Source of the DNA: Saccharomycopsis phalli
Lineage: Eukaryota > Ascomycota > Saccharomycetes > Ascoideales > Saccharomycopsidaceae
Assembly: GCA_020342235.1 (NCBI GenBank)
Contig: CP073212.1
Coordinates: 124,001 to 188,000, forward strand
Length of the DNA stretch: 64,000 bases
Reading direction: 5' to 3'
The position numbers were made by a program, and so were the translations under genes. Numbering within the stretch: position 1 is the stretch's first letter; each line of letters opens with the position of its first letter. A model generated the notes under the pieces. The model was not told the origin of the DNA. It saw only the letters and a program-made list of their open reading frames with translations, and did no database searches. Shown piece by piece: positions 1 to 64,000 of this stretch.

Positions 1-515
1 TAACACTGCGCAAGGAGCTGTATGAATTTACGAAACTCTTCCATTCTCTCCTGTATCTGGCTATCCAGCCTCTCTATTGCCTCATAAAACTTATTTATCC
101 CACCTGCAAGCTGCTCACAGTCACATTTAATTGCTGCAAACAGAAAATCATCGTCATATTGCAAGTTCTTGTATCGTTCTCTGACCTTGGTAAACTCCTT
201 GTAATCACGATGAAACAACTGCACGGGCTTCTGATCCATAACAAAAAGCGACTTATCAATACTACTATCAACACCTTTGCTGAAAAACAGTGTCTCTTTA
301 ATCAAGCCCCCCAGTTTTCCCAACCTCTGAGTCAAGTCTCGAAGACCACGCTGTAGTGCCCCAAACTCATTTGCCTCGGTCTTTGTGAGTTCAAAATAGT
401 CTTTGGCCTGGTGGTTCGTCGGCGACGGCGTAATGGAAAAGCTCTGCAGCAACTTTCCCTCATTACTAGTATTGTAGAACCGTTCAACGAGTTCGGACAT
501 GACCTCAAACGGCAT
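1..515 (-). CDS. Unrecognised protein, N-terminal 171 residues (cut by window edge)
   Basis: An open frame on the minus strand runs from an ATG at 515 (MPFEVMSELVERFYN) to the left edge without a stop; the last complete codon ends at position 3, so the gene continues or ends just outside. A second in-frame ATG lies at 500 (MSELVERF). Codon use is typical of the neighbours and there are no internal stops over 171 codons, which supports coding. The visible protein is hydrophilic, rich in Lys, Glu and Gln, with heptad-like stretches (QRGLRDLTQRLGKLGGL; IERLDSQIQERMEEFRKF) that suggest helical or coiled-coil structure. It has no signal peptide or membrane segment. CTG codons in it should be read as Ser. 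A TATATAAA-like stretch sits only about 8 nt upstream of the first ATG, which makes the second ATG a reasonable alternative start. I do not recognise the family; small vesicle-tethering or kinetochore coiled-coil subunits look broadly similar, but I cannot assign it. Confidence 0.7.
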   Translation of the reverse strand, partial: MPFEVMSELVERFYNTSNEGKLLQSFSITPSPTNHQAKDYFELTKTEANEFGALQRGLRDLTQRLGKLGGLIKETLFFSKGVDSSIDKSLFVMDQKPVQLFHRDYKEFTKVRERYKNLQYDDDFLFAAIKCDCEQLAGGINKFYEAIERLDSQIQERMEEFRKFIQLLAQC

Positions 516-1498
516 GGGCGGGTTTATATATCGGAGTGCGCGTAGATTTTGAAAGACGCATAAACGGATGACCCTGAGCACGTGCTTCGGATCAAGAGCC
601 TACTACATGGATTACAAGCTTTTGGCTTGATCTTAAGATTTGAAGAATGATTTTAGATCCACAAGTCTCGTCGTAATGACTACTTTCCCAGCAGTTTTAT
701 TTTTTTCTGGAAGAAAAGAGATTTGGTCGCACAGTGACAACGAGTAGAATCCAATATATTTATGCACCTCTGTTGAGTAAACGAAAAGACGGCTTACTTA
801 AGTTCGGGTCGTTAATCCCTCGTCTATTATTTCACGGGCTAGATATGCCTCAAGATGAGGGGCATGGGATGTCGTAGATCATGATTGAGGAGCGATGCCC
901 GGAATGGGCCCTTGGGTCACAACAAAAACTGGGTTTTACATTGGGCCTGGAGAGCAATCTCTCATGTTACAATAATAAGTATTATTCAAAACTATAGTTG
1001 TACCAGAGTTCCGGGGGTGATTTGGAGCGCAGTGTACTTTGGTATATTTTTTAAAACGACAAAATTGGAAAATAGCGATAGCGACAGAATCAACAGTAAA
1101 CAAAAAGATTATCAAAACCCATATCTTCTGATCTGTAACAGTATATTACAAACAAATATATAATAAAGCATTTATAGGATCGTTTCATGCTCCAGCCACA
1201 GAAATCACTGTATAAGTAATATGCTAACATCGATTTACATAAAAGGCTCGTAGTACATTGCTATAAAAAGGAATAACAAGAAACCCGATTATACGGTGGA
1301 TATGATACTTTACCATTTTGGAAATATGTCAATAATTACGACTTGGGGATAAGTTTGTATAATCAACAGTAACATGAGAAATCCGATCTGAGCTGATCAT
1401 TGTTACCATAAGTTAATCTATATATTCTAGAGTAAGTGTATAAAACAAAGGAGCAATAAAAGATGTTAGCCAAGCTTGTTTGAATCTATGGCATTTTC
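516..1498. other. Intergenic stretch, no supported gene
   Basis: About 980 bp, AT-rich towards the right. A 92-codon plus-strand frame at 885-1163 is unconvincing: no family resemblance, codon use unlike the neighbours, and AT-rich composition in its second half. I see no tRNA, repeat array or strong regulatory site. Confidence 0.5.
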
Positions 1499-2185
1499 TT
1501 AATTAGGAGCATCACTGGTTGGAATAGGAGTGCTGACATCTTGATGATGTGTGTCATCTTGATGATGTGTACTATTAAAGAGTTTATGCTCGAGATCTTT
1601 CAAATGACGATCGTGATCATGGTCATGATCATGTGTGCCATTGGCGAGTTTGTGCTCGGTACAGTTAAAATGATGATCATGGTCATGATCATGAGTACCG
1701 TTGAAGAGTTTGTGCTCGTGATCTTTCAAATGGTGATCATGATCATGATCATGATCATGTGTACCATTAAGGATATTGCGCTGGGTATCATTTAAATGAT
1801 GGACAAGTTGCCTGTGGTGATCAAAAAAGGTGCTGTTTCGGATATCATCTCCGAAATGCGACTCGTTGTGCAAGTGTGGAATAAACAGATGTGGTCGAAG
1901 TTTACCCTTTTCATCACCTTCTGAATTTGTCTCGTTGTGCAAATGTGGAATAAACAGATGTGGTCGAAGCTTACCCTTTTCACCTTCTGAATTTGTCTCG
2001 TTGTGCAAATGTGGAATAAACAGGAATGGTTGAAACTTGTCGTGTTCACGGCCTTCCGAATTTGGCTCAGTCAGAGTACTATTATCATTTGGCGCAGCCT
2101 GAACCACTCCAATTTTTTGGGGAGGTTGGATTGCCGCACCATTGGCTAAAAGAGGTATTAAAATATAAGCAAGATTAAAGAGCAT
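1499..2185 (-). CDS. Secreted histidine-rich repeat glycoprotein
   Basis: This 228-residue protein begins with a hydrophobic signal peptide (MLFNLAYILIPLLANGAA). Residues about 50-115 hold three copies of a 21-23-residue unit containing FIPHLHNETNSEG and GKLRPHL. After a short linker, residues about 140-210 hold about four copies of a unit built as KL-x-NGT-HDHDHDH-HLKD-x-EH. The protein carries many N-X-S/T sequons (NET, NES, NGT, NCT, NST), so it should be heavily N-glycosylated. There is no hydrophobic C-terminal tail, so it is probably released or held non-covalently in the wall rather than GPI-anchored. Alternating His-Asp runs are a plausible binding surface for Zn, Ni or Cu; this is inference, since no known catalytic or zincophore motif (such as the HRxxH of Pra1) is present and no metal transporter is adjacent. 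A TATATAA sits about 35 bp upstream and a Reb1-type site about 140 bp upstream. One codon in the N-terminal third is CTG and should be Ser. Confidence 0.8.
   Translation of the reverse strand: MLFNLAYILIPLLANGAAIQPPQKIGVVQAAPNDNSTLTEPNSEGREHDKFQPFLFIPHLHNETNSEGEKGKLRPHLFIPHLHNETNSEGDEKGKLRPHLFIPHLHNESHFGDDIRNSTFFDHHRQLVHHLNDTQRNILNGTHDHDHDHDHHLKDHEHKLFNGTHDHDHDHHFNCTEHKLANGTHDHDHDHDRHLKDLEHKLFNSTHHQDDTHHQDVSTPIPTSDAPN
1530..2030 (-). repeat. In-gene tandem repeats of the His-rich protein
   Basis: Two repeat families lie inside the gene. Around 1545-1775 there is a degenerate array rich in atgatcatgatc, encoding His-Asp runs followed by NGT/NCT sequons. Around 1850-2030 there are three copies of a unit of roughly 60-66 nt containing tcgttgtgcaaatgtgg, encoding HLHNE and adjacent residues. 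The second and third copies of the latter are nearly identical at DNA level, which suggests recent duplication. Confidence 0.8.
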
Positions 2186-2324
2186 CGCTTGATGTTAAGC
2201 TACACACAAATATTGACCTTATATACCATTTTGTAACGCCTTTTTTGTAGTATCACTTTCTTGGAGATGACACTCCTCATGGTCGGTATTCAAAGCCTAC
2301 AAGCATAAGTTCATTTGCCGAGTA

Positions 2325-2332
2325 CCGGGTAA
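2325..2332 (-). promoter_or_regulatory. Reb1-type site upstream of the His-rich gene
   Basis: CCGGGTAA (TTACCCGG on the minus strand) lies 140 bp upstream of the His-rich protein start. It matches the Reb1 general regulatory factor consensus and is one of eight such sites in the window, all upstream of genes. Confidence 0.5.
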
Positions 2333-2699
2333 CTTCACTACCAATGGGCAGGATGCGGCTTAATTGTAGGCGAATTTTTTTTTTTTTTGAATAATAAGTA
2401 ATGTCTAGCTATAAATAGTTGTAGTTTGACAGTGTCTCAGATCTGCATGAGGGAAATAGATAAGGGTATAATAATTATAAAAATAAAAATTAATTAAATA
2501 ACAATTGACTGCAATGAAGTACGGGTTTAAAGCTGTGCCTGGTTTTGAAATATAATAGACTGCATTGTGGATTGTACTATTCCACGGACTATGTGTGTGC
2601 AGATTAGCCACGTTAAATGATTGACAATGTGTGATGTACTGTTAGGAACGACTGTAGAGAGGAATCCCATGTGTTATCCTTTTCAGTTTGATTTGATTA

Positions 2700-3150
2700 G
2701 TTTATTTGATTATTGATTATTGATTATTGATTATTGATTAGCTGGACTGCTTGATTGATTAGTTTGATTGGTTGGTCGTTTGATTGGTTATTTAGTTACT
2801 CGTTTGATTGGTTATTTAGTTACTCGTTTGATTGGTTATTTAGTTACTCGTTTGATTGGTTATTTGGTTGATTGGTTGATTGGTTGATTGATTATTTGAT
2901 TAGCTTGACTGCTAGATTGATTTGATTAGTTTGATTGGTTAATTGATTGATTGGTTAATTGGTTGATTTGATTTGTTTGTCTGTTTGATTTCTTGTATGA
3001 TATGATTGTTTGATTTGCTTGACTTGCTTGTATGATTTACTTGTTTGACTTACTTGTTTGACTTGTTTGACTTGTTTGATTTGCTTGTTTGATTTGCTTG
3101 TTTGATTTGCTTGTTTGATTTGCTTGTTTGATTTGCTTGTTTGATTTGTC
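2700..3150. repeat. TTGATT-rich minisatellite block
   Basis: The 1.1 kb between the His-rich gene and the first kelch gene is dominated by simple and tandem repeats. A 7-nt unit (gattatt) repeats about four to five times at 2710-2741. A 24-nt unit starting cgtttgattgg occupies 2777-2872 in four copies, the last diverged. A 13-nt unit (ttgatttgcttgt) repeats six or more times at about 3066-3149. The units are clearly related to one another. There is no credible ORF here. Confidence 0.85.
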
Positions 3151-3279
3151 TTGGAATGTACCTAGTTGATACCCAGATAGCACCGAATTAGACGCAAAGA
3201 AGATGAGCTAACTCAATCTGGTAATCACGTCACAACTGCCTTCAATACACACGGCGACACTCGCATGGTTGAGCATCCG

Positions 3280-5412
3280 TCAAAATAAGCTATTGTGTGC
3301 GTTGAATGGATTGTTGTACCCTTGAGCATAGATTGGAAGCTCCAAGTTAATTATACTGCCAACCGGATAGCCCCTCTTGAGGAATTCCAAGATTGGCGAC
3401 TGCGAATTGTACTTGGATACTTCGTCGATATCCAGCTTTTCACAGAGCAAAAGGCCGCCAAGGGTACAAACTTTCCCGTTGGAGAAACAGGTGCTGGAGC
3501 CAAGCAAGTTCAAGTGGGTTGCCGTGATTTTGTTGGAACGGATGATAAAGTATATTTTTCTGGCCATGGCTGGAGTCAATTTCCCAGAGTAGAGGAGTTT
3601 TGTCAATTCGTCCTCGAAATCCTTTTCTAGTGCGTCACGGATATACGAGTTTACGTAGGAATCGTCAATGAACCCACTGTAGTCAATGTACGTGGAGAGT
3701 CGGTGGTAGCACTTGGAAAACACCCAGACGTTGGTCGACAAATCTAGCATGACAAGACGCAAGTAGCGACGGTTCAAGTTTTCGCTGAGCTGGTCAGCGA
3801 TCTTGGCTGCGTCAGGAAGCGAGTCTGGCTCTATATTTTCGTTACCAAAGACAGACTGTTTCAGCTGCAACTCGTGGTACATTTGGTCTTTGTTGAATCC
3901 CCCCGAGAAGAGAAGGTACTTGTCCAAGAGAATGATCTGGTGGCCTGCTCTTGGATACAGGACGGGAAAGAGCACGTCCAACGGGACACAGAACTTGGTA
4001 AACTTGTGACTACGAGTGGTGAGTTTTGTCCAGGACTGGGTCTGGAAGGAGTACCGCCACAAGTCGCCAAAAATCTGCGACATGTTGCTTCCGCCATGGA
4101 CAAGAATACTCTTGTTCTGGTGATTCTTCACCCACAGCTGGCTAGTGGAATCGAATTCCGTGGTGGGTTCCTCGGTCTGCGGTTTTACTTTGGAGATTGG
4201 CGGACTGTTCACCTTGGCGATCACGGGAAGAAATGCCGAGTCGTCGCAGAGAATCGCGGCGTGGAATGAGCGATTCAACGGGCCGGTGTTGTTGCTGAAG
4301 AGGTGGTCGGCACGGGCCTGGGACGAGAACTTGATGTAGCCTTTTGCTGCGATTTCCTCGACTGTGAGCTCGATCTCCCAGTTGTATGATAGCGAGTACC
4401 ATTTTTTGCCCTTGAAGTCCTTGGCGGTGCCTCCAAAGACAAACAAGGGGATGACCCACTTTTTCTTGTTGTCTATTGAGTCGAAGTCGACTTCCTTGAT
4501 CCCGAGCGAGGTGGTGGTGTGACCGAATCTGGGAAAGTGGATTTGCTGAGACAGCAGGGAGTCGACAAGGGTGATTAGCTGAAACGTGAACAACACGGTG
4601 TCAAACACCCAGGCGTCGCCGTTGACTTTCAAGTCGCGCTGTAGGTATGTTGTGCCGTCTTTGGTGTGCAGAAGCGTGGTGACAAGCTGGAAACCACCGT
4701 AGAGAAACACGTAGCGGCTTGTTAGCATGGTAGCGGTCATACAGCAGAGGCTGGGCGGCGGCTGGGAGTTGATTGGCGGCACCTGGATGATATTTGTCTC
4801 GGTGTTCCAGAAGTAAATGTCATGGTTGCACACCAACGACGGGTTGTTCAACAACTCGTCCTTGAGCGGGAACGGGTATGGTCCGCCCTGGACCTTGATG
4901 GAGCTCAAATCGGGGATGTTGTAGTTGTCGGCATTGGTGAGTCGTAATCCGCCAAAGACGTATATTTTGTCGTCAATGGCGACTGAGGTATGGAAAAGAA
5001 GCGGAGGGATACACTGGCGGCCGTAGACCGTGGGACAATACGTGAACCCGATGAAACTGTCGAGGGCCTTTGTAGGCTCTTCGGGCACCGGGCTCGGGTC
5101 GCCAGCGACTTTTGTACTGGCATTGAGTATCTGTAACTTGGACGATGAGTTCTCGACCACCATGGTGAGGCTGTCAATCAATTTCTGGAACGACAAGACA
5201 TCAGAGACGGGTTTCCAGATGCGGTAGGACAGCATGTATTGGGGGTTGTCGGAGGGAGACGCGTGGGCTGCGGTTGTGGGCTGAGCGAGGCTTTGTTCAA
5301 GAACGGCGGAAGCCAGCTTCACGTCATTGCGGTCGGAGGTGCTTTCCAGGGGATCGTGGTAGTTGAGTGGGAGGTGGAACGGCTTATAATTGAGGAAACC
5401 TGGGTTTGTCAT
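3280..5412 (-). CDS. GPB1/GPB2: Kelch-repeat Gpb1/Gpb2 (Krh)-family protein, copy 1
   Basis: This is a 710-residue kelch protein. I take the start at 5412 (MTNPGFLNYKPF); the frame stays open upstream, but that extension is low-complexity (THTHT) and has no counterpart in the family. Kelch blades show as KIYVFGGL, RYVFLYGGF, PLFVFGGT, SILVHGGSNMSQIFGDLWRY, KYLLFSGGF and a last GGLLL near the C terminus. A block resembling S. cerevisiae Gpb2 (PFPLKDELLNNPSLV, then PPSLCC and YVFLYGGFQ) identifies the family from recall. Gpb1/Gpb2 are beta-propeller partners of the G-alpha Gpa2; they restrain PKA signalling downstream of cAMP and stabilise the Ras GAPs Ira1/2. A diverged paralogue lies at 10045-12222 in the opposite orientation. 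Which S. cerevisiae paralogue corresponds to which copy cannot be decided. Confidence 0.85.
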   Translation of the reverse strand: MTNPGFLNYKPFHLPLNYHDPLESTSDRNDVKLASAVLEQSLAQPTTAAHASPSDNPQYMLSYRIWKPVSDVLSFQKLIDSLTMVVENSSSKLQILNASTKVAGDPSPVPEEPTKALDSFIGFTYCPTVYGRQCIPPLLFHTSVAIDDKIYVFGGLRLTNADNYNIPDLSSIKVQGGPYPFPLKDELLNNPSLVCNHDIYFWNTETNIIQVPPINSQPPPSLCCMTATMLTSRYVFLYGGFQLVTTLLHTKDGTTYLQRDLKVNGDAWVFDTVLFTFQLITLVDSLLSQQIHFPRFGHTTTSLGIKEVDFDSIDNKKKWVIPLFVFGGTAKDFKGKKWYSLSYNWEIELTVEEIAAKGYIKFSSQARADHLFSNNTGPLNRSFHAAILCDDSAFLPVIAKVNSPPISKVKPQTEEPTTEFDSTSQLWVKNHQNKSILVHGGSNMSQIFGDLWRYSFQTQSWTKLTTRSHKFTKFCVPLDVLFPVLYPRAGHQIILLDKYLLFSGGFNKDQMYHELQLKQSVFGNENIEPDSLPDAAKIADQLSENLNRRYLRLVMLDLSTNVWVFSKCYHRLSTYIDYSGFIDDSYVNSYIRDALEKDFEDELTKLLYSGKLTPAMARKIYFIIRSNKITATHLNLLGSSTCFSNGKVCTLGGLLLCEKLDIDEVSKYNSQSPILEFLKRGYPVGSIINLELPIYAQGYNNPFNAHNSLF

Positions 5413-6998
5413 GGTGTGTGTGTGTGTGAGAAAAAGAAATTTGTATGGATGCGACTCAATGTGAGAGGTGTAGTTGAGGTTCGCCGAACGAGGGGTGGAT
5501 TGTAATAATGCGCGAACGATATATGCAAGCGATGCAGATCTGCAGCATGCTAAGGCAGTGAACGGTGTGTTGAATGAAGATGGAAAGGGCAAGAGGAGAA
5601 AAGAATGGGAAACACGGGGTGAAGATCATCGGGATATCTGTACGGGGAGGTCGAGTGGATTGTGCAATACCGAAAACTCGCGTGAGTACTTGAGATCTGC
5701 TCTCGATGCCGACGCGACATGACATGACCACATGCCGAGGCTACAATAAAATGATCCATGTTATTGACTGAGGTTGGTGGGTGAGTGTATGTTGGTGTTG
5801 CTATTTAATAGACCAGTTTAGGCAAGCTAGGATAGGCTTGGTCATACTTAGCCAAGCATGGTCAAACTTACTCAACTTTAGTCAATCTAGCCTAACTTAG
5901 ACAAGCTTGGCCAATCGGCCAACAGTCAGTAGTCAAATATCAAAACCATTGCTGTATAATCCCATTTCATTTTACCTATAACCTATAGAATGCCTCCTGT
6001 GTAAAATTTATACTCCCACCGGACCATTGCTCGCATTTTTTCCAGTCCAACGGGGTTTAGCATTGTCTGCCCAGTGGTCAGAAACACTTGGAAACAAGCC
6101 GTTGAATACGTTCCATTTAATAAGCTTTTTATACATTCCATTTAATAAACTCCATATTATACATTCCATTTAATAAACTCCATTTTATACATTCCATTTA
6201 ATAACTCCATTTAATACATTCCATTTAATAAACTCCATTTTATACATTTCATTTTGAAAACATTGTCATAAACTATACTGTGGAGCTCAGAAGCAAGACC
6301 ATGTCTTAGTGCCGATTCTCGCTTACCAGTGCCTGAATATTTTTCACTGGCCAAGGCAAACGGGCCCTTTGTTATGGTACATACAGACAATGTAGGTCAA
6401 CCATCCTGCGATATGATAATATCAACGTAAATCCAGCCATGCGTCTGCCAATTATAAAGTGGCTGTATTAAATATGCTGGAGGCATGTCTACATATTAAA
6501 CTGCAATGGTCGACTATTAAAATCCAATGATTCACCAATGGCTATATTAGCAGCTAATTATAACAACTGATTTAATGCCGCTGACGGACAACTGATTTAA
6601 ACCCGTTGACGGGCAACTGATTTTCCAGCTGATTTAGCCATCATCCACCAATACCGAATCTGACGTTTTGCAAAAGTTGCCGAAATATCATAATATTCGG
6701 TAATAATTGCAACATCATTCACATCCTCATTACAAATTCCCACTGCTCCATTATTAACCCCCTCATTCTATTCCCACTGCTCCATTCCAACCGCAACCGT
6801 CGGTTGACCCATAAATCTGTCCCACTTGAGCGCGATTCCCAAACCTTGTATCTGCTACACAATTTGAACCTACGTAAATCAACTATATATATTAAATATA
6901 TTAAATAACCACATTCTCCCACCACTCTTTTCGCTTGTGTTGTCACATCCTTCGCCTCCTTCGCCTCGTTTCCGCACACTCCTTGCCAAGCACACTCC
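5413..6998. other. Intergenic stretch with degenerate repeats, no gene
   Basis: About 1.6 kb. It starts with a GT-rich leader just upstream of the kelch start. A degenerate CAAGCtTGGTCA/CTTAGcC array follows at about 5810-5925, then the 28-nt array described separately, then small AT-rich motifs including a repeated gcaactgattt near 6587-6630. ORFs of 70-105 codons here are antisense to flanking genes or low-complexity, and I do not accept them. Confidence 0.6.
6110..6246. repeat. 27-28-nt tandem array
   Basis: About five head-to-tail copies of a unit beginning ttccatttaataaactcca and ending in a variable tattataca/ttttataca. The first copy is diverged (aataagctttt) and the fourth is one base short. 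The array is AT-rich, non-coding, and unlike the other arrays in the window. Confidence 0.85.
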
Positions 6999-7313
6999 TT
7001 ATTTAAAATGCACGGCAATTGGAACCACAATAACAATAATCAATATTATGACTGCCACAATTAAACAAATCTTCATCTTCATATTCTCCTTCCAAAAGTG
7101 GCGACGAGCCCGCTTAGCCCCCTCGTTGAGATGTCTGGCGGACTGATCCAAGTCACCAGCGGTCCGAGAAAGACTGTTCAAGTCCTCGCCCCGTTGTTGC
7201 ACCTGGTTGATGTTGTTGCGCATGGACTCTACCGCCTCATTGATATCGTCCTTGATCTTGTTGATCTTCTCGTTGCCCTTAGGCTCATACGGATCATATG
7301 GTTGCGCCGACAT
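6999..7313 (-). CDS. SNC2: R-SNARE, synaptobrevin (exocytic v-SNARE)
   Basis: This is a 104-residue tail-anchored v-SNARE. The start at 7313 (MSAQPYDPYEP) matches the short N terminus of fungal Snc proteins; the upstream in-frame ATG at 7334 lies close to a Reb1-type site and adds unrelated residues. The SNARE helix runs from about residue 22 to 80 (INKIKDDINEAVESMRNNI), with the zero-layer arginine in VQQRGEDL. A basic WKENMKMK juxtamembrane segment precedes a single C-terminal anchor (ICLIVAVIILIIVIVVPIAV). Known role of the family: docking and fusion of post-Golgi vesicles at the plasma membrane with Sso and Sec9, and endocytic recycling. The gene is intronless here, although S. cerevisiae SNC1 has an intron. 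It shares a 104-bp divergent promoter with GCD2. Confidence 0.92.
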   Translation of the reverse strand: MSAQPYDPYEPKGNEKINKIKDDINEAVESMRNNINQVQQRGEDLNSLSRTAGDLDQSARHLNEGAKRARRHFWKENMKMKICLIVAVIILIIVIVVPIAVHFK

Positions 7314-7353
7314 TGTTATGTCAAAGGACGCCACGAAAACTTAACATACTGAG

Positions 7354-7361
7354 TTACCCGG
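7354..7361 (+). promoter_or_regulatory. Reb1-type site in the SNC/GCD2 divergent promoter
   Basis: TTACCCGG lies in the middle of the 104-bp gap between the divergent SNC and GCD2 starts. It is followed after 4 nt by the GGGCTCGCAA element, so the two form a composite. Confidence 0.6.
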
Positions 7362-7365
7362 ACAC

Positions 7366-7375
7366 GGGCTCGCAA
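7366..7375 (+). promoter_or_regulatory. GGGCTCGCAA promoter element, copy 1
   Basis: An exact 10-mer that recurs upstream of CDC50 (twice, in opposite orientations) and MYO2. Here, as at MYO2, it lies immediately downstream of TTACCCGG. The binding factor is unknown to me. Confidence 0.5.
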
Positions 7376-7417
7376 TGGGGGAAAAAGTTTGGCCATCATC
7401 AACCCAAGATTTTTGCA

Positions 7418-8713
7418 ATGGACAAGCTCAGCAACAAGGAGTTGAAGGAATTGAAGAAGAAGGAAAAGGCGGCGCGGCGCATGGCGCAAAAGGGCGGCCC
7501 GCCCGAAGGATCCGCAAAACCAGCGTCCACGCCGTCCACCAGCCAGATCAAAAAGTCAATCAACCAGCCAGTGAAACCACCAACCACAACCCCGTCGTTG
7601 TTCCTGCACTTGCCCACCAGGGAACAGCGCAGCGCAAACTTGCCCCACAAGCTTCTCCAGGTGATCCATCCTAGTGTGCTTCGATTGGCCGAGCAGTATA
7701 GCAATTATACCATTGTGGGGTCCATGGCACGGTGCGAAACCATGTTGGAAGCCTTCAAGCAGGCCATCTCTGAGTACCTGACGCCGGAGAAGGTCACGTT
7801 TGGCCGGAGTTTGACCACGTACTTGAGCCACCAGATTGACTTTCTCAAGAACTCGCGGCCTCTTAACGTTGCCATGGGCAACGCGATCCGCTGGCTCAAG
7901 CAGGAAATCTCAGTGTTGTCGATCGACTTGTCCGAGTCCGACGCCAAGCAGGCCATTGTCGAGAAAATCGACTCGTTCATCAGTGAGAAAATCCGCTATG
8001 CTGCAGTGGGAATCGTCAACCATGCCAGCACGCAAATCTCGCCTGGTTTCACCGTGCTCACGTTCGGCCACTCTCAGGTGTTGGAGCAGTTGTTTGCTGC
8101 CCAGGCCAGCAAAGATATCACGGTAATAATCATCGATTCCCGGCCCTTGTTCGAGGGAAGACGCATGCTCAAGGCTTTGATAGACAAGGGCATCTCGTGC
8201 AAATACTACCTCATCACCGCATTGGCAAACGTCCTTGCCGAAACTCAGGTCGATTGCGTGTTTCTTGGCGCACATTCCATGCTTTCCAACGGCCGCTTGT
8301 ACTCACGTGTCGGAACCGCAATGATTGCAATGATGGCCCGCAAGAAAAACGTGCCAGTGCTTGTATGTTGCGAGTACATCAAGTTTTCGGAGCGGATCCA
8401 GTTGGACTCGGTGACCCAGAACGAATTGGGCGACTACGAGTTGTTGATGAACTTTGGCGGAGGTCCTCCGCAGAAGAAAAACTTTGCCCTTGAAAAGTTG
8501 GTCGCCGACAAGGCCAAGAAGGGCGACAAGGCCCAGAAGAGCGTCGACGATTCGCCGTTGGTTGATGTCTTGGGCAAGTCAGAGAACTTGAAGGTGTTGA
8601 GTATCATGTACGACTTGACCCCGCCCCAGTACATTAACAAGGTGATTACCGAGTTGGGGGTCTTGCCTCCTTCGTCCGTCCCGGTCATCTTGCGCGAGTA
8701 CAAAAGTACATGA
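7418..8713 (+). CDS. GCD2: eIF2B delta subunit
   Basis: This is a 431-residue regulatory subunit of eIF2B, the guanine nucleotide exchange factor for eIF2. The start at 7418 (MDKLSNKELKELKKKEKAARR) gives the expected Lys-rich N-terminal tail. The in-frame extension to 7298 would run through the promoter elements and is rejected. The eIF2B alpha/beta/delta Rossmann-like core spans about residue 95 to the end. Diagnostic stretches are LSHQIDFLKNSRPL, MGNAIRWLKQEIS, IIDSRPLFEGRRML, VFLGAHSMLSNG, GTAMIAM, VLVCCEYIKFSERIQLDSV and the C-terminal YDLTPPQYI with PPSSVPVILREY, all strongly conserved with yeast Gcd2. The residue before TPEKVTF is CTG (7778-7780), better read as Ser. The N-terminal tail is shorter than in S. 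cerevisiae Gcd2 (651 aa), as in many other fungi. Confidence 0.95.
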   Translation: MDKLSNKELKELKKKEKAARRMAQKGGPPEGSAKPASTPSTSQIKKSINQPVKPPTTTPSLFLHLPTREQRSANLPHKLLQVIHPSVLRLAEQYSNYTIVGSMARCETMLEAFKQAISEYLTPEKVTFGRSLTTYLSHQIDFLKNSRPLNVAMGNAIRWLKQEISVLSIDLSESDAKQAIVEKIDSFISEKIRYAAVGIVNHASTQISPGFTVLTFGHSQVLEQLFAAQASKDITVIIIDSRPLFEGRRMLKALIDKGISCKYYLITALANVLAETQVDCVFLGAHSMLSNGRLYSRVGTAMIAMMARKKNVPVLVCCEYIKFSERIQLDSVTQNELGDYELLMNFGGGPPQKKNFALEKLVADKAKKGDKAQKSVDDSPLVDVLGKSENLKVLSIMYDLTPPQYINKVITELGVLPPSSVPVILREYKST

Positions 8714-10044
8714 GAAGTGGCCCATTGGCTGTGTCTCGCGTGCAACTACATAATCCATGGATCATTTTGCATGAAAACTCAAATAGAACTATGTCCGTAT
8801 GTGGATGGTAGCATGGTAAATGTGCTCTACAATTGCAGTTTGTATCACGCTACTTATACCAGACTATACTATAAATGCTAAACATTTATGTCGTAATGAA
8901 CTGTGCGTAGTGCCAATGTCCAAACGATTCATAAATGTACAGTTACCTAAGCTAAATCAAATGATCACAATAGCCAGCTACATATAGACTATACTATAAA
9001 TGCTAAACATTTATGTCGTAAGGAACTGTGTGTAGTGCCAATGTCCAAATGATTCATAAAGTCCAGTTACCTAAGTAAAGACAAATGATTACAATTGACA
9101 TAATCACCGAGTAGGCGATTTGTTTAGCTACGCGAAATTCAATTACCAACACAACCAATGTTTATTGAATAATATGTGGAGCTCTTTTTATGTGAATAAT
9201 TAGAAACGGTGTTGGGTTGTTTGATTCCCCCGATCTCTCTACTTGATGGATATATCTCCCTGTATAGTTGACATATGTCTGATTTCTGTCGTGACGGTCA
9301 AGATAATATGACGAAATTGAAAACTCAAACAAAACTCAAATAAAACTCAAATAAAATTGCCAAGACTGGAGTGCACTGGGAAACAGACTGAATCACCTGG
9401 AATAGGACAAACTATAAAGTCTAAAAATACCAGACATGAACTCAATGTAATTCTGCCATCACCATACAACATATCTCGTAGTAACCTCATTTTAAAAACG
9501 CTACAACTAATATCATCAAATAAATTTTTATAGCCACACACCGTAAATGGCCAATTAATTACGTATTGTGACATTTCATTTGTCCAAGACCACTTCTCCA
9601 GCCAATACTACATACACACCTTCCCAACACACCTTACAAGAATAAAAGGTACTAAAAGCAACCAAAAATATTAACCATTGTACGAATAAACCATTGTATG
9701 AATAAACCCGCGGAAAATCAGCCAAGAAATAAACATTGGCCCGGCGAGTGGGGTACATCAAGCAGGTACTAGAACATGCAAGAGAGGCACTAGAACATGT
9801 CAAAAAGGCACCAATATTTCCTGGTATTTATCAGCCAATATTGGACTTTGATTCCACTCTTGGGAAACACCTGTAGAGTTGGACAGTGCAGGATTACTCA
9901 AAGTGTCACTATTCTTGGCATCCATCGGTATTTCACCACGAGTGTTCAGATAACTATACCAGGTCAAGGGCAGCCAACTACGACCAAAGCAAGCACCAGC
10001 TACAATCCCAGCCCACTCAACCTGCTGGAACTACTAAAATATCC
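8714..10044. other. Intergenic stretch between two convergent-to-parallel genes
   Basis: About 1.3 kb. It contains the 110-bp direct duplication described separately, a short run of caaaactcaaat repeats at about 9325-9357, and small echoes such as aaccattgtatgaataaacc near 9675-9710 and cactagaacatg near 9765-9800. Minus-strand frames of 75 codons at 9347 and 9576 have no recognisable content. The paralogous kelch frame is open from 9886, but the part before 10045 does not look coding. Confidence 0.5.
8861..9095. repeat. 110-bp direct duplication carrying an inverted repeat
   Basis: The segment at 8861-8970 is repeated at 8986-9095 with about 90% identity and a 15-bp spacer. Each copy starts with agactatact and includes a perfect inverted repeat, ATAAATG-CTAAA-CATTTAT (7-bp arms, 5-nt loop), so both copies could form the same hairpin. 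It lies about 150 bp downstream of the GCD2 stop. A role in 3'-end formation is possible, but nothing in the sequence proves it. Confidence 0.8.
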
Positions 10045-12222
10045 ATGAGACGTCCCAATCCGCACAGCTGGCTTGATCCCCGAGGCACGTTTCCCACGTC
10101 ACACGATAGACCCGCTGCCATGGTATATGCCAAGTTGCAGGGTGCTTCTACACTAGTATGCGTGAAAAAAACCTTTATGAAGTTCCCACTACTTCCGTTG
10201 AAGTACACATCTGGCACGAGTGGTGGAGACACGACGCAGCAGAGTTTGCCCAAGAAGGTGCTTGCGGTGAACCGGCTTGAGAAAAAAGAGGCCAGCCGGC
10301 TGCGTGCCGAAGCACTGTTCAGCCGCAACTTGATCAACTCAACGGCACCAATGTTCTCCCGCACCGTCGATCGTTATGATATCCTTGAGCCCTCGATCAA
10401 CATCGATGAGTTCCGGATGGGCCCCGAGAAGCAGGCGGTGTATGAAATTGACCAATTGTCGGCGGGATTTCTTAGTCACTCGTATTTCCCCACGATTCGC
10501 AGCACCGAGAGTTTCCCGGTGTTGGCGTTCCATTGTTCCATAGGATTGCGTAGCAAGGTATATCTGCTTGGAGGCATGCAGGCGTTGGAGCCAATGGAAT
10601 TTTCTGGAACGGTCGAGTGTGTACTAGAGGACGACGTGCCGTTTCCGTTGGATAAGGCGGTGTTGGGCGACCCAATGTTGTATGGGAATTGTCGCATGTA
10701 TGTGATGGATACTGAGACAAACACGATCAAGCTGCGGGAAATTAAAGTGCCGAGTCTCTGCTGTGCGAGTGTGGTGGGGATAAGTGAGCGGTATTTTTTT
10801 TACTACGGTGGGTTTGAGGTGTGTACGAGTGTAGTGAGTTTTGAGGGCGAGGCGTTGAAGTTGAGGCGGACGTTGAAGGTGAATAGCCGTGCATGGGTTG
10901 TTGATACCATGAATTTGATTTTTAGAGAGGTGTATCTAGGGGAAAAAATGGGAGAGAGGGAAGAGAAGGAGGGGGAGAATGGGAGTGAAAAGAAAGTGGG
11001 AAGTGAAAAGAAAGTGGGAAGTGAAAAGAAAGTGGGAAGTGAAAAGAAAGTGGGAAGTGAAAAGAAAGTGGGAAGTGAAAAGAAAGTGGGAAGTGAAAAG
11101 AAAGTCCTCGAGGAAATAGAAAACAAAATCACCAAGGAAAAAGAATACAAAACAGACCATGGAAAGCCCAATGATACATCACCAAACGGCTCCCCCACCA
11201 AAAACAAATCCAGCCATGCTCCAGCCCTACAAAACACAGCACCAGATCTCGCTCGGTTCGGCCACTCAATGGTATCGCAGCCACTCACCATCAACCCCTA
11301 TCACGGAACATCCGAATCCACCTTCCACATCTACGTGTTTGGCGGCTATACCTCACAGTTTACCGTGTCCAACGACCTCTTTGAAATCCAGCTCACTCTT
11401 GAAAACGGAGGGCTCAACGGCAGTCTAGTGATCGGGTCCCAGGCGGCATGCCGCCTACTAGAGCCGCTCAACGGACGGCCACCCGCCCGAAGCCTGCATG
11501 TGCTGGTGATTGTCAATGACTCGCGGTTTCTCCATGACCCATCGGCACAGGACCAGCATTCCGAGTCAAGCAAGTCGATCATCGTTCATGGAGGGAATAC
11601 AGAGACCGCAATCTTGGGTGACATGTGGCGATATTCGTTCCGTGCCAACTCCTGGATGGCGCTCCGCAACTACTCGCAGACATTTGAAAACGGCAAGCCA
11701 ACGAGAAACCAAGTGGAGGCAGAGTTCTACGACTGCGGCCATTCGGTAGTGGTGCTAGAAAAGTACGTGCTTTTCCTCAACGCCGTTGGGATGGCACTCC
11801 ATGAAAGACTAGGCGAGATCCGCAGATCCAAGGGACTTGACCCCGACTTTACGCAAAACTGGAAGCGTCTGGTCCAAGATATTTGCGACGACTTGCTCAG
11901 GGGCTTGAACTACGTCTCTGGGCGGCTTGTGTTGCTTGACTTGGCCACTTGCACCTGGAAATACGGCAAGTACCGGCGAAACTTTTCGTTTGAGGACTTG
12001 GGCTGCGACCCGGAGTCAAAGAAGATCTTCATGCTGCGGATGAGTGTCATGAACAGGTATAGAATCCTGTTGTTGGGCAGTTCTATCGCTTGGACCAATG
12101 GGTGTACGTCTCGTATCGGGGGGATTGTTCTTGGTGATATCAACAAGGATGAAGGCTTGACAATGCTGCAGTGTGTTTTGCGGCTAGAGTTGCCGTCTTT
12201 TGTCCGCAACTGGGTGACGTGA
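10045..12222 (+). CDS. GPB1/GPB2: Kelch-repeat Gpb1/Gpb2 (Krh)-family protein, copy 2
   Basis: This is the diverged paralogue of the gene at 3280-5412. The start is uncertain: 10045 (MRRPNPHSW) gives an N-terminal length like copy 1, while 10120 and 10177 (MKFPLLPLKY) are possible, and FPLLPLKY aligns with FHLPLNY near the start of copy 1. Kelch blades are KVYLLGGM, YFFYYGGFEV, HIYVFGGYTSQ, SIIVHGGNTETAILGDMWRYSF, KYVLFLNAVG (Gly-Gly lost) and RIGGIVLG. The signature VPFPLDKAVLGDPM with VPSLCC and YYGGFE matches Gpb2. Between blades 2 and 3 it carries a private, highly charged insert: seven GSEKKV repeats (about residues 313-354), followed by a KEKEYKTDHGKPNDT linker. Inferred role: Gpa2/PKA regulation as for copy 1. 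The stop codon lies inside the first unit of a 24-nt minisatellite. Confidence 0.83.
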   Translation: MRRPNPHSWLDPRGTFPTSHDRPAAMVYAKLQGASTLVCVKKTFMKFPLLPLKYTSGTSGGDTTQQSLPKKVLAVNRLEKKEASRLRAEALFSRNLINSTAPMFSRTVDRYDILEPSINIDEFRMGPEKQAVYEIDQLSAGFLSHSYFPTIRSTESFPVLAFHCSIGLRSKVYLLGGMQALEPMEFSGTVECVLEDDVPFPLDKAVLGDPMLYGNCRMYVMDTETNTIKLREIKVPSLCCASVVGISERYFFYYGGFEVCTSVVSFEGEALKLRRTLKVNSRAWVVDTMNLIFREVYLGEKMGEREEKEGENGSEKKVGSEKKVGSEKKVGSEKKVGSEKKVGSEKKVGSEKKVLEEIENKITKEKEYKTDHGKPNDTSPNGSPTKNKSSHAPALQNTAPDLARFGHSMVSQPLTINPYHGTSESTFHIYVFGGYTSQFTVSNDLFEIQLTLENGGLNGSLVIGSQAACRLLEPLNGRPPARSLHVLVIVNDSRFLHDPSAQDQHSESSKSIIVHGGNTETAILGDMWRYSFRANSWMALRNYSQTFENGKPTRNQVEAEFYDCGHSVVVLEKYVLFLNAVGMALHERLGEIRRSKGLDPDFTQNWKRLVQDICDDLLRGLNYVSGRLVLLDLATCTWKYGKYRRNFSFEDLGCDPESKKIFMLRMSVMNRYRILLLGSSIAWTNGCTSRIGGIVLGDINKDEGLTMLQCVLRLELPSFVRNWVT
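10981..11106 (+). repeat. 18-nt in-frame repeat, seven copies of GSEKKV
   Basis: Seven units of gggagtgaaaagaaagtg and variants (gggaagtgaaaagaaagt in another phase), almost identical. The unit length is a multiple of three, so the copy number can vary without breaking the frame. It sits in a loop between kelch blades, where length change should be tolerated. Confidence 0.95.
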
Positions 12223-12309
12223 TTGGATTGGAATTGAGTGACGTGATTGGATCGGAACTGGGTGATGTGATTGGATCGGAACTGGGTGATGTGATTGGAT
12301 CGGAACTGG
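12214..12309. repeat. 24-nt minisatellite overlapping the kelch-2 stop codon
   Basis: Four head-to-tail units starting gtgacgtgattggat (later copies gtgatgtgattggat) and ending ggaactgg. The first unit contains the last codons and the TGA of the kelch gene (aactgggtgacgtga), so the array has grown from the end of the coding sequence. Confidence 0.9.
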
Positions 12310-13020
12310 GCTTGAGTTGTGCTGCCGACGGTGGTGTACTATCAAGCTGATATGTGATTATAGTGGGCATCAGACGGATTAGGTGATTGACGGTGATATT
12401 GAAGGTATGATTGAGAACGATTGAGAGATTAATCACACAACCAGTGACTAGTAGTGGCAACCAAAATGTCGAAACAAGGCCGACCATCCATATGAAACGA
12501 AATTCAAAACAAGCAACGATAAAGTAGTACACTGCCGACGGTTGAATAATTTTTATACGTATACAAATCCTGCCAAACCCATGATGGAGCATCACTGGAG
12601 TATCCAGAGAAATCTTGAAAATCGGGCTTTAATTTTATTATATTAATTTGATTGTATATTATAAATACACAAGCCATTCATAACCGAGCCTCGATACTAA
12701 TTTGTGATTATTCTCGTGTTGATGCATTTCTTGGGTAGCCAAATGTATCTCACCCATGTAAATGGTACATGGGATAGTTACCAGCCAAACTTGACAAATG
12801 GAAGTTGTGGCTGTGTGGAGTGGGGCTTGAAATTTAAGCAAATTCCACAGTTAATGTGATTAATCAAGTCTCCTGACGGAAGCTATGCAATTGAATAGCC
12901 ACGAAGTTAGGTATCTATTGGGCTGGAAAGCCATGAGGTGAAAGCTACAATGTTTAAGCCAGGATGGACAATAGTGGGACCAGATGAACCGACTGGCTGG
13001 TGAATTGGATATTTTAATCT

Positions 13021-13152
13021 ATTGAGGTGAATGGGTTGAGGTGAATGGATTGAGGTGAATGGATTGAGGTGAATGGATTGAGGTGAATGGATTGAGGTGA
13101 ATCTATTGACAAATCTATTGACAAATCTATTGACAAATCTATTGACAAATCT
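13021..13152. repeat. Two adjacent short-unit arrays (14 nt and 12 nt)
   Basis: About six copies of attgaggtgaatgg at 13021-13104 pass directly into about four copies of attgacaaatct at 13105-13152. Both units begin attga, so the second probably arose from the first. Confidence 0.9.
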
Positions 13153-13383
13153 ATAGGACCACTCTGAAACATCCAAGACAATCTACTCAGCTTTAATTAT
13201 ACGTCATGCGTCGAGTCTTGGAACTGATCCCACTAGCCAGTCTACAGCCCACCACCTGGGATCTACACAGCAGTCTGCAGACAACTTCCAAGTCTTGGCT
13301 TGACTCTGGCACCACATGACCAAGCGCCGTCCCGCACTTGTCGCCGGCACCGGCCACACGTGACTAACACGCCATATTTGCAA

Positions 13384-13391
13384 TTACCCGG
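13384..13391 (+). promoter_or_regulatory. Reb1-type site upstream of ERG13
   Basis: TTACCCGG, 56 bp upstream of the ERG13 ATG, just downstream of a CACGTG E-box at 13357-13362. Confidence 0.55.
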
Positions 13392-13446
13392 CGCCATCGC
13401 ATAGATTTTTCACATATACGAGGCAACTTGTGATCCACACTTGATA

Positions 13447-14828
13447 ATGACGAGACCTCAGAACATTGGTATCAAAGCTATTGAGATATACATTCCGTCG
13501 GAGGTAAGTAACGGCCCGATTTCAGCGCAACTAACAGCCAGTACGTGAATCAGTCTGATTTGGAAGTGGCCGACAAGGTGTCTTCTGGGAAGTACACCAT
13601 TGGACTCGGACAGACCAACATGGGCTTTGTCAACGACCGTGAGGACATTTACTCGATGGCGCTTACCGTCACCAGCAAGTTGCTCAAGAACTACGGCATC
13701 GACCCCAGCTCTATTGGCCGGTTGGAAGTCGGCACCGAGACGTTGTTGGACAAGTCCAAGTCGGTCAAGTCGGTGTTGATGCAGTTGTTTGGAGCCAACA
13801 GCGACATCGAGGGCGTCGACACCGTCAACGCATGCTACGGCGGCACCAACGCCGTGTTCAACTCCATCAACTGGATCGAGTCTTCCTCGTGGGACGGCCG
13901 TGATGCGATTGTCGTTGCCGGCGACGTTGCAATCTACTCCCAAGGGGCTGCCCGGCCAACTGGAGGTGCCGGTACTATTGCGATGTTGATTGGCCCAGAC
14001 GCACCTATTGTGTTTGAGCCGGTCCGTGGGTCGTACATGGAACACGCATACGACTTTTACAAGCCAGACTTTACCAGCGAGTATCCAGTGGTGGACGGGC
14101 ACTTTTCGTTGTCGTGCTACGTCAAGGCATTTGACCATGCGTACCGGGCCTACTCCAAAAAAGCCGTCGCCAAGGGCTTGGCACAGAAGCCCGTGTCCAA
14201 GGATACCGTGGGCCAGGGCTTCTTTGACTACAACGTGTTCCATGTGCCAACGTGCAAACTCGTGTCCAAGACGTATGGCCGTCTTCTTTACAACGACTAC
14301 GTGTCGGACCCGAGCCTATACCCGGACGTCGACCCGTCGTTTGCCACAATCGACTACAACGAGTCGTTGCTCTCCAAGGGAATCGAAAAGACCTTTGTGG
14401 GTCTTTCCAAGGACTTGTACAAGCAAAAGGTCTTGCCCTCCATCACCGTGCCAACAAACCTCGGTAACACATACACCGCCTCTGTGTACGGAGCCTTGGC
14501 CTCGTTGCTCTACTATGTCGGTAGCGACGCCTTGCAGGGTAAGCGGATCGGCTTGTTTTCGTACGGATCCGGTTTGGCCTCGTCGCTTTTCTCGGTCAAG
14601 GTCGTGGGCGACTTGTCCAAGATCACCCGGGTCTTGGATATCGACCACAAGTTGAAGTCGCGTACCAAGAGATCGCCAGAGGAGTATCTTGCTGCGATTG
14701 ATTTGCGCGAAAGCATCCACTTGCAAAAGAGCTACGAGCCAAAGGGCTCCATCGACACTCTCAAGGAGGGCACCTATTACTTGGTGAGCATTGACGACAA
14801 GTTCCGCCGCAAGTATGAAACCAAATAG
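13447..14828 (+). CDS. ERG13: HMG-CoA synthase, two exons
   Basis: Exons are 13447-13503 and 13542-14828, giving 447 residues. The enzyme condenses acetyl-CoA with acetoacetyl-CoA to HMG-CoA, the first committed precursor of the mevalonate/ergosterol pathway. Exon 1 encodes [19 protein letters not shown] and exon 2 resumes at [14 protein letters not shown]; this junction restores the alignment with S. cerevisiae Erg13 (TRPQNVGIKGIQIYIPTQ, then VNQSELE). The nucleophilic cysteine is Cys117 in [10 protein letters not shown]. Other family stretches are [57 protein letters not shown] and YGSGLASS. The long N-terminal extension of S. cerevisiae Erg13 is absent, so the enzyme should be cytosolic. 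It appears to have no CTG codons, which fits a highly expressed CUG-Ser-clade gene. Confidence 0.97.
13504..13541 (+). other. 38-nt spliceosomal intron in ERG13
   Basis: It begins GTAAGT, has the branch sequence ACTAAC and ends GCCAG (13541), in phase 0. An AG three bases after the branch A is skipped and the next AG, seven bases after it, is used; only this choice restores the HMG-CoA synthase frame and sequence. Confidence 0.93.
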
Positions 14829-15625
14829 GCAATCAATATTCGTTGAGTAGCATTCGCAGTACGTGTAGCTAATAGTATGCATCAATGAAAGTCTGCCTAG
14901 GATTGGCCTGGATGTAGAACAATATCATGGATGTAGAACAATACCATGGAAGTAGAACCAATGAAATACCATGAAATGTAATTTGAATTTCCCAGTACAT
15001 TAACCTGGCAGAGCCACCAGAAATGTCAATTGGCACATTTTTGATTAACCAATGCTGATCCAATTTGCCTCAACCAATGTGATCCAATTTGCCTCAACCA
15101 ATGTGATCCAATTTGCCTCAACCAATGTGATCCAATTTGCCTCAACCAATGTGATCCAATTTGCCTCAACCAATGTGATCCAATTTGCCTCAACCAATGT
15201 GATCCAATTTGCATCAAGCTTTCTGTTTGGTCCAAGGTTCAACCTCACATCAGCGTAATCATGGGTAATCCCTATAATATTTCCATGGTACACCAAACAT
15301 TCTAGTCAATGACCACGAAAAGCACCACCCATTGCGTCACTTGTAGCACTTTTAAACTTCAACCGGAACACCCATTGCAAATTATAGTCACTTCTAGTAC
15401 CCTGAATTACCGCATCCATTGTCCAATTTCCAAACTCCATCGCGACACCTTCCCACAAATGAATAACACCATACACCAAATCAAATACCGCATCTGTACA
15501 TTATTCGCCAATTTTTTCATTCCACCAGCCACATTCAAACCACTCCTTGATCCACTGCTACCCCACAACCAACACGTGCTGCACGTGACGCTATACATAA
15601 GAAATGCTACTGCTTTTCCCACGGC
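14829..15625. other. Intergenic stretch with two repeat arrays and RNA15 promoter
   Basis: About 800 bp. A 19-nt unit containing atgtagaacaatat occurs about three times at 14910-14965, and a 24-nt array follows at 15061-15218. Close to RNA15 there are two CACGTG boxes (15573-15578 and 15582-15587) about 40-50 bp upstream of its ATG. No gene is supported. Confidence 0.6.
15061..15218. repeat. 24-nt minisatellite, six and a half copies
   Basis: Six virtually identical units beginning caatttgcctcaacca and ending atgtgatc, then a partial seventh with one change. All six reading frames stay open across it, so the small ORFs here are by-products. Confidence 0.95.
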
Positions 15626-16465
15626 ATGAGTTTGAAAGCAGGCAAAATTGTGTATATTGGCGGGATTCCGTTCGATTATAGCGAGTTTGATGTGAAAAAC
15701 ATTGCCAGCAACGTGGGTTCAGTCATCTCCGTGAAATTGGTGTTTGATCTGTTGACTGGCAAGAGCAAGGGTTATGCTTTTGTCGAGTATGCTGACGAAG
15801 AAACCGCAGCGTCAGCTGTGCGCAATTTGAACAATTACCAAGTGGGAAGCCGCAGCTTGAAGTGCGGGTTCAGTGCAGGGTCCTCAAATAACGGTACTGT
15901 GACGATTCTCAATCCAGATGGGTCGGTAAAGACCCTTGAGGCCGACACCGGTGTGTACGCTGGAGACGGCGCAAAACGTCGCAAGGGCAATACAGAGGGC
16001 ATGGGGATTCCGCCATTGCCGCCAGGAACAGCTTTGAAGCCAGGCGAGTCGGTTTTGGACGCGGTTTCCGCGACTTTAAAGAGCCTCGACCAGAGTCGGC
16101 TAGTGAGTGTTATCGAAGATGCCAAGACTATGGCGCGGAAGAATCCCGATCTAATGATTGCCTTCTTGGACCAGTGTCCTCAATTGGCGTCGACATTGGT
16201 GGAAATCATGCTTCTCTTTCAGATAAAGACCCCGGCAGACATTAGCGGATTGCTCTCTGAAGAAGTCACTGGCAAACAAGTGGAGAAAGCTCCTTCCCCA
16301 GTGCCTGAGGAGCAGCCGGAAATGGACACCGAGCGGTTGGAGGCTATAAAGCAAGTGATTCACTTGAATAGTGAGCAGATTGAAGGATTACCTGAGGACC
16401 AAAAGACGATGATTTTGCAGATCCAAAAGGATTATAAAGACGGAAAGTACGGCTCCTTGACGTGA
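15626..16465 (+). CDS. RNA15: Cleavage factor IA subunit, CstF-64 family
   Basis: This 279-residue RNA-binding subunit of cleavage/polyadenylation factor IA binds U/A-rich positioning elements in pre-mRNA. An N-terminal RRM covers about residues 8-83, with RNP2 VYIGGI and RNP1 KGYAFVEY. The hinge that binds Rna14 lies at about 145-205 (LDAVSATLKSLDQSRLVSV, then NPDLMIAFLDQCPQLAS), and a small C-terminal domain (LEAIKQVIHLNSEQIEGLP, QKTMILQIQKDY) binds Pcf11. The length is close to S. cerevisiae Rna15 (296). In the RRM loop D-CTG-LTGKSKG (CTG at 15749-15751), Ser fits the family better than Leu. Two CACGTG boxes sit just upstream, and the stop codon lies inside a 20-bp tandem duplication. Confidence 0.95.
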   Translation: MSLKAGKIVYIGGIPFDYSEFDVKNIASNVGSVISVKLVFDLLTGKSKGYAFVEYADEETAASAVRNLNNYQVGSRSLKCGFSAGSSNNGTVTILNPDGSVKTLEADTGVYAGDGAKRRKGNTEGMGIPPLPPGTALKPGESVLDAVSATLKSLDQSRLVSVIEDAKTMARKNPDLMIAFLDQCPQLASTLVEIMLLFQIKTPADISGLLSEEVTGKQVEKAPSPVPEEQPEMDTERLEAIKQVIHLNSEQIEGLPEDQKTMILQIQKDYKDGKYGSLT

Positions 16466-16491
16466 TTGTATGCTCCTTGACGTGATTGTAT
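16452..16491. repeat. 20-bp tandem duplication at the RNA15 stop codon
   Basis: gctccttgacgtgattgtat occurs twice in direct succession; the first copy contains the last codons and TGA of RNA15. The core gacgtgattg also occurs in the minisatellite at the end of the second kelch gene. Confidence 0.95.
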
Positions 16492-17289
16492 TGTCGGGTG
16501 ACTTCTACCGAGGTGTACTCAATTGAGCTTATTGTGTTTACACCGATTGTGTTTTTTGACCAGGACCAGCCCTTGTAGTATATGAGCTTTGTTTACATTT
16601 GGCTGGGGTATTTGTTTATGATTGGCGGAGCCTTTTTATAATTGGTCAGAGCCTTTTTTACAGTGTTGGCTGGAAACTTGCCGAGTGTGCTCTTGGATAT
16701 TATGGCAATAACATGGGCAAAATGGTTACACTACTATACAATTTGATTGAAGCATTTATACGCATAGGTATTTATATCGAAATTAATTTCTTGACTTGTA
16801 CCACTTGTAGTGATTGTATGTTACGTTCGGGATAAGGCTTGTAGTGATTGTAGAGTCACCTCTTGTCTGAGAATTGGACTATATTTATAGAATTATACTG
16901 TATTACGAGCAACACATTTCGTTTTTAATTTTATTGCATCATATAGTCCGGCTGTCTCTCTTTGAGTTCATCTTGGCTTTGGTCATGACACAAGGCCCAT
17001 CAACCTTTTGTACAGCGATGACGCTCAAAGTGTTTAAAAAATGTGAAAGAATCGTCCGTCGAGTTTCAATGTTGGTATTGTCATGCTTAGATCATAGTGT
17101 CATAGTGTCATAGTATCATAGTGTCATAGTATCATAGTGTCATAGCATCTCAACATCTTCGTATCTCAGCATTTACACACTACAATTACCACTCGTGTGC
17201 CAAATATATACCCACAGTGCCTTAGTTTCACAACAATATGGCTGATTCTTCCTTGCCTTGTGCTTCATGCTAATCTGTAGCCTTGCCCA
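16492..17289. other. Intergenic stretch between convergent genes
   Basis: About 800 bp, AT-rich. It holds a 9-nt array (tcatagtgt/tcatagtat) of about six copies at 17092-17150 and nothing else I can support. Small frames at 16599 and 16874 encode hydrophobic AT-rich sequence with no family resemblance. Confidence 0.5.
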
Positions 17290-17742
17290 TCACGTGCCTC
17301 GGAGTTTCTTCAAATTCATAGGCACTTCCTTTGCAGCAGCGCGTTTGCCGTTTTTTCGCTGCATCTCTGACGCAATAATAAGCGAATTTAAACGATTATT
17401 TTCGTACCCATGTGTCGTGTACAACCGCTTGAAATCCACTGTACCAAGTTCATCACGGAACTCAGTGTAGCGGTTCAAATCTATCGCGGTTAGCTTTTGC
17501 ACTTGAAGCGGATTGTTTCCGTATATCTGGTCATGGTATTCTGGTTCCAATTGCTTCAAAATTTGCGACTGGAACTGGTTGAAGCCGGCATACTCTTGCT
17601 GGATTAATGGGTGGATTTTCTGTAATTTCATACTTTTGAGCTCCTCATTTACCAATTTCTTGGCTGCTTCAAGGCTTTCCGGGCTGACATCCTCAAGTTG
17701 TTTTCGTGTGTACAAATTGTCAAAAGACTGGAACTCCAACAT
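17290..17742 (-). CDS. SNT309: SPF27/BCAS2-family NineTeen-complex splicing factor (Snt309-like)
   Basis: This 150-residue protein resembles the SPF27 family (human BCAS2, S. pombe Cwf7, S. cerevisiae Snt309), which bridges Prp19 and Cef1 in the NineTeen complex and stabilises the activated spliceosome. The order of features fits: an N-terminal acidic turn, AAKKLVNEELKSM (compare the conserved V-E-E helix), a central F-x-S-x-I-L-K-Q-L segment, LTAIDLNRY (compare the L-x-x-x-RYELP box) and a final helix with YENNRLNSLII (compare the R-x-x-NLEL motif). The C terminus ends in a basic tail (RKNGKRAAAKEVP). The match is from memory of weakly conserved motifs, so the assignment is probable rather than certain. 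A TCACGTG lies at the stop end of the gene. Confidence 0.6.
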   Translation of the reverse strand: MLEFQSFDNLYTRKQLEDVSPESLEAAKKLVNEELKSMKLQKIHPLIQQEYAGFNQFQSQILKQLEPEYHDQIYGNNPLQVQKLTAIDLNRYTEFRDELGTVDFKRLYTTHGYENNRLNSLIIASEMQRKNGKRAAAKEVPMNLKKLRGT

Positions 17743-18542
17743 GGTGTGAATAAACTTGTGAATAGATTTATATGGTTACCCTGTGACTGCAAGGAACAGT
17801 GCAAGAAATGTGAGAGAAAGTAAAAGTGAAAAGTAAAAGTGAGTGAAAAGTAAAAGTGAGTGAAAAGTAAAAGTGAGTGAAAAGTAAAAGTGAGTGAAAA
17901 GTAAAAGTGAGTGAAAGTAAAAGTGAGTGAAAGTAAAAGTGAGTGAAAATAAAAGTGAGTGAAAGTAAAAGTGAGTGAAAAGTAAAAGTGAGTGAAAAGT
18001 AAAAGTGAGTGAAAAGTAAAAGTGAGTGAAAGTAAAAGTGAGTGAAAATAAAAGTGAGTGAAAGTAAAAGTGAGTGAAAATAAAAGTGAGAGTGAAACTA
18101 AGAGTAAAAGTAAAGGTCAGTATGAGTGTGATTGTAGAGAAAAAAGAATCATGGAAAAGGAAATAAAAGTATCATTGGAATAACGAAAACAAAGTGAAAA
18201 TTATCCCACTGGTATTGATGGTCGTAGAATTGATTGATTCAATTTATATTTTAATTGCTTGGGATTTCACTATTCAAACAGGTAATTCGCGTCTATTGTC
18301 AGGCATTGGTAATTCTTTTCAATGCAACAGATCATCGAGTCCTACTACAGAATCATCAATGCCTCATAAATGCTAAAGTAAATAGAACCGGCCATGTCCC
18401 AGAGATGTCCTTTCATAAAGGCTTATAAACACAACCCTTATCCTTACAAACCCTCTTCACCTCCATGTCACCTTCACCTCCAGCTTCCTTCGGTTTTGAG
18501 CCCGCACAAATGAAAAATTTTGGCGGGAATGGTGTCTTCAAC
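17743..18542. other. Intergenic stretch dominated by a minisatellite
   Basis: About 800 bp between divergent genes. Roughly 290 bp is the 16-17-nt array at 17818-18106. The remainder is AT-rich; the short frame at 18194-18376 is not convincing. A TATAAAC at about 18424 could serve the mitochondrial-protein gene. Confidence 0.55.
17818..18106. repeat. 16-17-nt purine-rich minisatellite
   Basis: About 17 copies of agtaaaagtgagtgaaa with one-base length variants (gtgaaaag, gtgaaag, gtgaaaat). The order of variants itself repeats, so blocks of several units have been duplicated together. Confidence 0.95.
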
Positions 18543-19559
18543 ATGTTGCGACACCTTTCTCGAGCCAGTTCGCAGGTTGTAGCAAGACGGTTTTTATCGA
18601 CTTCACCTGAATTCAAGGAGCTGTACGATGCTTTGAAAAACGTCCTTGACTACTACCAGCTGAGTAAAGCCCGCAAGGCTTTGGTATATCTGAAGGAACG
18701 GGCCAATGACTTGCTTGGAATGGAATTGTATGACGAGAAAACAGGAATACGGCTTGTTCCAAAGGATATACCCGAGATTCCACGACAGAATGTCTTGTCG
18801 AAGCTCGTGCTCTTCAGTGAAAACTGGGACCAATTGAAGACAAGCATGGACGTAATTCTCAACATGGCAAAGTATAACAAGAAACCAGCAGAGTACCATT
18901 ACTTGACGGAAACGCACTTTAAGAATCTTTTGCTCACTGCAGTGAAACTAGGCAAGTTGCCACATACCTTGACGTGGATTTATTCCCACATGGACCTGTT
19001 CAAACAATACTTGGGCCATGACACCGTGGAATTGATTCTTGTGTTGAACAACATTGTCAAAGTTGAAAAGATGGGCAGCGGGCTCAGTCTCAAGCAATTT
19101 GTCGACAATTTGAACGTGCCAATTCTCAATATCTCAGGTTCACTCGAAGAGGCCCTTGCCGACCGAAAGTTGGCCATCACTTACGCTGCAAGTTTAATTG
19201 CTTATGCCGAAGCCCGTCCTAAAACCAAGGGGGCTGTCCAGAAGAAAATCAGCGAAATTATACCATCTGATTTGTCGCTGGTGGCACCTGACTTGTCTGG
19301 CTTGAGCTTGTACAAGGAGAAGCCAGGGAAGTTGATTGATAGCAATATCAAGCACCAGTTTGACCACTTGGTTTTGAAGAGCGTTCTCAGACAGTTTGTC
19401 AAGGTTGACAATCAGGAAGTTGTGGGTGCAATTCAACCGTTTGTCACTGTGTATGAAGAGACCAGTGGAGAGCGAGCCGGTTTGGACGAAATCGTCGAGA
19501 AGAATGCCAAGTTTGGGAAGCCAAAGGTCGAGGAGTCCACCGAACAGGAGACTAAATAG
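18543..19559 (+). CDS. Unidentified mitochondrial protein
   Basis: This 338-residue protein (start at 18543, MLRHLSRASSQVVARRFLS) opens with a clear mitochondrial presequence: Arg- and Ser-rich, no acidic residues, and a likely cleavage near ARRFLSTS. In-frame ATGs at 18465 and 18510 would add a Pro-rich stretch that weakens the signal. The mature part is soluble and mainly helical by appearance, with segments such as FKELYDALKNVLDYYQLSKA, LSKLVLFSENWDQLKTSMDV and LPHTLTWIYSHMDLFKQYLG. No transmembrane helix or cofactor motif is visible. It ends in a Glu/Lys-rich tail. The helical-pair rhythm could suit a lineage-specific mitochondrial RNA or translation factor, but I recognise no family and do not assign a function. 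Its neighbour IMG2 is also mitochondrial. Confidence 0.85.
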   Translation: MLRHLSRASSQVVARRFLSTSPEFKELYDALKNVLDYYQLSKARKALVYLKERANDLLGMELYDEKTGIRLVPKDIPEIPRQNVLSKLVLFSENWDQLKTSMDVILNMAKYNKKPAEYHYLTETHFKNLLLTAVKLGKLPHTLTWIYSHMDLFKQYLGHDTVELILVLNNIVKVEKMGSGLSLKQFVDNLNVPILNISGSLEEALADRKLAITYAASLIAYAEARPKTKGAVQKKISEIIPSDLSLVAPDLSGLSLYKEKPGKLIDSNIKHQFDHLVLKSVLRQFVKVDNQEVVGAIQPFVTVYEETSGERAGLDEIVEKNAKFGKPKVEESTEQETK

Positions 19560-19612
19560 CTTGTAAATACATGTTCAAGGTGTATGTAGCAGAGGTGAGG
19601 CGTATGTCTTTT

Positions 19613-19873
19613 CTAATCTGTGTGGCATTGAAGTGTTTTGTCAGACTGACAACTTGGTTGGGATTTGGTCTCTATTGGACCTTTGATGGTTTCCAAGATC
19701 AAGCTTGCTTTTCTAGGGATGTTTGCAGTCAATCGTTGGTTGAATTTTTCAATGGTTAGTGGAATCAAAAACCCGAAATGCAAGTGGTTCGGAGTTGTTT
19801 CTCCGCCATAATACACCACCAATGTCTCGAGCTGACTGGGATTCAAAATATACTTACAAAGTTTGCCGACCAT
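19613..19873 (-). CDS. Possible small protein of unknown function
   Basis: An 86-codon minus-strand frame (MVGKLCKYILNPSQLETLVVYYG...) with codon choice like neighbouring genes (TTG for Leu, CCA for Pro, AAG for Lys) and balanced amino acid composition, unlike the AT-rich junk frames elsewhere. It has no signal peptide, membrane segment or family motif I recognise, and no clear TATA. It lies between the mitochondrial-protein gene and IMG2, convergent to the former. It could equally be a chance frame. Confidence 0.3.
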   Translation of the reverse strand: MVGKLCKYILNPSQLETLVVYYGGETTPNHLHFGFLIPLTIEKFNQRLTANIPRKASLILETIKGPIETKSQPSCQSDKTLQCHTD

Positions 19874-20237
19874 GAATTAGTCACAACCTTGATTTTACTG
19901 TAACGTGATGGAATCCGATGTCTCCAACATCATGTTTAGAAACTTATTTAGCAAGGGCACTGAGGCTTCTCATCTAATGTTTAATATGAAGAGCCAAAAA
20001 CGACTCTCATGCGAGGTTCTAATCTGAGGCAGCTACGTGAGAACAGGTAAAATGCCTTCTTGAATAGAGGCCTTGAATATAAGCGTTGAATTTTCCTGTT
20101 GAAATATAATCACCAACGCCATGCTTCCCGACTTTGCTAAATAAAATATTACAACCCTCCTTCTGGTCGCTGCACGCTGTCTCCATTTACCCGCCCTGGT
20201 ACACCACTTGAAAATTTCACACATGGTTGTCACCAAA

Positions 20238-20705
20238 ATGTACCGAGGCATTGGAAGACGGTTCCAGTCGACGTTCAATTTGGACAATGAGTTAAAGACT
20301 ATAGAAAAGTTGGCGTACTTAAAGGCTGCCAATAAGACGCTGGTTTTTCCTGCGAGTACCTCGACTGCTAGCAAGATCTTTCCTAGTTTGAAGGACGTGA
20401 CGACCCAGGACTTGGTGCCACGGAAGTTGGATGATGGAGCCAAGGGAATCTACAGTATTTCTCGGACGAGCGGCGGGCGGATTCCTGTGTATTCGAATAT
20501 CCGGAGAGGAAACGTGCGGGAGACGATTATCCGGCGAGTGCATGGGAACGTGGTGCTTCTCCGGAACGATTTGTTGAAGGCGTTGCCTGAGATTGAAGCG
20601 TCAAAGTTTAAGATTGTGCAGGAGAGCAAGAAGATTGTTATCAAGGGAGATCATGTGGCGCGAGTGAGGGATGTTTTGTTTCATTCGTTGAAGGCGATTC
20701 AGTGA
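20238..20705 (+). CDS. IMG2: Mitochondrial large ribosomal subunit protein mL49
   Basis: This 155-residue protein starts at 20238 (MYRGIGRRFQSTFN), an Arg-rich mitochondrial presequence; in-frame ATGs at 20208 and 20223 are less favourable. The conserved mL49 part is the C-terminal 90 residues: YSISRTSGGRIPVYSNI, then TIIRRVHGNVVLLRNDLL, SKFKIVQESKKIVIKGDH and ARVRDVLFHSL. This matches yeast Img2 (QLPVYSDY, IQGDIVQLRNDL, VVQSKKIIIKG). Known role: structural protein of the mitochondrial 54S subunit; its loss in yeast abolishes mitochondrial translation and mtDNA maintenance. The length agrees with S. cerevisiae Img2 (146). Confidence 0.92.
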   Translation: MYRGIGRRFQSTFNLDNELKTIEKLAYLKAANKTLVFPASTSTASKIFPSLKDVTTQDLVPRKLDDGAKGIYSISRTSGGRIPVYSNIRRGNVRETIIRRVHGNVVLLRNDLLKALPEIEASKFKIVQESKKIVIKGDHVARVRDVLFHSLKAIQ

Positions 20706-21483
20706 GGTGTTTGTATATATTGTTGAGAATAAAGAGAGATGAATATGTAGATGAAATGAGAGGATGTAGATGATGTGAGGATGGAGAGGATATGAGAATA
20801 AGTGAGCATTAAGAATGGAGGAGAATATGTGATGGGGAGAATAGGTGAGAATGAGAAGAATAAATGAGAATGAAGGAGAATAAATGAGAATGAAGGAGAA
20901 TGGATGAAAATAAGAATGAGAAGAATAAGAAATATATAGTGACTAAAATAATATCAAATAATCAAGTAAAAGAATGGCACATGATGGACAGTTGTAATGA
21001 ATCACTTTGCCTAATGGAATTAGACCAGAGATATTTAAAAGCAAATGACCAGATTATATACAGCGCATTATTTTAAATAACCATTGTAAATTTTTGTTTG
21101 AATATATACAGTGTAGATGAAGATCTGGCAAATGGGTATACCATATGTGCATTTTAGGTGGCTATAAGACCCACATCGCTTAGACACATTGGAATATGCG
21201 TATAAAAAGCATGCTAAATGATATAGAGAAATTGCTAAATGATATAGAGAAACTGCCAAATAATATAGAGAAACTGCTAAATGAAATAGAAATACCACAA
21301 GAACCAAGCCGTACTTGGTGAGCCAATTTAACTTATCCAGTCCAGCCAGATGCATAGAAAGCCATATTTCATTGTGGGATTGAGTAGACAAACCAACTTG
21401 CTACGAGGGTACTAATTACATGATATTAAGTATATAAATCAATGAGTATGGTTTTGATTTTAAATATTAGTAAAGACAGCCAG
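20706..21483. other. Intergenic stretch between convergent genes
   Basis: About 780 bp. The first 230 bp is purine-rich with irregular gagaatgaag/gaataaatgagaa repeats (20720-20930). At 21210-21290 a short aatgatatagagaaactgc motif occurs about four times. No gene is supported. Confidence 0.6.
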
Positions 21484-22428
21484 TTAGTCAGCCCATTCCC
21501 TTGGATTCTTCAAAACCTGCTCCAACGCCTCCTCCTTGGACCCCTCCTTTGGATGGAAATCATACATCCAACTGGCATTCTTTGGAAGCGACATGAGAAT
21601 CGACTCAATGCGCGACCCTGGCGTCTGGAGCCCAAACTTGGTCCCACGGTCATATACCAAGTTAAACTCGACATATCTGCCTCTTCTAACCAATTGCCAT
21701 TGCTTCTCCTCCTCAGTGTAAGGCGTGTCCTTTCTCCGCTGGACAATCTCCATGTATGCATGGAGCCACGCGTCGAAGCCCGACTCGACAATCTTCAAAA
21801 TCTCCTCGGGCTTCTTTCCATCGTAGTCGTCAAAGAAAATCCCGCCCACCCCGCGGTTCTCGCCCCGGTGCGGGATCCAGAAATACTCGTCACACCACTT
21901 TTTCCACCCGGGATACAACCCCACATCATACTTATCCAAGGCATCCTTGTGCGCCTGGTGGAACTGCTTGGCGTCCTCCTCGTATAAATAATACGGGGTC
22001 AAGTCGGCTCCGCCGCCAAACCACCACGTCTGGGGCGTGCCGTCGGGGTTCCATGTCTCAAAATAGCGGTAGTTCAAGTGCGTGGTTGGTACATGCGGGT
22101 TCACTGGGTGGATCACCAAGGAAAGTCCACAGGCGAAAAATTTCAACGACTCCAGGCCCAGCACAAGGTTTTTGTGGTCGGCCCGCATCTTCTCCACCGC
22201 AGCCGGAGGAAGGTCGCCGTAGACTACCGAGATGTTCACGCCTCCTTTTTCAAACGTCTCGCCGTTCTCAATCACCGACGTCAAGCCTCCACCTCCATTG
22301 GGTCTGTCCCAGGAATCGAATTTGAATTTCGAGCCGACATTCAACGACTCGAGCCCAGCATCGATTTCCTTTTGCTTCTTGCGAATAAGAGCCTCCATTT
22401 GCTCTCTGATGGTGCTGTTTCCTGACAT
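21484..22428 (-). CDS. HEM13: Coproporphyrinogen III oxidase
   Basis: This 314-residue oxygen-dependent enzyme converts coproporphyrinogen III to protoporphyrinogen IX in cytosolic heme synthesis. The start at 22428 ([19 protein letters not shown]) matches fungal Hem13. Conserved stretches in order: [115 protein letters not shown] and [14 protein letters not shown]. The GGGADLTP loop and the active-site His and Asp residues are present. Two CTG codons just before FFACG (in the NLV-x-G-x-ESL segment) lie in a variable loop and should be Ser. Only 79 bp separate its start from the ILM1 stop on the same strand. Confidence 0.97.
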
Positions 22429-22507
22429 GGTGTGGTGGTGATTATGAATGCGAATATTCAGTTATTCGCCTACAAAATGCCCATACGTCACATGATCTTG
22501 CCTATAT

Positions 22508-23119
22508 TTACATATCTTCCTCTTCTTCTTCTTCTTCCTCCTCTTCGTCTTCTTCCTCCTCCTCTTGCGCCTCGTAGTACCCGCTTTTGTACCGCTTCAC
22601 CTTTTCGTCGCGCAAGTTGGTGTAAATAATGAAATTGAACCACACCTCAATGAACCCATAGATGCTCACCAAGTTGTTGCCCACGTACTCATTATCAGTA
22701 CTATAACTCACAAACGTCAAGAGAAAGAAAAAAACCAACCTGAGCGGCACCAAGTTCTCAAAGTACGTGAAATAGAGTTCTCGATTACTCACGCGCGCCT
22801 TTGCCTCCTGGTTTTCCTGGATGTCTTTGAGGTTGTTGGAGTCGAGAATTGGCGGCCTCGAGTACAAATTCGACACTGAGAAGATGGCAACAAGGTCCGA
22901 TAATGCGTTCAATGCCATGAACATCGCCAACACCCCGACCAACGGCTTGTTTTCGGGGAGGAGAAGCGTATCTGCCACCGGGTTGTTGAAGATCTGGGCG
23001 AATAAAAGCACATAGGTGTTTTGCACAATGAGACTGGGGTCCTTGAAGAGAAAGAACGCCACAGAAAGAAGAAACGCGCATCTCCAGTAGGAGATGCTGA
23101 CTGAGCTGACAAACGCCAT
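22508..23119 (-). CDS. ILM1: Ilm1-family ER membrane protein
   Basis: This 203-residue multi-pass protein starts at 23119 (MAFVSSVSISYWRCAFLL). It matches S. cerevisiae Ilm1 in SYWRCAFLLSVAFFLFKDPSL/IVQNTYV (compare AFFRVAFLFTIAFFCLKN, ILQNTYF), in the central NALSDL segment, VPLRLVFFFLLTFVSY and the terminal SIYGFIEVWFNFIIYTNLRDEK. Four hydrophobic segments are visible. Ilm1 is an ER protein whose loss in yeast raises mtDNA loss; its biochemical role is not established. The last 25 or so residues are almost entirely acidic (poly-Glu with Asp), encoded by an interrupted tcttcc/tcc run. A Reb1-type site lies 43 bp upstream. Confidence 0.9.
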   Translation of the reverse strand: MAFVSSVSISYWRCAFLLSVAFFLFKDPSLIVQNTYVLLFAQIFNNPVADTLLLPENKPLVGVLAMFMALNALSDLVAIFSVSNLYSRPPILDSNNLKDIQENQEAKARVSNRELYFTYFENLVPLRLVFFFLLTFVSYSTDNEYVGNNLVSIYGFIEVWFNFIIYTNLRDEKVKRYKSGYYEAQEEEEEDEEEEEEEEEEDM

Positions 23120-23161
23120 GATGATGGAATAATGAGATGCGGCGAACAAGACATGGGTGAG

Positions 23162-23169
23162 TTACCCGG
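23162..23169 (+). promoter_or_regulatory. Reb1-type site upstream of ILM1
   Basis: TTACCCGG, 43 bp upstream of the ILM1 start. Confidence 0.55.
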
Positions 23170-23518
23170 TCAGCATACCGACCAAGAGGTGACAAAGGTT
23201 GGATATTAATGGATATTGGAGAATATTGGAGAATATTGAATGGATATTGGAATGAACATCTGAATGGATACTAAAATGAATACATAGGCTATAACACTAA
23301 TCAAACATTCCATTACACCCATATCAATACAACCTACAAATTCTACTTAGGCTTTCACCCACCAAAACACCTCAATTGACCGTAAACCTCAATTGAACTG
23401 TAAACCTCAATTATTTATAAACTTCAATTATTTATAACCCTCAATTGTAAACCTCAATTATTTATAACCCTCAATTGTAAACCTCAATTGACCTGTAAAC
23501 CTCAACCCTTATTAGTAT

Positions 23519-23526
23519 CCGGGTAA
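23519..23526 (-). promoter_or_regulatory. Reb1-type site upstream of NOT1
   Basis: CCGGGTAA (TTACCCGG on the minus strand), about 80 bp upstream of the NOT1 start. Confidence 0.55.
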
Positions 23527-23604
23527 CAATCAAAATTTTATGGGCAACAAACACGCCCGACTTCCTTCAGAGTGGTTATACACGTAATTGTCCGTTTGGC
23601 GTTG

Positions 23605-26600
23605 ATGAACAAGACACCGAAACAAGATCAACAGACAAGAGACGTACCTGAAACCACAAAAGACAAGTTATACAAGAGCGGCGCCCAGCTACAAGAATCC
23701 CAGGGGCTAAAAGAAGTGTTTGCGTGCCTCGAGATCCTGGAATCCACCCCACAAAAGGACAATCCAGACACAATTGAGCACCCCCGCTACAAATTCACAC
23801 TGGTAGATTATAGTCCCGACTCGATTCCAGCTGCGTTAGAGTTTCCATTAGGTGACATCGACGGGTATACAGAGCACCAAGAGAGCCTTCAACCAGAGCT
23901 GTATAAGCAACGAATCACGCAACCTAGTGCTGTCTCCGAGAGTATCAAGGTCAACCAGGCTATTATTTTCACCTTCACGGCTAAGAATCATTCTGCCTCA
24001 GAGATTAGCCTGCAAATCAGCAAACTTGCATTCACCCCGAAGGAAAGCGAGGAGTTTTTTGCGCGGTTGTACAAGGTCATTGAGCAAAGCGAGACCAGCA
24101 CCGCAAACCAGGAGGATCCACTAGTCATCAAGGAAATTTTTTCCCTCCAGTTCCAGCAACTAGTGTCCCAGTACCGAGTTCCGAGCCTCAAACAGTGCAT
24201 CGGACGACTTTACCGCGAGTTTGGCGAAACGGTTTTCGAGTATATTCTTGTACTTTTGGCCAAAGGCAAATACTTGGTTAGTGCTAGCTTGCTTATTTTG
24301 TTAGTATACTGTCTAGTAGGCAAGCGTGTTGAAGAGCAAATCAGAGCTGCATACCAGAGCAAGGACAGCAACAGAAGTAAAAGTCTCGACGGATTCTGGT
24401 TGGAATTCTTTGAAGAAGTCAAGAAGAGTCTGTTGGATAAGGACTGTAAGTATTTGATCTGTACTATTCTAGTAGGTCAATTGTCCAAGCACAAGTCGGA
24501 GTTGAAGCGAGTGTTTCAGCAGCATATAAAGAGTCTTACAGAGGCAAAGATTGTGACACATCTAGAGAAGGAGCAGGAGAAGGAGCAGAAAGAGAAGGAA
24601 CTAAAAGAGAAGGAGCAAAAGGAAAAAGAACTAAAAGAGAAGGAGCAAAAGGAAAAAGAACTAAAAGAGAAGGAGCAAAAGGATAAAGAACAAAAAGAGA
24701 AGGAGCAAAAGGAAAAGGAACTAAAAGAAAGGTACCAGAAAGAAAAAGAACAAAAAGAAAAGGACCAGAAAGAACAGAGAGAAAAAGAAATTGCAATAGA
24801 ACAAAAGAAAATGGACAAGTATAGATTGGAACCCAACAACACTGCCAAGGCCGCGTCGATTCTATGCGATGTGTTATTCCACAGCGAAAACTACAATGAC
24901 GAGTCGTTCAACTCGCTACGTTCGGCTTTCCAAGTTCCCCTTGACTGGCCCGGTGTCATGCAAAAGTTGCCAAGAACCATTGAAGGCTTCTCTAGCAGCA
25001 AGAAAGTCACACAGAACAGCCTCGACACAGTTTTCAAGTTGCTACCCGACGACTCTGTGCGCGACCTTTTCCTTGAGACGAATTTCCCGCTCGACGTGAA
25101 GATTGAGTTGTTCATGGTGTTCCATGACTGGCCGGGCTTTCCATATAAGTTGCGGGCAGTTCTTGATAGCATCCCACACATTCCACCTGGAAATGGCAGC
25201 ACCACCCCGATGCAGTACTTCAATGTTACACGGCTCTATGTTGAGGTCATCAGCAGTCCTCAGACCGAGTCGTTGGCAGCAGTGAACCAGTTATTTGAAC
25301 ATGATCTTCGGCAGTTTCCTGAGTACTTTGCATTCACGATCCTCAGCATGCCGCAGGGAAACAAGACGCTTACGGAGTTCCTCAATAATCTCCTCAGCCA
25401 TTGGTTGGACATTATGTCGCCGTACTTGGCCAGTTGCTTGACGCGTTATTGCGATGTCGCATGCAACGAGTTCACGCTGTTCTTGTCCAAGTACTGTACC
25501 AGCCGGCCAAACACAAGCATAGAGCGGAAAATCGCCCTGTATCTTCTTCAGTTGGGTCTTTTGGAGCCAATGGCCGTTGGATGCCTGGTCGAGAACTTGG
25601 CTGTGTGGCTTCGGTTTGCGACTGAGGCCAGTCACCAAGGCTGGACAGGGTTCGAACTGGCAATCAAAGCATACTACTCGGAACACAAGTCGCCCGAAGT
25701 TGTCTCGACGCTTCTTAGTTATCTTTTGGCCGAGGCCAAGAAGGAGTATGAGTACTGTCAGACGGGACACTTCAACCCGAACCACAAGTCATTAAGCTTG
25801 GTGTTGGTGTACGGGCTCCTTGAGTTGGTGGACGATTCGAACTCAAGCGTCGACTTACGGTTGGTCCAGAAACAGTGCTTGCTGGCATATCCGCGGTTGA
25901 TTAATTTCGGCTGTGGCCACGACGAAGCGATTTTGGCCAATGTGGTGAGCAGTTCGCCGCACACGTTCCCGCTATCAGTGGAACAACAGATGAAGGAGTA
26001 CTTTCAGCGGATGTACAACAATAATATGGAGATCACTGAGATTGTCAAGATGCTCCAGAGCTTGAAGGAAAGCAACAATCCATATGACCAGGATGTGTTT
26101 GCATGCATGATTCACTCCCTCTTGGACGAGTACCGTTTCTTTAGAGAGTACCCGATTGATGCCCTTCAAAAGACCAGTATCCTCTTTGGATCCTTGGTGA
26201 ACTACCACTTGATTGGTAACGTGTCGCTCAACTTGGCGCTCAGCTTCATCCTCGAGTCGGCACGTGAGCCGCCAGACTCTAACATGTTCAAGTTTGCAGT
26301 CCAGGCGTTAATCAGTGCCCGGCCTCGTTTGCCGGAGTTTCCAAAGTACTGTGCAGCCTTGTACGAAATTCCCGGGCTCAAGCTCCAGCCAAAGATTTAC
26401 CAGGTCATTGAAAGCACCTTGGGTGTGAAGCAGGACATTGAGCAGGAAAAAGCGAGCGAAGATACGGTGTTCAAGTCTCTTAGCGTGCCTAAGGTGGACG
26501 CTGCGACCCAGGAATCTCCCAAAGAAGAGGTGTCTGACAAGATATTGTTTATTGTCAACAACATCACGCTTGAGAATTTACCCTCGCGAGTGGAGAACAT

Positions 26601-29600
26601 CAAGACTCTCTTGCTTCCTAGCCACTATATGTGGTTTGCCAAGTATTTGGTAGGCTCTCGGGCCAAGGTTGAGCCAAACTACCAGCACATTTATTTCAAG
26701 CTCGTGGAGTCAATGGCGATTGCTCGGTTGCACGAATACGTGTTGCACGAAACCTTGGAGGACATTTCTGCGATTGTCAACCGTGCGCAGGAGTCCTCAA
26801 ACGACAAGACATACCTCAAGAACTTGGGTAGTTGGCTTGGGCTTCTCACTGTTGCGCGTGACCGTCCTGTGTTGAAGAATTATCTTTCGATCAAGACCAT
26901 GATTGTGGAGGCGTACCTCGAGGAGCGGCTTGCCTTGATTGTGCCGTTTGTGTGCAAGGTGCTTGAGAAGTCGTCGCAGTCACGCGTGTTCCGACCTCCA
27001 AACCCATGGACCATGGCGGTGCTCAAGATGCTCCGTGAGGTGTACAATCTTCCGAAGTTGAAGCTCCAGCTAAAGTTTGAGATTGAGGTGTTGTTGAACC
27101 ACTTGGAGTTGAAGATCGACGCGGTCTCGCCGCTGAGCGTGCTTCAAACCGAGGATTTGCGCGATCTTGTCGCCACGTCGCTCTTCTCTGGGCTCCAGTC
27201 GTTGGACAAGAGTCAGATGATCGACCGGCAACGGCCAATGTCGGTTCCGCTTCCACAGCCGCCTCCAGTTCCCCAGATGCCTCCTCCACAGGTCCAGAAA
27301 GTGCGCCAATTGCCACGTGACAACAGCTTGTCGCTCATGTTGGAGAGCTTCATCAACGGGCTTTCTGGACGTGCGTTTGCGCAGTTGCATCCGAACTTGA
27401 AGCGGATCTTCCAGTTGTCGTTTGCAAAGGCCATTCGAGAAGTGTTGCCTCCAGCAGTGGACCGTGCCGTGAGCATTTCCGTCAGCACCGCCAACACGTT
27501 GGTGGTGAAGGACTTTGCCTTGGATGGCGACGAAATCAAGTTGCGACGGTCGGCTGCCAACTGTGTGCGTGGGGTATCACAGTTTCTTGCGCGGGTGTTT
27601 TCTCGCGACTTGTTGTTGAAGCACATTGGCGACAACATCACCAGCTCGCTCAGCCAGACGTTCCGCGATCAGGCTACAATTGACAAGTTGTTGCTTGCTG
27701 CCATTGGCGAAAATATCGAGGCTGCGTGCCAGTTGATTGAGATTGCCGCCACCGAAAAGGCTGTGCGCGAGATTGACGAGTCCTTGTACAATGCCATTGT
27801 GCTCCGGCGGCAGCACAAGCTCGAGCGGCCAAACCAGCCGTTTATCAATCCTGGCGTAAGCAAGTATGCGCTAGGATTGCCCCAGCCTCTTGGGCTCATG
27901 CCGGGAGGCGTCAGCAACGAACAGCTCCAGGTGTATGAGGAGATTGGCCGCTTGTCCTTGGGGGGTGCTGCCCCAGCGCCTCCAGCCAGCAACTCTGACT
28001 TTATGCAGTCGGTGACATACCTCCAGCAGCTCTTGGAGGCGTTGCTCAAAGCACTCAGCGAAAGTGCTGACGGCCGCTTGATTTCGTTGGCCGACGATCA
28101 TCCAGTGAAGGCAGTCTTGAACCAGATCCTCAATATATGCTACAAGAACGTGGCGCCAATCACCGACGAGATCTACGTCAAAGTTGCCCAGTTCACCGTT
28201 AATGCGTTGTTCACTGCTGCTGAGACCACGCTTGCTTGTGAGACGCTCATCTACTTGTTGGATGTTTTGTGCGAGTTATCTCAGTCCACCGCCAAGGACG
28301 CAAGCTGGTGGTTGGTGTATGCCGAGGATGACAGAAAATACAACAGCAAAATCATGCTAATGCTTCTCCAGGTGGGCTTGATTGTGCCTCGTGAGTTGGA
28401 CTTGTCGCTCTCCAAGGCCGTGCGCCATGGTAACGAAACTGCCGCAAAGTTTGCCATCGAGCTTGTCCTGGCAGTATCACAGGACCCACAGTTTCTTCAC
28501 AACGACTTTGTCTTGACCGTGAGCAGCTTGTCTGCTCTCCATCGTGACGACGTGGCTCAGTTGCTCCAGCAATTGTCGTCGCGTCCCGAAAAATCCAGCC
28601 GCCTGCTCAAATTCCAGATGGCCCAGATCTTCAGCGAGTGGATCAACTTGCTTCAGCACAATGACTTGGACGAAAAGCTCATGTACCGCTTTGTGTACCA
28701 GTTGTCCAGCAAGGGCGTCTTGGCAAATGGAAACTTGGCGTTGTTCATGCGTACCAGCATCGAGATTGCCATCTCGGTGTTCCTCAAAGATGGGTACCCT
28801 TACAACAAGGAGGACCTTTTCGTGAGCATTGATGGGCTCAGCAAGCTCGTGATTGTGATTCTTGTCTGTGAAAAGAACCAGGAGTCCCGCTTCACGTTGT
28901 TCAAGCAGATTTTGACGATTTTCACCTTGATCTTCAACAAGGACCACAACAACAACGCCACGTTCAACGAGCGGCCATACTACAGAATATTGAGCACGCT
29001 TCTCAGTGAGTGGCAGGAATACAGACTCAAATTGTCGTCTTCGGATGTCGACCAGAGCCTAGTATCCTTCGACTCACAGTTCTACCTCACGTTGGCCGAC
29101 TTTTTCCAGGCGTACCAACCGCTAGTGTACCCTGGATTCCTCTTTGGATGGCTCTCCATTGTGAGCCACCGAATGTTCCTTCCAAACCTTGTTGAGTTGG
29201 ACGGGAAAGCGGGGTGGCCGAAACTCAATACCTTGTTGACCAGTGCTCTTCGTTTCTTGGCAGTCAATAGCACCAACACCAAAATCCCTGAGATTGTCGT
29301 GGTGATTTACCGCGGATTGTTGCGGATTTTTGTGTTGATTCAACACGACTACCCAGAGTTCTTTGTCGAGTACCACAACCAGCTAGTGAACCATATTCCG
29401 CTGCAGTACCTCCAGTTGCGAAACATTGTTCTCTCGTCGTTCCCACGTGGAGTCGTGCTTCCAAATCCATTTGATGACGCCTTGAAGTTGGAGACATTGC
29501 CAGGAATAACTGCGGTTCCTACCATCGCCGTCAAGCCAGACTTGTTTAAATTGCAAAAGCCTGTTGATAACTACCTACGGGTTCCTAGCCACTCGTCATT

Positions 29601-30129
29601 AAAGGTCATTGTGGCCGGCTTAAAGGCACAGAAGTCGCTTTCGCAAGGGGGAATTGGCTACGACCAGACAAACGTCGACGTTGCCTTGATTAACGGACTA
29701 GTTCTTTACACTGGAATCGAGGAACGCAAGTCGGGGGAGTTTGAGTTCAATGAGAAGTCGTTGCTGGTGACGTTGATCTGCAACTTGTTGTTGGAAGAGG
29801 GCAGCACCGTGGAGTTGCAGTATCACATTTTGTCTGCGATTGTGAATCAGTTGCGCTACGTCGAGTCGTATACGTACTGGTATGGGAAGTTGCTTGTGCA
29901 CTTTTTCAATCTGGACGTATTGGGCGACAAGAGGGACGACGTGCAGCAGTTGATTGTGCGGATCTTGTTGGAGCGGTTGATTGTCAACAAGCCAAACCCA
30001 TGGGGCGTGAACATGACCTTGATTGAGTTGATCCGCAGCAACAAGGACTTTTTCAACTTGAAGTTTATCAAGGAGGTGCCAGAGTTGGAGAGTATGTGGG
30101 GTGTTTTGAAGCGGTACACGGTATCATAG
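23605..30129 (+). CDS. NOT1: CCR4-NOT complex scaffold
   Basis: This 2,174-residue scaffold (CDC39 in S. cerevisiae, 2,108 aa) organises the CCR4-NOT deadenylase and transcription-regulation complex. The start at 23605 (MNKTPKQDQQTRD) is the first ATG in the frame. The N-terminal 320 residues are hard to align with other Not1 proteins. Residues about 323-398 are a charged KEKEQKEKEL repeat. Conservation then becomes strong: AYPRLINFGCGHDEAILANVV, PPDSNMFKFAVQALISARPRLPEFP, the MIF4G segment that binds Caf1 (VLFHSE is earlier; NNITLENLPSRVENIKTLL, PNYQHIYFKLVESM, TYLKNLGSWLGLLTVARD, PPNPWTMAVLKML), the DUF3819 bundle (HPNLKRIFQLSFAKAIREVL), and the C-terminal superfamily-homology domain (TFNERPYYRILS, YPGFLFGWLSIVSHRMFLP, LQLRNIVLSSFPRGV, KPVDNYLRVPS, NKPNPWGVN), which binds the Not2/Not5 module. 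A proline-rich linker (PLPQPPPVPQMPPPQ) precedes the DUF3819 region. Confidence 0.97.
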   Translation: MNKTPKQDQQTRDVPETTKDKLYKSGAQLQESQGLKEVFACLEILESTPQKDNPDTIEHPRYKFTLVDYSPDSIPAALEFPLGDIDGYTEHQESLQPELYKQRITQPSAVSESIKVNQAIIFTFTAKNHSASEISLQISKLAFTPKESEEFFARLYKVIEQSETSTANQEDPLVIKEIFSLQFQQLVSQYRVPSLKQCIGRLYREFGETVFEYILVLLAKGKYLVSASLLILLVYCLVGKRVEEQIRAAYQSKDSNRSKSLDGFWLEFFEEVKKSLLDKDCKYLICTILVGQLSKHKSELKRVFQQHIKSLTEAKIVTHLEKEQEKEQKEKELKEKEQKEKELKEKEQKEKELKEKEQKDKEQKEKEQKEKELKERYQKEKEQKEKDQKEQREKEIAIEQKKMDKYRLEPNNTAKAASILCDVLFHSENYNDESFNSLRSAFQVPLDWPGVMQKLPRTIEGFSSSKKVTQNSLDTVFKLLPDDSVRDLFLETNFPLDVKIELFMVFHDWPGFPYKLRAVLDSIPHIPPGNGSTTPMQYFNVTRLYVEVISSPQTESLAAVNQLFEHDLRQFPEYFAFTILSMPQGNKTLTEFLNNLLSHWLDIMSPYLASCLTRYCDVACNEFTLFLSKYCTSRPNTSIERKIALYLLQLGLLEPMAVGCLVENLAVWLRFATEASHQGWTGFELAIKAYYSEHKSPEVVSTLLSYLLAEAKKEYEYCQTGHFNPNHKSLSLVLVYGLLELVDDSNSSVDLRLVQKQCLLAYPRLINFGCGHDEAILANVVSSSPHTFPLSVEQQMKEYFQRMYNNNMEITEIVKMLQSLKESNNPYDQDVFACMIHSLLDEYRFFREYPIDALQKTSILFGSLVNYHLIGNVSLNLALSFILESAREPPDSNMFKFAVQALISARPRLPEFPKYCAALYEIPGLKLQPKIYQVIESTLGVKQDIEQEKASEDTVFKSLSVPKVDAATQESPKEEVSDKILFIVNNITLENLPSRVENIKTLLLPSHYMWFAKYLVGSRAKVEPNYQHIYFKLVESMAIARLHEYVLHETLEDISAIVNRAQESSNDKTYLKNLGSWLGLLTVARDRPVLKNYLSIKTMIVEAYLEERLALIVPFVCKVLEKSSQSRVFRPPNPWTMAVLKMLREVYNLPKLKLQLKFEIEVLLNHLELKIDAVSPLSVLQTEDLRDLVATSLFSGLQSLDKSQMIDRQRPMSVPLPQPPPVPQMPPPQVQKVRQLPRDNSLSLMLESFINGLSGRAFAQLHPNLKRIFQLSFAKAIREVLPPAVDRAVSISVSTANTLVVKDFALDGDEIKLRRSAANCVRGVSQFLARVFSRDLLLKHIGDNITSSLSQTFRDQATIDKLLLAAIGENIEAACQLIEIAATEKAVREIDESLYNAIVLRRQHKLERPNQPFINPGVSKYALGLPQPLGLMPGGVSNEQLQVYEEIGRLSLGGAAPAPPASNSDFMQSVTYLQQLLEALLKALSESADGRLISLADDHPVKAVLNQILNICYKNVAPITDEIYVKVAQFTVNALFTAAETTLACETLIYLLDVLCELSQSTAKDASWWLVYAEDDRKYNSKIMLMLLQVGLIVPRELDLSLSKAVRHGNETAAKFAIELVLAVSQDPQFLHNDFVLTVSSLSALHRDDVAQLLQQLSSRPEKSSRLLKFQMAQIFSEWINLLQHNDLDEKLMYRFVYQLSSKGVLANGNLALFMRTSIEIAISVFLKDGYPYNKEDLFVSIDGLSKLVIVILVCEKNQESRFTLFKQILTIFTLIFNKDHNNNATFNERPYYRILSTLLSEWQEYRLKLSSSDVDQSLVSFDSQFYLTLADFFQAYQPLVYPGFLFGWLSIVSHRMFLPNLVELDGKAGWPKLNTLLTSALRFLAVNSTNTKIPEIVVVIYRGLLRIFVLIQHDYPEFFVEYHNQLVNHIPLQYLQLRNIVLSSFPRGVVLPNPFDDALKLETLPGITAVPTIAVKPDLFKLQKPVDNYLRVPSHSSLKVIVAGLKAQKSLSQGGIGYDQTNVDVALINGLVLYTGIEERKSGEFEFNEKSLLVTLICNLLLEEGSTVELQYHILSAIVNQLRYVESYTYWYGKLLVHFFNLDVLGDKRDDVQQLIVRILLERLIVNKPNPWGVNMTLIELIRSNKDFFNLKFIKEVPELESMWGVLKRYTVS
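24571..24800 (+). repeat. 30-nt repeat encoding the charged insert of NOT1
   Basis: Units of about 30 nt (starting gagaaggagcaaaagg) encode KEKEQKEKEL-type decapeptides about three times, then decay to KEKEQ/KDQ runs. Almost every residue is Lys, Glu or Gln, which suggests a long single alpha-helix or coiled coil placed between the divergent N-terminal part and the conserved HEAT/MIF4G body. Confidence 0.9.
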
Positions 30130-30270
30130 TGAATAGTTTGGAATATATTATGTGAAGTTTGTAGGAGTTGTTGGTCTAAAGAGCTACGGTACTTTGGTTG
30201 TGTAGAATGTTATAAAGAATGAGACCGGTAAAGGCAAAAGTTGTGGGAAAATGCAAAAGTCGTTGGGAAA

Positions 30271-30430
30271 GGCAAAGGTCCTCGGTAAAAGGCAAAGGTC
30301 CTCGGTAAAAGGCAAAGGTCCTCGGTAAAAGGCAAAGGTCCTCGGTAAAAGGCAAAGGTCCTCGGTAAAAGGCAAAGGTCCTCGGTAAAAGGCAAAGGTC
30401 CTCGGTAAAAGGCAAAGGTCCTTGGCAAAA
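30271..30430. repeat. 20-nt minisatellite, eight copies
   Basis: Seven identical head-to-tail copies of ggcaaaggtcctcggtaaaa and a slightly altered eighth (cttggcaaaa). A weaker precursor unit is visible just upstream (aatgcaaaagtcgttggg). Because 20 is not a multiple of three, all frames are mixed, and the three long minus-strand frames here are artefacts. Confidence 0.97.
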
Positions 30431-30483
30431 ATTAAATCTGTAATCAGTAAACCATCAACATGTATCAGGTGTGACACGCTCCA

Positions 30484-30493
30484 GGGCTCGCAA
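30484..30493 (+). promoter_or_regulatory. GGGCTCGCAA promoter element, copy 2
   Basis: Exact 10-mer, about 230 bp upstream of the CDC50 start. No Reb1-type site is adjacent here. Confidence 0.4.
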
Positions 30494-30670
30494 TACCATG
30501 GGCACGTCAAACTGGGTAGATGGATATACCAAAGCAGAATTGGACAAGAGCCAGAGATTCCAAGGAAAATAACCAATTTTTCCAAGCCTTTCTATTACCA
30601 AAATGACTTGATGGTGAAAATTACCACAGCCCCATTTTTTCGTCTCATACATTCCAATGTTTCACAAAGG

Positions 30671-30680
30671 TTGCGAGCCC
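30671..30680 (-). promoter_or_regulatory. GGGCTCGCAA promoter element, copy 3 (inverted)
   Basis: TTGCGAGCCC on the plus strand, 42 bp upstream of the CDC50 start and inverted relative to the copy at 30484. Confidence 0.45.
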
Positions 30681-30721
30681 GCGGAGTGGCTATTTCCTTG
30701 GATTGGTTACATGGCCTTCCT

Positions 30722-31948
30722 ATGAACTTCTTACGTCAGAGAAAAGATCACGAAGACGAGCGGGAAAGCAACGTCCACAAATCGCGGAAGCCTGCCAACA
30801 CGGCGTTCAAGCAGCAGCGATTAAAGTCATGGCAGTAAGTATTTGGAACCGGTCGAGTTTTCTAACATAGACCTATTTTGACGCCAAAGTCCGTCTTGCC
30901 ACTTCTTCTTGTGGTTGCGGTGATCTTTGCGCCGCTAGGAATCATCATGGTGATCACAGCGTTCAATGTGCAGCAGGTGGTGATAGATTACACCCAGTGT
31001 GAGTCCTTGGCTTCTTTTGATTCGTACTCGCTGATCACCAGCAAATTCTACAAGCAGCATTTTCAAAAAAGCTCCGACAGCGCTCCAAAGTGGATCCTCC
31101 AAAACACCACGGTGCAGTTGGACGGCGGAAATAGTTTCAACACTACACAGTGCCGCGTGCAGTTTAACATCCCAAACGACATAAAGGCACCGGTGTTCTT
31201 GTACTACAGACTCACAAACTTTTACCAGAACCACCGGGAGTATGTGGAGAGTTATGACTTGCCGCAGATTGAGGGAAAGGCCACGAAAGCAAAGGACCTT
31301 AGTCTGAAATGCAGCCCACTCAAAACCTCGAGCGACGGGAAAATCATCTACCCTTGTGGTCTCATTGCCAATTCCTTCTTCAATGACACGTTTTCCAACC
31401 CAGTGCTTCTCAACCCACAGGGCGCAGGGTCCACCGAACAAGTGTACAACATGAGCAGCGACGACATCTCGTGGTCAGCTGACCGACGCCGGTACAAGAA
31501 GACTACCTATAATGTGTCTGATATCGTTCCGCCGCCAAATTGGCAGGTGAGGTTTCCTCAGGGATACACTGAGCTGAATTTACCGGATTTTTCCCAGGAC
31601 CAGATATTCCAAAACTGGATGCGCACGGCTGGACTTCCGCAGTTTCTGAAGTTGGTTGCGAAAAACACAGTTGATAAGTTGGGAAACGGGAACTATCGGA
31701 TCGACATTAACTTGAACTACCCAACAAGCGTATATGGTGGCACAAAGTCGATTGTCTTGACCACCAGCAGTCTCATTGGAGGAAGAAACCTCAGCTTGGG
31801 GATTGGGTACCTTGCTGGTGCCGCCATCTGCGTGCTCTTTGGCATTGTGTTTTTGATGAAGCAGATTATCCGGCCGAGAAAGATTGGCGATAACAAGTAC
31901 TTGGATTCTGGTAAGGATACAGGAAGGGGATTTAGGGACGTTCTTTAG
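30722..31948 (+). CDS. CDC50: Cdc50/Lem3-family P4-ATPase beta subunit, two exons
   Basis: Exons are 30722-30834 and 30871-31948, giving 396 residues. Cdc50 proteins chaperone type-4 P-type ATPases (phospholipid flippases such as Drs2) and stay in the complex at Golgi/endosome or plasma membrane. Exon 1 encodes a basic cytosolic tail ending SRKPANTAFKQQRLKSW; splicing creates Q-PILTPKSVLPLL, which reproduces the invariant family signature (NTAFRQQRLKAWQPILTP). The first membrane helix is VLPLLLVVAVIFAPLGIIMVI. A large lumenal domain follows with several N-X-S/T sites and paired cysteines. It contains APVFLYYRLTNFYQNHREYV, YPCGLIANSFFNDTF, NWMRTAGLPQFLKL and YPTSVYGGTKSIVLTTSS. The second helix (GIGYLAGAAICVLFGIVFLM) precedes the short C-terminal tail. 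Cdc50, Lem3 and Crf1 are not clearly separable by eye; Cdc50 is my best guess. Confidence 0.93.
30835..30870 (+). other. 36-nt spliceosomal intron in CDC50
   Basis: GTAAGT donor, TCTAAC branch sequence and ATAG acceptor, with the acceptor G five bases after the branch A. Splicing joins TGG-CA to A-CCT-ATT and restores the family signature WQPILTP; without it the frame hits TAA at the donor. Confidence 0.95.
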
Positions 31949-33639
31949 ATGTGGATAGGTGGTTAAGAGGGAAAAGAGAACAAGGAGAGGAAAAGAGAAC
32001 AAGGAGAGGAAAAGAGAACAAGGAGAGGAAAAGAGAACAAGGAGAGGAAAAGAGAACAAGGAGAGGAAAAAGATTGTACGAAAGTATAAATGGGAAATGT
32101 CGAATAAGCCAAGGAGAGTTGCGTGTCCAAATACGTAAAGAGAGTGTGTAAAAATATGGCTGTGTAATGGTATATATTTAGGTAATCTGTATTGATGTAT
32201 TGATTATTTGCCCGGTTCAGCCGCGCAAATTGACGGTTTAAGTGATTAGGATAATATATATGCATCTGTAAATGTGTAGCATTTAATGTTTTCAAGCTGG
32301 AAGTCACTCGTCGTTTTGCAAAGAGTTGTACATCTATTAAAACTCGGCCAACTGAAGCCAAAAGACCTGCGCCTCATGGTTTATCTAAATCAAGTATTTA
32401 AAAGCTATTATATTCTGGTATATGTCAAATCCTTGCACCATTTTCCTGGATCAATGCCATATGCAGTGATGGTGTCTGGTGAAATTTCAATCCAAACCAT
32501 GTAAAATACATTGGTCCAGTAATATATTTGCACAAATAATGTCAAAGAGCTGTACCTTTTCCTGTGCAGTTCCGTTGCTGATTGTGCTATTAGTTTCAAA
32601 ATAAGCAATACTGAAAATAGAGATGGAAGTACAATTCATGTTTATTCGCTGGATATTAAACATTCCAAGTTATAGACGGCTAACGAACAAGACGCTCAGA
32701 AGAAAGATATACGATATTCAGCAGAGATGCCATTCTAAAGACACATGGCATACAACATTGGGATCGATTTGGTACAATTGTTATTAGGTTCAGTCCGACC
32801 TCAGACAAGGAGAGATGTAATTTGTTGCATAAAAACGGTGATATGCACTGCACATCTGAATCAATCATCAGACAGGGGTATAAAACCAAAGTTTTATTGT
32901 CAAACTATGATGCCCATGCATGTTCCTCGTGCTACTTTGTCAGATGATGATGTGAATATTCCAATGGGAGTCTGGAAATGTAGCAAAGTTATCCATGTTA
33001 CGCCTATTCTGACGCAGAGTACCTCAGACATTGGCAAACGGAAATGTGTGACTCTATAGAAATTAAATGTAATTTCAGCTCCATGGTTTATTGCCAAGGC
33101 TCGAGGAATACAACTGGACGACGATTATGAAAGACTATAGAATCTGAAGTAAGAAATTTGTAAAAGGAAGTTGTTCTACAAAGTGCAGTTGAGGTATTCT
33201 CATCAATCTAATGGCTAGAAATTGTGACCCAATCTTCGACAGTACAATGTTCCAATGAAGTGTTTTCTCTGATTTGCTCCAAAGAATACGAGCCTTGGCT
33301 TTTAAAGTGGATGGATGTAGTATGACGGTGGTTTGTATCTGTATTAAAAGAAGCCCGTTGACTTTTCAAACACTGACCAAAGGACAACCAAAAGACAACC
33401 AGAAGACAAAGACGAACAGAAAATCGTCACTTCATCCCAGCATTTGTTTAAAATGACATTTATTTGAATGTTATCCACCAGTCTCGTTTGAGTCAGATTC
33501 ATGCGATAGCAAATGACAAGGTATAACCACTTGCTGAACATCGTGAGTGCAAACCAAGCACCATTTATGACGGTTGGTACGACTTTTCCACGGCTTGACA
33601 TTTGTACATATTGATAATATATTTATTTTGTATAAAAAG
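31949..33639. other. Intergenic stretch between convergent genes
   Basis: About 1.7 kb. It has the 19-nt array just after CDC50 and otherwise unremarkable AT-rich sequence with frames of 60-105 codons on both strands, none with recognisable content. A short ccaaaggacaaccaaaagacaac echo lies at about 33376-33402. I see no RNA gene. Confidence 0.5.
31972..32066. repeat. 19-nt purine-rich minisatellite, five copies
   Basis: Five identical units of aaaagagaacaaggagagg starting 24 bp after the CDC50 stop. It is another array close to a gene's 3' end. Confidence 0.95.
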
Positions 33640-36600
33640 CTACACAGGAACCTGGTACTCGAGTTTCTCCTCCTCTGGAACGTTATAGTACTCGTCCTCA
33701 TTGTACCCCGACTCCTCAATCAAGTAGTTATCCTGAGCAGTGGCATTCTTGGCAACCAATTCGATGATACGGCGGATGATTGGCAAGTTCAACCACGCAG
33801 GGACATAGGCTTCAAGACGGATAAAAGGCCGTAAGTTGACTCTTCTGAACGGGTCATCAAACTGGTTTGACTCGTTATGAGACGTTGGCTCGAAAAAGTC
33901 GTCAGTGGCGCCAGAGGACGAGTGCTTGACCTTCTCAGCGACGATTAGCAAGACGTCTTGTGGGACTGGGGTCTCATAGTCGGCGACAAAGTACTGGCTG
34001 ATCAACTTCTGGATCTGGGACGGTTTCAAAGCATAGCAGATTTCGTAGATGATCTCAATGTCTTCGACGGTGTTTTTACGGAGCTGCAACAACTTGGCAG
34101 CCTGAAGAAGGTGCACCAAGTAGCTTGAGCCGTCGACAATGTCATGAGCTTTGCACCACTCCTCCAAGCGGGTGACGTTGTAGTTCAACTGCAAGCCACG
34201 CTTCCAGCTGAGGAAGTTGCGGCGCATGATCAAGTCGTTGAAGCAGTTTGCGTCGACAAAGCGGAGCAATTCGCTGATGACCTCGTTCTGGACCTCAGGC
34301 TCGATGAAGTACGTCTTCATGGACCAGAACACGTTATTGAAGAAGCTGATGATGTCGTCCATCTTGTACGGCGTGGTCTGGGAGAAGACCTTGGACAAGA
34401 ACGGCGAGGTTTCTGGAGCCATGAACCCAGGAAGCGACTGGGACAAGACAACTGCGCTGACGGCCTTCTTTTCGAGGTCCTTTTCCATCTTCTTCATCCA
34501 CAAGTTGTAAATGTTGTAGCTGAGAGACTCAAAGTCCTCCTTGACCACGGCCACCAAGTTGAGGTACTCATCATATTCCGGTTCGCTCAACTCGTTGCTG
34601 ATGCTGTCGTTGGCGATGATGGTGGACTGGGCGTAGGACACAAACGAGTACAACTCGTGGGTGTTGCTCAACCAGAAAGCCCCGTGGCTGATGACGTCCT
34701 CGTCCTTCAAAGTGGTGACGATGGTTTGGATCACCGAAAGCACTTCGCCCAAGAAATCTTCGGACTCCTTGGTCAAGCCAAGACGCCACATGTCGCTGAG
34801 GATGATGATGATGATCCGTGCAGGGAACAAGACCTCTTTGCGGGTCAAGTCGGCGGCGACTCCGGCCGGTGGGATCTTCAATCCCTTGAGAAGCCCGCCG
34901 ATGATTTCCTTGTGCAACTCCTTGCTCTCGCCGAGCAACTTCCACAACTCCTCGTTGATCGCCGAGAGATTGCTCTCATCGTTTTCTTGCGGCATAAGCG
35001 ACACCGCACGTCCAATCTGGCCGTACTCAAGCGGCTGCTGGTTCTTGTACATCTTCCGGTAGTCGCCCCCCTGGATGCCCTGCCCAGTGAGAGCAATGAT
35101 CTCCTGCTTCAACTGCGTGATCGTCTTCTTCAAGTCCTGCTCGTTGTTATCATACTTGGACAACTGCTCGCGCGCCTGGTTCAACTCCTCCACGTTCACC
35201 TCCACAGTGTGCCGCAACTCCTTCTGCTGCTTCATCAACTGCTGCACCTTGCTCTCGGATTCCTTGTAATCCAACTTTGTCTGGCTCAACTCCGCGCCCA
35301 ACTGCTCGATCTGCGCACTGTATTCCAGCTGCACCGTTCCAAGCTTCTTGGCATGGGCCTTTTCCTGTGTCGCCAACGCGTCGCGGCTCGAACTGTCGTC
35401 CTGGAGCTTCCGCTGGAGACCTTCAATCTCCTTGTGCAACCGCTTGTTGTCGGTGATCTTCGCAGTCAACGACTGCGTCAACTCAATGACCTTGTTCTCC
35501 AACCGGTAACTCACCTCCTGCAAATGGTTCACCGACTTGGCCTCCTCCCGGAGCTTGGCCAACTCCCGCACCGCCAACTTCCGCCGGATCCAGCTCTGGA
35601 TCACCACCACCGACCGGAGATAGTGCCGGAACTTCTTCCGGTTCGCGTATCCGCGCCACGCGGTCTGGATGATGATCGCAGACTGCTGTCTCACAATCGA
35701 CTCCATCGACGACCGGCTGTTCTTGGCACGAATCAAACTCTGGAGTCGCACCACCGTGCTCTGGGCACTCAAGAACCGACGACGCACCAAGTGGCCCCGG
35801 AACAACGACTGTAACACCGTCGCCAGATGCGTCTTGATCTCCTGCTCGATCTGCGACCGCCGGTTGAACCCTCGTACAAGACTCTGGAGCAACACCACCG
35901 ACTCTCGGGTCTTGAGATACTCCCGTCGGTAGTACTGGCACCGGATATTCTTCTGGATCATCACCGCTGCCGCATACAACTTGTTGGTCCGCAACTTCTC
36001 AAGGTATCCCAACATCCCGGCCTTGAAAAAGATCTTCGTCTCACCCAACTGGTACTTTTGCTCGTCCTCAACCGTGATCTTCAATATCTTGTCGCACAAC
36101 GCCCGCACATCCTCTGGCGTACTCTTGCGCCCACTCAACACGTCCACATACTCTTCCGACGAAACAAGAATGTGGTACCGCTGGCCAAACTCCTCATATG
36201 TCCATCGGGTCGGAAATCCAGCACATGAGATCCGGATCGTCTCCAAGACACCACATGCTCGCAACTGCGACAACACCATGAGCGAGTCAAACTCCCAGGC
36301 CTTCTTCTGCTCGTTGGGCTTGATACACCGGATATAGTGCACATTGGTACCGTTGATCGTCGCCATCAAGTCAATCAAAGACTTTTTGAAGATCAGCCCC
36401 AAGGTCGGCTTCTTCACGCCTCCACCAAGATTAAGTCCGCCGACACGCCCAAACTTTGGTTTGGTCTTTGCCGCTTCCGCATCCTTTTGCTTCTGCACCT
36501 CCTCGTTCTGCTTCTCAACCGTGCTGATAATCTCCTTCAACCGCTCATTAGTGGTATCCTTCAACGTCTCCAAGTGGCCGTCACTAACCGTGTCACGGTT

Positions 36601-38343
36601 CTTCTCAATGAATCCTTCGGCATCGTACTCGACGTCAATGGCATAATGCGACACCACAAACTTGTTGCCGCCAAAACGCGGCTTCTTGAACACATTGTTG
36701 GTAGGAGGCTTGTCCAATTGCGTGTACATCTTCTGGATCCACGACTCGTCATTTCCAGCAGGTAATCGCGACTCCTCGTCCAAAAGCGCCAACACTCCGA
36801 GCCTCGACTCAATCAAGTTGATACACGGCCGGTTGTCTGAAAACTCAATAAACAGCCACTCGATCTTCTCCCGTACATACTCCTCCTGCTCCAACTTGAA
36901 CACGTGCTGGTTGAACTCCTGCTGCAACTTCTCGTTGGCATAGTTGATGCAAAACTGCTCAAACGAGTTCGTGGTAAAGTGCTCGAACCCGTAAATATCC
37001 AACACCCCAATAAACGAGCGGCACTGGCTCACAATCGACGGCGCACACAAATCCTGGTTCACATAGTTCACCAACCAGTCAAAAAGATATGAGTAGATAA
37101 ACTTCAGTACCGAGTCACGTGCCACGCTCGCCTGTCCAAACGAAAGGTTCGTGGTGATCTTCTCGGACCGGGTGACAATCTGTTTCTTGATAATCCATTT
37201 GGCAAACTCCTCTGGTTTGAGACCAAGAAGCTTACAGGCAAGAATCAAGTTTGGCTCGTCCGACGAAAGGTGCGCGTCGTTTCGTGTAGCCGTGATCTCA
37301 ATGTTACCAATGTGCAACAACGCAGCCAAAATGCGCCAGATCTCAGTCTGGACCTTTGAGTCGACGCCAATCAAGTCAAGCGCGCCGCACGTGTCTGCAA
37401 ACTCCTTTTTGTCGTCCACATTGGCGATTCGAGGCTCACCACCTTGGTTCAAGTAGTGATAGTCCTCGACGTTTGTAAGCGAGAATTCCTCCTTGGCTTC
37501 TGGGGAAAGACCTTCTAGAAGCTGGTAGAAAATATGGTAGTTCCGCTCGGCAGTCGGTTGGAACACAAGACGCGATCTTTCCAAAAGGTACGTCCGGATC
37601 CGAGCCCCGATAATCGAGGTCGACGAGTCGAAAAGAATCTCCAAGTACTTTCCAAATCGCGAGGAGTTGTCGTTCCGTGTGGTCTTGGCATTTCCAAAAC
37701 TCTCCATGATTGGATTTGTCGCCAAGATCTGCTTCTCGACCTCGGACATTCCGCCGTCCTTCTCGCTATCTTTGGTATCAACTGACGCAAAGTACCGCAT
37801 GATGTACTTTGCAGAGACCGTCTTCCCCGCACCAGACTCTCCACTGACGACAATCGTCTGGTTCTGCTCGTCTCGTTTCATGCACCGGTAGGCATCCTCA
37901 GCAATGGCAAACAAATGTGGCTCCAATTCACCACGATTCTTTCCAGCATACGCCTGGATGATATCCTGGGAGTAGAGCTGGTCGATCCGCTGGAACGGAT
38001 TCGCAGCAATCAACACAATCCCAGAGTAGGTGTAAATATTCAACTGCGAATAACGCACTTTGATCGCATGCAAAACCGCAGGCTCGTTGAGATACGACAA
38101 CAGCGTCAAATCCTCTGCGGCCTCCAAGATCGGCGGATTGCGCAAATGCGGAAGATTCTTCTCCTTGTCTTCGTCGAGCGACGCAAGTAGCAACTCAACC
38201 TGCTCGCGGTCCAGCTCGAACTTCAAGGTCAACTTAATCTTGCCGTTGCTCAAGCGCTCGTTACCGGCAACCTCGGCTGCCACAAACCCGGCTGCCTTGT
38301 CGGGGAACCAGCACCGTGTGCCAACATCGTACGAAGTAGACAT
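33640..38343 (-). CDS. MYO2: Class V myosin heavy chain
   Basis: This 1,567-residue myosin (S. cerevisiae Myo2, 1,574) is the actin motor that carries secretory vesicles, vacuole, mitochondria and spindle orientation factors to the bud. The start at 38343 (MSTSYDVGTRCWFPDKAAGF) matches the family; the frame upstream crosses the promoter motifs. An SH3-like subdomain comes first, then the motor to about residue 780 with P-loop GESGAGKT (168-175), NDNSSRFGKYLEI (switch 1), LDIYGFEHF (switch 2) and IRCIKPNEQKKAWEFD. Six IQ motifs follow at about 785-925 for calmodulin/light chains (RxxRRxY-type repeats such as AAVMIQKNIRCQYYRREY). The coiled coil spans about 930-1085 (SYRLENKVIELTQSL...). The cargo-binding globular tail/dilute domain occupies about 1150-1540. 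The C-terminal residues after it are acidic (EEKLEYQVPV). The promoter has the composite TTACCCGG/GGGCTCGCAA. Confidence 0.97.
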   Translation of the reverse strand: MSTSYDVGTRCWFPDKAAGFVAAEVAGNERLSNGKIKLTLKFELDREQVELLLASLDEDKEKNLPHLRNPPILEAAEDLTLLSYLNEPAVLHAIKVRYSQLNIYTYSGIVLIAANPFQRIDQLYSQDIIQAYAGKNRGELEPHLFAIAEDAYRCMKRDEQNQTIVVSGESGAGKTVSAKYIMRYFASVDTKDSEKDGGMSEVEKQILATNPIMESFGNAKTTRNDNSSRFGKYLEILFDSSTSIIGARIRTYLLERSRLVFQPTAERNYHIFYQLLEGLSPEAKEEFSLTNVEDYHYLNQGGEPRIANVDDKKEFADTCGALDLIGVDSKVQTEIWRILAALLHIGNIEITATRNDAHLSSDEPNLILACKLLGLKPEEFAKWIIKKQIVTRSEKITTNLSFGQASVARDSVLKFIYSYLFDWLVNYVNQDLCAPSIVSQCRSFIGVLDIYGFEHFTTNSFEQFCINYANEKLQQEFNQHVFKLEQEEYVREKIEWLFIEFSDNRPCINLIESRLGVLALLDEESRLPAGNDESWIQKMYTQLDKPPTNNVFKKPRFGGNKFVVSHYAIDVEYDAEGFIEKNRDTVSDGHLETLKDTTNERLKEIISTVEKQNEEVQKQKDAEAAKTKPKFGRVGGLNLGGGVKKPTLGLIFKKSLIDLMATINGTNVHYIRCIKPNEQKKAWEFDSLMVLSQLRACGVLETIRISCAGFPTRWTYEEFGQRYHILVSSEEYVDVLSGRKSTPEDVRALCDKILKITVEDEQKYQLGETKIFFKAGMLGYLEKLRTNKLYAAAVMIQKNIRCQYYRREYLKTRESVVLLQSLVRGFNRRSQIEQEIKTHLATVLQSLFRGHLVRRRFLSAQSTVVRLQSLIRAKNSRSSMESIVRQQSAIIIQTAWRGYANRKKFRHYLRSVVVIQSWIRRKLAVRELAKLREEAKSVNHLQEVSYRLENKVIELTQSLTAKITDNKRLHKEIEGLQRKLQDDSSSRDALATQEKAHAKKLGTVQLEYSAQIEQLGAELSQTKLDYKESESKVQQLMKQQKELRHTVEVNVEELNQAREQLSKYDNNEQDLKKTITQLKQEIIALTGQGIQGGDYRKMYKNQQPLEYGQIGRAVSLMPQENDESNLSAINEELWKLLGESKELHKEIIGGLLKGLKIPPAGVAADLTRKEVLFPARIIIIILSDMWRLGLTKESEDFLGEVLSVIQTIVTTLKDEDVISHGAFWLSNTHELYSFVSYAQSTIIANDSISNELSEPEYDEYLNLVAVVKEDFESLSYNIYNLWMKKMEKDLEKKAVSAVVLSQSLPGFMAPETSPFLSKVFSQTTPYKMDDIISFFNNVFWSMKTYFIEPEVQNEVISELLRFVDANCFNDLIMRRNFLSWKRGLQLNYNVTRLEEWCKAHDIVDGSSYLVHLLQAAKLLQLRKNTVEDIEIIYEICYALKPSQIQKLISQYFVADYETPVPQDVLLIVAEKVKHSSSGATDDFFEPTSHNESNQFDDPFRRVNLRPFIRLEAYVPAWLNLPIIRRIIELVAKNATAQDNYLIEESGYNEDEYYNVPEEEKLEYQVPV

Positions 38344-38390
38344 GTTACAATGGAAATCAACGTCGAGTAAACACCTAGCAAAATCACTGG

Positions 38391-38398
38391 TTACCCGG
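38391..38398 (+). promoter_or_regulatory. Reb1-type site upstream of MYO2
   Basis: TTACCCGG, 48 bp upstream of the MYO2 start. It is followed after 6 nt by GGGCTCGCAA in the same relative orientation as in the SNC/GCD2 promoter. Confidence 0.6.
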
Positions 38399-38404
38399 AT
38401 ACCC

Positions 38405-38414
38405 GGGCTCGCAA
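38405..38414 (+). promoter_or_regulatory. GGGCTCGCAA promoter element, copy 4
   Basis: Exact 10-mer adjacent to the Reb1-type site of MYO2; a partial echo, gggctcgtac, follows at 38443-38452. Confidence 0.5.
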
Positions 38415-39860
38415 TTGAAAAATTCAAAGGGACGCGGGACAGGGCTCGTACAAGAGGTCTACAGGGCTGTACTATAGTACGAGATCAATATAGCGTGATG
38501 ATTTGATGAATTGGCTTTTGACGGTTATTATTAGGACTGGTGTGGAATTAGCAATAGTGCCACTTCTACGCAGTTTTGCCCAACTGGAACACGCCTTGGG
38601 CTAATTGTGCATGGACACGCTTCACGAGATCTGAGCTTGCAACCGTTGAAAACCGCCAATCTAGAATTTCATTGGTGAGGCTTACTGGTTGGGTATATAT
38701 TGGGATCATGATTAGACGTGTCTATATTGACAACTTTATATTAGCAACCTCCTCATGATAGGGTCCTAGCTTGATCTCAGGCTCTTGAGATTTGAAGCAG
38801 GGCTCATTTCAAAGCCTCGACCGATTCGCAACAAGGCTCCAGCGACAATTATAAATCAATGACTCCATACTAATTGGCACTTGCTTTGATCCAGTTTTTG
38901 GTGGAGCCCAAATGAATACCCATGTAGGACTCCCATTAAACACTGTGGTATTCAAGTACATGACTCTTTAGTAGGAATTTATGTTCTGCAATAGACTGTG
39001 AGTGATAGAGTTGCACGATGACGTAGATAGAATTATGTGTTGATGATCCAATGGTTGGTTATAAGCCACTTGCAAGTAGGTGTTGGTTGAATTGGGACAT
39101 TCTTTCCAGTTGATGCATCAACTTGCCAAACATCGATATTCCAGCCGTGTTTCTAAATTATCTGATGAATGTCTCAGATTTCATTTCAGCAAGGCATCGA
39201 CTGATATGTGAATACAAGGTGCATTTTTCCATCCAGCAATGGTCTAGGATTAGTCCATGTAGGCTACAAACCACATACCACTGGTGAGGTTTCTAAACTG
39301 CGTTGGAGTTCCAGTAACGTGCTCTGGGAAGGTTCAGAGCGCAGACTCGTAATACAGAACCAACCTTGATTATCCCAGTTGTAGCGCAATCAAGGTATTC
39401 ACAGGATTATATTTCCAAAGGAGTTGCGGTTTCTGGTCTTTAAAATGCAATCTCTGCATTTTAAATGTGTCGTTTTGCGTCGCTTAGTATCAGCACACGC
39501 GACTCATGACATGTATACTAGGATGCAAGTTTGCCTTGGGGATATTTAACAATGGGCTATTATCAGTGGAAAGGCGGGTTTTATTGATACCGTTGGAACA
39601 GATGTTTCCGCATTCTGGAGGTTTTAGAGATTCTAATCAAAGAATTCGGTTGGATCTAATAGAAGGCTTGTTCGAGCCCGATACTAGACCCATTCCACCG
39701 ACTTTGATTTACAATCCGCACTGTTAAGCAATCAGTGTATTATATTGGCAAAGCCCCAGTTGTACAACTATTTTTCTAGTACATGGCTGTATTTGGTTTA
39801 AATCTGGTCTCAAATAGTCGCAGCAAAAGCTAGTCAGATAATACATGGCAAACTACCACA

Positions 39861-39952
39861 TGTCATTTCTTGGGATAGAAATAAAAAGCATTGTCATTTC
39901 TTGGGATAGAAGTAAAAACATTGTCATTTCTTGGGATTTAAGTAAATAAACA
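39861..39952. repeat. About 30-nt array upstream of BOL1, three copies
   Basis: Three diverged units beginning tgtcatttcttgggat, of about 30-31 nt, followed by a tiny cattgg run (cattggcattggcattgg). Confidence 0.85.
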
Positions 39953-40029
39953 TTGGCATTGGCATTGGCAGATAGTATGATAGTGCCCATAACCATCCTG
40001 CAGGGCACTCAACCACAAGGCTAAAGATT

Positions 40030-40380
40030 ATGAAAAGTACCCGCTTACCAATGCTTTCTCGAATGATTCGGTTTTCACTGGCATCCCCCGGGCCAATTGA
40101 ACGCAGTATTGCGGAAAAGCTCATGGAGTCTCTCTCTCCAAGTAGTTTGGCCATTTTCAACGACTCCAAGAAGCACGCAGGGCACCATGGTCTCCGAGGT
40201 GCGGAAAACACCACCGAGTCACATTTCCGCATTGAGGTTGTCTCTGACAAGTTTCGCGAGTGCCGCAATCTCCCTGGACGGCATCGGATGGTGTATGGGT
40301 TGTTATCTGAGGAGATTAACGAGAAGGGTGTGCATGCGCTTCAATTGAGCACCAAGACTTCTGATGAGGTGGCTAAATAA
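40030..40380 (+). CDS. BOL1: BolA-family mitochondrial iron-sulfur factor
   Basis: This 116-residue BolA protein starts at 40030, or at 40051 (MLSRMIRFSLASPG); both give an Arg-containing mitochondrial presequence. The BolA fold is marked by IERSIAEKLMESLSPSSLAIFNDSKKHAGHHG, ESHFRIEVVSDKF, LPGRHRMVYGLLSEEI and GVHALQLSTKT. The conserved histidine in GVHAL and the His of the KHAGHHG loop, used as ligands with monothiol glutaredoxins, are both present. The long insertion between KHAGHHG and SHFRI (LRGAENTTE) is typical of the BolA1-type mitochondrial proteins. Known role in yeast: Bol1, with Grx5, helps deliver [4Fe-4S] clusters to specific mitochondrial targets such as lipoyl synthase; GCV3, a lipoyl protein, lies two genes away, which is probably coincidence. 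Confidence 0.92.
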   Translation: MKSTRLPMLSRMIRFSLASPGPIERSIAEKLMESLSPSSLAIFNDSKKHAGHHGLRGAENTTESHFRIEVVSDKFRECRNLPGRHRMVYGLLSEEINEKGVHALQLSTKTSDEVAK

Positions 40381-41416
40381 AGTAATAGCATGGTCTCGGA
40401 AATGGATGTTGGGGGCAGTGTTAATTATAGGTTGGTGTCGATATAGATAGATGGGTGACGGTACATGTGAGATGTAATGTGTGGAGGGTTGTGTCTCATG
40501 GTGCATGTGAGAATAGCAGTGATGATATGTATAACATTAATTGTATAAATTGTACTCTTGGTACCATGAGCACAATCCTAGCTATTAATTTCCAGCATTT
40601 GCTTCTCTTGTAATTGGTAGTATGTCTTATTCCATCCTAGAAATGTGGTCCAACGCTACATCGCAAAGATCACCTGAATCCACTAATACAGCCGCTATTT
40701 CCTGCTAATCCAAGATTCATACCATGTTGCCTTTTACTTTTGTTCTTGTGCAATGTGCTAAACAGCATTTTCTCCATTGGTAAACATCTTGGAATCTACC
40801 ATTAGGCCATGCAGCAAAGGCGTGATTTAGATAAAAGCATGCAACCAAACTTGTAAATCTGCAACACTCCCAAGAATTTGATTTGATATTGTCATTTACG
40901 GCGATTTATTTCGTATATATGCTCTGTTTCCGGTTGTTGCTTTCCACTATATTCTGTCCACGTGACACCGGTGTCAATCCTTGAAATTCTCATTTAGATT
41001 TTTTCAAATGTCCCGGGCCTGCATAGAGTGTATTTCTCAACGTCTAATTCACCATACATAGGCCTTTTATTTTCTTCACAGTACACCCTCTGATATTTTC
41101 CCTCCATTTCCACTGAGTTTTCCATTTCCATTGAGTTTTCCATTTCCATTGAGTGCTCCTTTTCCATTGAGTACTCCATTTCCATTTGGGGCTCCATTTC
41201 CATTTGGGGCTCCTTTTTTTGACTTTTATTATTCCATTTCTCCGATCGTCAATCCATTCAAAAGTCTGCGACTGGGTCTCAGAAATCCCACCTACACTAC
41301 AGCCATAAAAGTACAACCTGACCAATTGAATTCCCAGCTTTGAAATGCACAAACCACGGGTGCCTGCGGGGTAATACAACAGACTACATAAGTGCCAAGC
41401 GTATATTAACCAATCA
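40381..41416. other. Intergenic stretch between convergent genes
   Basis: About 1 kb. Frames on either strand are short or derive from the array at 41102-41215. No RNA gene is evident. Confidence 0.55.
41102..41215. repeat. 15-18-nt pyrimidine-rich array
   Basis: Six or so units of ccatttccattgagtttt and shortened or changed forms (ccatttgggg), passing from one variant to the next. It lies about 200 bp past the GCV3 stop. Confidence 0.9.
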
Positions 41417-41938
41417 CTAGTGGTCCTCGTCCAAGGTCTTAACATACTCCTCGATGGTCATCAAGCTCTCGTTGTTGTCAAATTGCTTTTCGACATCGCT
41501 CACCTTGATCTGCGCCAACCAGCCCTTGCCCAACGGATCCTCGTTCAACAACGCAGGAACCTCTTCAGCCTCTTCATTGACCTCGGTGATTTCCCCGGAG
41601 ACTGGCGAGTAGATCTCAGAGGCCGACTTGACCGACTCAACCGATCCAATCGAGTCACCCTGATTGATAACATCGCCCACCGATGGCAACTCCACAAACG
41701 TCGTGTCGCCCAAGGCGTCAGCGGCGTATTTCGTAATTCCCACAAACGCAGTTCCATCCGGGTGAAGCGCAATCCACTCATGCTCCTCAGTGTATCTGAC
41801 CTTGACTGGACCAGCGCTGAAGCTAGCTGGAACCGCCAGTTTGGTTAATGTGTTGGCAGCAGAGTGGTTGAATCGCAATGCTGCTGCACGGAGCGGGTGG
41901 GCAAATCTTGGGAGGCTTCTCGAGACTGTGGAAAACAT
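41417..41938 (-). CDS. GCV3: Glycine cleavage system H protein
   Basis: This 173-residue mitochondrial lipoyl carrier starts at 41938 (MFSTVSRSLPRFAHPLRAAALRF), a strong presequence; the 99 extra codons upstream in the same frame run into the divergent gene's promoter and exon 1 and are rejected. H protein shuttles the methylamine group of glycine between the P, T and L proteins. The lipoyl domain includes YTEEHEWIALHPDGTAFVGIT, ALGDTTFVELPSVGDVINQG and the lipoylation motif SIGSVESVKSASEIYSPVSG, with Lys104 as the modified residue. The C-terminal part (NEDPLGKGWLAQIKVSD) is also family-typical. The length agrees with S. cerevisiae Gcv3 (170). It shares a 119-bp divergent promoter with the YET gene. 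Confidence 0.96.
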   Translation of the reverse strand: MFSTVSRSLPRFAHPLRAAALRFNHSAANTLTKLAVPASFSAGPVKVRYTEEHEWIALHPDGTAFVGITKYAADALGDTTFVELPSVGDVINQGDSIGSVESVKSASEIYSPVSGEITEVNEEAEEVPALLNEDPLGKGWLAQIKVSDVEKQFDNNESLMTIEEYVKTLDEDH

Positions 41939-42011
41939 TGTGTAACTAGGAGGAATAATTTTGTGATATATAAGTGACTCGGGTTGGGACCGAGTCAGTT
42001 TTTTGCGTGCG

Positions 42012-42019
42012 TTACCCGG
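42012..42019 (+). promoter_or_regulatory. Reb1-type site between GCV3 and YET
   Basis: TTACCCGG, 74 bp upstream of GCV3 and 39 bp upstream of the YET exon 1 ATG. Its position supports this being the true divergent promoter and therefore the upstream YET exon. Confidence 0.6.
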
Positions 42020-42057
42020 GAGATGGTTGACAGCAATCCAACTTCGAGGCAAAAGCA

Positions 42058-43176
42058 ATGGGTATTTATTTAACTTTGGTACGTATGAAAAATGACTTGG
42101 GAAGCTATGGAAAGTAGTAGTGGGGAAAGAAGACGCAGGCAAGATTACGGATTGAATTGTATGATGAGATTGGATTGGCAATGGGTAGAAAAGTCTGAAT
42201 TGTGAATGTGGCCAAATGAACATGCAATTGATCATGGATGGATTCCACTCAATTGATCATGGATGGATTCCACTCAATTGGATTATAAATGTCTTGAATA
42301 GTTGGCCGTGAATTGAATCATTTGTCGTCAGTTGGCTGCGAATTTAAGATCATGTGCACGACCATGGATTTAACAAGGCACATGTATTCAGTCATGTGCT
42401 TTGATTGAATGTTCTTGGGTGATATACAATCAAATCATCAGCTTCAATTGAGTATAGTGATGTGAAAATATGTTCTTATAGTGGAAGGCTGGCCCCAATC
42501 ACATTCATTGCACCTTTCATTATCCACTTACTCCTGTACCCAAAACATTGCTCATCACATTGTCAATCCAGCTCACCAGTGCACCGCTATCCATTTGTAT
42601 TCTTCCACATCCTTTTGTTCTATTCTAACTTAGATTTTTGGGGTCCTAGTTGCCGAAATGGCAGCGGTGTCGTTGCTCGTCGCTCCTTTACCGCATACTG
42701 TCCGTAAGCAGCTTGTGAAAATTGCGCTTATTTTATGGAACTCAGTCCAGGTACGTGTGACTTTGTATGTCTCTGGGACTTTGATTGGTCTTTTGTTTGT
42801 CGATGCCGCACAACGCTCGTTCAAGTATCCTGTCTTTGAGAACAATCCAGTTATCGTGGACAGCAACTTGGCCAAGGGTTATAACGAGTTGCTGAACAGC
42901 GACTACTTGGCCAAGAAGTTCTACCACCAACGGAACTTTTATCTTTCTGGTATCGTGATCTTCTTGTCGTTGGCCATTCCTACTATTATCAATTTGCTCA
43001 ACAAAATCATCAAGTGGGACGAAAAGTTTGAAAAGGAGGGTGCTGGAGACTCCAAGACGTTGAAGAAGGAGTTGGATCGCTACAATGCAGAGATTGAGGT
43101 CTTGGAAAAGAGCATTGGTGAGTTGAAGGGTAAGATTGCCAGTAAGGAGACCAAGAAAGACAAGAAGAACGAGTAG
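42058..43176 (+). CDS. YET3: BAP31-family ER protein (Yet), two exons
   Basis: Exons are 42058-42078 and 42634-43176, giving 187 residues. Exon 1 encodes only MGIYLTL; exon 2 starts IFGVLVAEMAAVSLLVAPLP. The spliced N terminus matches yeast Yet3 (MSIYYSLVFALLLAEVFIFSVLALP) residue for residue in pattern, whereas starting at the ATG at 42658 would delete most of the first membrane helix. Further family features are the second helix (VTLYVSGTLIGLLFVDAAQRSFK), the third (FYLSGIVIFLSLAIPTIINLL) and a C-terminal coiled coil (LKKELDRYNAEIEVLEKSIGELKGKI) with a Lys-rich KKDKKNE ER-retrieval-like end. BAP31 proteins act at the ER in membrane-protein sorting and translocon association. Which of Yet1/2/3 is closest cannot be decided by eye. 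Confidence 0.9.
42079..42633 (+). other. 555-nt intron in YET
   Basis: GTACGT donor, TTCTAAC branch sequence and TTAG acceptor five bases after the branch A, in phase 0. The interior includes a 25-bp tandem duplication (42225-42274, starting caattgatcatgg). Confidence 0.88.
42225..42274. repeat. 25-bp tandem duplication inside the YET intron
   Basis: Two perfect head-to-tail copies starting caattgatcatggatgg, followed by the first bases of a third. Confidence 0.95.
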
Positions 43177-44342
43177 GTTTGTATATGCTACATGATTAAT
43201 TCCGCCAGCCGGTATAATTCTGGTTAGTAGCCTGAATTTTCATGCTATATAGAATGTAAACTATCTAGCTTTGTATAAATTTGAGAAATTAGCTGTGACT
43301 TTTTGGTCAGCTGACTATGCATATTGGCCTGAAAGCTATACAACTGCCTCGTAGTGCATGTTCATTTGACTTTAGTAAATACTGCACCAAAAGTACATAA
43401 TTACCATGATATATAATCATATTTTTGGTAAGAAACTCTTGAGCTAGTATTCTGATTCTGGCTAATGGCGTGAATTAAACACGCAATGTGCATTTTGTAT
43501 ATGGACCAGGGTACAATAAGTCCATTTTGCAATTATGTGACTGTGCTGGTGACTTTATTACGGGTTTCAGTCTTCGGCAACAGTATCGTATACTGCAGAC
43601 ACTATTTTGGCCGAGATTTAGACGCGAAATCCTGCAACTCATTACTCAGAGCAGTATGATAAACACGTTGTGTTGTGGTCATGATATTTCAAAACAAACT
43701 AATGTGGCATACTGGATTGGTATACTAGATTGGTATGGAGTGTCGCATTTATATGCTGCAGACCAGTATAGTATGTGATACAATTGAAGGATATTCCCAT
43801 ATAATGGCATATCCATAAACATTGGATAGCGATTTTCGTCGCTCAAGAATAAAAGACTATGCAAACTGCGAGGGGTATCGGCAGATGTGCTATTTACATT
43901 GGTTAAACTATAATTAACCGTTGTCGTGGATACTGTGCCATTACTGTTGTTGTTATCATGGATACATTGCTCATAATTTAATCATCATTATAGGCAACTT
44001 GGTGGTTCTACCATGTCCATTAGTATTGTAAATCGACACTGCCTCACCCCATCATTTACATAATTGCATGCAATGGTATTAATGTGATGCGATCTGTGAT
44101 ACTATATGTACATCACTCATTATATCTTGAATGCCCAGTCCCGAGCCTTCTTTCTTATCCCGAGCTTTCTATTGTCTTCTGTGCAACTCATCCCATATTC
44201 TCCGCCACTATTTATCCTATATCTCAAGTCGCTTATCCGATACTGTGTATTTGGTGTGCTAACCTGTCATAATTGCACGTGGGTACTGCTCATAGTGTGG
44301 GATCCGGAATATAAATCGGAATCAAGCCGCAATATCCACAAT
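43177..44342. other. Intergenic stretch, promoter of the dioxygenase gene
   Basis: About 1.2 kb, AT-rich. A 96-codon frame at 43488-43778 has no recognisable content. A CACGTG at 44277-44282 lies 60 bp upstream of the dioxygenase ATG. No RNA gene is evident. Confidence 0.5.
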
Positions 44343-45725
44343 ATGGGCAATTCAAATACCAGTGGAAAGATTGATTTTGTGGTCAAAAGCATAAGCCTTA
44401 CACCGCAACCAGATGCCTTAACTGGTTCGTTTGGAGAGGATCTTAGCGAGGCTAATGTGGAAAGTGATCCTAAGAAGTTGCGGGAGAAGTACTTGCCGGA
44501 AGTAGATGTCAATGAAGTTAAGCAGAAGTATAATATCCGACCTTTTGTCGAGGCACAGCCCCTGAAGCTTAACGAAGTTCCGACTATTGAGTTGGACTCC
44601 CTAGACTTTTCCACCTATGAGGAAGGCGAATCAGGGTTGGAAAGCCGGAAAAAGCTTGCGGCAAAGTTGGAGAAGTCGATTTCCACGTATGGATTCTTCA
44701 ACGTCATCAACTGCGGGATCTCAGATGACACTTTTGACAATCTCCGGTCGATTGCACAGTCGGTCTTGGAACTTCTGCCTGAGGAAAAGCTCAATTTCTT
44801 GGCTGGAGCCCAGCAGACAGACTTGGAGAACAAAAGTTTGTCTTTAGGTGGAGAGCGTGGTGCTGGGTTCAAGCCAAAAGGCTACTGGACGATGCAAAAC
44901 GGCGTCAGGGACGCCATTGAGCACTATAATTTCCGCGACTTGTTGCACGACGACTATTTGTTTGATAAAAACCGAAAGTATCCCGAAGTTGCTAGAGCTT
45001 TCTTGCCAGAGGTGTCGCAGTACTACAAGCACATTCACTTCAGTGTACTCCGACGATTGTGTAGCTTGTGCGACATTATCTTAAATCTTCCCGAGGGATA
45101 CCTCTGGGAGAACTTTTTCAAAGTTTACCGGAACGACTTGATGAACTCTGGGTCCGGATACGGTCGGTTCATGCACTACTTGGGCATGACTAAAGACGAC
45201 GAGAAATTGACCAAGAATACTTGGCTTAGAGGTCACTCTGACAGTTGCGGGTTCACTTTCATTACGTCGCAGCCAATATTGTCTCTTCAGATTCGCGATT
45301 ATTACACTGGGGAGTGGAAATACGTTGGGCATAAGCCACACTCCTTGATTGTTAATATAGGCGATGCTATGGAGTTTATCACGGGGGGATACTTCAAGTC
45401 GCTGATACACCGAGTGATCTCACCACCTGAAGACCAGAAGCAGTACAAGCGGCTTGTGTTGATTTATTTTTGCGACCCTAAATTAAGCTCTGTGCTTGAC
45501 CCAGAGGCCCTTGGGTCGGAGAAGTTGGACGTTTTAGGATACAAGCGACCGGAGGAGTGGGACAAGATCACGTTTGCACACTGGGTCGACGAAAAGGGGC
45601 GGTTGTTTGGACGGAAGGACTTGAATCTAGTCGATGGAGATGAGCCAAGGGTTATTAAGGTGTATGGAAGAAAGCACGAGAGATGGCACCAAGTGAGTGA
45701 TAAGTTGGAGGCTTTGCGTATTTAA
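44343..45725 (+). CDS. 2-oxoglutarate/Fe(II)-dependent dioxygenase, isopenicillin-N-synthase-like
   Basis: This is a 460-residue enzyme of the plant/fungal 2OG-Fe(II) superfamily. The start at 44343 (MGNSNTSGKIDFVV) follows the in-frame upstream region, which is AT-rich and Cys/Leu-rich in a non-coding way. The DIOX_N part covers about residues 78-200 (VPTIELDSLDFSTY, SISTYGFFNVINCGISDD). The catalytic jelly roll carries the iron ligands His298 and Asp300 (RGHSDSCGFTFI) and His356 (SLIHRVISPP), with Arg370 (KRLVLIYF) for 2-oxoglutarate. The 70-residue N-terminal extension (SDPKKLREKYLPEVDVNEVK) is unusual for the family. Substrate is unknown; fungal members act on small metabolites, and no biosynthetic partner genes are adjacent. 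Confidence 0.9.
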   Translation: MGNSNTSGKIDFVVKSISLTPQPDALTGSFGEDLSEANVESDPKKLREKYLPEVDVNEVKQKYNIRPFVEAQPLKLNEVPTIELDSLDFSTYEEGESGLESRKKLAAKLEKSISTYGFFNVINCGISDDTFDNLRSIAQSVLELLPEEKLNFLAGAQQTDLENKSLSLGGERGAGFKPKGYWTMQNGVRDAIEHYNFRDLLHDDYLFDKNRKYPEVARAFLPEVSQYYKHIHFSVLRRLCSLCDIILNLPEGYLWENFFKVYRNDLMNSGSGYGRFMHYLGMTKDDEKLTKNTWLRGHSDSCGFTFITSQPILSLQIRDYYTGEWKYVGHKPHSLIVNIGDAMEFITGGYFKSLIHRVISPPEDQKQYKRLVLIYFCDPKLSSVLDPEALGSEKLDVLGYKRPEEWDKITFAHWVDEKGRLFGRKDLNLVDGDEPRVIKVYGRKHERWHQVSDKLEALRI

Positions 45726-47128
45726 ATGATATGACCTGGGGATATGAAGTCGATGGGAGACAAGGAAAATGGAAGATACGATAGACGACCGAGGTGATTT
45801 TAGATTAATGATGAAGTGCTAAAGAAATGAACACAGACGAGTATATGGCGATCGATGTGCGTTGATACATGGACAAGAGTAGATAAAGAGTGAGGTGTGC
45901 TGTTATATTAAAATGCGTGTATCCAGTATTGGCAATTACACTGGTATATTCTAAAAGTACCATTGTACTCACCAGAAGTTCAATTAGCCCGTCTAGCGTA
46001 GCTAAATTTATATAGCCACTGAATATACAAGTTCTCAAGCGTATAAGTAATAACATGTATATAAGCGTACTAAAAGGTACTTACATGCATCTAATTTATT
46101 GTCAGCAAATTTAAAGTTGAACAGTACTGCAAGCTACAGGCAAATAAGTAGGGAACTCTGGTTAAACTTCTTTGTACATTTTAGGTGTGGAATTACTTAA
46201 ATCTTATTGGATGGACCCTAGGGGTTTGAAAATAGGATTTGCGGTGTGAACACATTCAGTCCCCGGACTTGAGAGGCCACCTTGTCCTAAGCGAAGCCTA
46301 GTATTGTCCCCTTTGACAACAGGCATTGATAAATGCTAGAATAAATTGGCAAATTGTACTGGCAGTTTTTACAATGCTTTATAGCATTTTTTATGGAGAA
46401 ATTCCAAAGACATTTTTCATCACGCACTAGTGGCGGCGTGATTTTATTATTAATCACATGACATTATAAGCAGTGTTTGCGACTAAACATATACCAGGGT
46501 GTCTGGAATTGCCCCAATAGAATCGCAAACTACGTAATTATATTATTCTCGTCTGTTTTATACTTTTATTTATGGGCCATTTACTGTGGAGTAATTTTAC
46601 CAGTGTGTAGTGGGGCCAGGGTGAGGCCAAATCTCTGCAAATAGTGTCCGACATGCATGGATAAAGTGGCTTAGCTCCAGCAAAAGTTGAGAGATAGATG
46701 TATTCAGATTTGCATTCAAATTTGGATCCGGGTTGGCTGTACAATTTGATTACTCAAAGTCGGCTCAAATTATATTCACAAAATATGTGCACTACATAGT
46801 CCTCAAATTAGTAAACTAGGCCCCGCTTTCCATCACTTGTTGCAACTCCTCAACATTTGGCATATTTGCTTGAAAATAACTTGTATGCGTGGTCTATATG
46901 CCGATAGCATATGCTAATAGTCTTCAGCCCTACTGTGTATTGTAAATCTGAAGATATAATCATGTTCGAGAGATGTGTAGTATGAGTAAATGTCGAACAG
47001 ACCGACAAAGCCAAAAGACCTTGTTGAATCCCAAGTGTCAAGATTCAATATTGGTTTTGGATGCTTGGTGATAATAGTGCTCGCTACAATCAAATAAACA
47101 AATCTAGATATAATATAATGTACATCAA
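45726..47128. other. Intergenic stretch between convergent genes
   Basis: About 1.4 kb, AT-rich; no frame over 90 codons has recognisable content. The segment at about 46180-46460 is somewhat richer in GC (ccctaggggttt, cagtccccggactt) and contains small palindromes, but I cannot assign an RNA gene or element. Confidence 0.5.
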
Positions 47129-50100
47129 CTATAAGAACAAAGCAGGAAGAAGCAAGAAAGTAAGAATGTTGACCCATAAGAGGTACGAACTGTTAACACC
47201 CGATGGAACAGCACCGTTAAAAAATGGAATCGACCCATTAGTGGTGTTCCAGTTGGAGAAGATGTTTGCGGTGCTAGGCACCATAATAGAAACATGTGAG
47301 TTGCTAAATGTGGTATGTGGCGAAATGAAAGATTGTTTTGGATCATTCTTCTGGTTATTGTCATTGTTCAGGTTATTATTGCCAGGAGCATCGCCATTGT
47401 TATCACCATTGCCATTGTTCAGGTTACCAGAACCGTTTGAGTCGTTTGAACCATTTGAGTCGTTTGAACCATTTGAGTCGTTTGAACCGTTTGAATTGTT
47501 TGGATTGTTGGAAGGATCATTCGAATTTGAACTATTTGAATCAGGGTTGTTCAGGTTATTCGAATTTGGATTGTTTGAATCAGCATTGTTCAGGTTGTTT
47601 GAATTTGGATTGTTCAGGTTATTCGAATTGCTTGAGTCAGGGTTGTTCGAATTGTTTGAATTTGGATTGTTCAGGTTGTTCAGGTTGTTCAGGTTGTTCA
47701 GGTTATTCGAATTTGGATTGTTAGAATCAGGGTTATTCAGGTTACTCGAATTTGGATTGTTAGAATCAGGGTTATTCAGGTTATTCGAATTTGGATTGTT
47801 CAGGTTATTCGAATTTGGATTGTTTGAATTTGGATTGTTTGAATTTGGATTGTTCAGGTTGTTCGAATTTGGATTGTGCAGGTTATTCGAATTGTTTGAA
47901 TCAGGGTTGTTCAGGTTGTTCGAATTTGGATTACTTCCAGCACTGTTTGAATTACCGCCAGGGTTATTCGAGTTGCTTCCAGCACCATTTGAGTTGCTTC
48001 CAGAGTTACCATTTCCAGAGTTGCTTAAATCATTCGAACGGTCACCATTTTGATTTGGTACATTTGGCGCATTAGGTATTTGACCAGGCTGCCCTGTGGC
48101 ATTTGGTAACGTAGCATTTGCCAGAGAGCTTCCTGAGATCGAGTTACTGTTTGGAGAAACAGTCGAATTAGACAGGCTAGGACCATGACTACTCTGTGGA
48201 GACACATCCGCATTATGCAATTGGTTTGGCTTCCCAGTGGCATTTGGTAAAGTGCCGTTCGATGGAAAACTTCCAGAAGGGGCGTTGGAGTTTGGAACAG
48301 TTGAATTGGAAAGGGCTGCAGATGCACTGGTCGCCGAGTTGGAATATGGTGATGCCGGAAGGATACTGGAAGAATTAGAAATAGAACTTGAAGCGGCTGA
48401 AGTTGAGCTAATACTGGAACTAGAACTAGAACTGGAACTGGAACTGGAACTGGAACTGGAAGATTCAGTAGCACTGGTAGATGACTCAGAAGCACTAGTA
48501 GAAGATTCAGTAGCACTGGTAGAAGACTCAGTAGCACTGGTAGAAGATTCAGTAGCACTAGTAGAAGATTCAGTAGCACTAGTAGAAGATTCAGTAGCAC
48601 TGGTAGATGACTCGGAAGCACTAGTGGAAGATTCAGTAGCACTGGTAGAAGATTCAGTGGCACTGGTAGATGACTCAGAAGCACTAGTAGAAGATTCAGT
48701 AGCACTGGTAGAAGACTCAGTGGCACTAGTGGAAGATTCAGTAGCACTGGTAGAAGATTTAGTAGCACTAGTAGAAGACTCAGTAGCACTGGTAGATGAC
48801 TCGGAAGCACTAGTAGAAGACTCAGTGGCACTAGTAGATGACTCAGTAGCACTAGTAGAAGATTCAGTAGCACTAGTAGAAGACTCAGTGGCACTAGTGG
48901 AAGATTCAGAAGCACTGGTAGAAGACTCAGTGGCACTAGTGGAAGATTCAGTAGCACTGGTAGAAGATTCAGTAGCACTGGTAGAAGACTCAGTAGCACT
49001 AGTAGATGACTCAGAAGCACTAGTAGAAGATTCAGTAGCACTGGTAGATGACTCAGAAGCACTGGTAGAAGATTCAGTAGCACTGGTAGATGACTCAGAA
49101 GCACTGGTAGAAGACTCAGTGGCACTAGTGGAAGACTCAGTGGCACTAGTGGAAGATTCAGTAGCACTGGTAGAAGATTCAGTGGCACTGGTAGATGACT
49201 CAGAAGCACTAGTAGAAGATTCAGTAGCACTGGTAGAAGACTCAGTAGCACTAGTAGAAGATTCAGTAGCACTAGTAGAAGATTCAGAAGCACTGGTAGA
49301 AGACTCAGTGGCACTAGTGGAAGATTCAGTAGCACTGGTAGAAGATTCAGTAGCACTGGTAGAAGACTCAGTAGCACTAGTAGATGACTCAGTAGCACTA
49401 GTAGAAGATTCAGAAGCACTGGTAGATGACTCAGTAGCACTAGTAGAAGATTCAGTAGCACTAGTAGAAGATTCAGTAGCACTGGTAGATGACTCAGTAG
49501 CACTAGTAGAAGATTCAGTAGCACTAGTGGAAGATTCAGTAGCACTAGTAGAAGATTCAGTAGCACTAGTAGAAGACTCAGTGGCACTAGTAGAAGACTC
49601 AGTGGCACTAGTAGATGACTCAGTAGCACTAGTAGAAGATTCAGTAGCACTAGTAGAAGACTCAGTGGCACTAGTGGAAGATTCAGTAGCACTAGTAGAA
49701 GATTCAGTGGCACTGGTAGAAGACTCAGTAGCACTAGTAGAAGATTCAGTAGCACTAGTAGAAGATTTAGTAGCACTAGTAGAAGACTCAGTAGCACTGG
49801 TAGAAGATTCAGTGGCACTGGTAGATGACTCAGAAGCACTAGTAGAAGATTCAGTAGCACTGGTAGAAGACTCAGTAGCACTAGTAGATGACTCAGTAGC
49901 ACTAGTAGAAGATTCAGTAGCACTAGTAGAAGATTCAGAAGCACTGGTAGAAGACTCAGTGGCACTAGTGGAAGATTCAGTAGCACTGGTAGAAGATTCA
50001 GTGGCACTGGTAGAAGACTCAGTAGCACTTGATGAACTTGATGATTCAGAAGCACTAGTAGAAGACTCAGTAGCACTAGTAGAAGATTCAGTAGCACTAG

Positions 50101-53100
50101 TAGAAGATTTAGTAGCACTAGTAGAAGACTCAGTAGCACTAGTAGAAGATTCAGTGGCACTGGTAGATGACTCAGTAGCACTAGTAGAAGATTCAGTAGC
50201 ACTAGTAGAAGATTCAGTAGCACTTGATGAAATTGATGACTCAGTAGCACTAGTAGAAGATTCAGTAGCACTAGTAGAAGACTCAGTGGCACTAGTGGAA
50301 GACTCAGTAGCACTAGTAGATGACTCAGTAGCACTAGTAGAAGATTCAGTAGCACTGGTAGATGACTCAGAAGCACTGGTAGAAGACTCAGTGGCACTAG
50401 TGGAAGATTCAGTAGCACTGGTAGAAGATTCAGTGGCACTGGTAGAAGACTCAGTAGCACTAGTAGATGACTCAGTAGCACTAGTAGAAGATTCAGTAGC
50501 ACTAGTAGAAGATTCAGAAGCACTGGTAGAAGACTCAGTGGCACTAGTGGAAGATTCAGTAGCACTGGTAGAAGATTCAGTGGCACTGGTAGATGACTCA
50601 GAAGCACTAGTAGAAGATTCAGTAGCACTGGTAGAAGACTCAGTAGCACTAGTAGATGACTCAGTAGCACTAGTAGAAGATTCAGTAGCACTAGTAGATG
50701 ACTCAGTAGCACTAGTAGAAGATTCAGTAGCACTAGTAGAAGATTCAGTAGCACTTGATGAAATTGATGACTCAGTAGCACTAGTAGAAGATTCAGTAGC
50801 ACTAGTAGAAGACTCAGTGGCACTAGTGGAAGATTCAGTAGCACTAGTAGAAGATTCAGTGGCACTGGTAGAAGACTCAGTAGCACTAGTAGAAGACTCA
50901 GTGGCACTAGTAGATGACTCAGTAGCACTTGATGAACTTGATGACTCAGTAGCACTAGTAGAAGATTCAGTAGCACTAGTAGAAGATTCAGTGGCACTAG
51001 TGGAAGATTCAGTAGCACTTGATGAAATTGATGACTCAGTAGCACTAGTAGATGACTCAGTAGCACTAGTAGAAGATTCAGTAGCACTAGTAGAAGATTC
51101 AGTGGCACTAGTGGAAGATTCAGTAGCACTTGATGAAATTGATGACTCAGTAGCACTAGTAGATGACTCAGTAGCACTAGTAGAAGATTCAGTAGCACTA
51201 GTAGAAGACTCAGTGGCACTAGTGGAAGACTCAGTAGCACTAGTAGATGACTCAGTAGCACTAGTAGAAGATTCAGTAGCACTAGTAGAAGATTCAGTAG
51301 CACTTGATGAAATTGATGACTCAGTAGCACTAGTAGAAGATTCAGTAGCACTAGTAGAAGACTCAGTGGCACTAGTGGAAGACTCAGTAGCACTAGTAGA
51401 TGACTCAGTAGCACTAGTAGAAGATTCAGTAGCACTGGTAGATGACTCAGAAGCACTGGTAGAAGACTCAGTGGCACTAGTGGAAGATTCAGTAGCACTG
51501 GTAGAAGATTCAGTGGCACTGGTAGATGACTCAGAAGCACTAGTAGAAGATTCAGTAGCACTGGTAGATGACTCAGAAGCACTGGTAGAAGACTCAGTGG
51601 CACTAGTGGAAGACTCAGTGGCACTAGTGGAAGATTCAGTAGCACTGGTAGAAGATTCAGTGGCACTGGTAGAAGACTCAGTAGCACTAGTAGAAGATTT
51701 AGTAGCACTGGTAGAAGATTCAGTAGCACTAGTAGAAGATTCAGTAGCACTGGTAGAAGACTCAGTAGCACTAGTAGATGACTCAGTAGCACTAGTAGAA
51801 GATTCAGTAGCACTAGTAGAAGATTCAGTAGCACTTGATGAAATTGATGACTCAGTAGCACTAGTAGAAGATTCAGTAGCACTTGATGAACTAGATGATT
51901 CAGTTTCACTAGTAAGACTGGCAGTGGTTGGTGTGACAACAGACAACAGACTTACTGAATCAGTAGAATTTGAATAGGCAAAAGAGCTTGTCAAACTGGT
52001 AGAACTGGCGGAATTGACAGAACTAATTGAGTCTGATGAAGTCAATGAAGTGGACGAAGTGGACGAAGTTGATAAAGTTGAAGAACTTGAAAGTGTAGAA
52101 GAACTTGAAGAACCAGTAGAACTGATCAAGCTGGTAGAACTGGTAGGACTGGCAGACTCAGTAGAAATAGTAGATTCAGCAGAAGTAGTAGAATTGATCA
52201 AACTGGTAGAGCTGGCAGATTCAGTAGGAATAGTAGATTCAGTCAAGCTAGTAGACTCAGTCAGACTAGCGGATTCAGCAGAAGTAGTAGAATTAATGAA
52301 ACTTGAACTGATTGATTCAGTCAAACTAGTAGATTCAGTCAGACTAGTAGATTCAGTCAAGCTAGCAGAATCAGTCAAACTAGTAGATTCAGCAGAAGTA
52401 GTAGAATTAATGAAACTTGAACTGATTGATTCAGTCAAGCTAGCAGAATCAGTCAAACTAGTAGATTCAGCAGAAGTAGTAGAATTAATGAAACTTGAAC
52501 TGATTGATTCAGTCAAGCTAGCAGAATCAGTCAAACTAGTAGATTCAGCAGAAGTAGTAGAATTAATGAAACTTGAACTGATTGATTCAGTCAAGCTAGC
52601 AGAATCAGTCAAACTAGTAGATTCAGCAGAAGTAGTAGAATTAATGAAACTTGAACTGATTGATTCAGTCAAGCTAGCAGAATCAGTCAGACTAGTAGAT
52701 TCAGTCAGACTAGTAGATTCAGTAAGACTAGCGGATTCAGCAGAAGTAGTAGAATTAATGAAACTTGAACTGATTGATTCAGTCAAGCTAGCAGAATCAG
52801 TCAGACTAGTAGATTCAGTCAGACTAGTAGATTCAGTAAGACTAGCGGATTCAGCAGAAGTAGTAGAATTAATGAAACTTGAACTGATTGATTCAGTCAA
52901 ACTAGTAGATTCGGTCAAACTAGTAGAATCAGTCAGACCAGTAGATTCAGTCAAACTAACAGATTCGACGGAACTAGTAGAACTTGCTGATTCAGTTGGG
53001 CTTGTTGGACTAGTAGAAATTAAAGCTGTGCTAGAAGTTGTTTCTGCGGTTAGGGACATAGTACTCTGAGACTCTGAAGACCCTGATGCAGAGGAATCAC

Positions 53101-54454
53101 CGCTTCCGCCCAACTTACAAACCAACAACAGACCGTCTCTAATACCAGCTGGGTAATATCCTTTGAACATATTTGGAAAAGGACTTTTGAGGACGTCCAA
53201 TGGCCACCAGCCACATGTCATTCCAAAGCCCAAGAATGAATAGTGAAAAGCAGGAACTGTCGAAGCACTGTCCGAAAGAGTCCAGTCCAAGCCGACGACT
53301 GTCCAGTTGAATGTTGGTGTGAGATCTGCCCCAGTAAGTCCTGGAAGAGAGATACTAAGTTGAGCAGTTGTCCAGTTAAAATCGCTAGACGCTGACACGT
53401 TGAATGGCCAATCAGGAAGGTCAGTAGGAAAAGCAATAGAGGATGGCACGGTAATAGAAGGCAATCCAATAGAAACACTAATAGAAGGTAATCCGATAGA
53501 AGGCACGGTAATAGAAGGCAAGTCAATAGAAGGTACACTAATAGTAGGCAATCCGATAGAAGGAACACTAATAGTAGGCAAGCCAATAGAAGGCAAGCCG
53601 ATAGAAGGGATATCAATAGAAGCACTGGCTGAAGCAGTAGCTTCACCGATGGAAACACTAATAGAAGGTAATCCAATCGATGGAATACTAATAGAAGGTA
53701 ATCCAATAGAAGGCAATCCGAAAGACGGTAACCCAATAGAAGGGATATCAATAGAAGCACTTGCAGAAGCAGTGGCCTTACTTATGGAAACACTGATAGA
53801 AGGTTCGACGATGGAAACACTAGTAGACTCGCTGATTGAGACACTGATTGAAGGCTCGATGATCGATATACTGGCAGACTCACCGATTGAAAATCCAATG
53901 GATGGCACGCCAACAGTAGGAACACCGACTGGAAAATCAATGGTCGGTACGCCAACTGGAAAATCAATGGTAGGCACACCGACAGAAAAGCCAATAGAAG
54001 GCTCGGCAATGGAAACACTTGTAGATTCACTGATTGAGACACTGATGGAAGGTTCGAGAATCGAAACACTGGTAGCCGTACTCATTGTAACTCCAATGGT
54101 AGGGACCCCGACCGAGAACCCAATCGAAGGAACTCCGATGGAAAATCCAAAAGAAGGCTCGATAACAGCATTTGCGCTCACTGTAGTACTTGTTGAAGAG
54201 CCAAATATCCCATTAAAAGGCCAGTCCCATTTTGCGTTTGCTTTTAGTGCTGCCCGAGGAGGTTTCAGAGCAGATGTTGTTGGAGTCGCCGACTGTTCTG
54301 GAAGCAAGTCTGACTGTTCTGACTGCTTGGATTGACCCTGTTGTGAATCTGACGGGCTAGTGGCAGTGGATATCGTGTCGCTAAGCGAGGAGTTGTCGTA
54401 CTGAAGCCCGTTGACAACAAGGATAAGGAGCCACAAGGTCAGAAACCGTAGCAT
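47129..54454 (-). CDS. Giant repeat-built GPI-anchored cell-wall protein (adhesin-like)
   Basis: The start at 54454 (MLRFLTLWLLILVVNGLQ, a signal peptide) gives 2,441 residues; the 65 codons upstream are basic and Cys-containing and would bury the signal. Architecture: a Ser/Gln/Pro-rich stretch (18-75); KWDWPFNGIFG; a region of roughly five-residue repeats PSIGL/PTISV (about 99-345); DWPFN again, then a small domain with Cys414 and Cys446 and Trp-rich FNWTTAQ/FNWTVVGLDWTL (about 348-450); SLTEST-type repeats including a 38-39-residue module with ISSSFINSTTSAES (about 468-800); roughly 160 copies of SSTSATE and variants (about 850-1990); an Asn/Ser/Pro repeat (about 2155-2340); and a hydrophobic GPI signal (SSYLLWVNILTFLLLPALFL). 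Many Leu in the Asn repeat are CTG and so are Ser. It should be covalently linked to wall glucan and heavily O-mannosylated. The N-terminal domain is not one of the adhesin folds I know. Confidence 0.9.
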   Translation of the reverse strand: MLRFLTLWLLILVVNGLQYDNSSLSDTISTATSPSDSQQGQSKQSEQSDLLPEQSATPTTSALKPPRAALKANAKWDWPFNGIFGSSTSTTVSANAVIEPSFGFSIGVPSIGFSVGVPTIGVTMSTATSVSILEPSISVSISESTSVSIAEPSIGFSVGVPTIDFPVGVPTIDFPVGVPTVGVPSIGFSIGESASISIIEPSISVSISESTSVSIVEPSISVSISKATASASASIDIPSIGLPSFGLPSIGLPSISIPSIGLPSISVSIGEATASASASIDIPSIGLPSIGLPTISVPSIGLPTISVPSIDLPSITVPSIGLPSISVSIGLPSITVPSSIAFPTDLPDWPFNVSASSDFNWTTAQLSISLPGLTGADLTPTFNWTVVGLDWTLSDSASTVPAFHYSFLGFGMTCGWWPLDVLKSPFPNMFKGYYPAGIRDGLLLVCKLGGSGDSSASGSSESQSTMSLTAETTSSTALISTSPTSPTESASSTSSVESVSLTESTGLTDSTSLTESTSLTESISSSFINSTTSAESASLTESTSLTESTSLTDSASLTESISSSFINSTTSAESASLTESTSLTESTSLTDSASLTESISSSFINSTTSAESTSLTDSASLTESISSSFINSTTSAESTSLTDSASLTESISSSFINSTTSAESTSLTDSASLTESISSSFINSTTSAESTSLTDSASLTESTSLTESTSLTESISSSFINSTTSAESASLTESTSLTESTIPTESASSTSLINSTTSAESTISTESASPTSSTSLISSTGSSSSSTLSSSSTLSTSSTSSTSLTSSDSISSVNSASSTSLTSSFAYSNSTDSVSLLSVVTPTTASLTSETESSSSSSATESSTSATESSISSSATESSTSATESSTSATESSTSATESSTSATESSTSATESSTSATKSSTSATESSTSATESSTSATESSTSATESSTSATESSTSASESSTSATESSTSASESSTSATESSTSATESSTSATESSTSASESSTSATESSTSATESSTSATESSTSATESSTSATESSTSATESSISSSATESSTSATESSTSATESSTSATESSTSATESSTSATESSTSATESSTSATESSISSSATESSTSATESSTSATESSTSATESSTSATESSISSSATESSTSATESSTSATESSTSATESSSSSSATESSTSATESSTSATESSTSATESSTSATESSTSATESSTSATESSTSATESSISSSATESSTSATESSTSATESSTSATESSTSATESSTSATESSTSATESSTSASESSTSATESSTSATESSTSATESSTSASESSTSATESSTSATESSTSATESSTSATESSTSATESSTSATESSTSASESSTSATESSTSATESSTSATESSTSATESSTSATESSTSATESSISSSATESSTSATESSTSATESSTSATESSTSATESSTSATKSSTSATESSTSATESSTSASESSSSSSATESSTSATESSTSATESSTSATESSTSASESSTSATESSTSATESSTSATESSTSATESSTSASESSTSATESSTSATESSTSATKSSTSATESSTSATESSTSATESSTSATESSTSATESSTSATESSTSATESSTSATESSTSATESSTSATESSTSATESSTSATESSTSATESSTSATESSTSATESSTSATESSTSASESSTSATESSTSATESSTSATESSTSATESSTSATESSTSASESSTSATESSTSATESSTSATESSTSASESSTSATESSTSATESSTSATESSTSATESSTSASESSTSATESSTSASESSTSATESSTSASESSTSATESSTSATESSTSATESSTSATESSTSASESSTSATESSTSATESSTSATESSTSATESSTSASESSTSATESSTSATKSSTSATESSTSATESSTSATESSTSASESSTSATESSTSATESSTSASESSTSATESSTSATESSTSATESSTSATESSTSATESSTSASESSTSATESSSSSSSSSSSSSSSSSISSTSAASSSISNSSSILPASPYSNSATSASAALSNSTVPNSNAPSGSFPSNGTLPNATGKPNQLHNADVSPQSSHGPSLSNSTVSPNSNSISGSSLANATLPNATGQPGQIPNAPNVPNQNGDRSNDLSNSGNGNSGSNSNGAGSNSNNPGGNSNSAGSNPNSNNLNNPDSNNSNNLHNPNSNNLNNPNSNNPNSNNPNSNNLNNPNSNNLNNPDSNNPNSSNLNNPDSNNPNSNNLNNLNNLNNLNNPNSNNSNNPDSSNSNNLNNPNSNNLNNADSNNPNSNNLNNPDSNSSNSNDPSNNPNNSNGSNDSNGSNDSNGSNDSNGSGNLNNGNGDNNGDAPGNNNLNNDNNQKNDPKQSFISPHTTFSNSHVSIMVPSTANIFSNWNTTNGSIPFFNGAVPSGVNSSYLLWVNILTFLLLPALFL
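47440..47990 (-). repeat. Asn/Ser/Pro coding repeat
   Basis: Units of 6, 9 and 12 residues of the type NSNN-x-NNP, where x is CTG in most copies. Read as Ser, the whole region is built from Asn, Ser and Pro with occasional Asp. At the GSNSNGAGSNSNNPGG end the units become Gly-rich. Confidence 0.9.
48470..51910 (-). repeat. 21-nt coding satellite, about 160 copies of SSTSATE
   Basis: 3.4 kb of a 21-nt unit (plus-strand gtagcactagtagaagattca) with silent and near-silent variants. Variant units encode SASE, SATK, and the shifted SSISSSATE, which marks six-residue insertions. Long blocks of variants recur in the same order, so units have been copied in blocks. All six frames lack stops here, which creates long spurious ORFs on both strands. 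Confidence 0.97.
52140..53050 (-). repeat. SLTEST coding repeats and 38-residue module
   Basis: A six-residue unit (SLTEST/SLTDSA) combined with ISSSFINSTTSAES into a larger module of about 75-120 nt, repeated about seven times between 52250 and 52910. Middle copies (52395-52680) are practically identical. The Leu position alternates between TTG and CTG. Confidence 0.93.
53420..54160 (-). repeat. PSIGL/PTISV coding repeats
   Basis: About 15-nt units encode P-S/T-I-G/S-L/V/F, interrupted by VSISESTSVSI and ATASASASIDI spacers that themselves recur two to three times. Identical larger blocks (IDIPSIGLPS) occur near 53600 and 53740. Confidence 0.88.
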
Positions 54455-54835
54455 GTGGAAAGAATAGTGAGGAAGAAAACGGCGAGGAAACGAGGTGAAA
54501 AGAGCTAAAAGTGGTAGTGATAGTGAGACCTTTTTTTTTCGACAACAGGGATCGTTGCGTTTTTTTTTACTCATCAGCAACATGGTATTACATGACATCG
54601 CCGCATGTTGCTTATAGTGCCTGCGACATTCACCCGATTTGGTAAGCAATCAAACCCGGAATTCAGGATATGGTCTTGTCCCACCAGATCTCGGCACCGC
54701 TTTACAAAAATTATGCCACACTCTATAATAGGAGTCGTGGGGAAGGTTGAGGCAATTGGTATTACTTCAAGGCAGTCATTTGGCGTCCGTTTACAGTCAC
54801 AATTAGACTGGGTATCCTATTTCTGCAGCCAAACC

Positions 54836-55320
54836 TTAAATTACATTCTCTCCCGCTAGCACTAAAATCAAAACTTGCGCTAACGCCTTTCCGAATGAGG
54901 AACTAGATGCGCCAGGACAAAACCCTACCAAAGACGTGTAGTTTGAGGTTCCAGAACTCAGTCCTGTTCCAGCACTAGTGCTTAAACTAACATTACTTTC
55001 AGACCCATTTCCGCTTCCAGAAGCATTGCCAGAACTAGAGACTATTTCATCTCTTTTCCTATTGTCACTTCCATTTTCGCCCCAATTGCACTCCCAATTC
55101 CGCTTCCGCTCTCATCTCCGCCTTCAGTTCCGCCTACATTTTCTATTATAGATTTATTGGCATTTCCTCAGCGCCGCACACTCCCATTCTCGCTACCAAG
55201 TTCTGCATCGTGGCCTGCACCAGTACCGGCTTCTGCACTGGCACCGGGATTTGCACTGCCACATATAACGCCACACGGGACGCCACACTCGCCGCCGTCT
55301 GCACCATGATGGACACTAAT
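54836..55320 (-). pseudogene. Decayed C-terminal part of a GPI-anchored wall protein
   Basis: On the minus strand, about 160 residues of Gly/Ser-rich wall-protein sequence can be followed across at least two frame changes and an in-frame stop. Pieces in order are GECGVPCGVICGSANPGAS, AGTGAGHDAELGSENGS, VGGTEGGDESGSGIGS and then GSGNGSESNVSLSTSAG. The last piece continues to a Ser-rich site and a hydrophobic tail (FGKALAQVLILVLAG) that resembles a GPI signal, ending at a TAA at 54836-54838. The composition recalls the C-terminal halves of Hyr/Iff-type proteins of CUG-Ser yeasts. No 5' part is recognisable upstream (to the right). It is unrelated in sequence to the intact giant wall gene next to it. 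Confidence 0.6.
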
Positions 55321-55329
55321 TCTGAATGG

Positions 55330-57840
55330 ACCCTGATACTGACACTAGTTCATGCCGACTGGCAGTAGTGAATATTAGCTTCCTATTAGAGCCTTAGGAG
55401 GCAAGAAGGCTACCGGCTGTTTGCTCGTGCTGGATCTGAGCCAAGTAGGACTTGATATTCTTAGGCAATGATTTTACAATAGTGTAGATACTTCCAGTTA
55501 TAACTGTTGCCTCCGTAGTACCAGTGGATGGATATAAAATCAAGGACAGCAAAATCTCTCAATGTATTTACAACACTACTGCAAGATGGCAAGTTCTGTA
55601 GAGTCTTAACCATCGTGATTTGTGTAGCCAGCAAATACAATAACCAGTCAATCGTAATTATCAGCCTACCAAGTCATCTCGGGGCAAGAGACATAAGAAC
55701 TAAACCTAAATATAATGAGCTTTATTAGCATTTAAAATAGCGGAAAAGAGGGAGCGGAATACGTATTTGTAAAGAGCTCATGTGTTGTTTGGCCAAACCA
55801 CAATGGTCCTTCATAAACCAAGCCTACTACAAATAACATTCGTATTCCTTCCAAAGTAGTCATATTATGGCAAGGGTCAGATTTTAAACCCCTGGTTCAA
55901 TAATAGACAGCCCATCATGACATGGGACATGCACACTTGTAAATATGCTCTAGACAGCACATTGACAGAATCAACTCAAGTAAACAACATGGAATACCAA
56001 TGTCGGTGCGGCGAGACCAATCATCAGCGTATTAGATTGGTGGGAGTACATTATTTGGCATACAACCCTGAATCGCTGATCTTCTCAAGATCCCTGCCAC
56101 TATCCTTGTCAACAAGGGTGTGGCTGCATACGCCACACTAAAGAAGAAACTGAATGTGATAAAGCGGTAACCATTGTCAGAAATACGACAATGGCCTTGA
56201 ATAGAGACGAGAGCGGAAATCAGTATATTGGTGACTACTTGATGGGCAATTGACGACTTATAAGAGGCTGCATGACTATTTGACCAAGGGAATGGTTGGA
56301 TAAATCTGCTGGATATACAAAACAATAGATGTGATTAATTTAACAGTATAGTACCAAAGTAAACTAAGAGTTGGCTAGAAAGAGCTTATAAATTTAATTA
56401 GGTGTAATGAGAACCCATGAGTTTCTGTGCAAGAGCGGAGTTGTAATTCAGTGAAAGAAACGCGTTAGGAAACAGATCATAGAGCAATCGGCGAGGATTC
56501 GAAAGATTTGCAATGGAGTAGATGTTGAGAATATGCAATGGAGTAGATGTTGAGAATACAGCAAAAACATACTTGGTTATATGGACAGTAATTTGCAATG
56601 ATCTTACTCGATTTACAGAGTGGATAAATGAAAATTCGACAAATGGAAACCCTGCTGCGCCTTCTATACATTACACGGGAATATACAAGAAACCGCAAAG
56701 AACATGCAGAAAAATTTTCCTATTCTATCTCATGGCAAGGAATTACACACCCATTAACTAAGAAGCAACTCTTAACAATCTAGCACCACCCATTTGCTGG
56801 ACCAGCAATACCAAACAGCACGTATTGAGCAGGAAATTCCAGATACCACCTATGTGGTAGAGACTAGTGGAGAATTCTAGAACAAGGTTTCTTTTTAGTC
56901 TGTTTTTGTTATACGCTGACAGCTTCGGAGCACTACTTACATGGAGAATGGTCGGATAACACCAATCTGGATTCTAGAGGTGGTTTGTGCATTGGAATAA
57001 CCCATATGAAGTGTAATATATACATTTACTCCATGGCTGGCTTGTTGCTCAATTCTGAGCTGACTATGTATTTCCATATTGGTTTACAGGTATTCACACT
57101 TGTGTCGGTATTCAGAATGTTAACAGCAACTGCATTGATCGGCATGTCTCAGGTCGCATATTTCAACAATGTCTAACAGTCGCGGCCGCATGTCTAACCG
57201 AGACACCACTTTTTGACCAGCAGGATTGGAGTTTTGACTATTTCGAGCTGGTCTTTTGACTACCTTGTCCTAATGTCTATGGAACACAAACTAGTGTTTG
57301 TCAATTTTATGCAAATGTCTTATATTATATTCCCCCTGTTGCTTTTTGCAAATTTCACCATTCTTTCACCAACTGTTGGTAAATTACGTGACGCTGACAT
57401 GGGACAAGCACAATTTTTCAGATACTGAGGGTGCTGCTTGAGACTCAACTAAGCCTGAAATTTGTAATTTGTATATAAATGATGGCACTGAAAGGCTTGA
57501 GCGGCTGACAAGTACCCAGGAACCACTCCCGTCAACCTGAGACATTCTTCCTAGTTTGGATGTCAACACAACATTCCAACACCAAATTCATCAAACCTGC
57601 AGTAGGATGTTGTAAATGTCTTAGATGTTTTGTCGCGTAGTTTCAGGTAAGGGCACCTACTGGCGGCTGTGCTGGTCATTTTCGTATTGACAAAACGATT
57701 CTGTGGTAGCAGTGATTACCAAATGCTAGTTTGTAGGAGCTGGAAATCAGCACCAAATTAACTACATTGATCTAGATGATTGAACATGACTATCGAAACA
57801 CATTCATTGGTTACATACTATTTTGACTACATAGTTTCAG
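55330..57840. other. Gene-poor stretch with possible coding relics
   Basis: About 2.5 kb without a supported gene. Around 55990-56240 short coding-like pieces occur in different plus-strand frames, such as KIPATILVNKGVAAYATLKK and TTMALNRDESGNQYIGDYL, which may be a decayed gene I cannot identify. A 25-bp tandem duplication starting gcaatggagtagatg lies at 56510-56559. The rest is AT-rich. Confidence 0.4.
56510..56559. repeat. 25-bp tandem duplication
   Basis: Two head-to-tail copies starting gcaatggagtagatgttga, differing only at the last base. Confidence 0.95.
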
Positions 57841-60189
57841 TCAAGCCTGTACCCCACCATACTTCCCACGCCACACTTCTACCATCTTCTCATCAATGCG
57901 ACTAAACAACAACTTTGGCTCCCCGATATTATGTCCTGGCTGGATCACGTACTCAAACTTGTCAGGAATGTAAAACTCCTTAATGTTCAATTGCTCGCGA
58001 ATCTGCTGCGAGATATCTGGCATAATAGGACTGATAACCAGGCTCACCAACACGAGAATGTTCAAGCCAGTGTACACCACAGCATCGGCAACTTGTGGCT
58101 GTTCGTTGAACAAGCTGTTGTCAAGTTTGTTCTCCTGGAGGTACAAGTTCCCGCGTGACGACATCGCCATGGCCAACTCAAGCATCTTGCGCTCCTCACA
58201 CTTCTCACCAGCCAAGTTATACTTGCTGAGCAATGTTTGGAGGTCTGAGATCACTGACACGTTGGTGGATTTCACGGTGCTCTCGTCCACTTGGGGAACA
58301 ACGCCATGATAATTCTTGGCCACAAACTTCACCAAACGGTTCACGAAGTTGCCCAAATTGGCCAACAATTCAGAGTTGTGCACCCGCACCAACTCCTCCC
58401 AAGAAAATTGCGAGTCAGACGTCTCTGGTCGCACAGAGATAAGATAGTACCGCCAAACCGAGGCGCTGATTCCCGTGTCCTTGGCCATGTCTCCAAAAAC
58501 GCCAATTTTCTCACTCTTGGAGAACTTACCTCCCTCATACTGGAGATACTCGGTGGTGTCAATATGGTGATTCTTGGTCCACCCGGCCTTTGTGCCGATT
58601 TGGGTAGCTGGAAAGATAATCAGATGGAAGGAAACATTGTCCTTGCCCATGAATTGGAACAACTTGACGTGCTCGGGGTTTTTCCACCAGAGCTTCCACT
58701 TTTCGCCCAAGTCACTGCCCTTGGACAAGAAGTAGTTCTTGGTGATCAGCGGATACCCAATGGTGGCCTCAAACCACACATACACCACCTTGTCCTTGTA
58801 CTTTTCAAGTGGAACTGGAGTACCCCACTTCAAGTCACGTGTAATCGAGAACGGCCGCAAGCCTTCCTTTAACCAGGAGTTTGTGATATTGACGGTGTTG
58901 CGCGTCCATCCGCCTTCAACAGACGCCTTTTCAATCCATGCCTTTGTCTCTGGCTCAAGCAAGTCGAGTCGCAAGTACACATGGTCAGAAAATCGGGCAA
59001 CCGGTGTATGGTTATCCAACTTGCACTTTGGATTGATCAACTCCAACGGATTGAGAAGTTTTCCGCAGCCATCACACTGGTCTCCACGGGCTTTCTCATA
59101 ATGACAGTGGGGACACTCACCGTTGACATATCGGTCGGCTAAAAAGCCCTGGTGCTTTTCACAGTAAAGCTGCTCAATGGTCCGCTCATCAAGGTACCCG
59201 TTTTCCCAGCACTGGAGAAACACCTCTTGGGTGATTTCCGTCTGAGCCTCAGTGGTGGTGCGGCCAAAAAAGTCGAACGAAATGCCAAACCAGTCATAGA
59301 CTGCCTTGTGGAGAATATAGTACTTGTCACAGAGTTTCCGAGGCGTGGTGTTTTCTTCCAAGGCCTTTGTCTCTGTGGCAGTACCATACTCGTCGGTACC
59401 TCCAATAAACAAGACGTTGTTCTTCTCTCTATGTCTTGCGTACCGGGCATACACATCGGCACTCAAGACAGATCCAATAATGTTCCCCAAGTGTGGCACA
59501 TTGTTCACGTAGGGTAATGCCGAGGTGATGAGAATGTTCTCCTTATTGTCCACAGGCAAAATCGCACCAGACGCAGGGCGGTACTCGCGACCCGACACGT
59601 GACTTTCGCCGGTGGCCTTTACGTTAATTACCCGTGAATTGGCGACGCTCTTCTTTGGAGCCCGTGCCTTGGTGGTTTTGTCACGTTTGCTGAGCGTGGA
59701 CGTGATCTTGAAGTTGTGGGTCTTCAACTGTTTGATTGCCCCATTCACAGTCCCGTTCTTGAAGAACTTGGAGAACCACTTGCTGGAGCTCACAAACTTG
59801 TACTTAAGAGCATAGAATGGGTATACCAGCGCAAATACCGCAAGTTGAATTGGATCCTCGAACCGTGGCTCGTCGAAAACTGGAAGCTCAATCTTGAAAC
59901 TGGCCTTGTCCAATTGCGACTCGGTGAGCAAGAAACCGCGGATCTCTTGCAAGAACTTGCCGCTAGCACCACGCAATTCCTCAAAGTAGTTCTTCTTGTC
60001 GGCTTTGCTCGCCAAGTACACCAAAATACTGTCGCCATCCACCAACTCAAGACCCTCAGTGTGGAATTCCACGAGTTGGCCTTGTTCCTCATCGAATTCC
60101 ACAGGCTCGGCTCCGAAAAAGATGCTAGCAAGCAATAGCTTTAAATTTTCAGCTTGCGCAAACGGCAGAAGATCAAACTTGCCATACAT
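57841..60189 (-). CDS. MES1: Cytosolic methionyl-tRNA synthetase
   Basis: This 782-residue class I synthetase charges initiator and elongator tRNA-Met. An N-terminal GST-like domain (about 1-155) serves the Arc1-type complex, followed by a Lys-rich linker (LSKRDKTTKARAPKK). The Rossmann core begins ITSALPYVNNVPHLGNIIGS with the HIGH box HLGN (233-236). It continues with FIGGTDEYGTATETKALEE, a zinc knuckle (CEKHQGFLADRYVNGECPHC, then CDGCGKLLNP) and the KMSKS box as KFSKS (555-559). The anticodon-binding helical bundle follows (SELLANLGNFVNRLVKFVAK, ENKLDNSLF), ending DEKMVEVWRGKYGG. It matches S. cerevisiae Mes1 (751) throughout. Residue 523 is a CTG codon in FH-x-IIFPATQIGT, where yeast and human enzymes have Ser; this is the best single CUG-Ser marker in the window. 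Confidence 0.97.
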   Translation of the reverse strand: MYGKFDLLPFAQAENLKLLLASIFFGAEPVEFDEEQGQLVEFHTEGLELVDGDSILVYLASKADKKNYFEELRGASGKFLQEIRGFLLTESQLDKASFKIELPVFDEPRFEDPIQLAVFALVYPFYALKYKFVSSSKWFSKFFKNGTVNGAIKQLKTHNFKITSTLSKRDKTTKARAPKKSVANSRVINVKATGESHVSGREYRPASGAILPVDNKENILITSALPYVNNVPHLGNIIGSVLSADVYARYARHREKNNVLFIGGTDEYGTATETKALEENTTPRKLCDKYYILHKAVYDWFGISFDFFGRTTTEAQTEITQEVFLQCWENGYLDERTIEQLYCEKHQGFLADRYVNGECPHCHYEKARGDQCDGCGKLLNPLELINPKCKLDNHTPVARFSDHVYLRLDLLEPETKAWIEKASVEGGWTRNTVNITNSWLKEGLRPFSITRDLKWGTPVPLEKYKDKVVYVWFEATIGYPLITKNYFLSKGSDLGEKWKLWWKNPEHVKLFQFMGKDNVSFHLIIFPATQIGTKAGWTKNHHIDTTEYLQYEGGKFSKSEKIGVFGDMAKDTGISASVWRYYLISVRPETSDSQFSWEELVRVHNSELLANLGNFVNRLVKFVAKNYHGVVPQVDESTVKSTNVSVISDLQTLLSKYNLAGEKCEERKMLELAMAMSSRGNLYLQENKLDNSLFNEQPQVADAVVYTGLNILVLVSLVISPIMPDISQQIREQLNIKEFYIPDKFEYVIQPGHNIGEPKLLFSRIDEKMVEVWRGKYGGVQA

Positions 60190-61049
60190 TTTTGCTCCTC
60201 AATCTACATGGAGAGTCATATTTTTCAAAAGTTGTGTTCGCATGGTCCGGGTAACATACTATGTGGAGCTGGGTTCAAGTATGGTGTTTTTCTATCCATG
60301 TTTGGGTTGATATTTTTAATTTGCACAATTCTCCTTTGTAATGATTTGTAAAATTTATCATAATCCGTCAATCACATCTGGTGGTCTGTAATATACAATG
60401 TATGAAGTATATCTCGTGGTCCGCGATTTACATCACGTGGTCTGTGGCTGGCATCTCATAGCCTGTGGTTCTGGGATTAAGCAATTCTTATCCCATCTTC
60501 ACATATTTTCCCATGTCCAATTTAGTCTCTGTTTGGCCAATGCCACAGCAAGACAAATTCCTGAAAATCACACCCTCAGGCAGATCCCTTTAGTGTGCCT
60601 TAGTTTGGGCTAATCCCTGTTTATAGTTTGCACGATTGCTTGGTTAGTCTCAATGATATAATAGAGTTGAGTTTACAGCAGAGGCATGAATGAGATGGCT
60701 GTACTCTACATAAAGACTGCATACTTTGTTTTTTGGTAAACTTTGTTTAAAGTCTGGAAGCACCAACGGAGGAATTCCATGGAAATTCTCGGGCTGGTCA
60801 CTTGTGACTTGTTGAAACATAATTTAATTTACCACAGTTAGTCTATCAACAAACTTGGAGAATTGATTGATTTCTTCCATTTGAAAATGGGTGAAGATAG
60901 AAAATCGGCTTGGTCAGCATGCCTGGTTTCACGCTTTATTAATCTAAATTCAGTAACCAAACACCGTATGATTAATCCACCTAGATCATTGCCTTCTACA
61001 TTCTGCCCTCCTGCTGACTACACATGTGGATCCCGATCCTCTAATATAT
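60190..61049. other. Intergenic stretch, MES1 promoter and CYR1 3' flank
   Basis: About 860 bp. A Reb1-type site lies close to MES1. The run tggtctgt/tggtccgcg repeats loosely at 60380-60470. The 81-codon frame at 60863-61108 overlaps the CYR1 3' end on the opposite strand and is not accepted. Confidence 0.6.
60247..60254 (-). promoter_or_regulatory. Reb1-type site upstream of MES1
   Basis: CCGGGTAA (TTACCCGG on the minus strand), 58 bp upstream of the MES1 start. Confidence 0.55.
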
Positions 61050-64000
61050 TCATGAAATTGTCCTCTGCGCAAGCCCCAAACTGGCAACGCAGTTCTCGAT
61101 CCGAGTGATTAAGCTATCAAATAACATCAAGTACTCCGGCTCGGACTTGATGTTCGGGTTCTTGAACAATGTCAACAAAACCAGCTTGTTCTTCTCACGG
61201 TCCAGCCCCAATATCCCGTCGTTCCGGTGGGTCCCGCGAAGCAAAACCGATACCATGTGCTCCAACTTCACCGCAACCACCCGCAACTCATCCAAGTTTT
61301 CATACTTAATCAAACCCCCAAATAAACCCTTGGTATTAGGTCCAGGCTGCACGCCGGCCTTTGCGTCTTCCTCGATGAACTGCACTCGTTCTTCAAGTTT
61401 TCTAGGGAAAACCAAGGTGATCAATTCGGGGGCTTCCAAGCCCTTGAGCTTCATTTCTCCAAGACTCTTGAACACGTACCCAATCGACTTGATGCTCATC
61501 ATCTGGTCCTCCAAAATCCGTCCCACCTGGGTGTCTCCATATGCTTCCTTCACCGTCTTATTGCCGCATCTCACTTGGTCATAGATATCCTCCAACTTGT
61601 AAAACTGCTTGAGAAAGTCATTGCTCACGGATATCTGGCCCCCGTCGGCAACAGACATTACCCGCGAAGCACGGTTCACCATCGGCCCGAAATAATCCAT
61701 TCTCCCAGTAACTGCGTCCGGCTCGCACACCGGAGTTCCCCAATGGATACCCATTCTGACACGAAGCCCACGGTAAATGATATTGTGATTGCTACTATCT
61801 GTTATAGTGCACCCCTCTGAACTCTCAAGGATCTCAGCCGGCCAGTCAGCGCTGACTAACTGCTGCTGGACATTGAAACACCATACCAATGCGGACAAAG
61901 GTGTTGGAAACGACACCATGAACGCATCTCCTTCGGTCTTCACTTCATAACCACCCACTATCCGCAATAATCGTCGCATAATCAGGTTGTGGAGTTTGAT
62001 TGCCAGCCGCATTGCACTTGAGTAATTATCCCAGAGTCGAGTCGAGTTCTGGATATCAGTAAACACAAGTGCAACAACACCCTCTGGCGGTCTAATCTCG
62101 TTGTTAAGCCGGATCAAGTTCGTGTCGTACGTGTCATTGCGGCTACGTTTTTGCTTCAATGGCAACAAACTCTCCTCGGTAATACTTAACCGAGCGCCGT
62201 TGGTGTTTTTGCGCGTATTCAAACTCACAACAATCACCGTCAACTTGTCCTTTGCCCCATATGAAATCGCAAGATCTCGAAGCCGCAGTGCAGCAATCAT
62301 CGGATCTTTTCTGTGCTGCGACACAACGTCCATTGCAAATCCGTAGCTGATGTAGTCCCACAACTGGCTTGTGGCCACAATTAGCATTTCATAAGTAGAC
62401 CCCAACTCCAACCGGCTAATAAATGGGCACGCGTGGATGTGCGGCAAAAGGTTCAAGAACCCTGCCAGACGACTCACGTTCACCACTCCGTCCAATTCGC
62501 CTTTGGAATTAATGTACCCTCCGCTCAATCGGATCCGCTCAAACTCCAGGCGCGTCGTAGGACTGTGTTTCTCGGTTAGAAGCTGGTACTCACCGTCTGA
62601 CCGGCTGATCAACCCCATACAATCACCAACATTCGCCAGATACAACACCAGTCCCCGGATATAACACACGGTGATGCAGCATCCAGAGTCCATGGTTTCT
62701 CCCTCGCCACATACATTTTGGATTTCTCTGTTGAGCAGCAAAAAAGCGCGTCTGAGCGCATCTTCAATCTCGTCTCCACCAGAGAGTTTCTTCAACTCGT
62801 TGACAAAACATCGCTTGAATTCTTCGTGAACAACGACACAGACACGATTGCTGTTCTTTGTCGGCCCGTCCTTTCCGTCAATCAAGAAAAAAAGTAATTC
62901 ATCGTCCCGGTCGCTCACATCGCTCGTGATCATCTCCCGACTGCTAATCAGATCTGACTGGCCCAAGGAGTCGGCAATACCGTACCCATAGCTTCCAATT
63001 TCAGTAGCCGTTGTCCGAACACGTGTGTCGACGTTCTCGTCAGGCAATTCCCCGTTACCAATCGTAACGCCAATCAACCCCAAGATCCGCAAATGTTTCA
63101 AGTCAAACCCGTCAAGATCAACAGGTGCATTTTGCTGTCCCGCAAAGTTGTCATACCGATTGAACAACTCAAACCGGTTGTTGCCAGAGAAGTTCAAGTA
63201 TCGAAGTTCGATATTGAACTGCCAGTTCCACTCAAAACGGTAGTTTCTCACGTTGTATCGCAACTGATTCAGACCCATGTCGGCCACACATAATTGCCGC
63301 ATGTTTCGAATTTCACTAGGAAGCGAATTGAGCCGATTATTGTTAAGAAAGAGCACCTTTAGTGACCCCAATTGCCCTAGATCGTCCCGTGCAAAAGTCA
63401 TCAACTCGTTACCTGAAAGATACAACTCCACAAGGTTTCGCAACCGTCCAAACACACCTGGAGGAATCTCCACGAGCCTGTTATACGAAACATTCAATGC
63501 CTTCAAGCTCAGAAATGTCAGGATCGCCTCGAAACACTCATCGGTTAACAAGTTGTCTGCAATCGACAAAAACAGAAGTGACATGGCTAAATTGCAAGAG
63601 TCCTCGCTGGCAGTACTTAAACTGCTCGTGATACTTTCAGTTACTCCGCTTATACCCCGCAAACTGTCGTTCCGACTACCCCGGTGTCGCTCACTAACAC
63701 GAGATGACATCGAATTGTCACGTGACCCTCCTCTGGAGGGAACGCTTTTTATCGGGAAGAGCAGCACCAAGTTACTAGAAAGGTTTAATCGGATAAGCGA
63801 GCAGTTCCATATTGAAGAAGGAATTTCTTTGATGCTGTTGCGGTGCAAGTCGAGAAACTGGAGGTTATGGAGGTCTCCGATGCTTTCCGGAATGCTCTTA
63901 AGGTCGTTATCATATGCTGAGAAGTATATCAAGTTGGAAAGCGTGCCAATTTGTGAAGGAAGAAACGTCAACTGGTTCTTGTCGAGCACCAAAGTCTCGA
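61050..64000 (-). CDS. CYR1: Adenylate cyclase, C-terminal 983 residues (cut by window edge)
   Basis: The frame stays open to the right edge, where it reads ETLVLDKNQLTFLP in the middle of a leucine-rich repeat, so the N-terminal part lies outside. Visible order: the end of the LRR array (about residues 1-300; SIPESIGDLHNLQFLDLHRN, LKALNVSYNRLVEIP, LKVLFLNNNRLNSLP), a PP2C-like domain (about 345-600; SGCCITVCYIRGLVLYLANVGD), the class III cyclase catalytic domain (about 630-810) and a C-terminal tail of about 170 residues. The catalytic domain has the metal aspartate in VALVFTDIQNSTRLWDNYS, then KTEGDAFMVSFP, RVRMGIHWGTPVCE and GPMVNRASRVMSVADGGQI. Fungal Cyr1 makes cAMP for PKA and is activated by Ras and Gpa2; the LRR and C terminus bind Ras and the cyclase-associated protein. 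The Gpb-family proteins in this window belong to the same pathway. Confidence 0.97.
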   Translation of the reverse strand, partial: ETLVLDKNQLTFLPSQIGTLSNLIYFSAYDNDLKSIPESIGDLHNLQFLDLHRNSIKEIPSSIWNCSLIRLNLSSNLVLLFPIKSVPSRGGSRDNSMSSRVSERHRGSRNDSLRGISGVTESITSSLSTASEDSCNLAMSLLFLSIADNLLTDECFEAILTFLSLKALNVSYNRLVEIPPGVFGRLRNLVELYLSGNELMTFARDDLGQLGSLKVLFLNNNRLNSLPSEIRNMRQLCVADMGLNQLRYNVRNYRFEWNWQFNIELRYLNFSGNNRFELFNRYDNFAGQQNAPVDLDGFDLKHLRILGLIGVTIGNGELPDENVDTRVRTTATEIGSYGYGIADSLGQSDLISSREMITSDVSDRDDELLFFLIDGKDGPTKNSNRVCVVVHEEFKRCFVNELKKLSGGDEIEDALRRAFLLLNREIQNVCGEGETMDSGCCITVCYIRGLVLYLANVGDCMGLISRSDGEYQLLTEKHSPTTRLEFERIRLSGGYINSKGELDGVVNVSRLAGFLNLLPHIHACPFISRLELGSTYEMLIVATSQLWDYISYGFAMDVVSQHRKDPMIAALRLRDLAISYGAKDKLTVIVVSLNTRKNTNGARLSITEESLLPLKQKRSRNDTYDTNLIRLNNEIRPPEGVVALVFTDIQNSTRLWDNYSSAMRLAIKLHNLIMRRLLRIVGGYEVKTEGDAFMVSFPTPLSALVWCFNVQQQLVSADWPAEILESSEGCTITDSSNHNIIYRGLRVRMGIHWGTPVCEPDAVTGRMDYFGPMVNRASRVMSVADGGQISVSNDFLKQFYKLEDIYDQVRCGNKTVKEAYGDTQVGRILEDQMMSIKSIGYVFKSLGEMKLKGLEAPELITLVFPRKLEERVQFIEEDAKAGVQPGPNTKGLFGGLIKYENLDELRVVAVKLEHMVSVLLRGTHRNDGILGLDREKNKLVLLTLFKNPNIKSEPEYLMLFDSLITRIENCVASLGLAQRTIS

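Follow-up and report, generated by a model that had tools for sequence, protein, structure and literature searches.

Introduction

Very short spliceosomal introns are known from several eukaryotes: Irimia & Roy (2008, PMC2483917) give a mean of 35.8 nt for the introns of Encephalitozoon cuniculi, about 25 nt for many of those in Trichomonas, and about 19 nt for those in the nucleomorph of Bigelowiella. In Yarrowia lipolytica, the smallest introns measure 41 nt and the commonest sizes are 41-60 nt (PMC2911113), and in 72.5% of the introns a single base separates the branch motif from the AG (PMC13309789). For yeasts with the CUG-Ser code, the branch-acceptor spacings listed by Irimia & Roy are 3 in C. 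guilliermondii, 4-5 in C. lusitaniae and 7-8 in D. hansenii. Human introns are reported to need about 50 nt between donor and branch, and a distance of 35 nt abolished assembly on one substrate (PMC6692369). A short branch-acceptor distance has been linked to U2AF1 (PMC5499181); since Hooks et al. (2014, PMC4202332) report U2AF1-bearing species with long branch-acceptor distances, a causal role of U2AF1 is unproven. A preference for A at donor position +4 is in turn associated with the retention of METTL16 and SNRNP27K (PMC10581693).

The intron studied here is 36 nt long and lies in the CDC50 gene of a yeast, within a 64-kb stretch of genomic DNA that we analysed and call the window. It belongs, very probably, to a class of short introns found throughout the genome. 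The kind of intron is already known; going by the reports cited, the class extends to shorter introns than those of Yarrowia and lies under the human limit. It resembles Y. lipolytica in its peak at short sizes, fused branch and acceptor, CTAAC core and strong donor, but the donor is GTAAGT instead of GTGAGT, the introns read in the class measure 35-46 nt, and the gap between CTAAC and AG is not mostly one base, being two bases in CDC50 and most often three in the class. An ACTAAC branch placed 3-5 bases before the AG is shared with C. guilliermondii and C. lusitaniae, members of the same genetic-code group, although those samples comprise 13 and 10 introns with lengths of 65 and 98 (a column we take to give the median), against a median of 40 nt here that is limited by our search pattern. 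E. cuniculi and Trichomonas, too, have very short introns in which the branch motif is conserved, but these are unrelated lineages. As in the human short introns that depend on Smu1 and RED, the donor-branch distance appears to be the limiting parameter; it spans 28-38 nt among the 46 introns supported in this genome, compared to the human value.

A preliminary description had placed the CDC50 intron close to the smallest size physically open to spliceosomal introns; with the shorter introns reported by Irimia & Roy, it is near the floor of its own class only. Its size had also been called well below that typical of budding yeasts, which is a relative statement given the Yarrowia values, and the short branch-acceptor spacing in a CUG-Ser genome, put forward as a contrast to Yarrowia, has precedents in the CUG-Ser spacings already published by Irimia & Roy.

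Results and Discussion

The 36-nt intron of CDC50

CDC50 is encoded on the forward strand of the window. Exon 1 (30722..30834, 113 nt) starts with the ATG at 30722 and ends in phase 2, and exon 2 (30871..31948) runs to the end of the stop codon; joined, they form a frame of 396 aa. The phase 2 intron between them occupies 30835..30870, exactly as first described, and reads GTAAGTATTTGGAACCGGTCGAGTTTTCTAACATAG. It begins with the donor GTAAGT (30835..30840), which recurs throughout the genome-wide class, and contains the branch motif CTAAC (30862..30866) with the putative branch A at 30865, followed by the acceptor TAG (30868..30870), so that two bases (AT) stand between CTAAC and the AG. GTAAGT and CTAAC are 21 bases apart, the branch A stands 30 nt from the donor G, and the acceptor G at 30870 lies five bases past the branch A. 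The earlier picture of a short donor-branch distance and of a branch and acceptor that are nearly fused is thus accurate.

Removal of the 36 nt restores a conserved protein. In a phmmer search of PDB sequences, the spliced product matched S. cerevisiae Cdc50 with E 2e-127, in a single alignment that spans query residues 20-395 and is gapless at the junction, and the Pfam CDC50 profile scored 335.9 bits. The junction falls within RLKSWQPILTP, which corresponds to RLKAWQPILSP (6psx/6roh), RLKAWQPILTP (9dzv) and RMRAWQCVLTP (6lcp) in CDC50 chains of the PDB. The WQPILTP motif is therefore restored and conserved, as had been noted, but it is not invariant, since S. cerevisiae Cdc50 has WQPILSP and 6lcp has WQCVLTP. 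If the intron is retained, an in-frame TAA follows directly behind Gln38 (...KSWQ), ending the protein after 38 residues; splicing would thus be required for a functional Cdc50. The GT-AG ends, the donor and branch consensus, and a protein that removal restores and retention breaks are all those of a U2-type intron. The full intron motif matches twice in the window; dinucleotide shuffles averaged 0.18 matches (sd 0.48), and 2 of 100 reached at least two. That this is a genuine intron, as originally proposed, is well supported by the sequence evidence.

We also considered whether folding might shorten the intron further. Folding against shuffles gave no support for an intron-shortening hairpin (MFE -2.2 kcal/mol, z 0.87), as 163 of 200 shuffled sequences folded equally well or better, and the idea was dropped.

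CDC50 lies between two different tandem arrays. The upstream array (30226-30430) repeats a 20-bp unit about 8-10 times, and a perfect one directly past the stop codon (31970-32070) has 5.3 copies of a 19-bp unit. Elsewhere in the window, a 556-aa open frame with 35 CTG codons (34144-35814, forward strand) runs antisense to myosin V and is probably a shadow frame, and a 2489-aa open frame (47129-54598, reverse strand) has the GLTT repeat as its sole Pfam match at a threshold of E 0.001.

Two further introns in the window

The HMG-CoA synthase gene (13447..14828, forward strand; Pfam HMG_CoA_synt_N) holds a sibling short intron of 38 nt at 13504..13541 on the same strand, which shares its donor and branch motif with CDC50. 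The spliced protein covers positions 1-174 of the 174 in HMG_CoA_synt_N, compared to 44-174 for the unspliced reading frame. A much longer intron of 555 nt (42079..42633, forward strand) is found in a homologue of Bap31/YET3. It has the form GTACGT...CTAAC-TT-AG, with a two-base gap between CTAAC and AG equal to that of CDC50. Its removal joins MGIYLTL, which makes up the whole of the first coding exon, to IFGVLVAEM; the spliced N-terminus matches profile positions 1-47 of Pfam Bap31, while the unspliced reading frame begins at profile position 16. The idea that all introns of this genome are short is ruled out by this 555-nt intron. Taken together, the 38-nt and 555-nt introns suggest that branch-acceptor spacing and donor-branch spacing are separate constraints.

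The HMG-CoA synthase intron also bears on the choice of acceptor. An AG adjoins its CTAAC directly; splicing there would break the frame, with a stop after 6 codons, while the AG four bases past CTAAC keeps the frame, which stays open for at least 60 codons. The adjoining AG thus appears to be skipped. Among the 72 places of the genome-wide sample described below, 5 have such an adjoining AG, and in 3 of these (HMG-CoA synthase, L043 and L090) splicing to it would lead out of frame or into a stop; a fourth case, L071, is weakly decided (10.4 vs 7.0 bits), and for the fifth, L053, the frame test does not discriminate.

A genome-wide class of short introns

The pattern search proposed in the preliminary description, GTAAGT-N15-30-CTAAC-N1-5-AG, gave 196 matches in the 14.15-Mb genome, compared to 42 for the same pattern read backward. 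Scaling the window shuffles (0.18 per 64 kb) to the genome predicts about 40, in agreement with the reversed control. A frame test was applied to 72 distinct places among the matches listed of the 196: contig C1 contributed 29 of its 30 listed places, C2 and C3 their first 21 and 22, and C4 none. The codon model was trained on 53 long open reading frames (111,513 bases); to pass, a place had to reach a total of at least 10 bits, with at least 5 bits and at least 20 codons downstream, and its unspliced frame had to be broken.

At 46 of the 72 places, splicing joins two open, codon-biased frames. Decoys rarely pass: 2.4% of 1903 random GT-AG pairs spaced 34-46 nt apart, and 15 of 576 (2.6%) donor-like decoys lacking CTAAC. 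Three of the 26 failing places have no possible upstream coding exon, and the remaining failures may be introns in 5' UTRs, introns next to weak exons, or chance matches. A frame-shifted AG shortly downstream also passes in 5 of the 33 passing places that have one; the acceptor is thus not settled by this test in every case.

The 46 supported introns are 35-46 nt long with a median of 40 nt, a median and upper end set in part by the pattern, which allows 29-48 nt. The spacing between GTAAGT and CTAAC is 19-29 bases, which puts the branch A at intron base 29-39, and the gap from CTAAC to AG is one base in 1 intron, two in 1 (CDC50), three in 27, four in 8 and five in 9. CDC50, with 21 bases between donor and branch motif, a gap of two and a frame score of 21.7 bits, falls within this class. 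It had been presented as exceptional, a view that does not hold: two supported introns are shorter (35 nt), seven including CDC50 are 36 nt long, and eight have fewer than 21 bases between donor and branch motif. Neither its length nor its donor-branch spacing sets the CDC50 intron apart; only its two-base gap is unusual.

As defined here, by a fixed donor, a fixed branch motif and a length limit, the class speaks to introns with these signals and is silent on those with others, and only the window's three introns are backed by protein homology. When 258 kb were searched openly with many donor and branch combinations, 255 candidates came up, 20 of them listed with CTAAC; none of the counts given here draws on this search. 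In the same 258 kb, an acceptor-anchored search returned nine places, six of which have a GTAAGT 35-47 nt upstream among their top choices (in C1 coordinates, 94592, HMG-CoA synthase, CDC50, 216906, 231596 and 253308); as it missed the Bap31 intron, this search is not a census. A literature search, with subscription papers mostly outside its reach, found, among the papers listed, no publication describing the intron class of this genome.

Alternative readings of the CDC50 insert

Other splice choices were compared at CDC50 with the codon score. When the donor was fixed at GTAAGT, four further acceptors downstream scored 15.1, 0.6, 1.4 and 15.9 bits, compared to 21.7 for the proposed one, and the two best of these work only in another phase. 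When the acceptor was fixed instead, GTTCAA at 30805 (22.3) and GTCATG at 30826 (23.1) slightly outscored GTAAGT, so the codon score alone does not pick the donor; the choice follows from the conservation of FKQQRLKSWQ and from the donor consensus. Despite their marginally higher scores with an unchanged acceptor, the donor at 30805 would delete FKQQRLKSWQ and that at 30826 would delete SWQ, and neither GTTCAA nor GTCATG is a consensus donor. We therefore regard it as very improbable that a different donor or acceptor is used. Even less credible is a reading of the 36 nt as a small insertion into a CDC50 copy undergoing decay. A second CDC50-family gene does exist at C6:814841-815752, but the exons flanking the insert are open, codon-biased and highly conserved, and the insert carries all three splicing signals. 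The second gene itself sits in a 426-aa open frame.

The in-frame TAA met immediately upon retention could instead point to a regulated intron, whose retention lowers CDC50 expression in some conditions, and Yarrowia introns typically give a premature stop when retained (PMC2911113). A retention stop is nonetheless present in 37 of the 46 class members, and such stops come largely from the letters of GTAAGT, CTAAC and TAG and from the filter used; in addition, the consensus signals of the CDC50 intron suggest efficient splicing. Regulation by retention thus seems improbable to us, if less so than the two readings above. We are confident that CDC50 carries here a constitutive U2-type intron, an ordinary member of a class of very short introns of nearly fixed form.

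Splicing factors and genetic code

Replacing GTAAGT by GTATGT in the pattern gave 40 matches against 28 in the control, an excess of 12 compared to 154 for GTAAGT, which argues that A at donor position +4 is strongly preferred. The genome has a match to the METTL16-type methyltransferase profile PF05971 (C2:367400-368146, best 93.5 bits) and one to the SNRNP27K profile PF08648 (76.3 bits). Orthology of the former to METTL16 is likely at most, as PF05971 also matches in bacteria. With the +4A preference and both matches present, the genome fits the +4A group of PMC10581693 as that source describes it.

A U2AF1 homologue, as linked to short branch-acceptor distances, is also present and is 53% identical to S. 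pombe U2AF23 across residues 16-185 (E 1.3e-61). In S. cerevisiae, the second-step factors Slu7 and Prp18 are dispensable at short distances. Both are retained in this genome, and their loss along with the short branch-acceptor distance is thus rejected; a TAA that seems to interrupt the Slu7 match is most plausibly Slu7's own stop after ...KRYG. A search with the RED_N profile found no match in the genome, and the control genomes were equally silent.

The CUG-Ser code ascribed to the genome from the outset is well supported by the residues that face CTG codons, as judged by eye from the top PDB alignments displayed for CDC50, MetRS and myosin V. In CDC50, codons 92, 183, 273 and 297 face Asp, Thr, Glu and Tyr; in MetRS, 481, 523 and 717 face Ser, Ser and Val; and in myosin V, 44, 81, 413, 497, 650 and 840 face Glu, Ala, Ala, Thr, His and Ala. 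Thus, the 13 codons face 3 Ala, 2 Ser, 2 Thr, 2 Glu and one each of Asp, Tyr, His and Val, and in no case Leu. This count omits codons outside the printed alignments (MetRS 8 and 121, myosin 1006) and two CTG codons of coproporphyrinogen oxidase located between gaps.

A floor for the donor-branch distance

Varying the spacing between GTAAGT and CTAAC over the whole genome reveals a sharp lower edge. There are 8 matches against 37 in the reversed control for 0-14 intervening bases and 3 against 9 for 15-18 bases, or 11 against 46 below 19 bases, while at 19-30 bases the count becomes, by subtraction, 193 against 33. Spacings of 31-60 bases yield 57 matches against 87; 23 of these are 47-50 nt long and the other 34 longer, a distribution resembling the long end of the class on top of background. 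The distance from donor G to branch A in the class is thus at least 28 nt, an estimate that applies to GTAAGT donors and CTAAC branch motifs only. As the matches below 19 bases are fewer than in the control, the control may overstate the true background. The rarity of GTAAGT/CTAAC pairs fewer than 19 bases apart also hints at avoidance in addition to the floor.

We suggest that splicing of the class could proceed as follows. The introns consist of GTAAGT, at least 19 free bases, CTAAC, usually three bases (two in CDC50) and AG, with a tail of sizes to about 50 nt. The donor would be read by U1 and then by U6, for which the METTL16-type and SNRNP27K genes are retained, CTAAC would pair with U2, and the AG immediately behind the branch might be read by U2AF1. 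In the second step, the first AG located a base or more past CTAAC would be taken and an adjoining one skipped. Two separate constraints would then act on the introns: branch and acceptor lie close together in the short introns and in the 555-nt intron alike, and the donor-branch floor of about 28 nt is probably the least spacing that seats both U1/U6 and U2.

The floor might instead be historical or selective, reflecting drift to a standard size or deletion bias in place of a steric limit. The data come from a single genome, only GTAAGT donors and CTAAC motifs were counted below 19 bases, and shorter introns are spliced in other eukaryotes (Irimia & Roy 2008, PMC2483917), all of which favours this view. 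Against it stand the sharpness of the edge, from far below the control at 0-18 bases to far above it at 19-30, and the minimum donor-branch distance reported for human introns (PMC6692369). We consider a historical or selective origin possible but somewhat doubtful, and a steric floor remains our preferred explanation. A stronger proposal, which we put forward tentatively and regard as rather unlikely as a whole, is that the spliceosome of this yeast accepts 28-38 nt between donor and branch as normal, far less than the roughly 50 nt reported for human extracts, with a sharp floor at 28 nt and a separate rule of short branch-acceptor spacing that extends to the 555-nt intron, in a compacted B-complex geometry.

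Conclusions

The mechanical list of open reading frames truncates CDC50, HMG-CoA synthase and the Bap31 homologue at their N-termini, and gene finders that are not tuned to such introns may likewise cut true proteins short at this end. On its own, the CDC50 intron adds little; the useful object is the class, with its excess of about 150 matches over the control. Its abrupt start provides an estimate, 28 nt, of the least donor-branch spacing tolerated by a spliceosome of this lineage, and the yeast concerned lends itself to direct comparison with S. cerevisiae. If the compacted geometry is real, the B complex of this yeast would be tighter than that of human or of S. cerevisiae.
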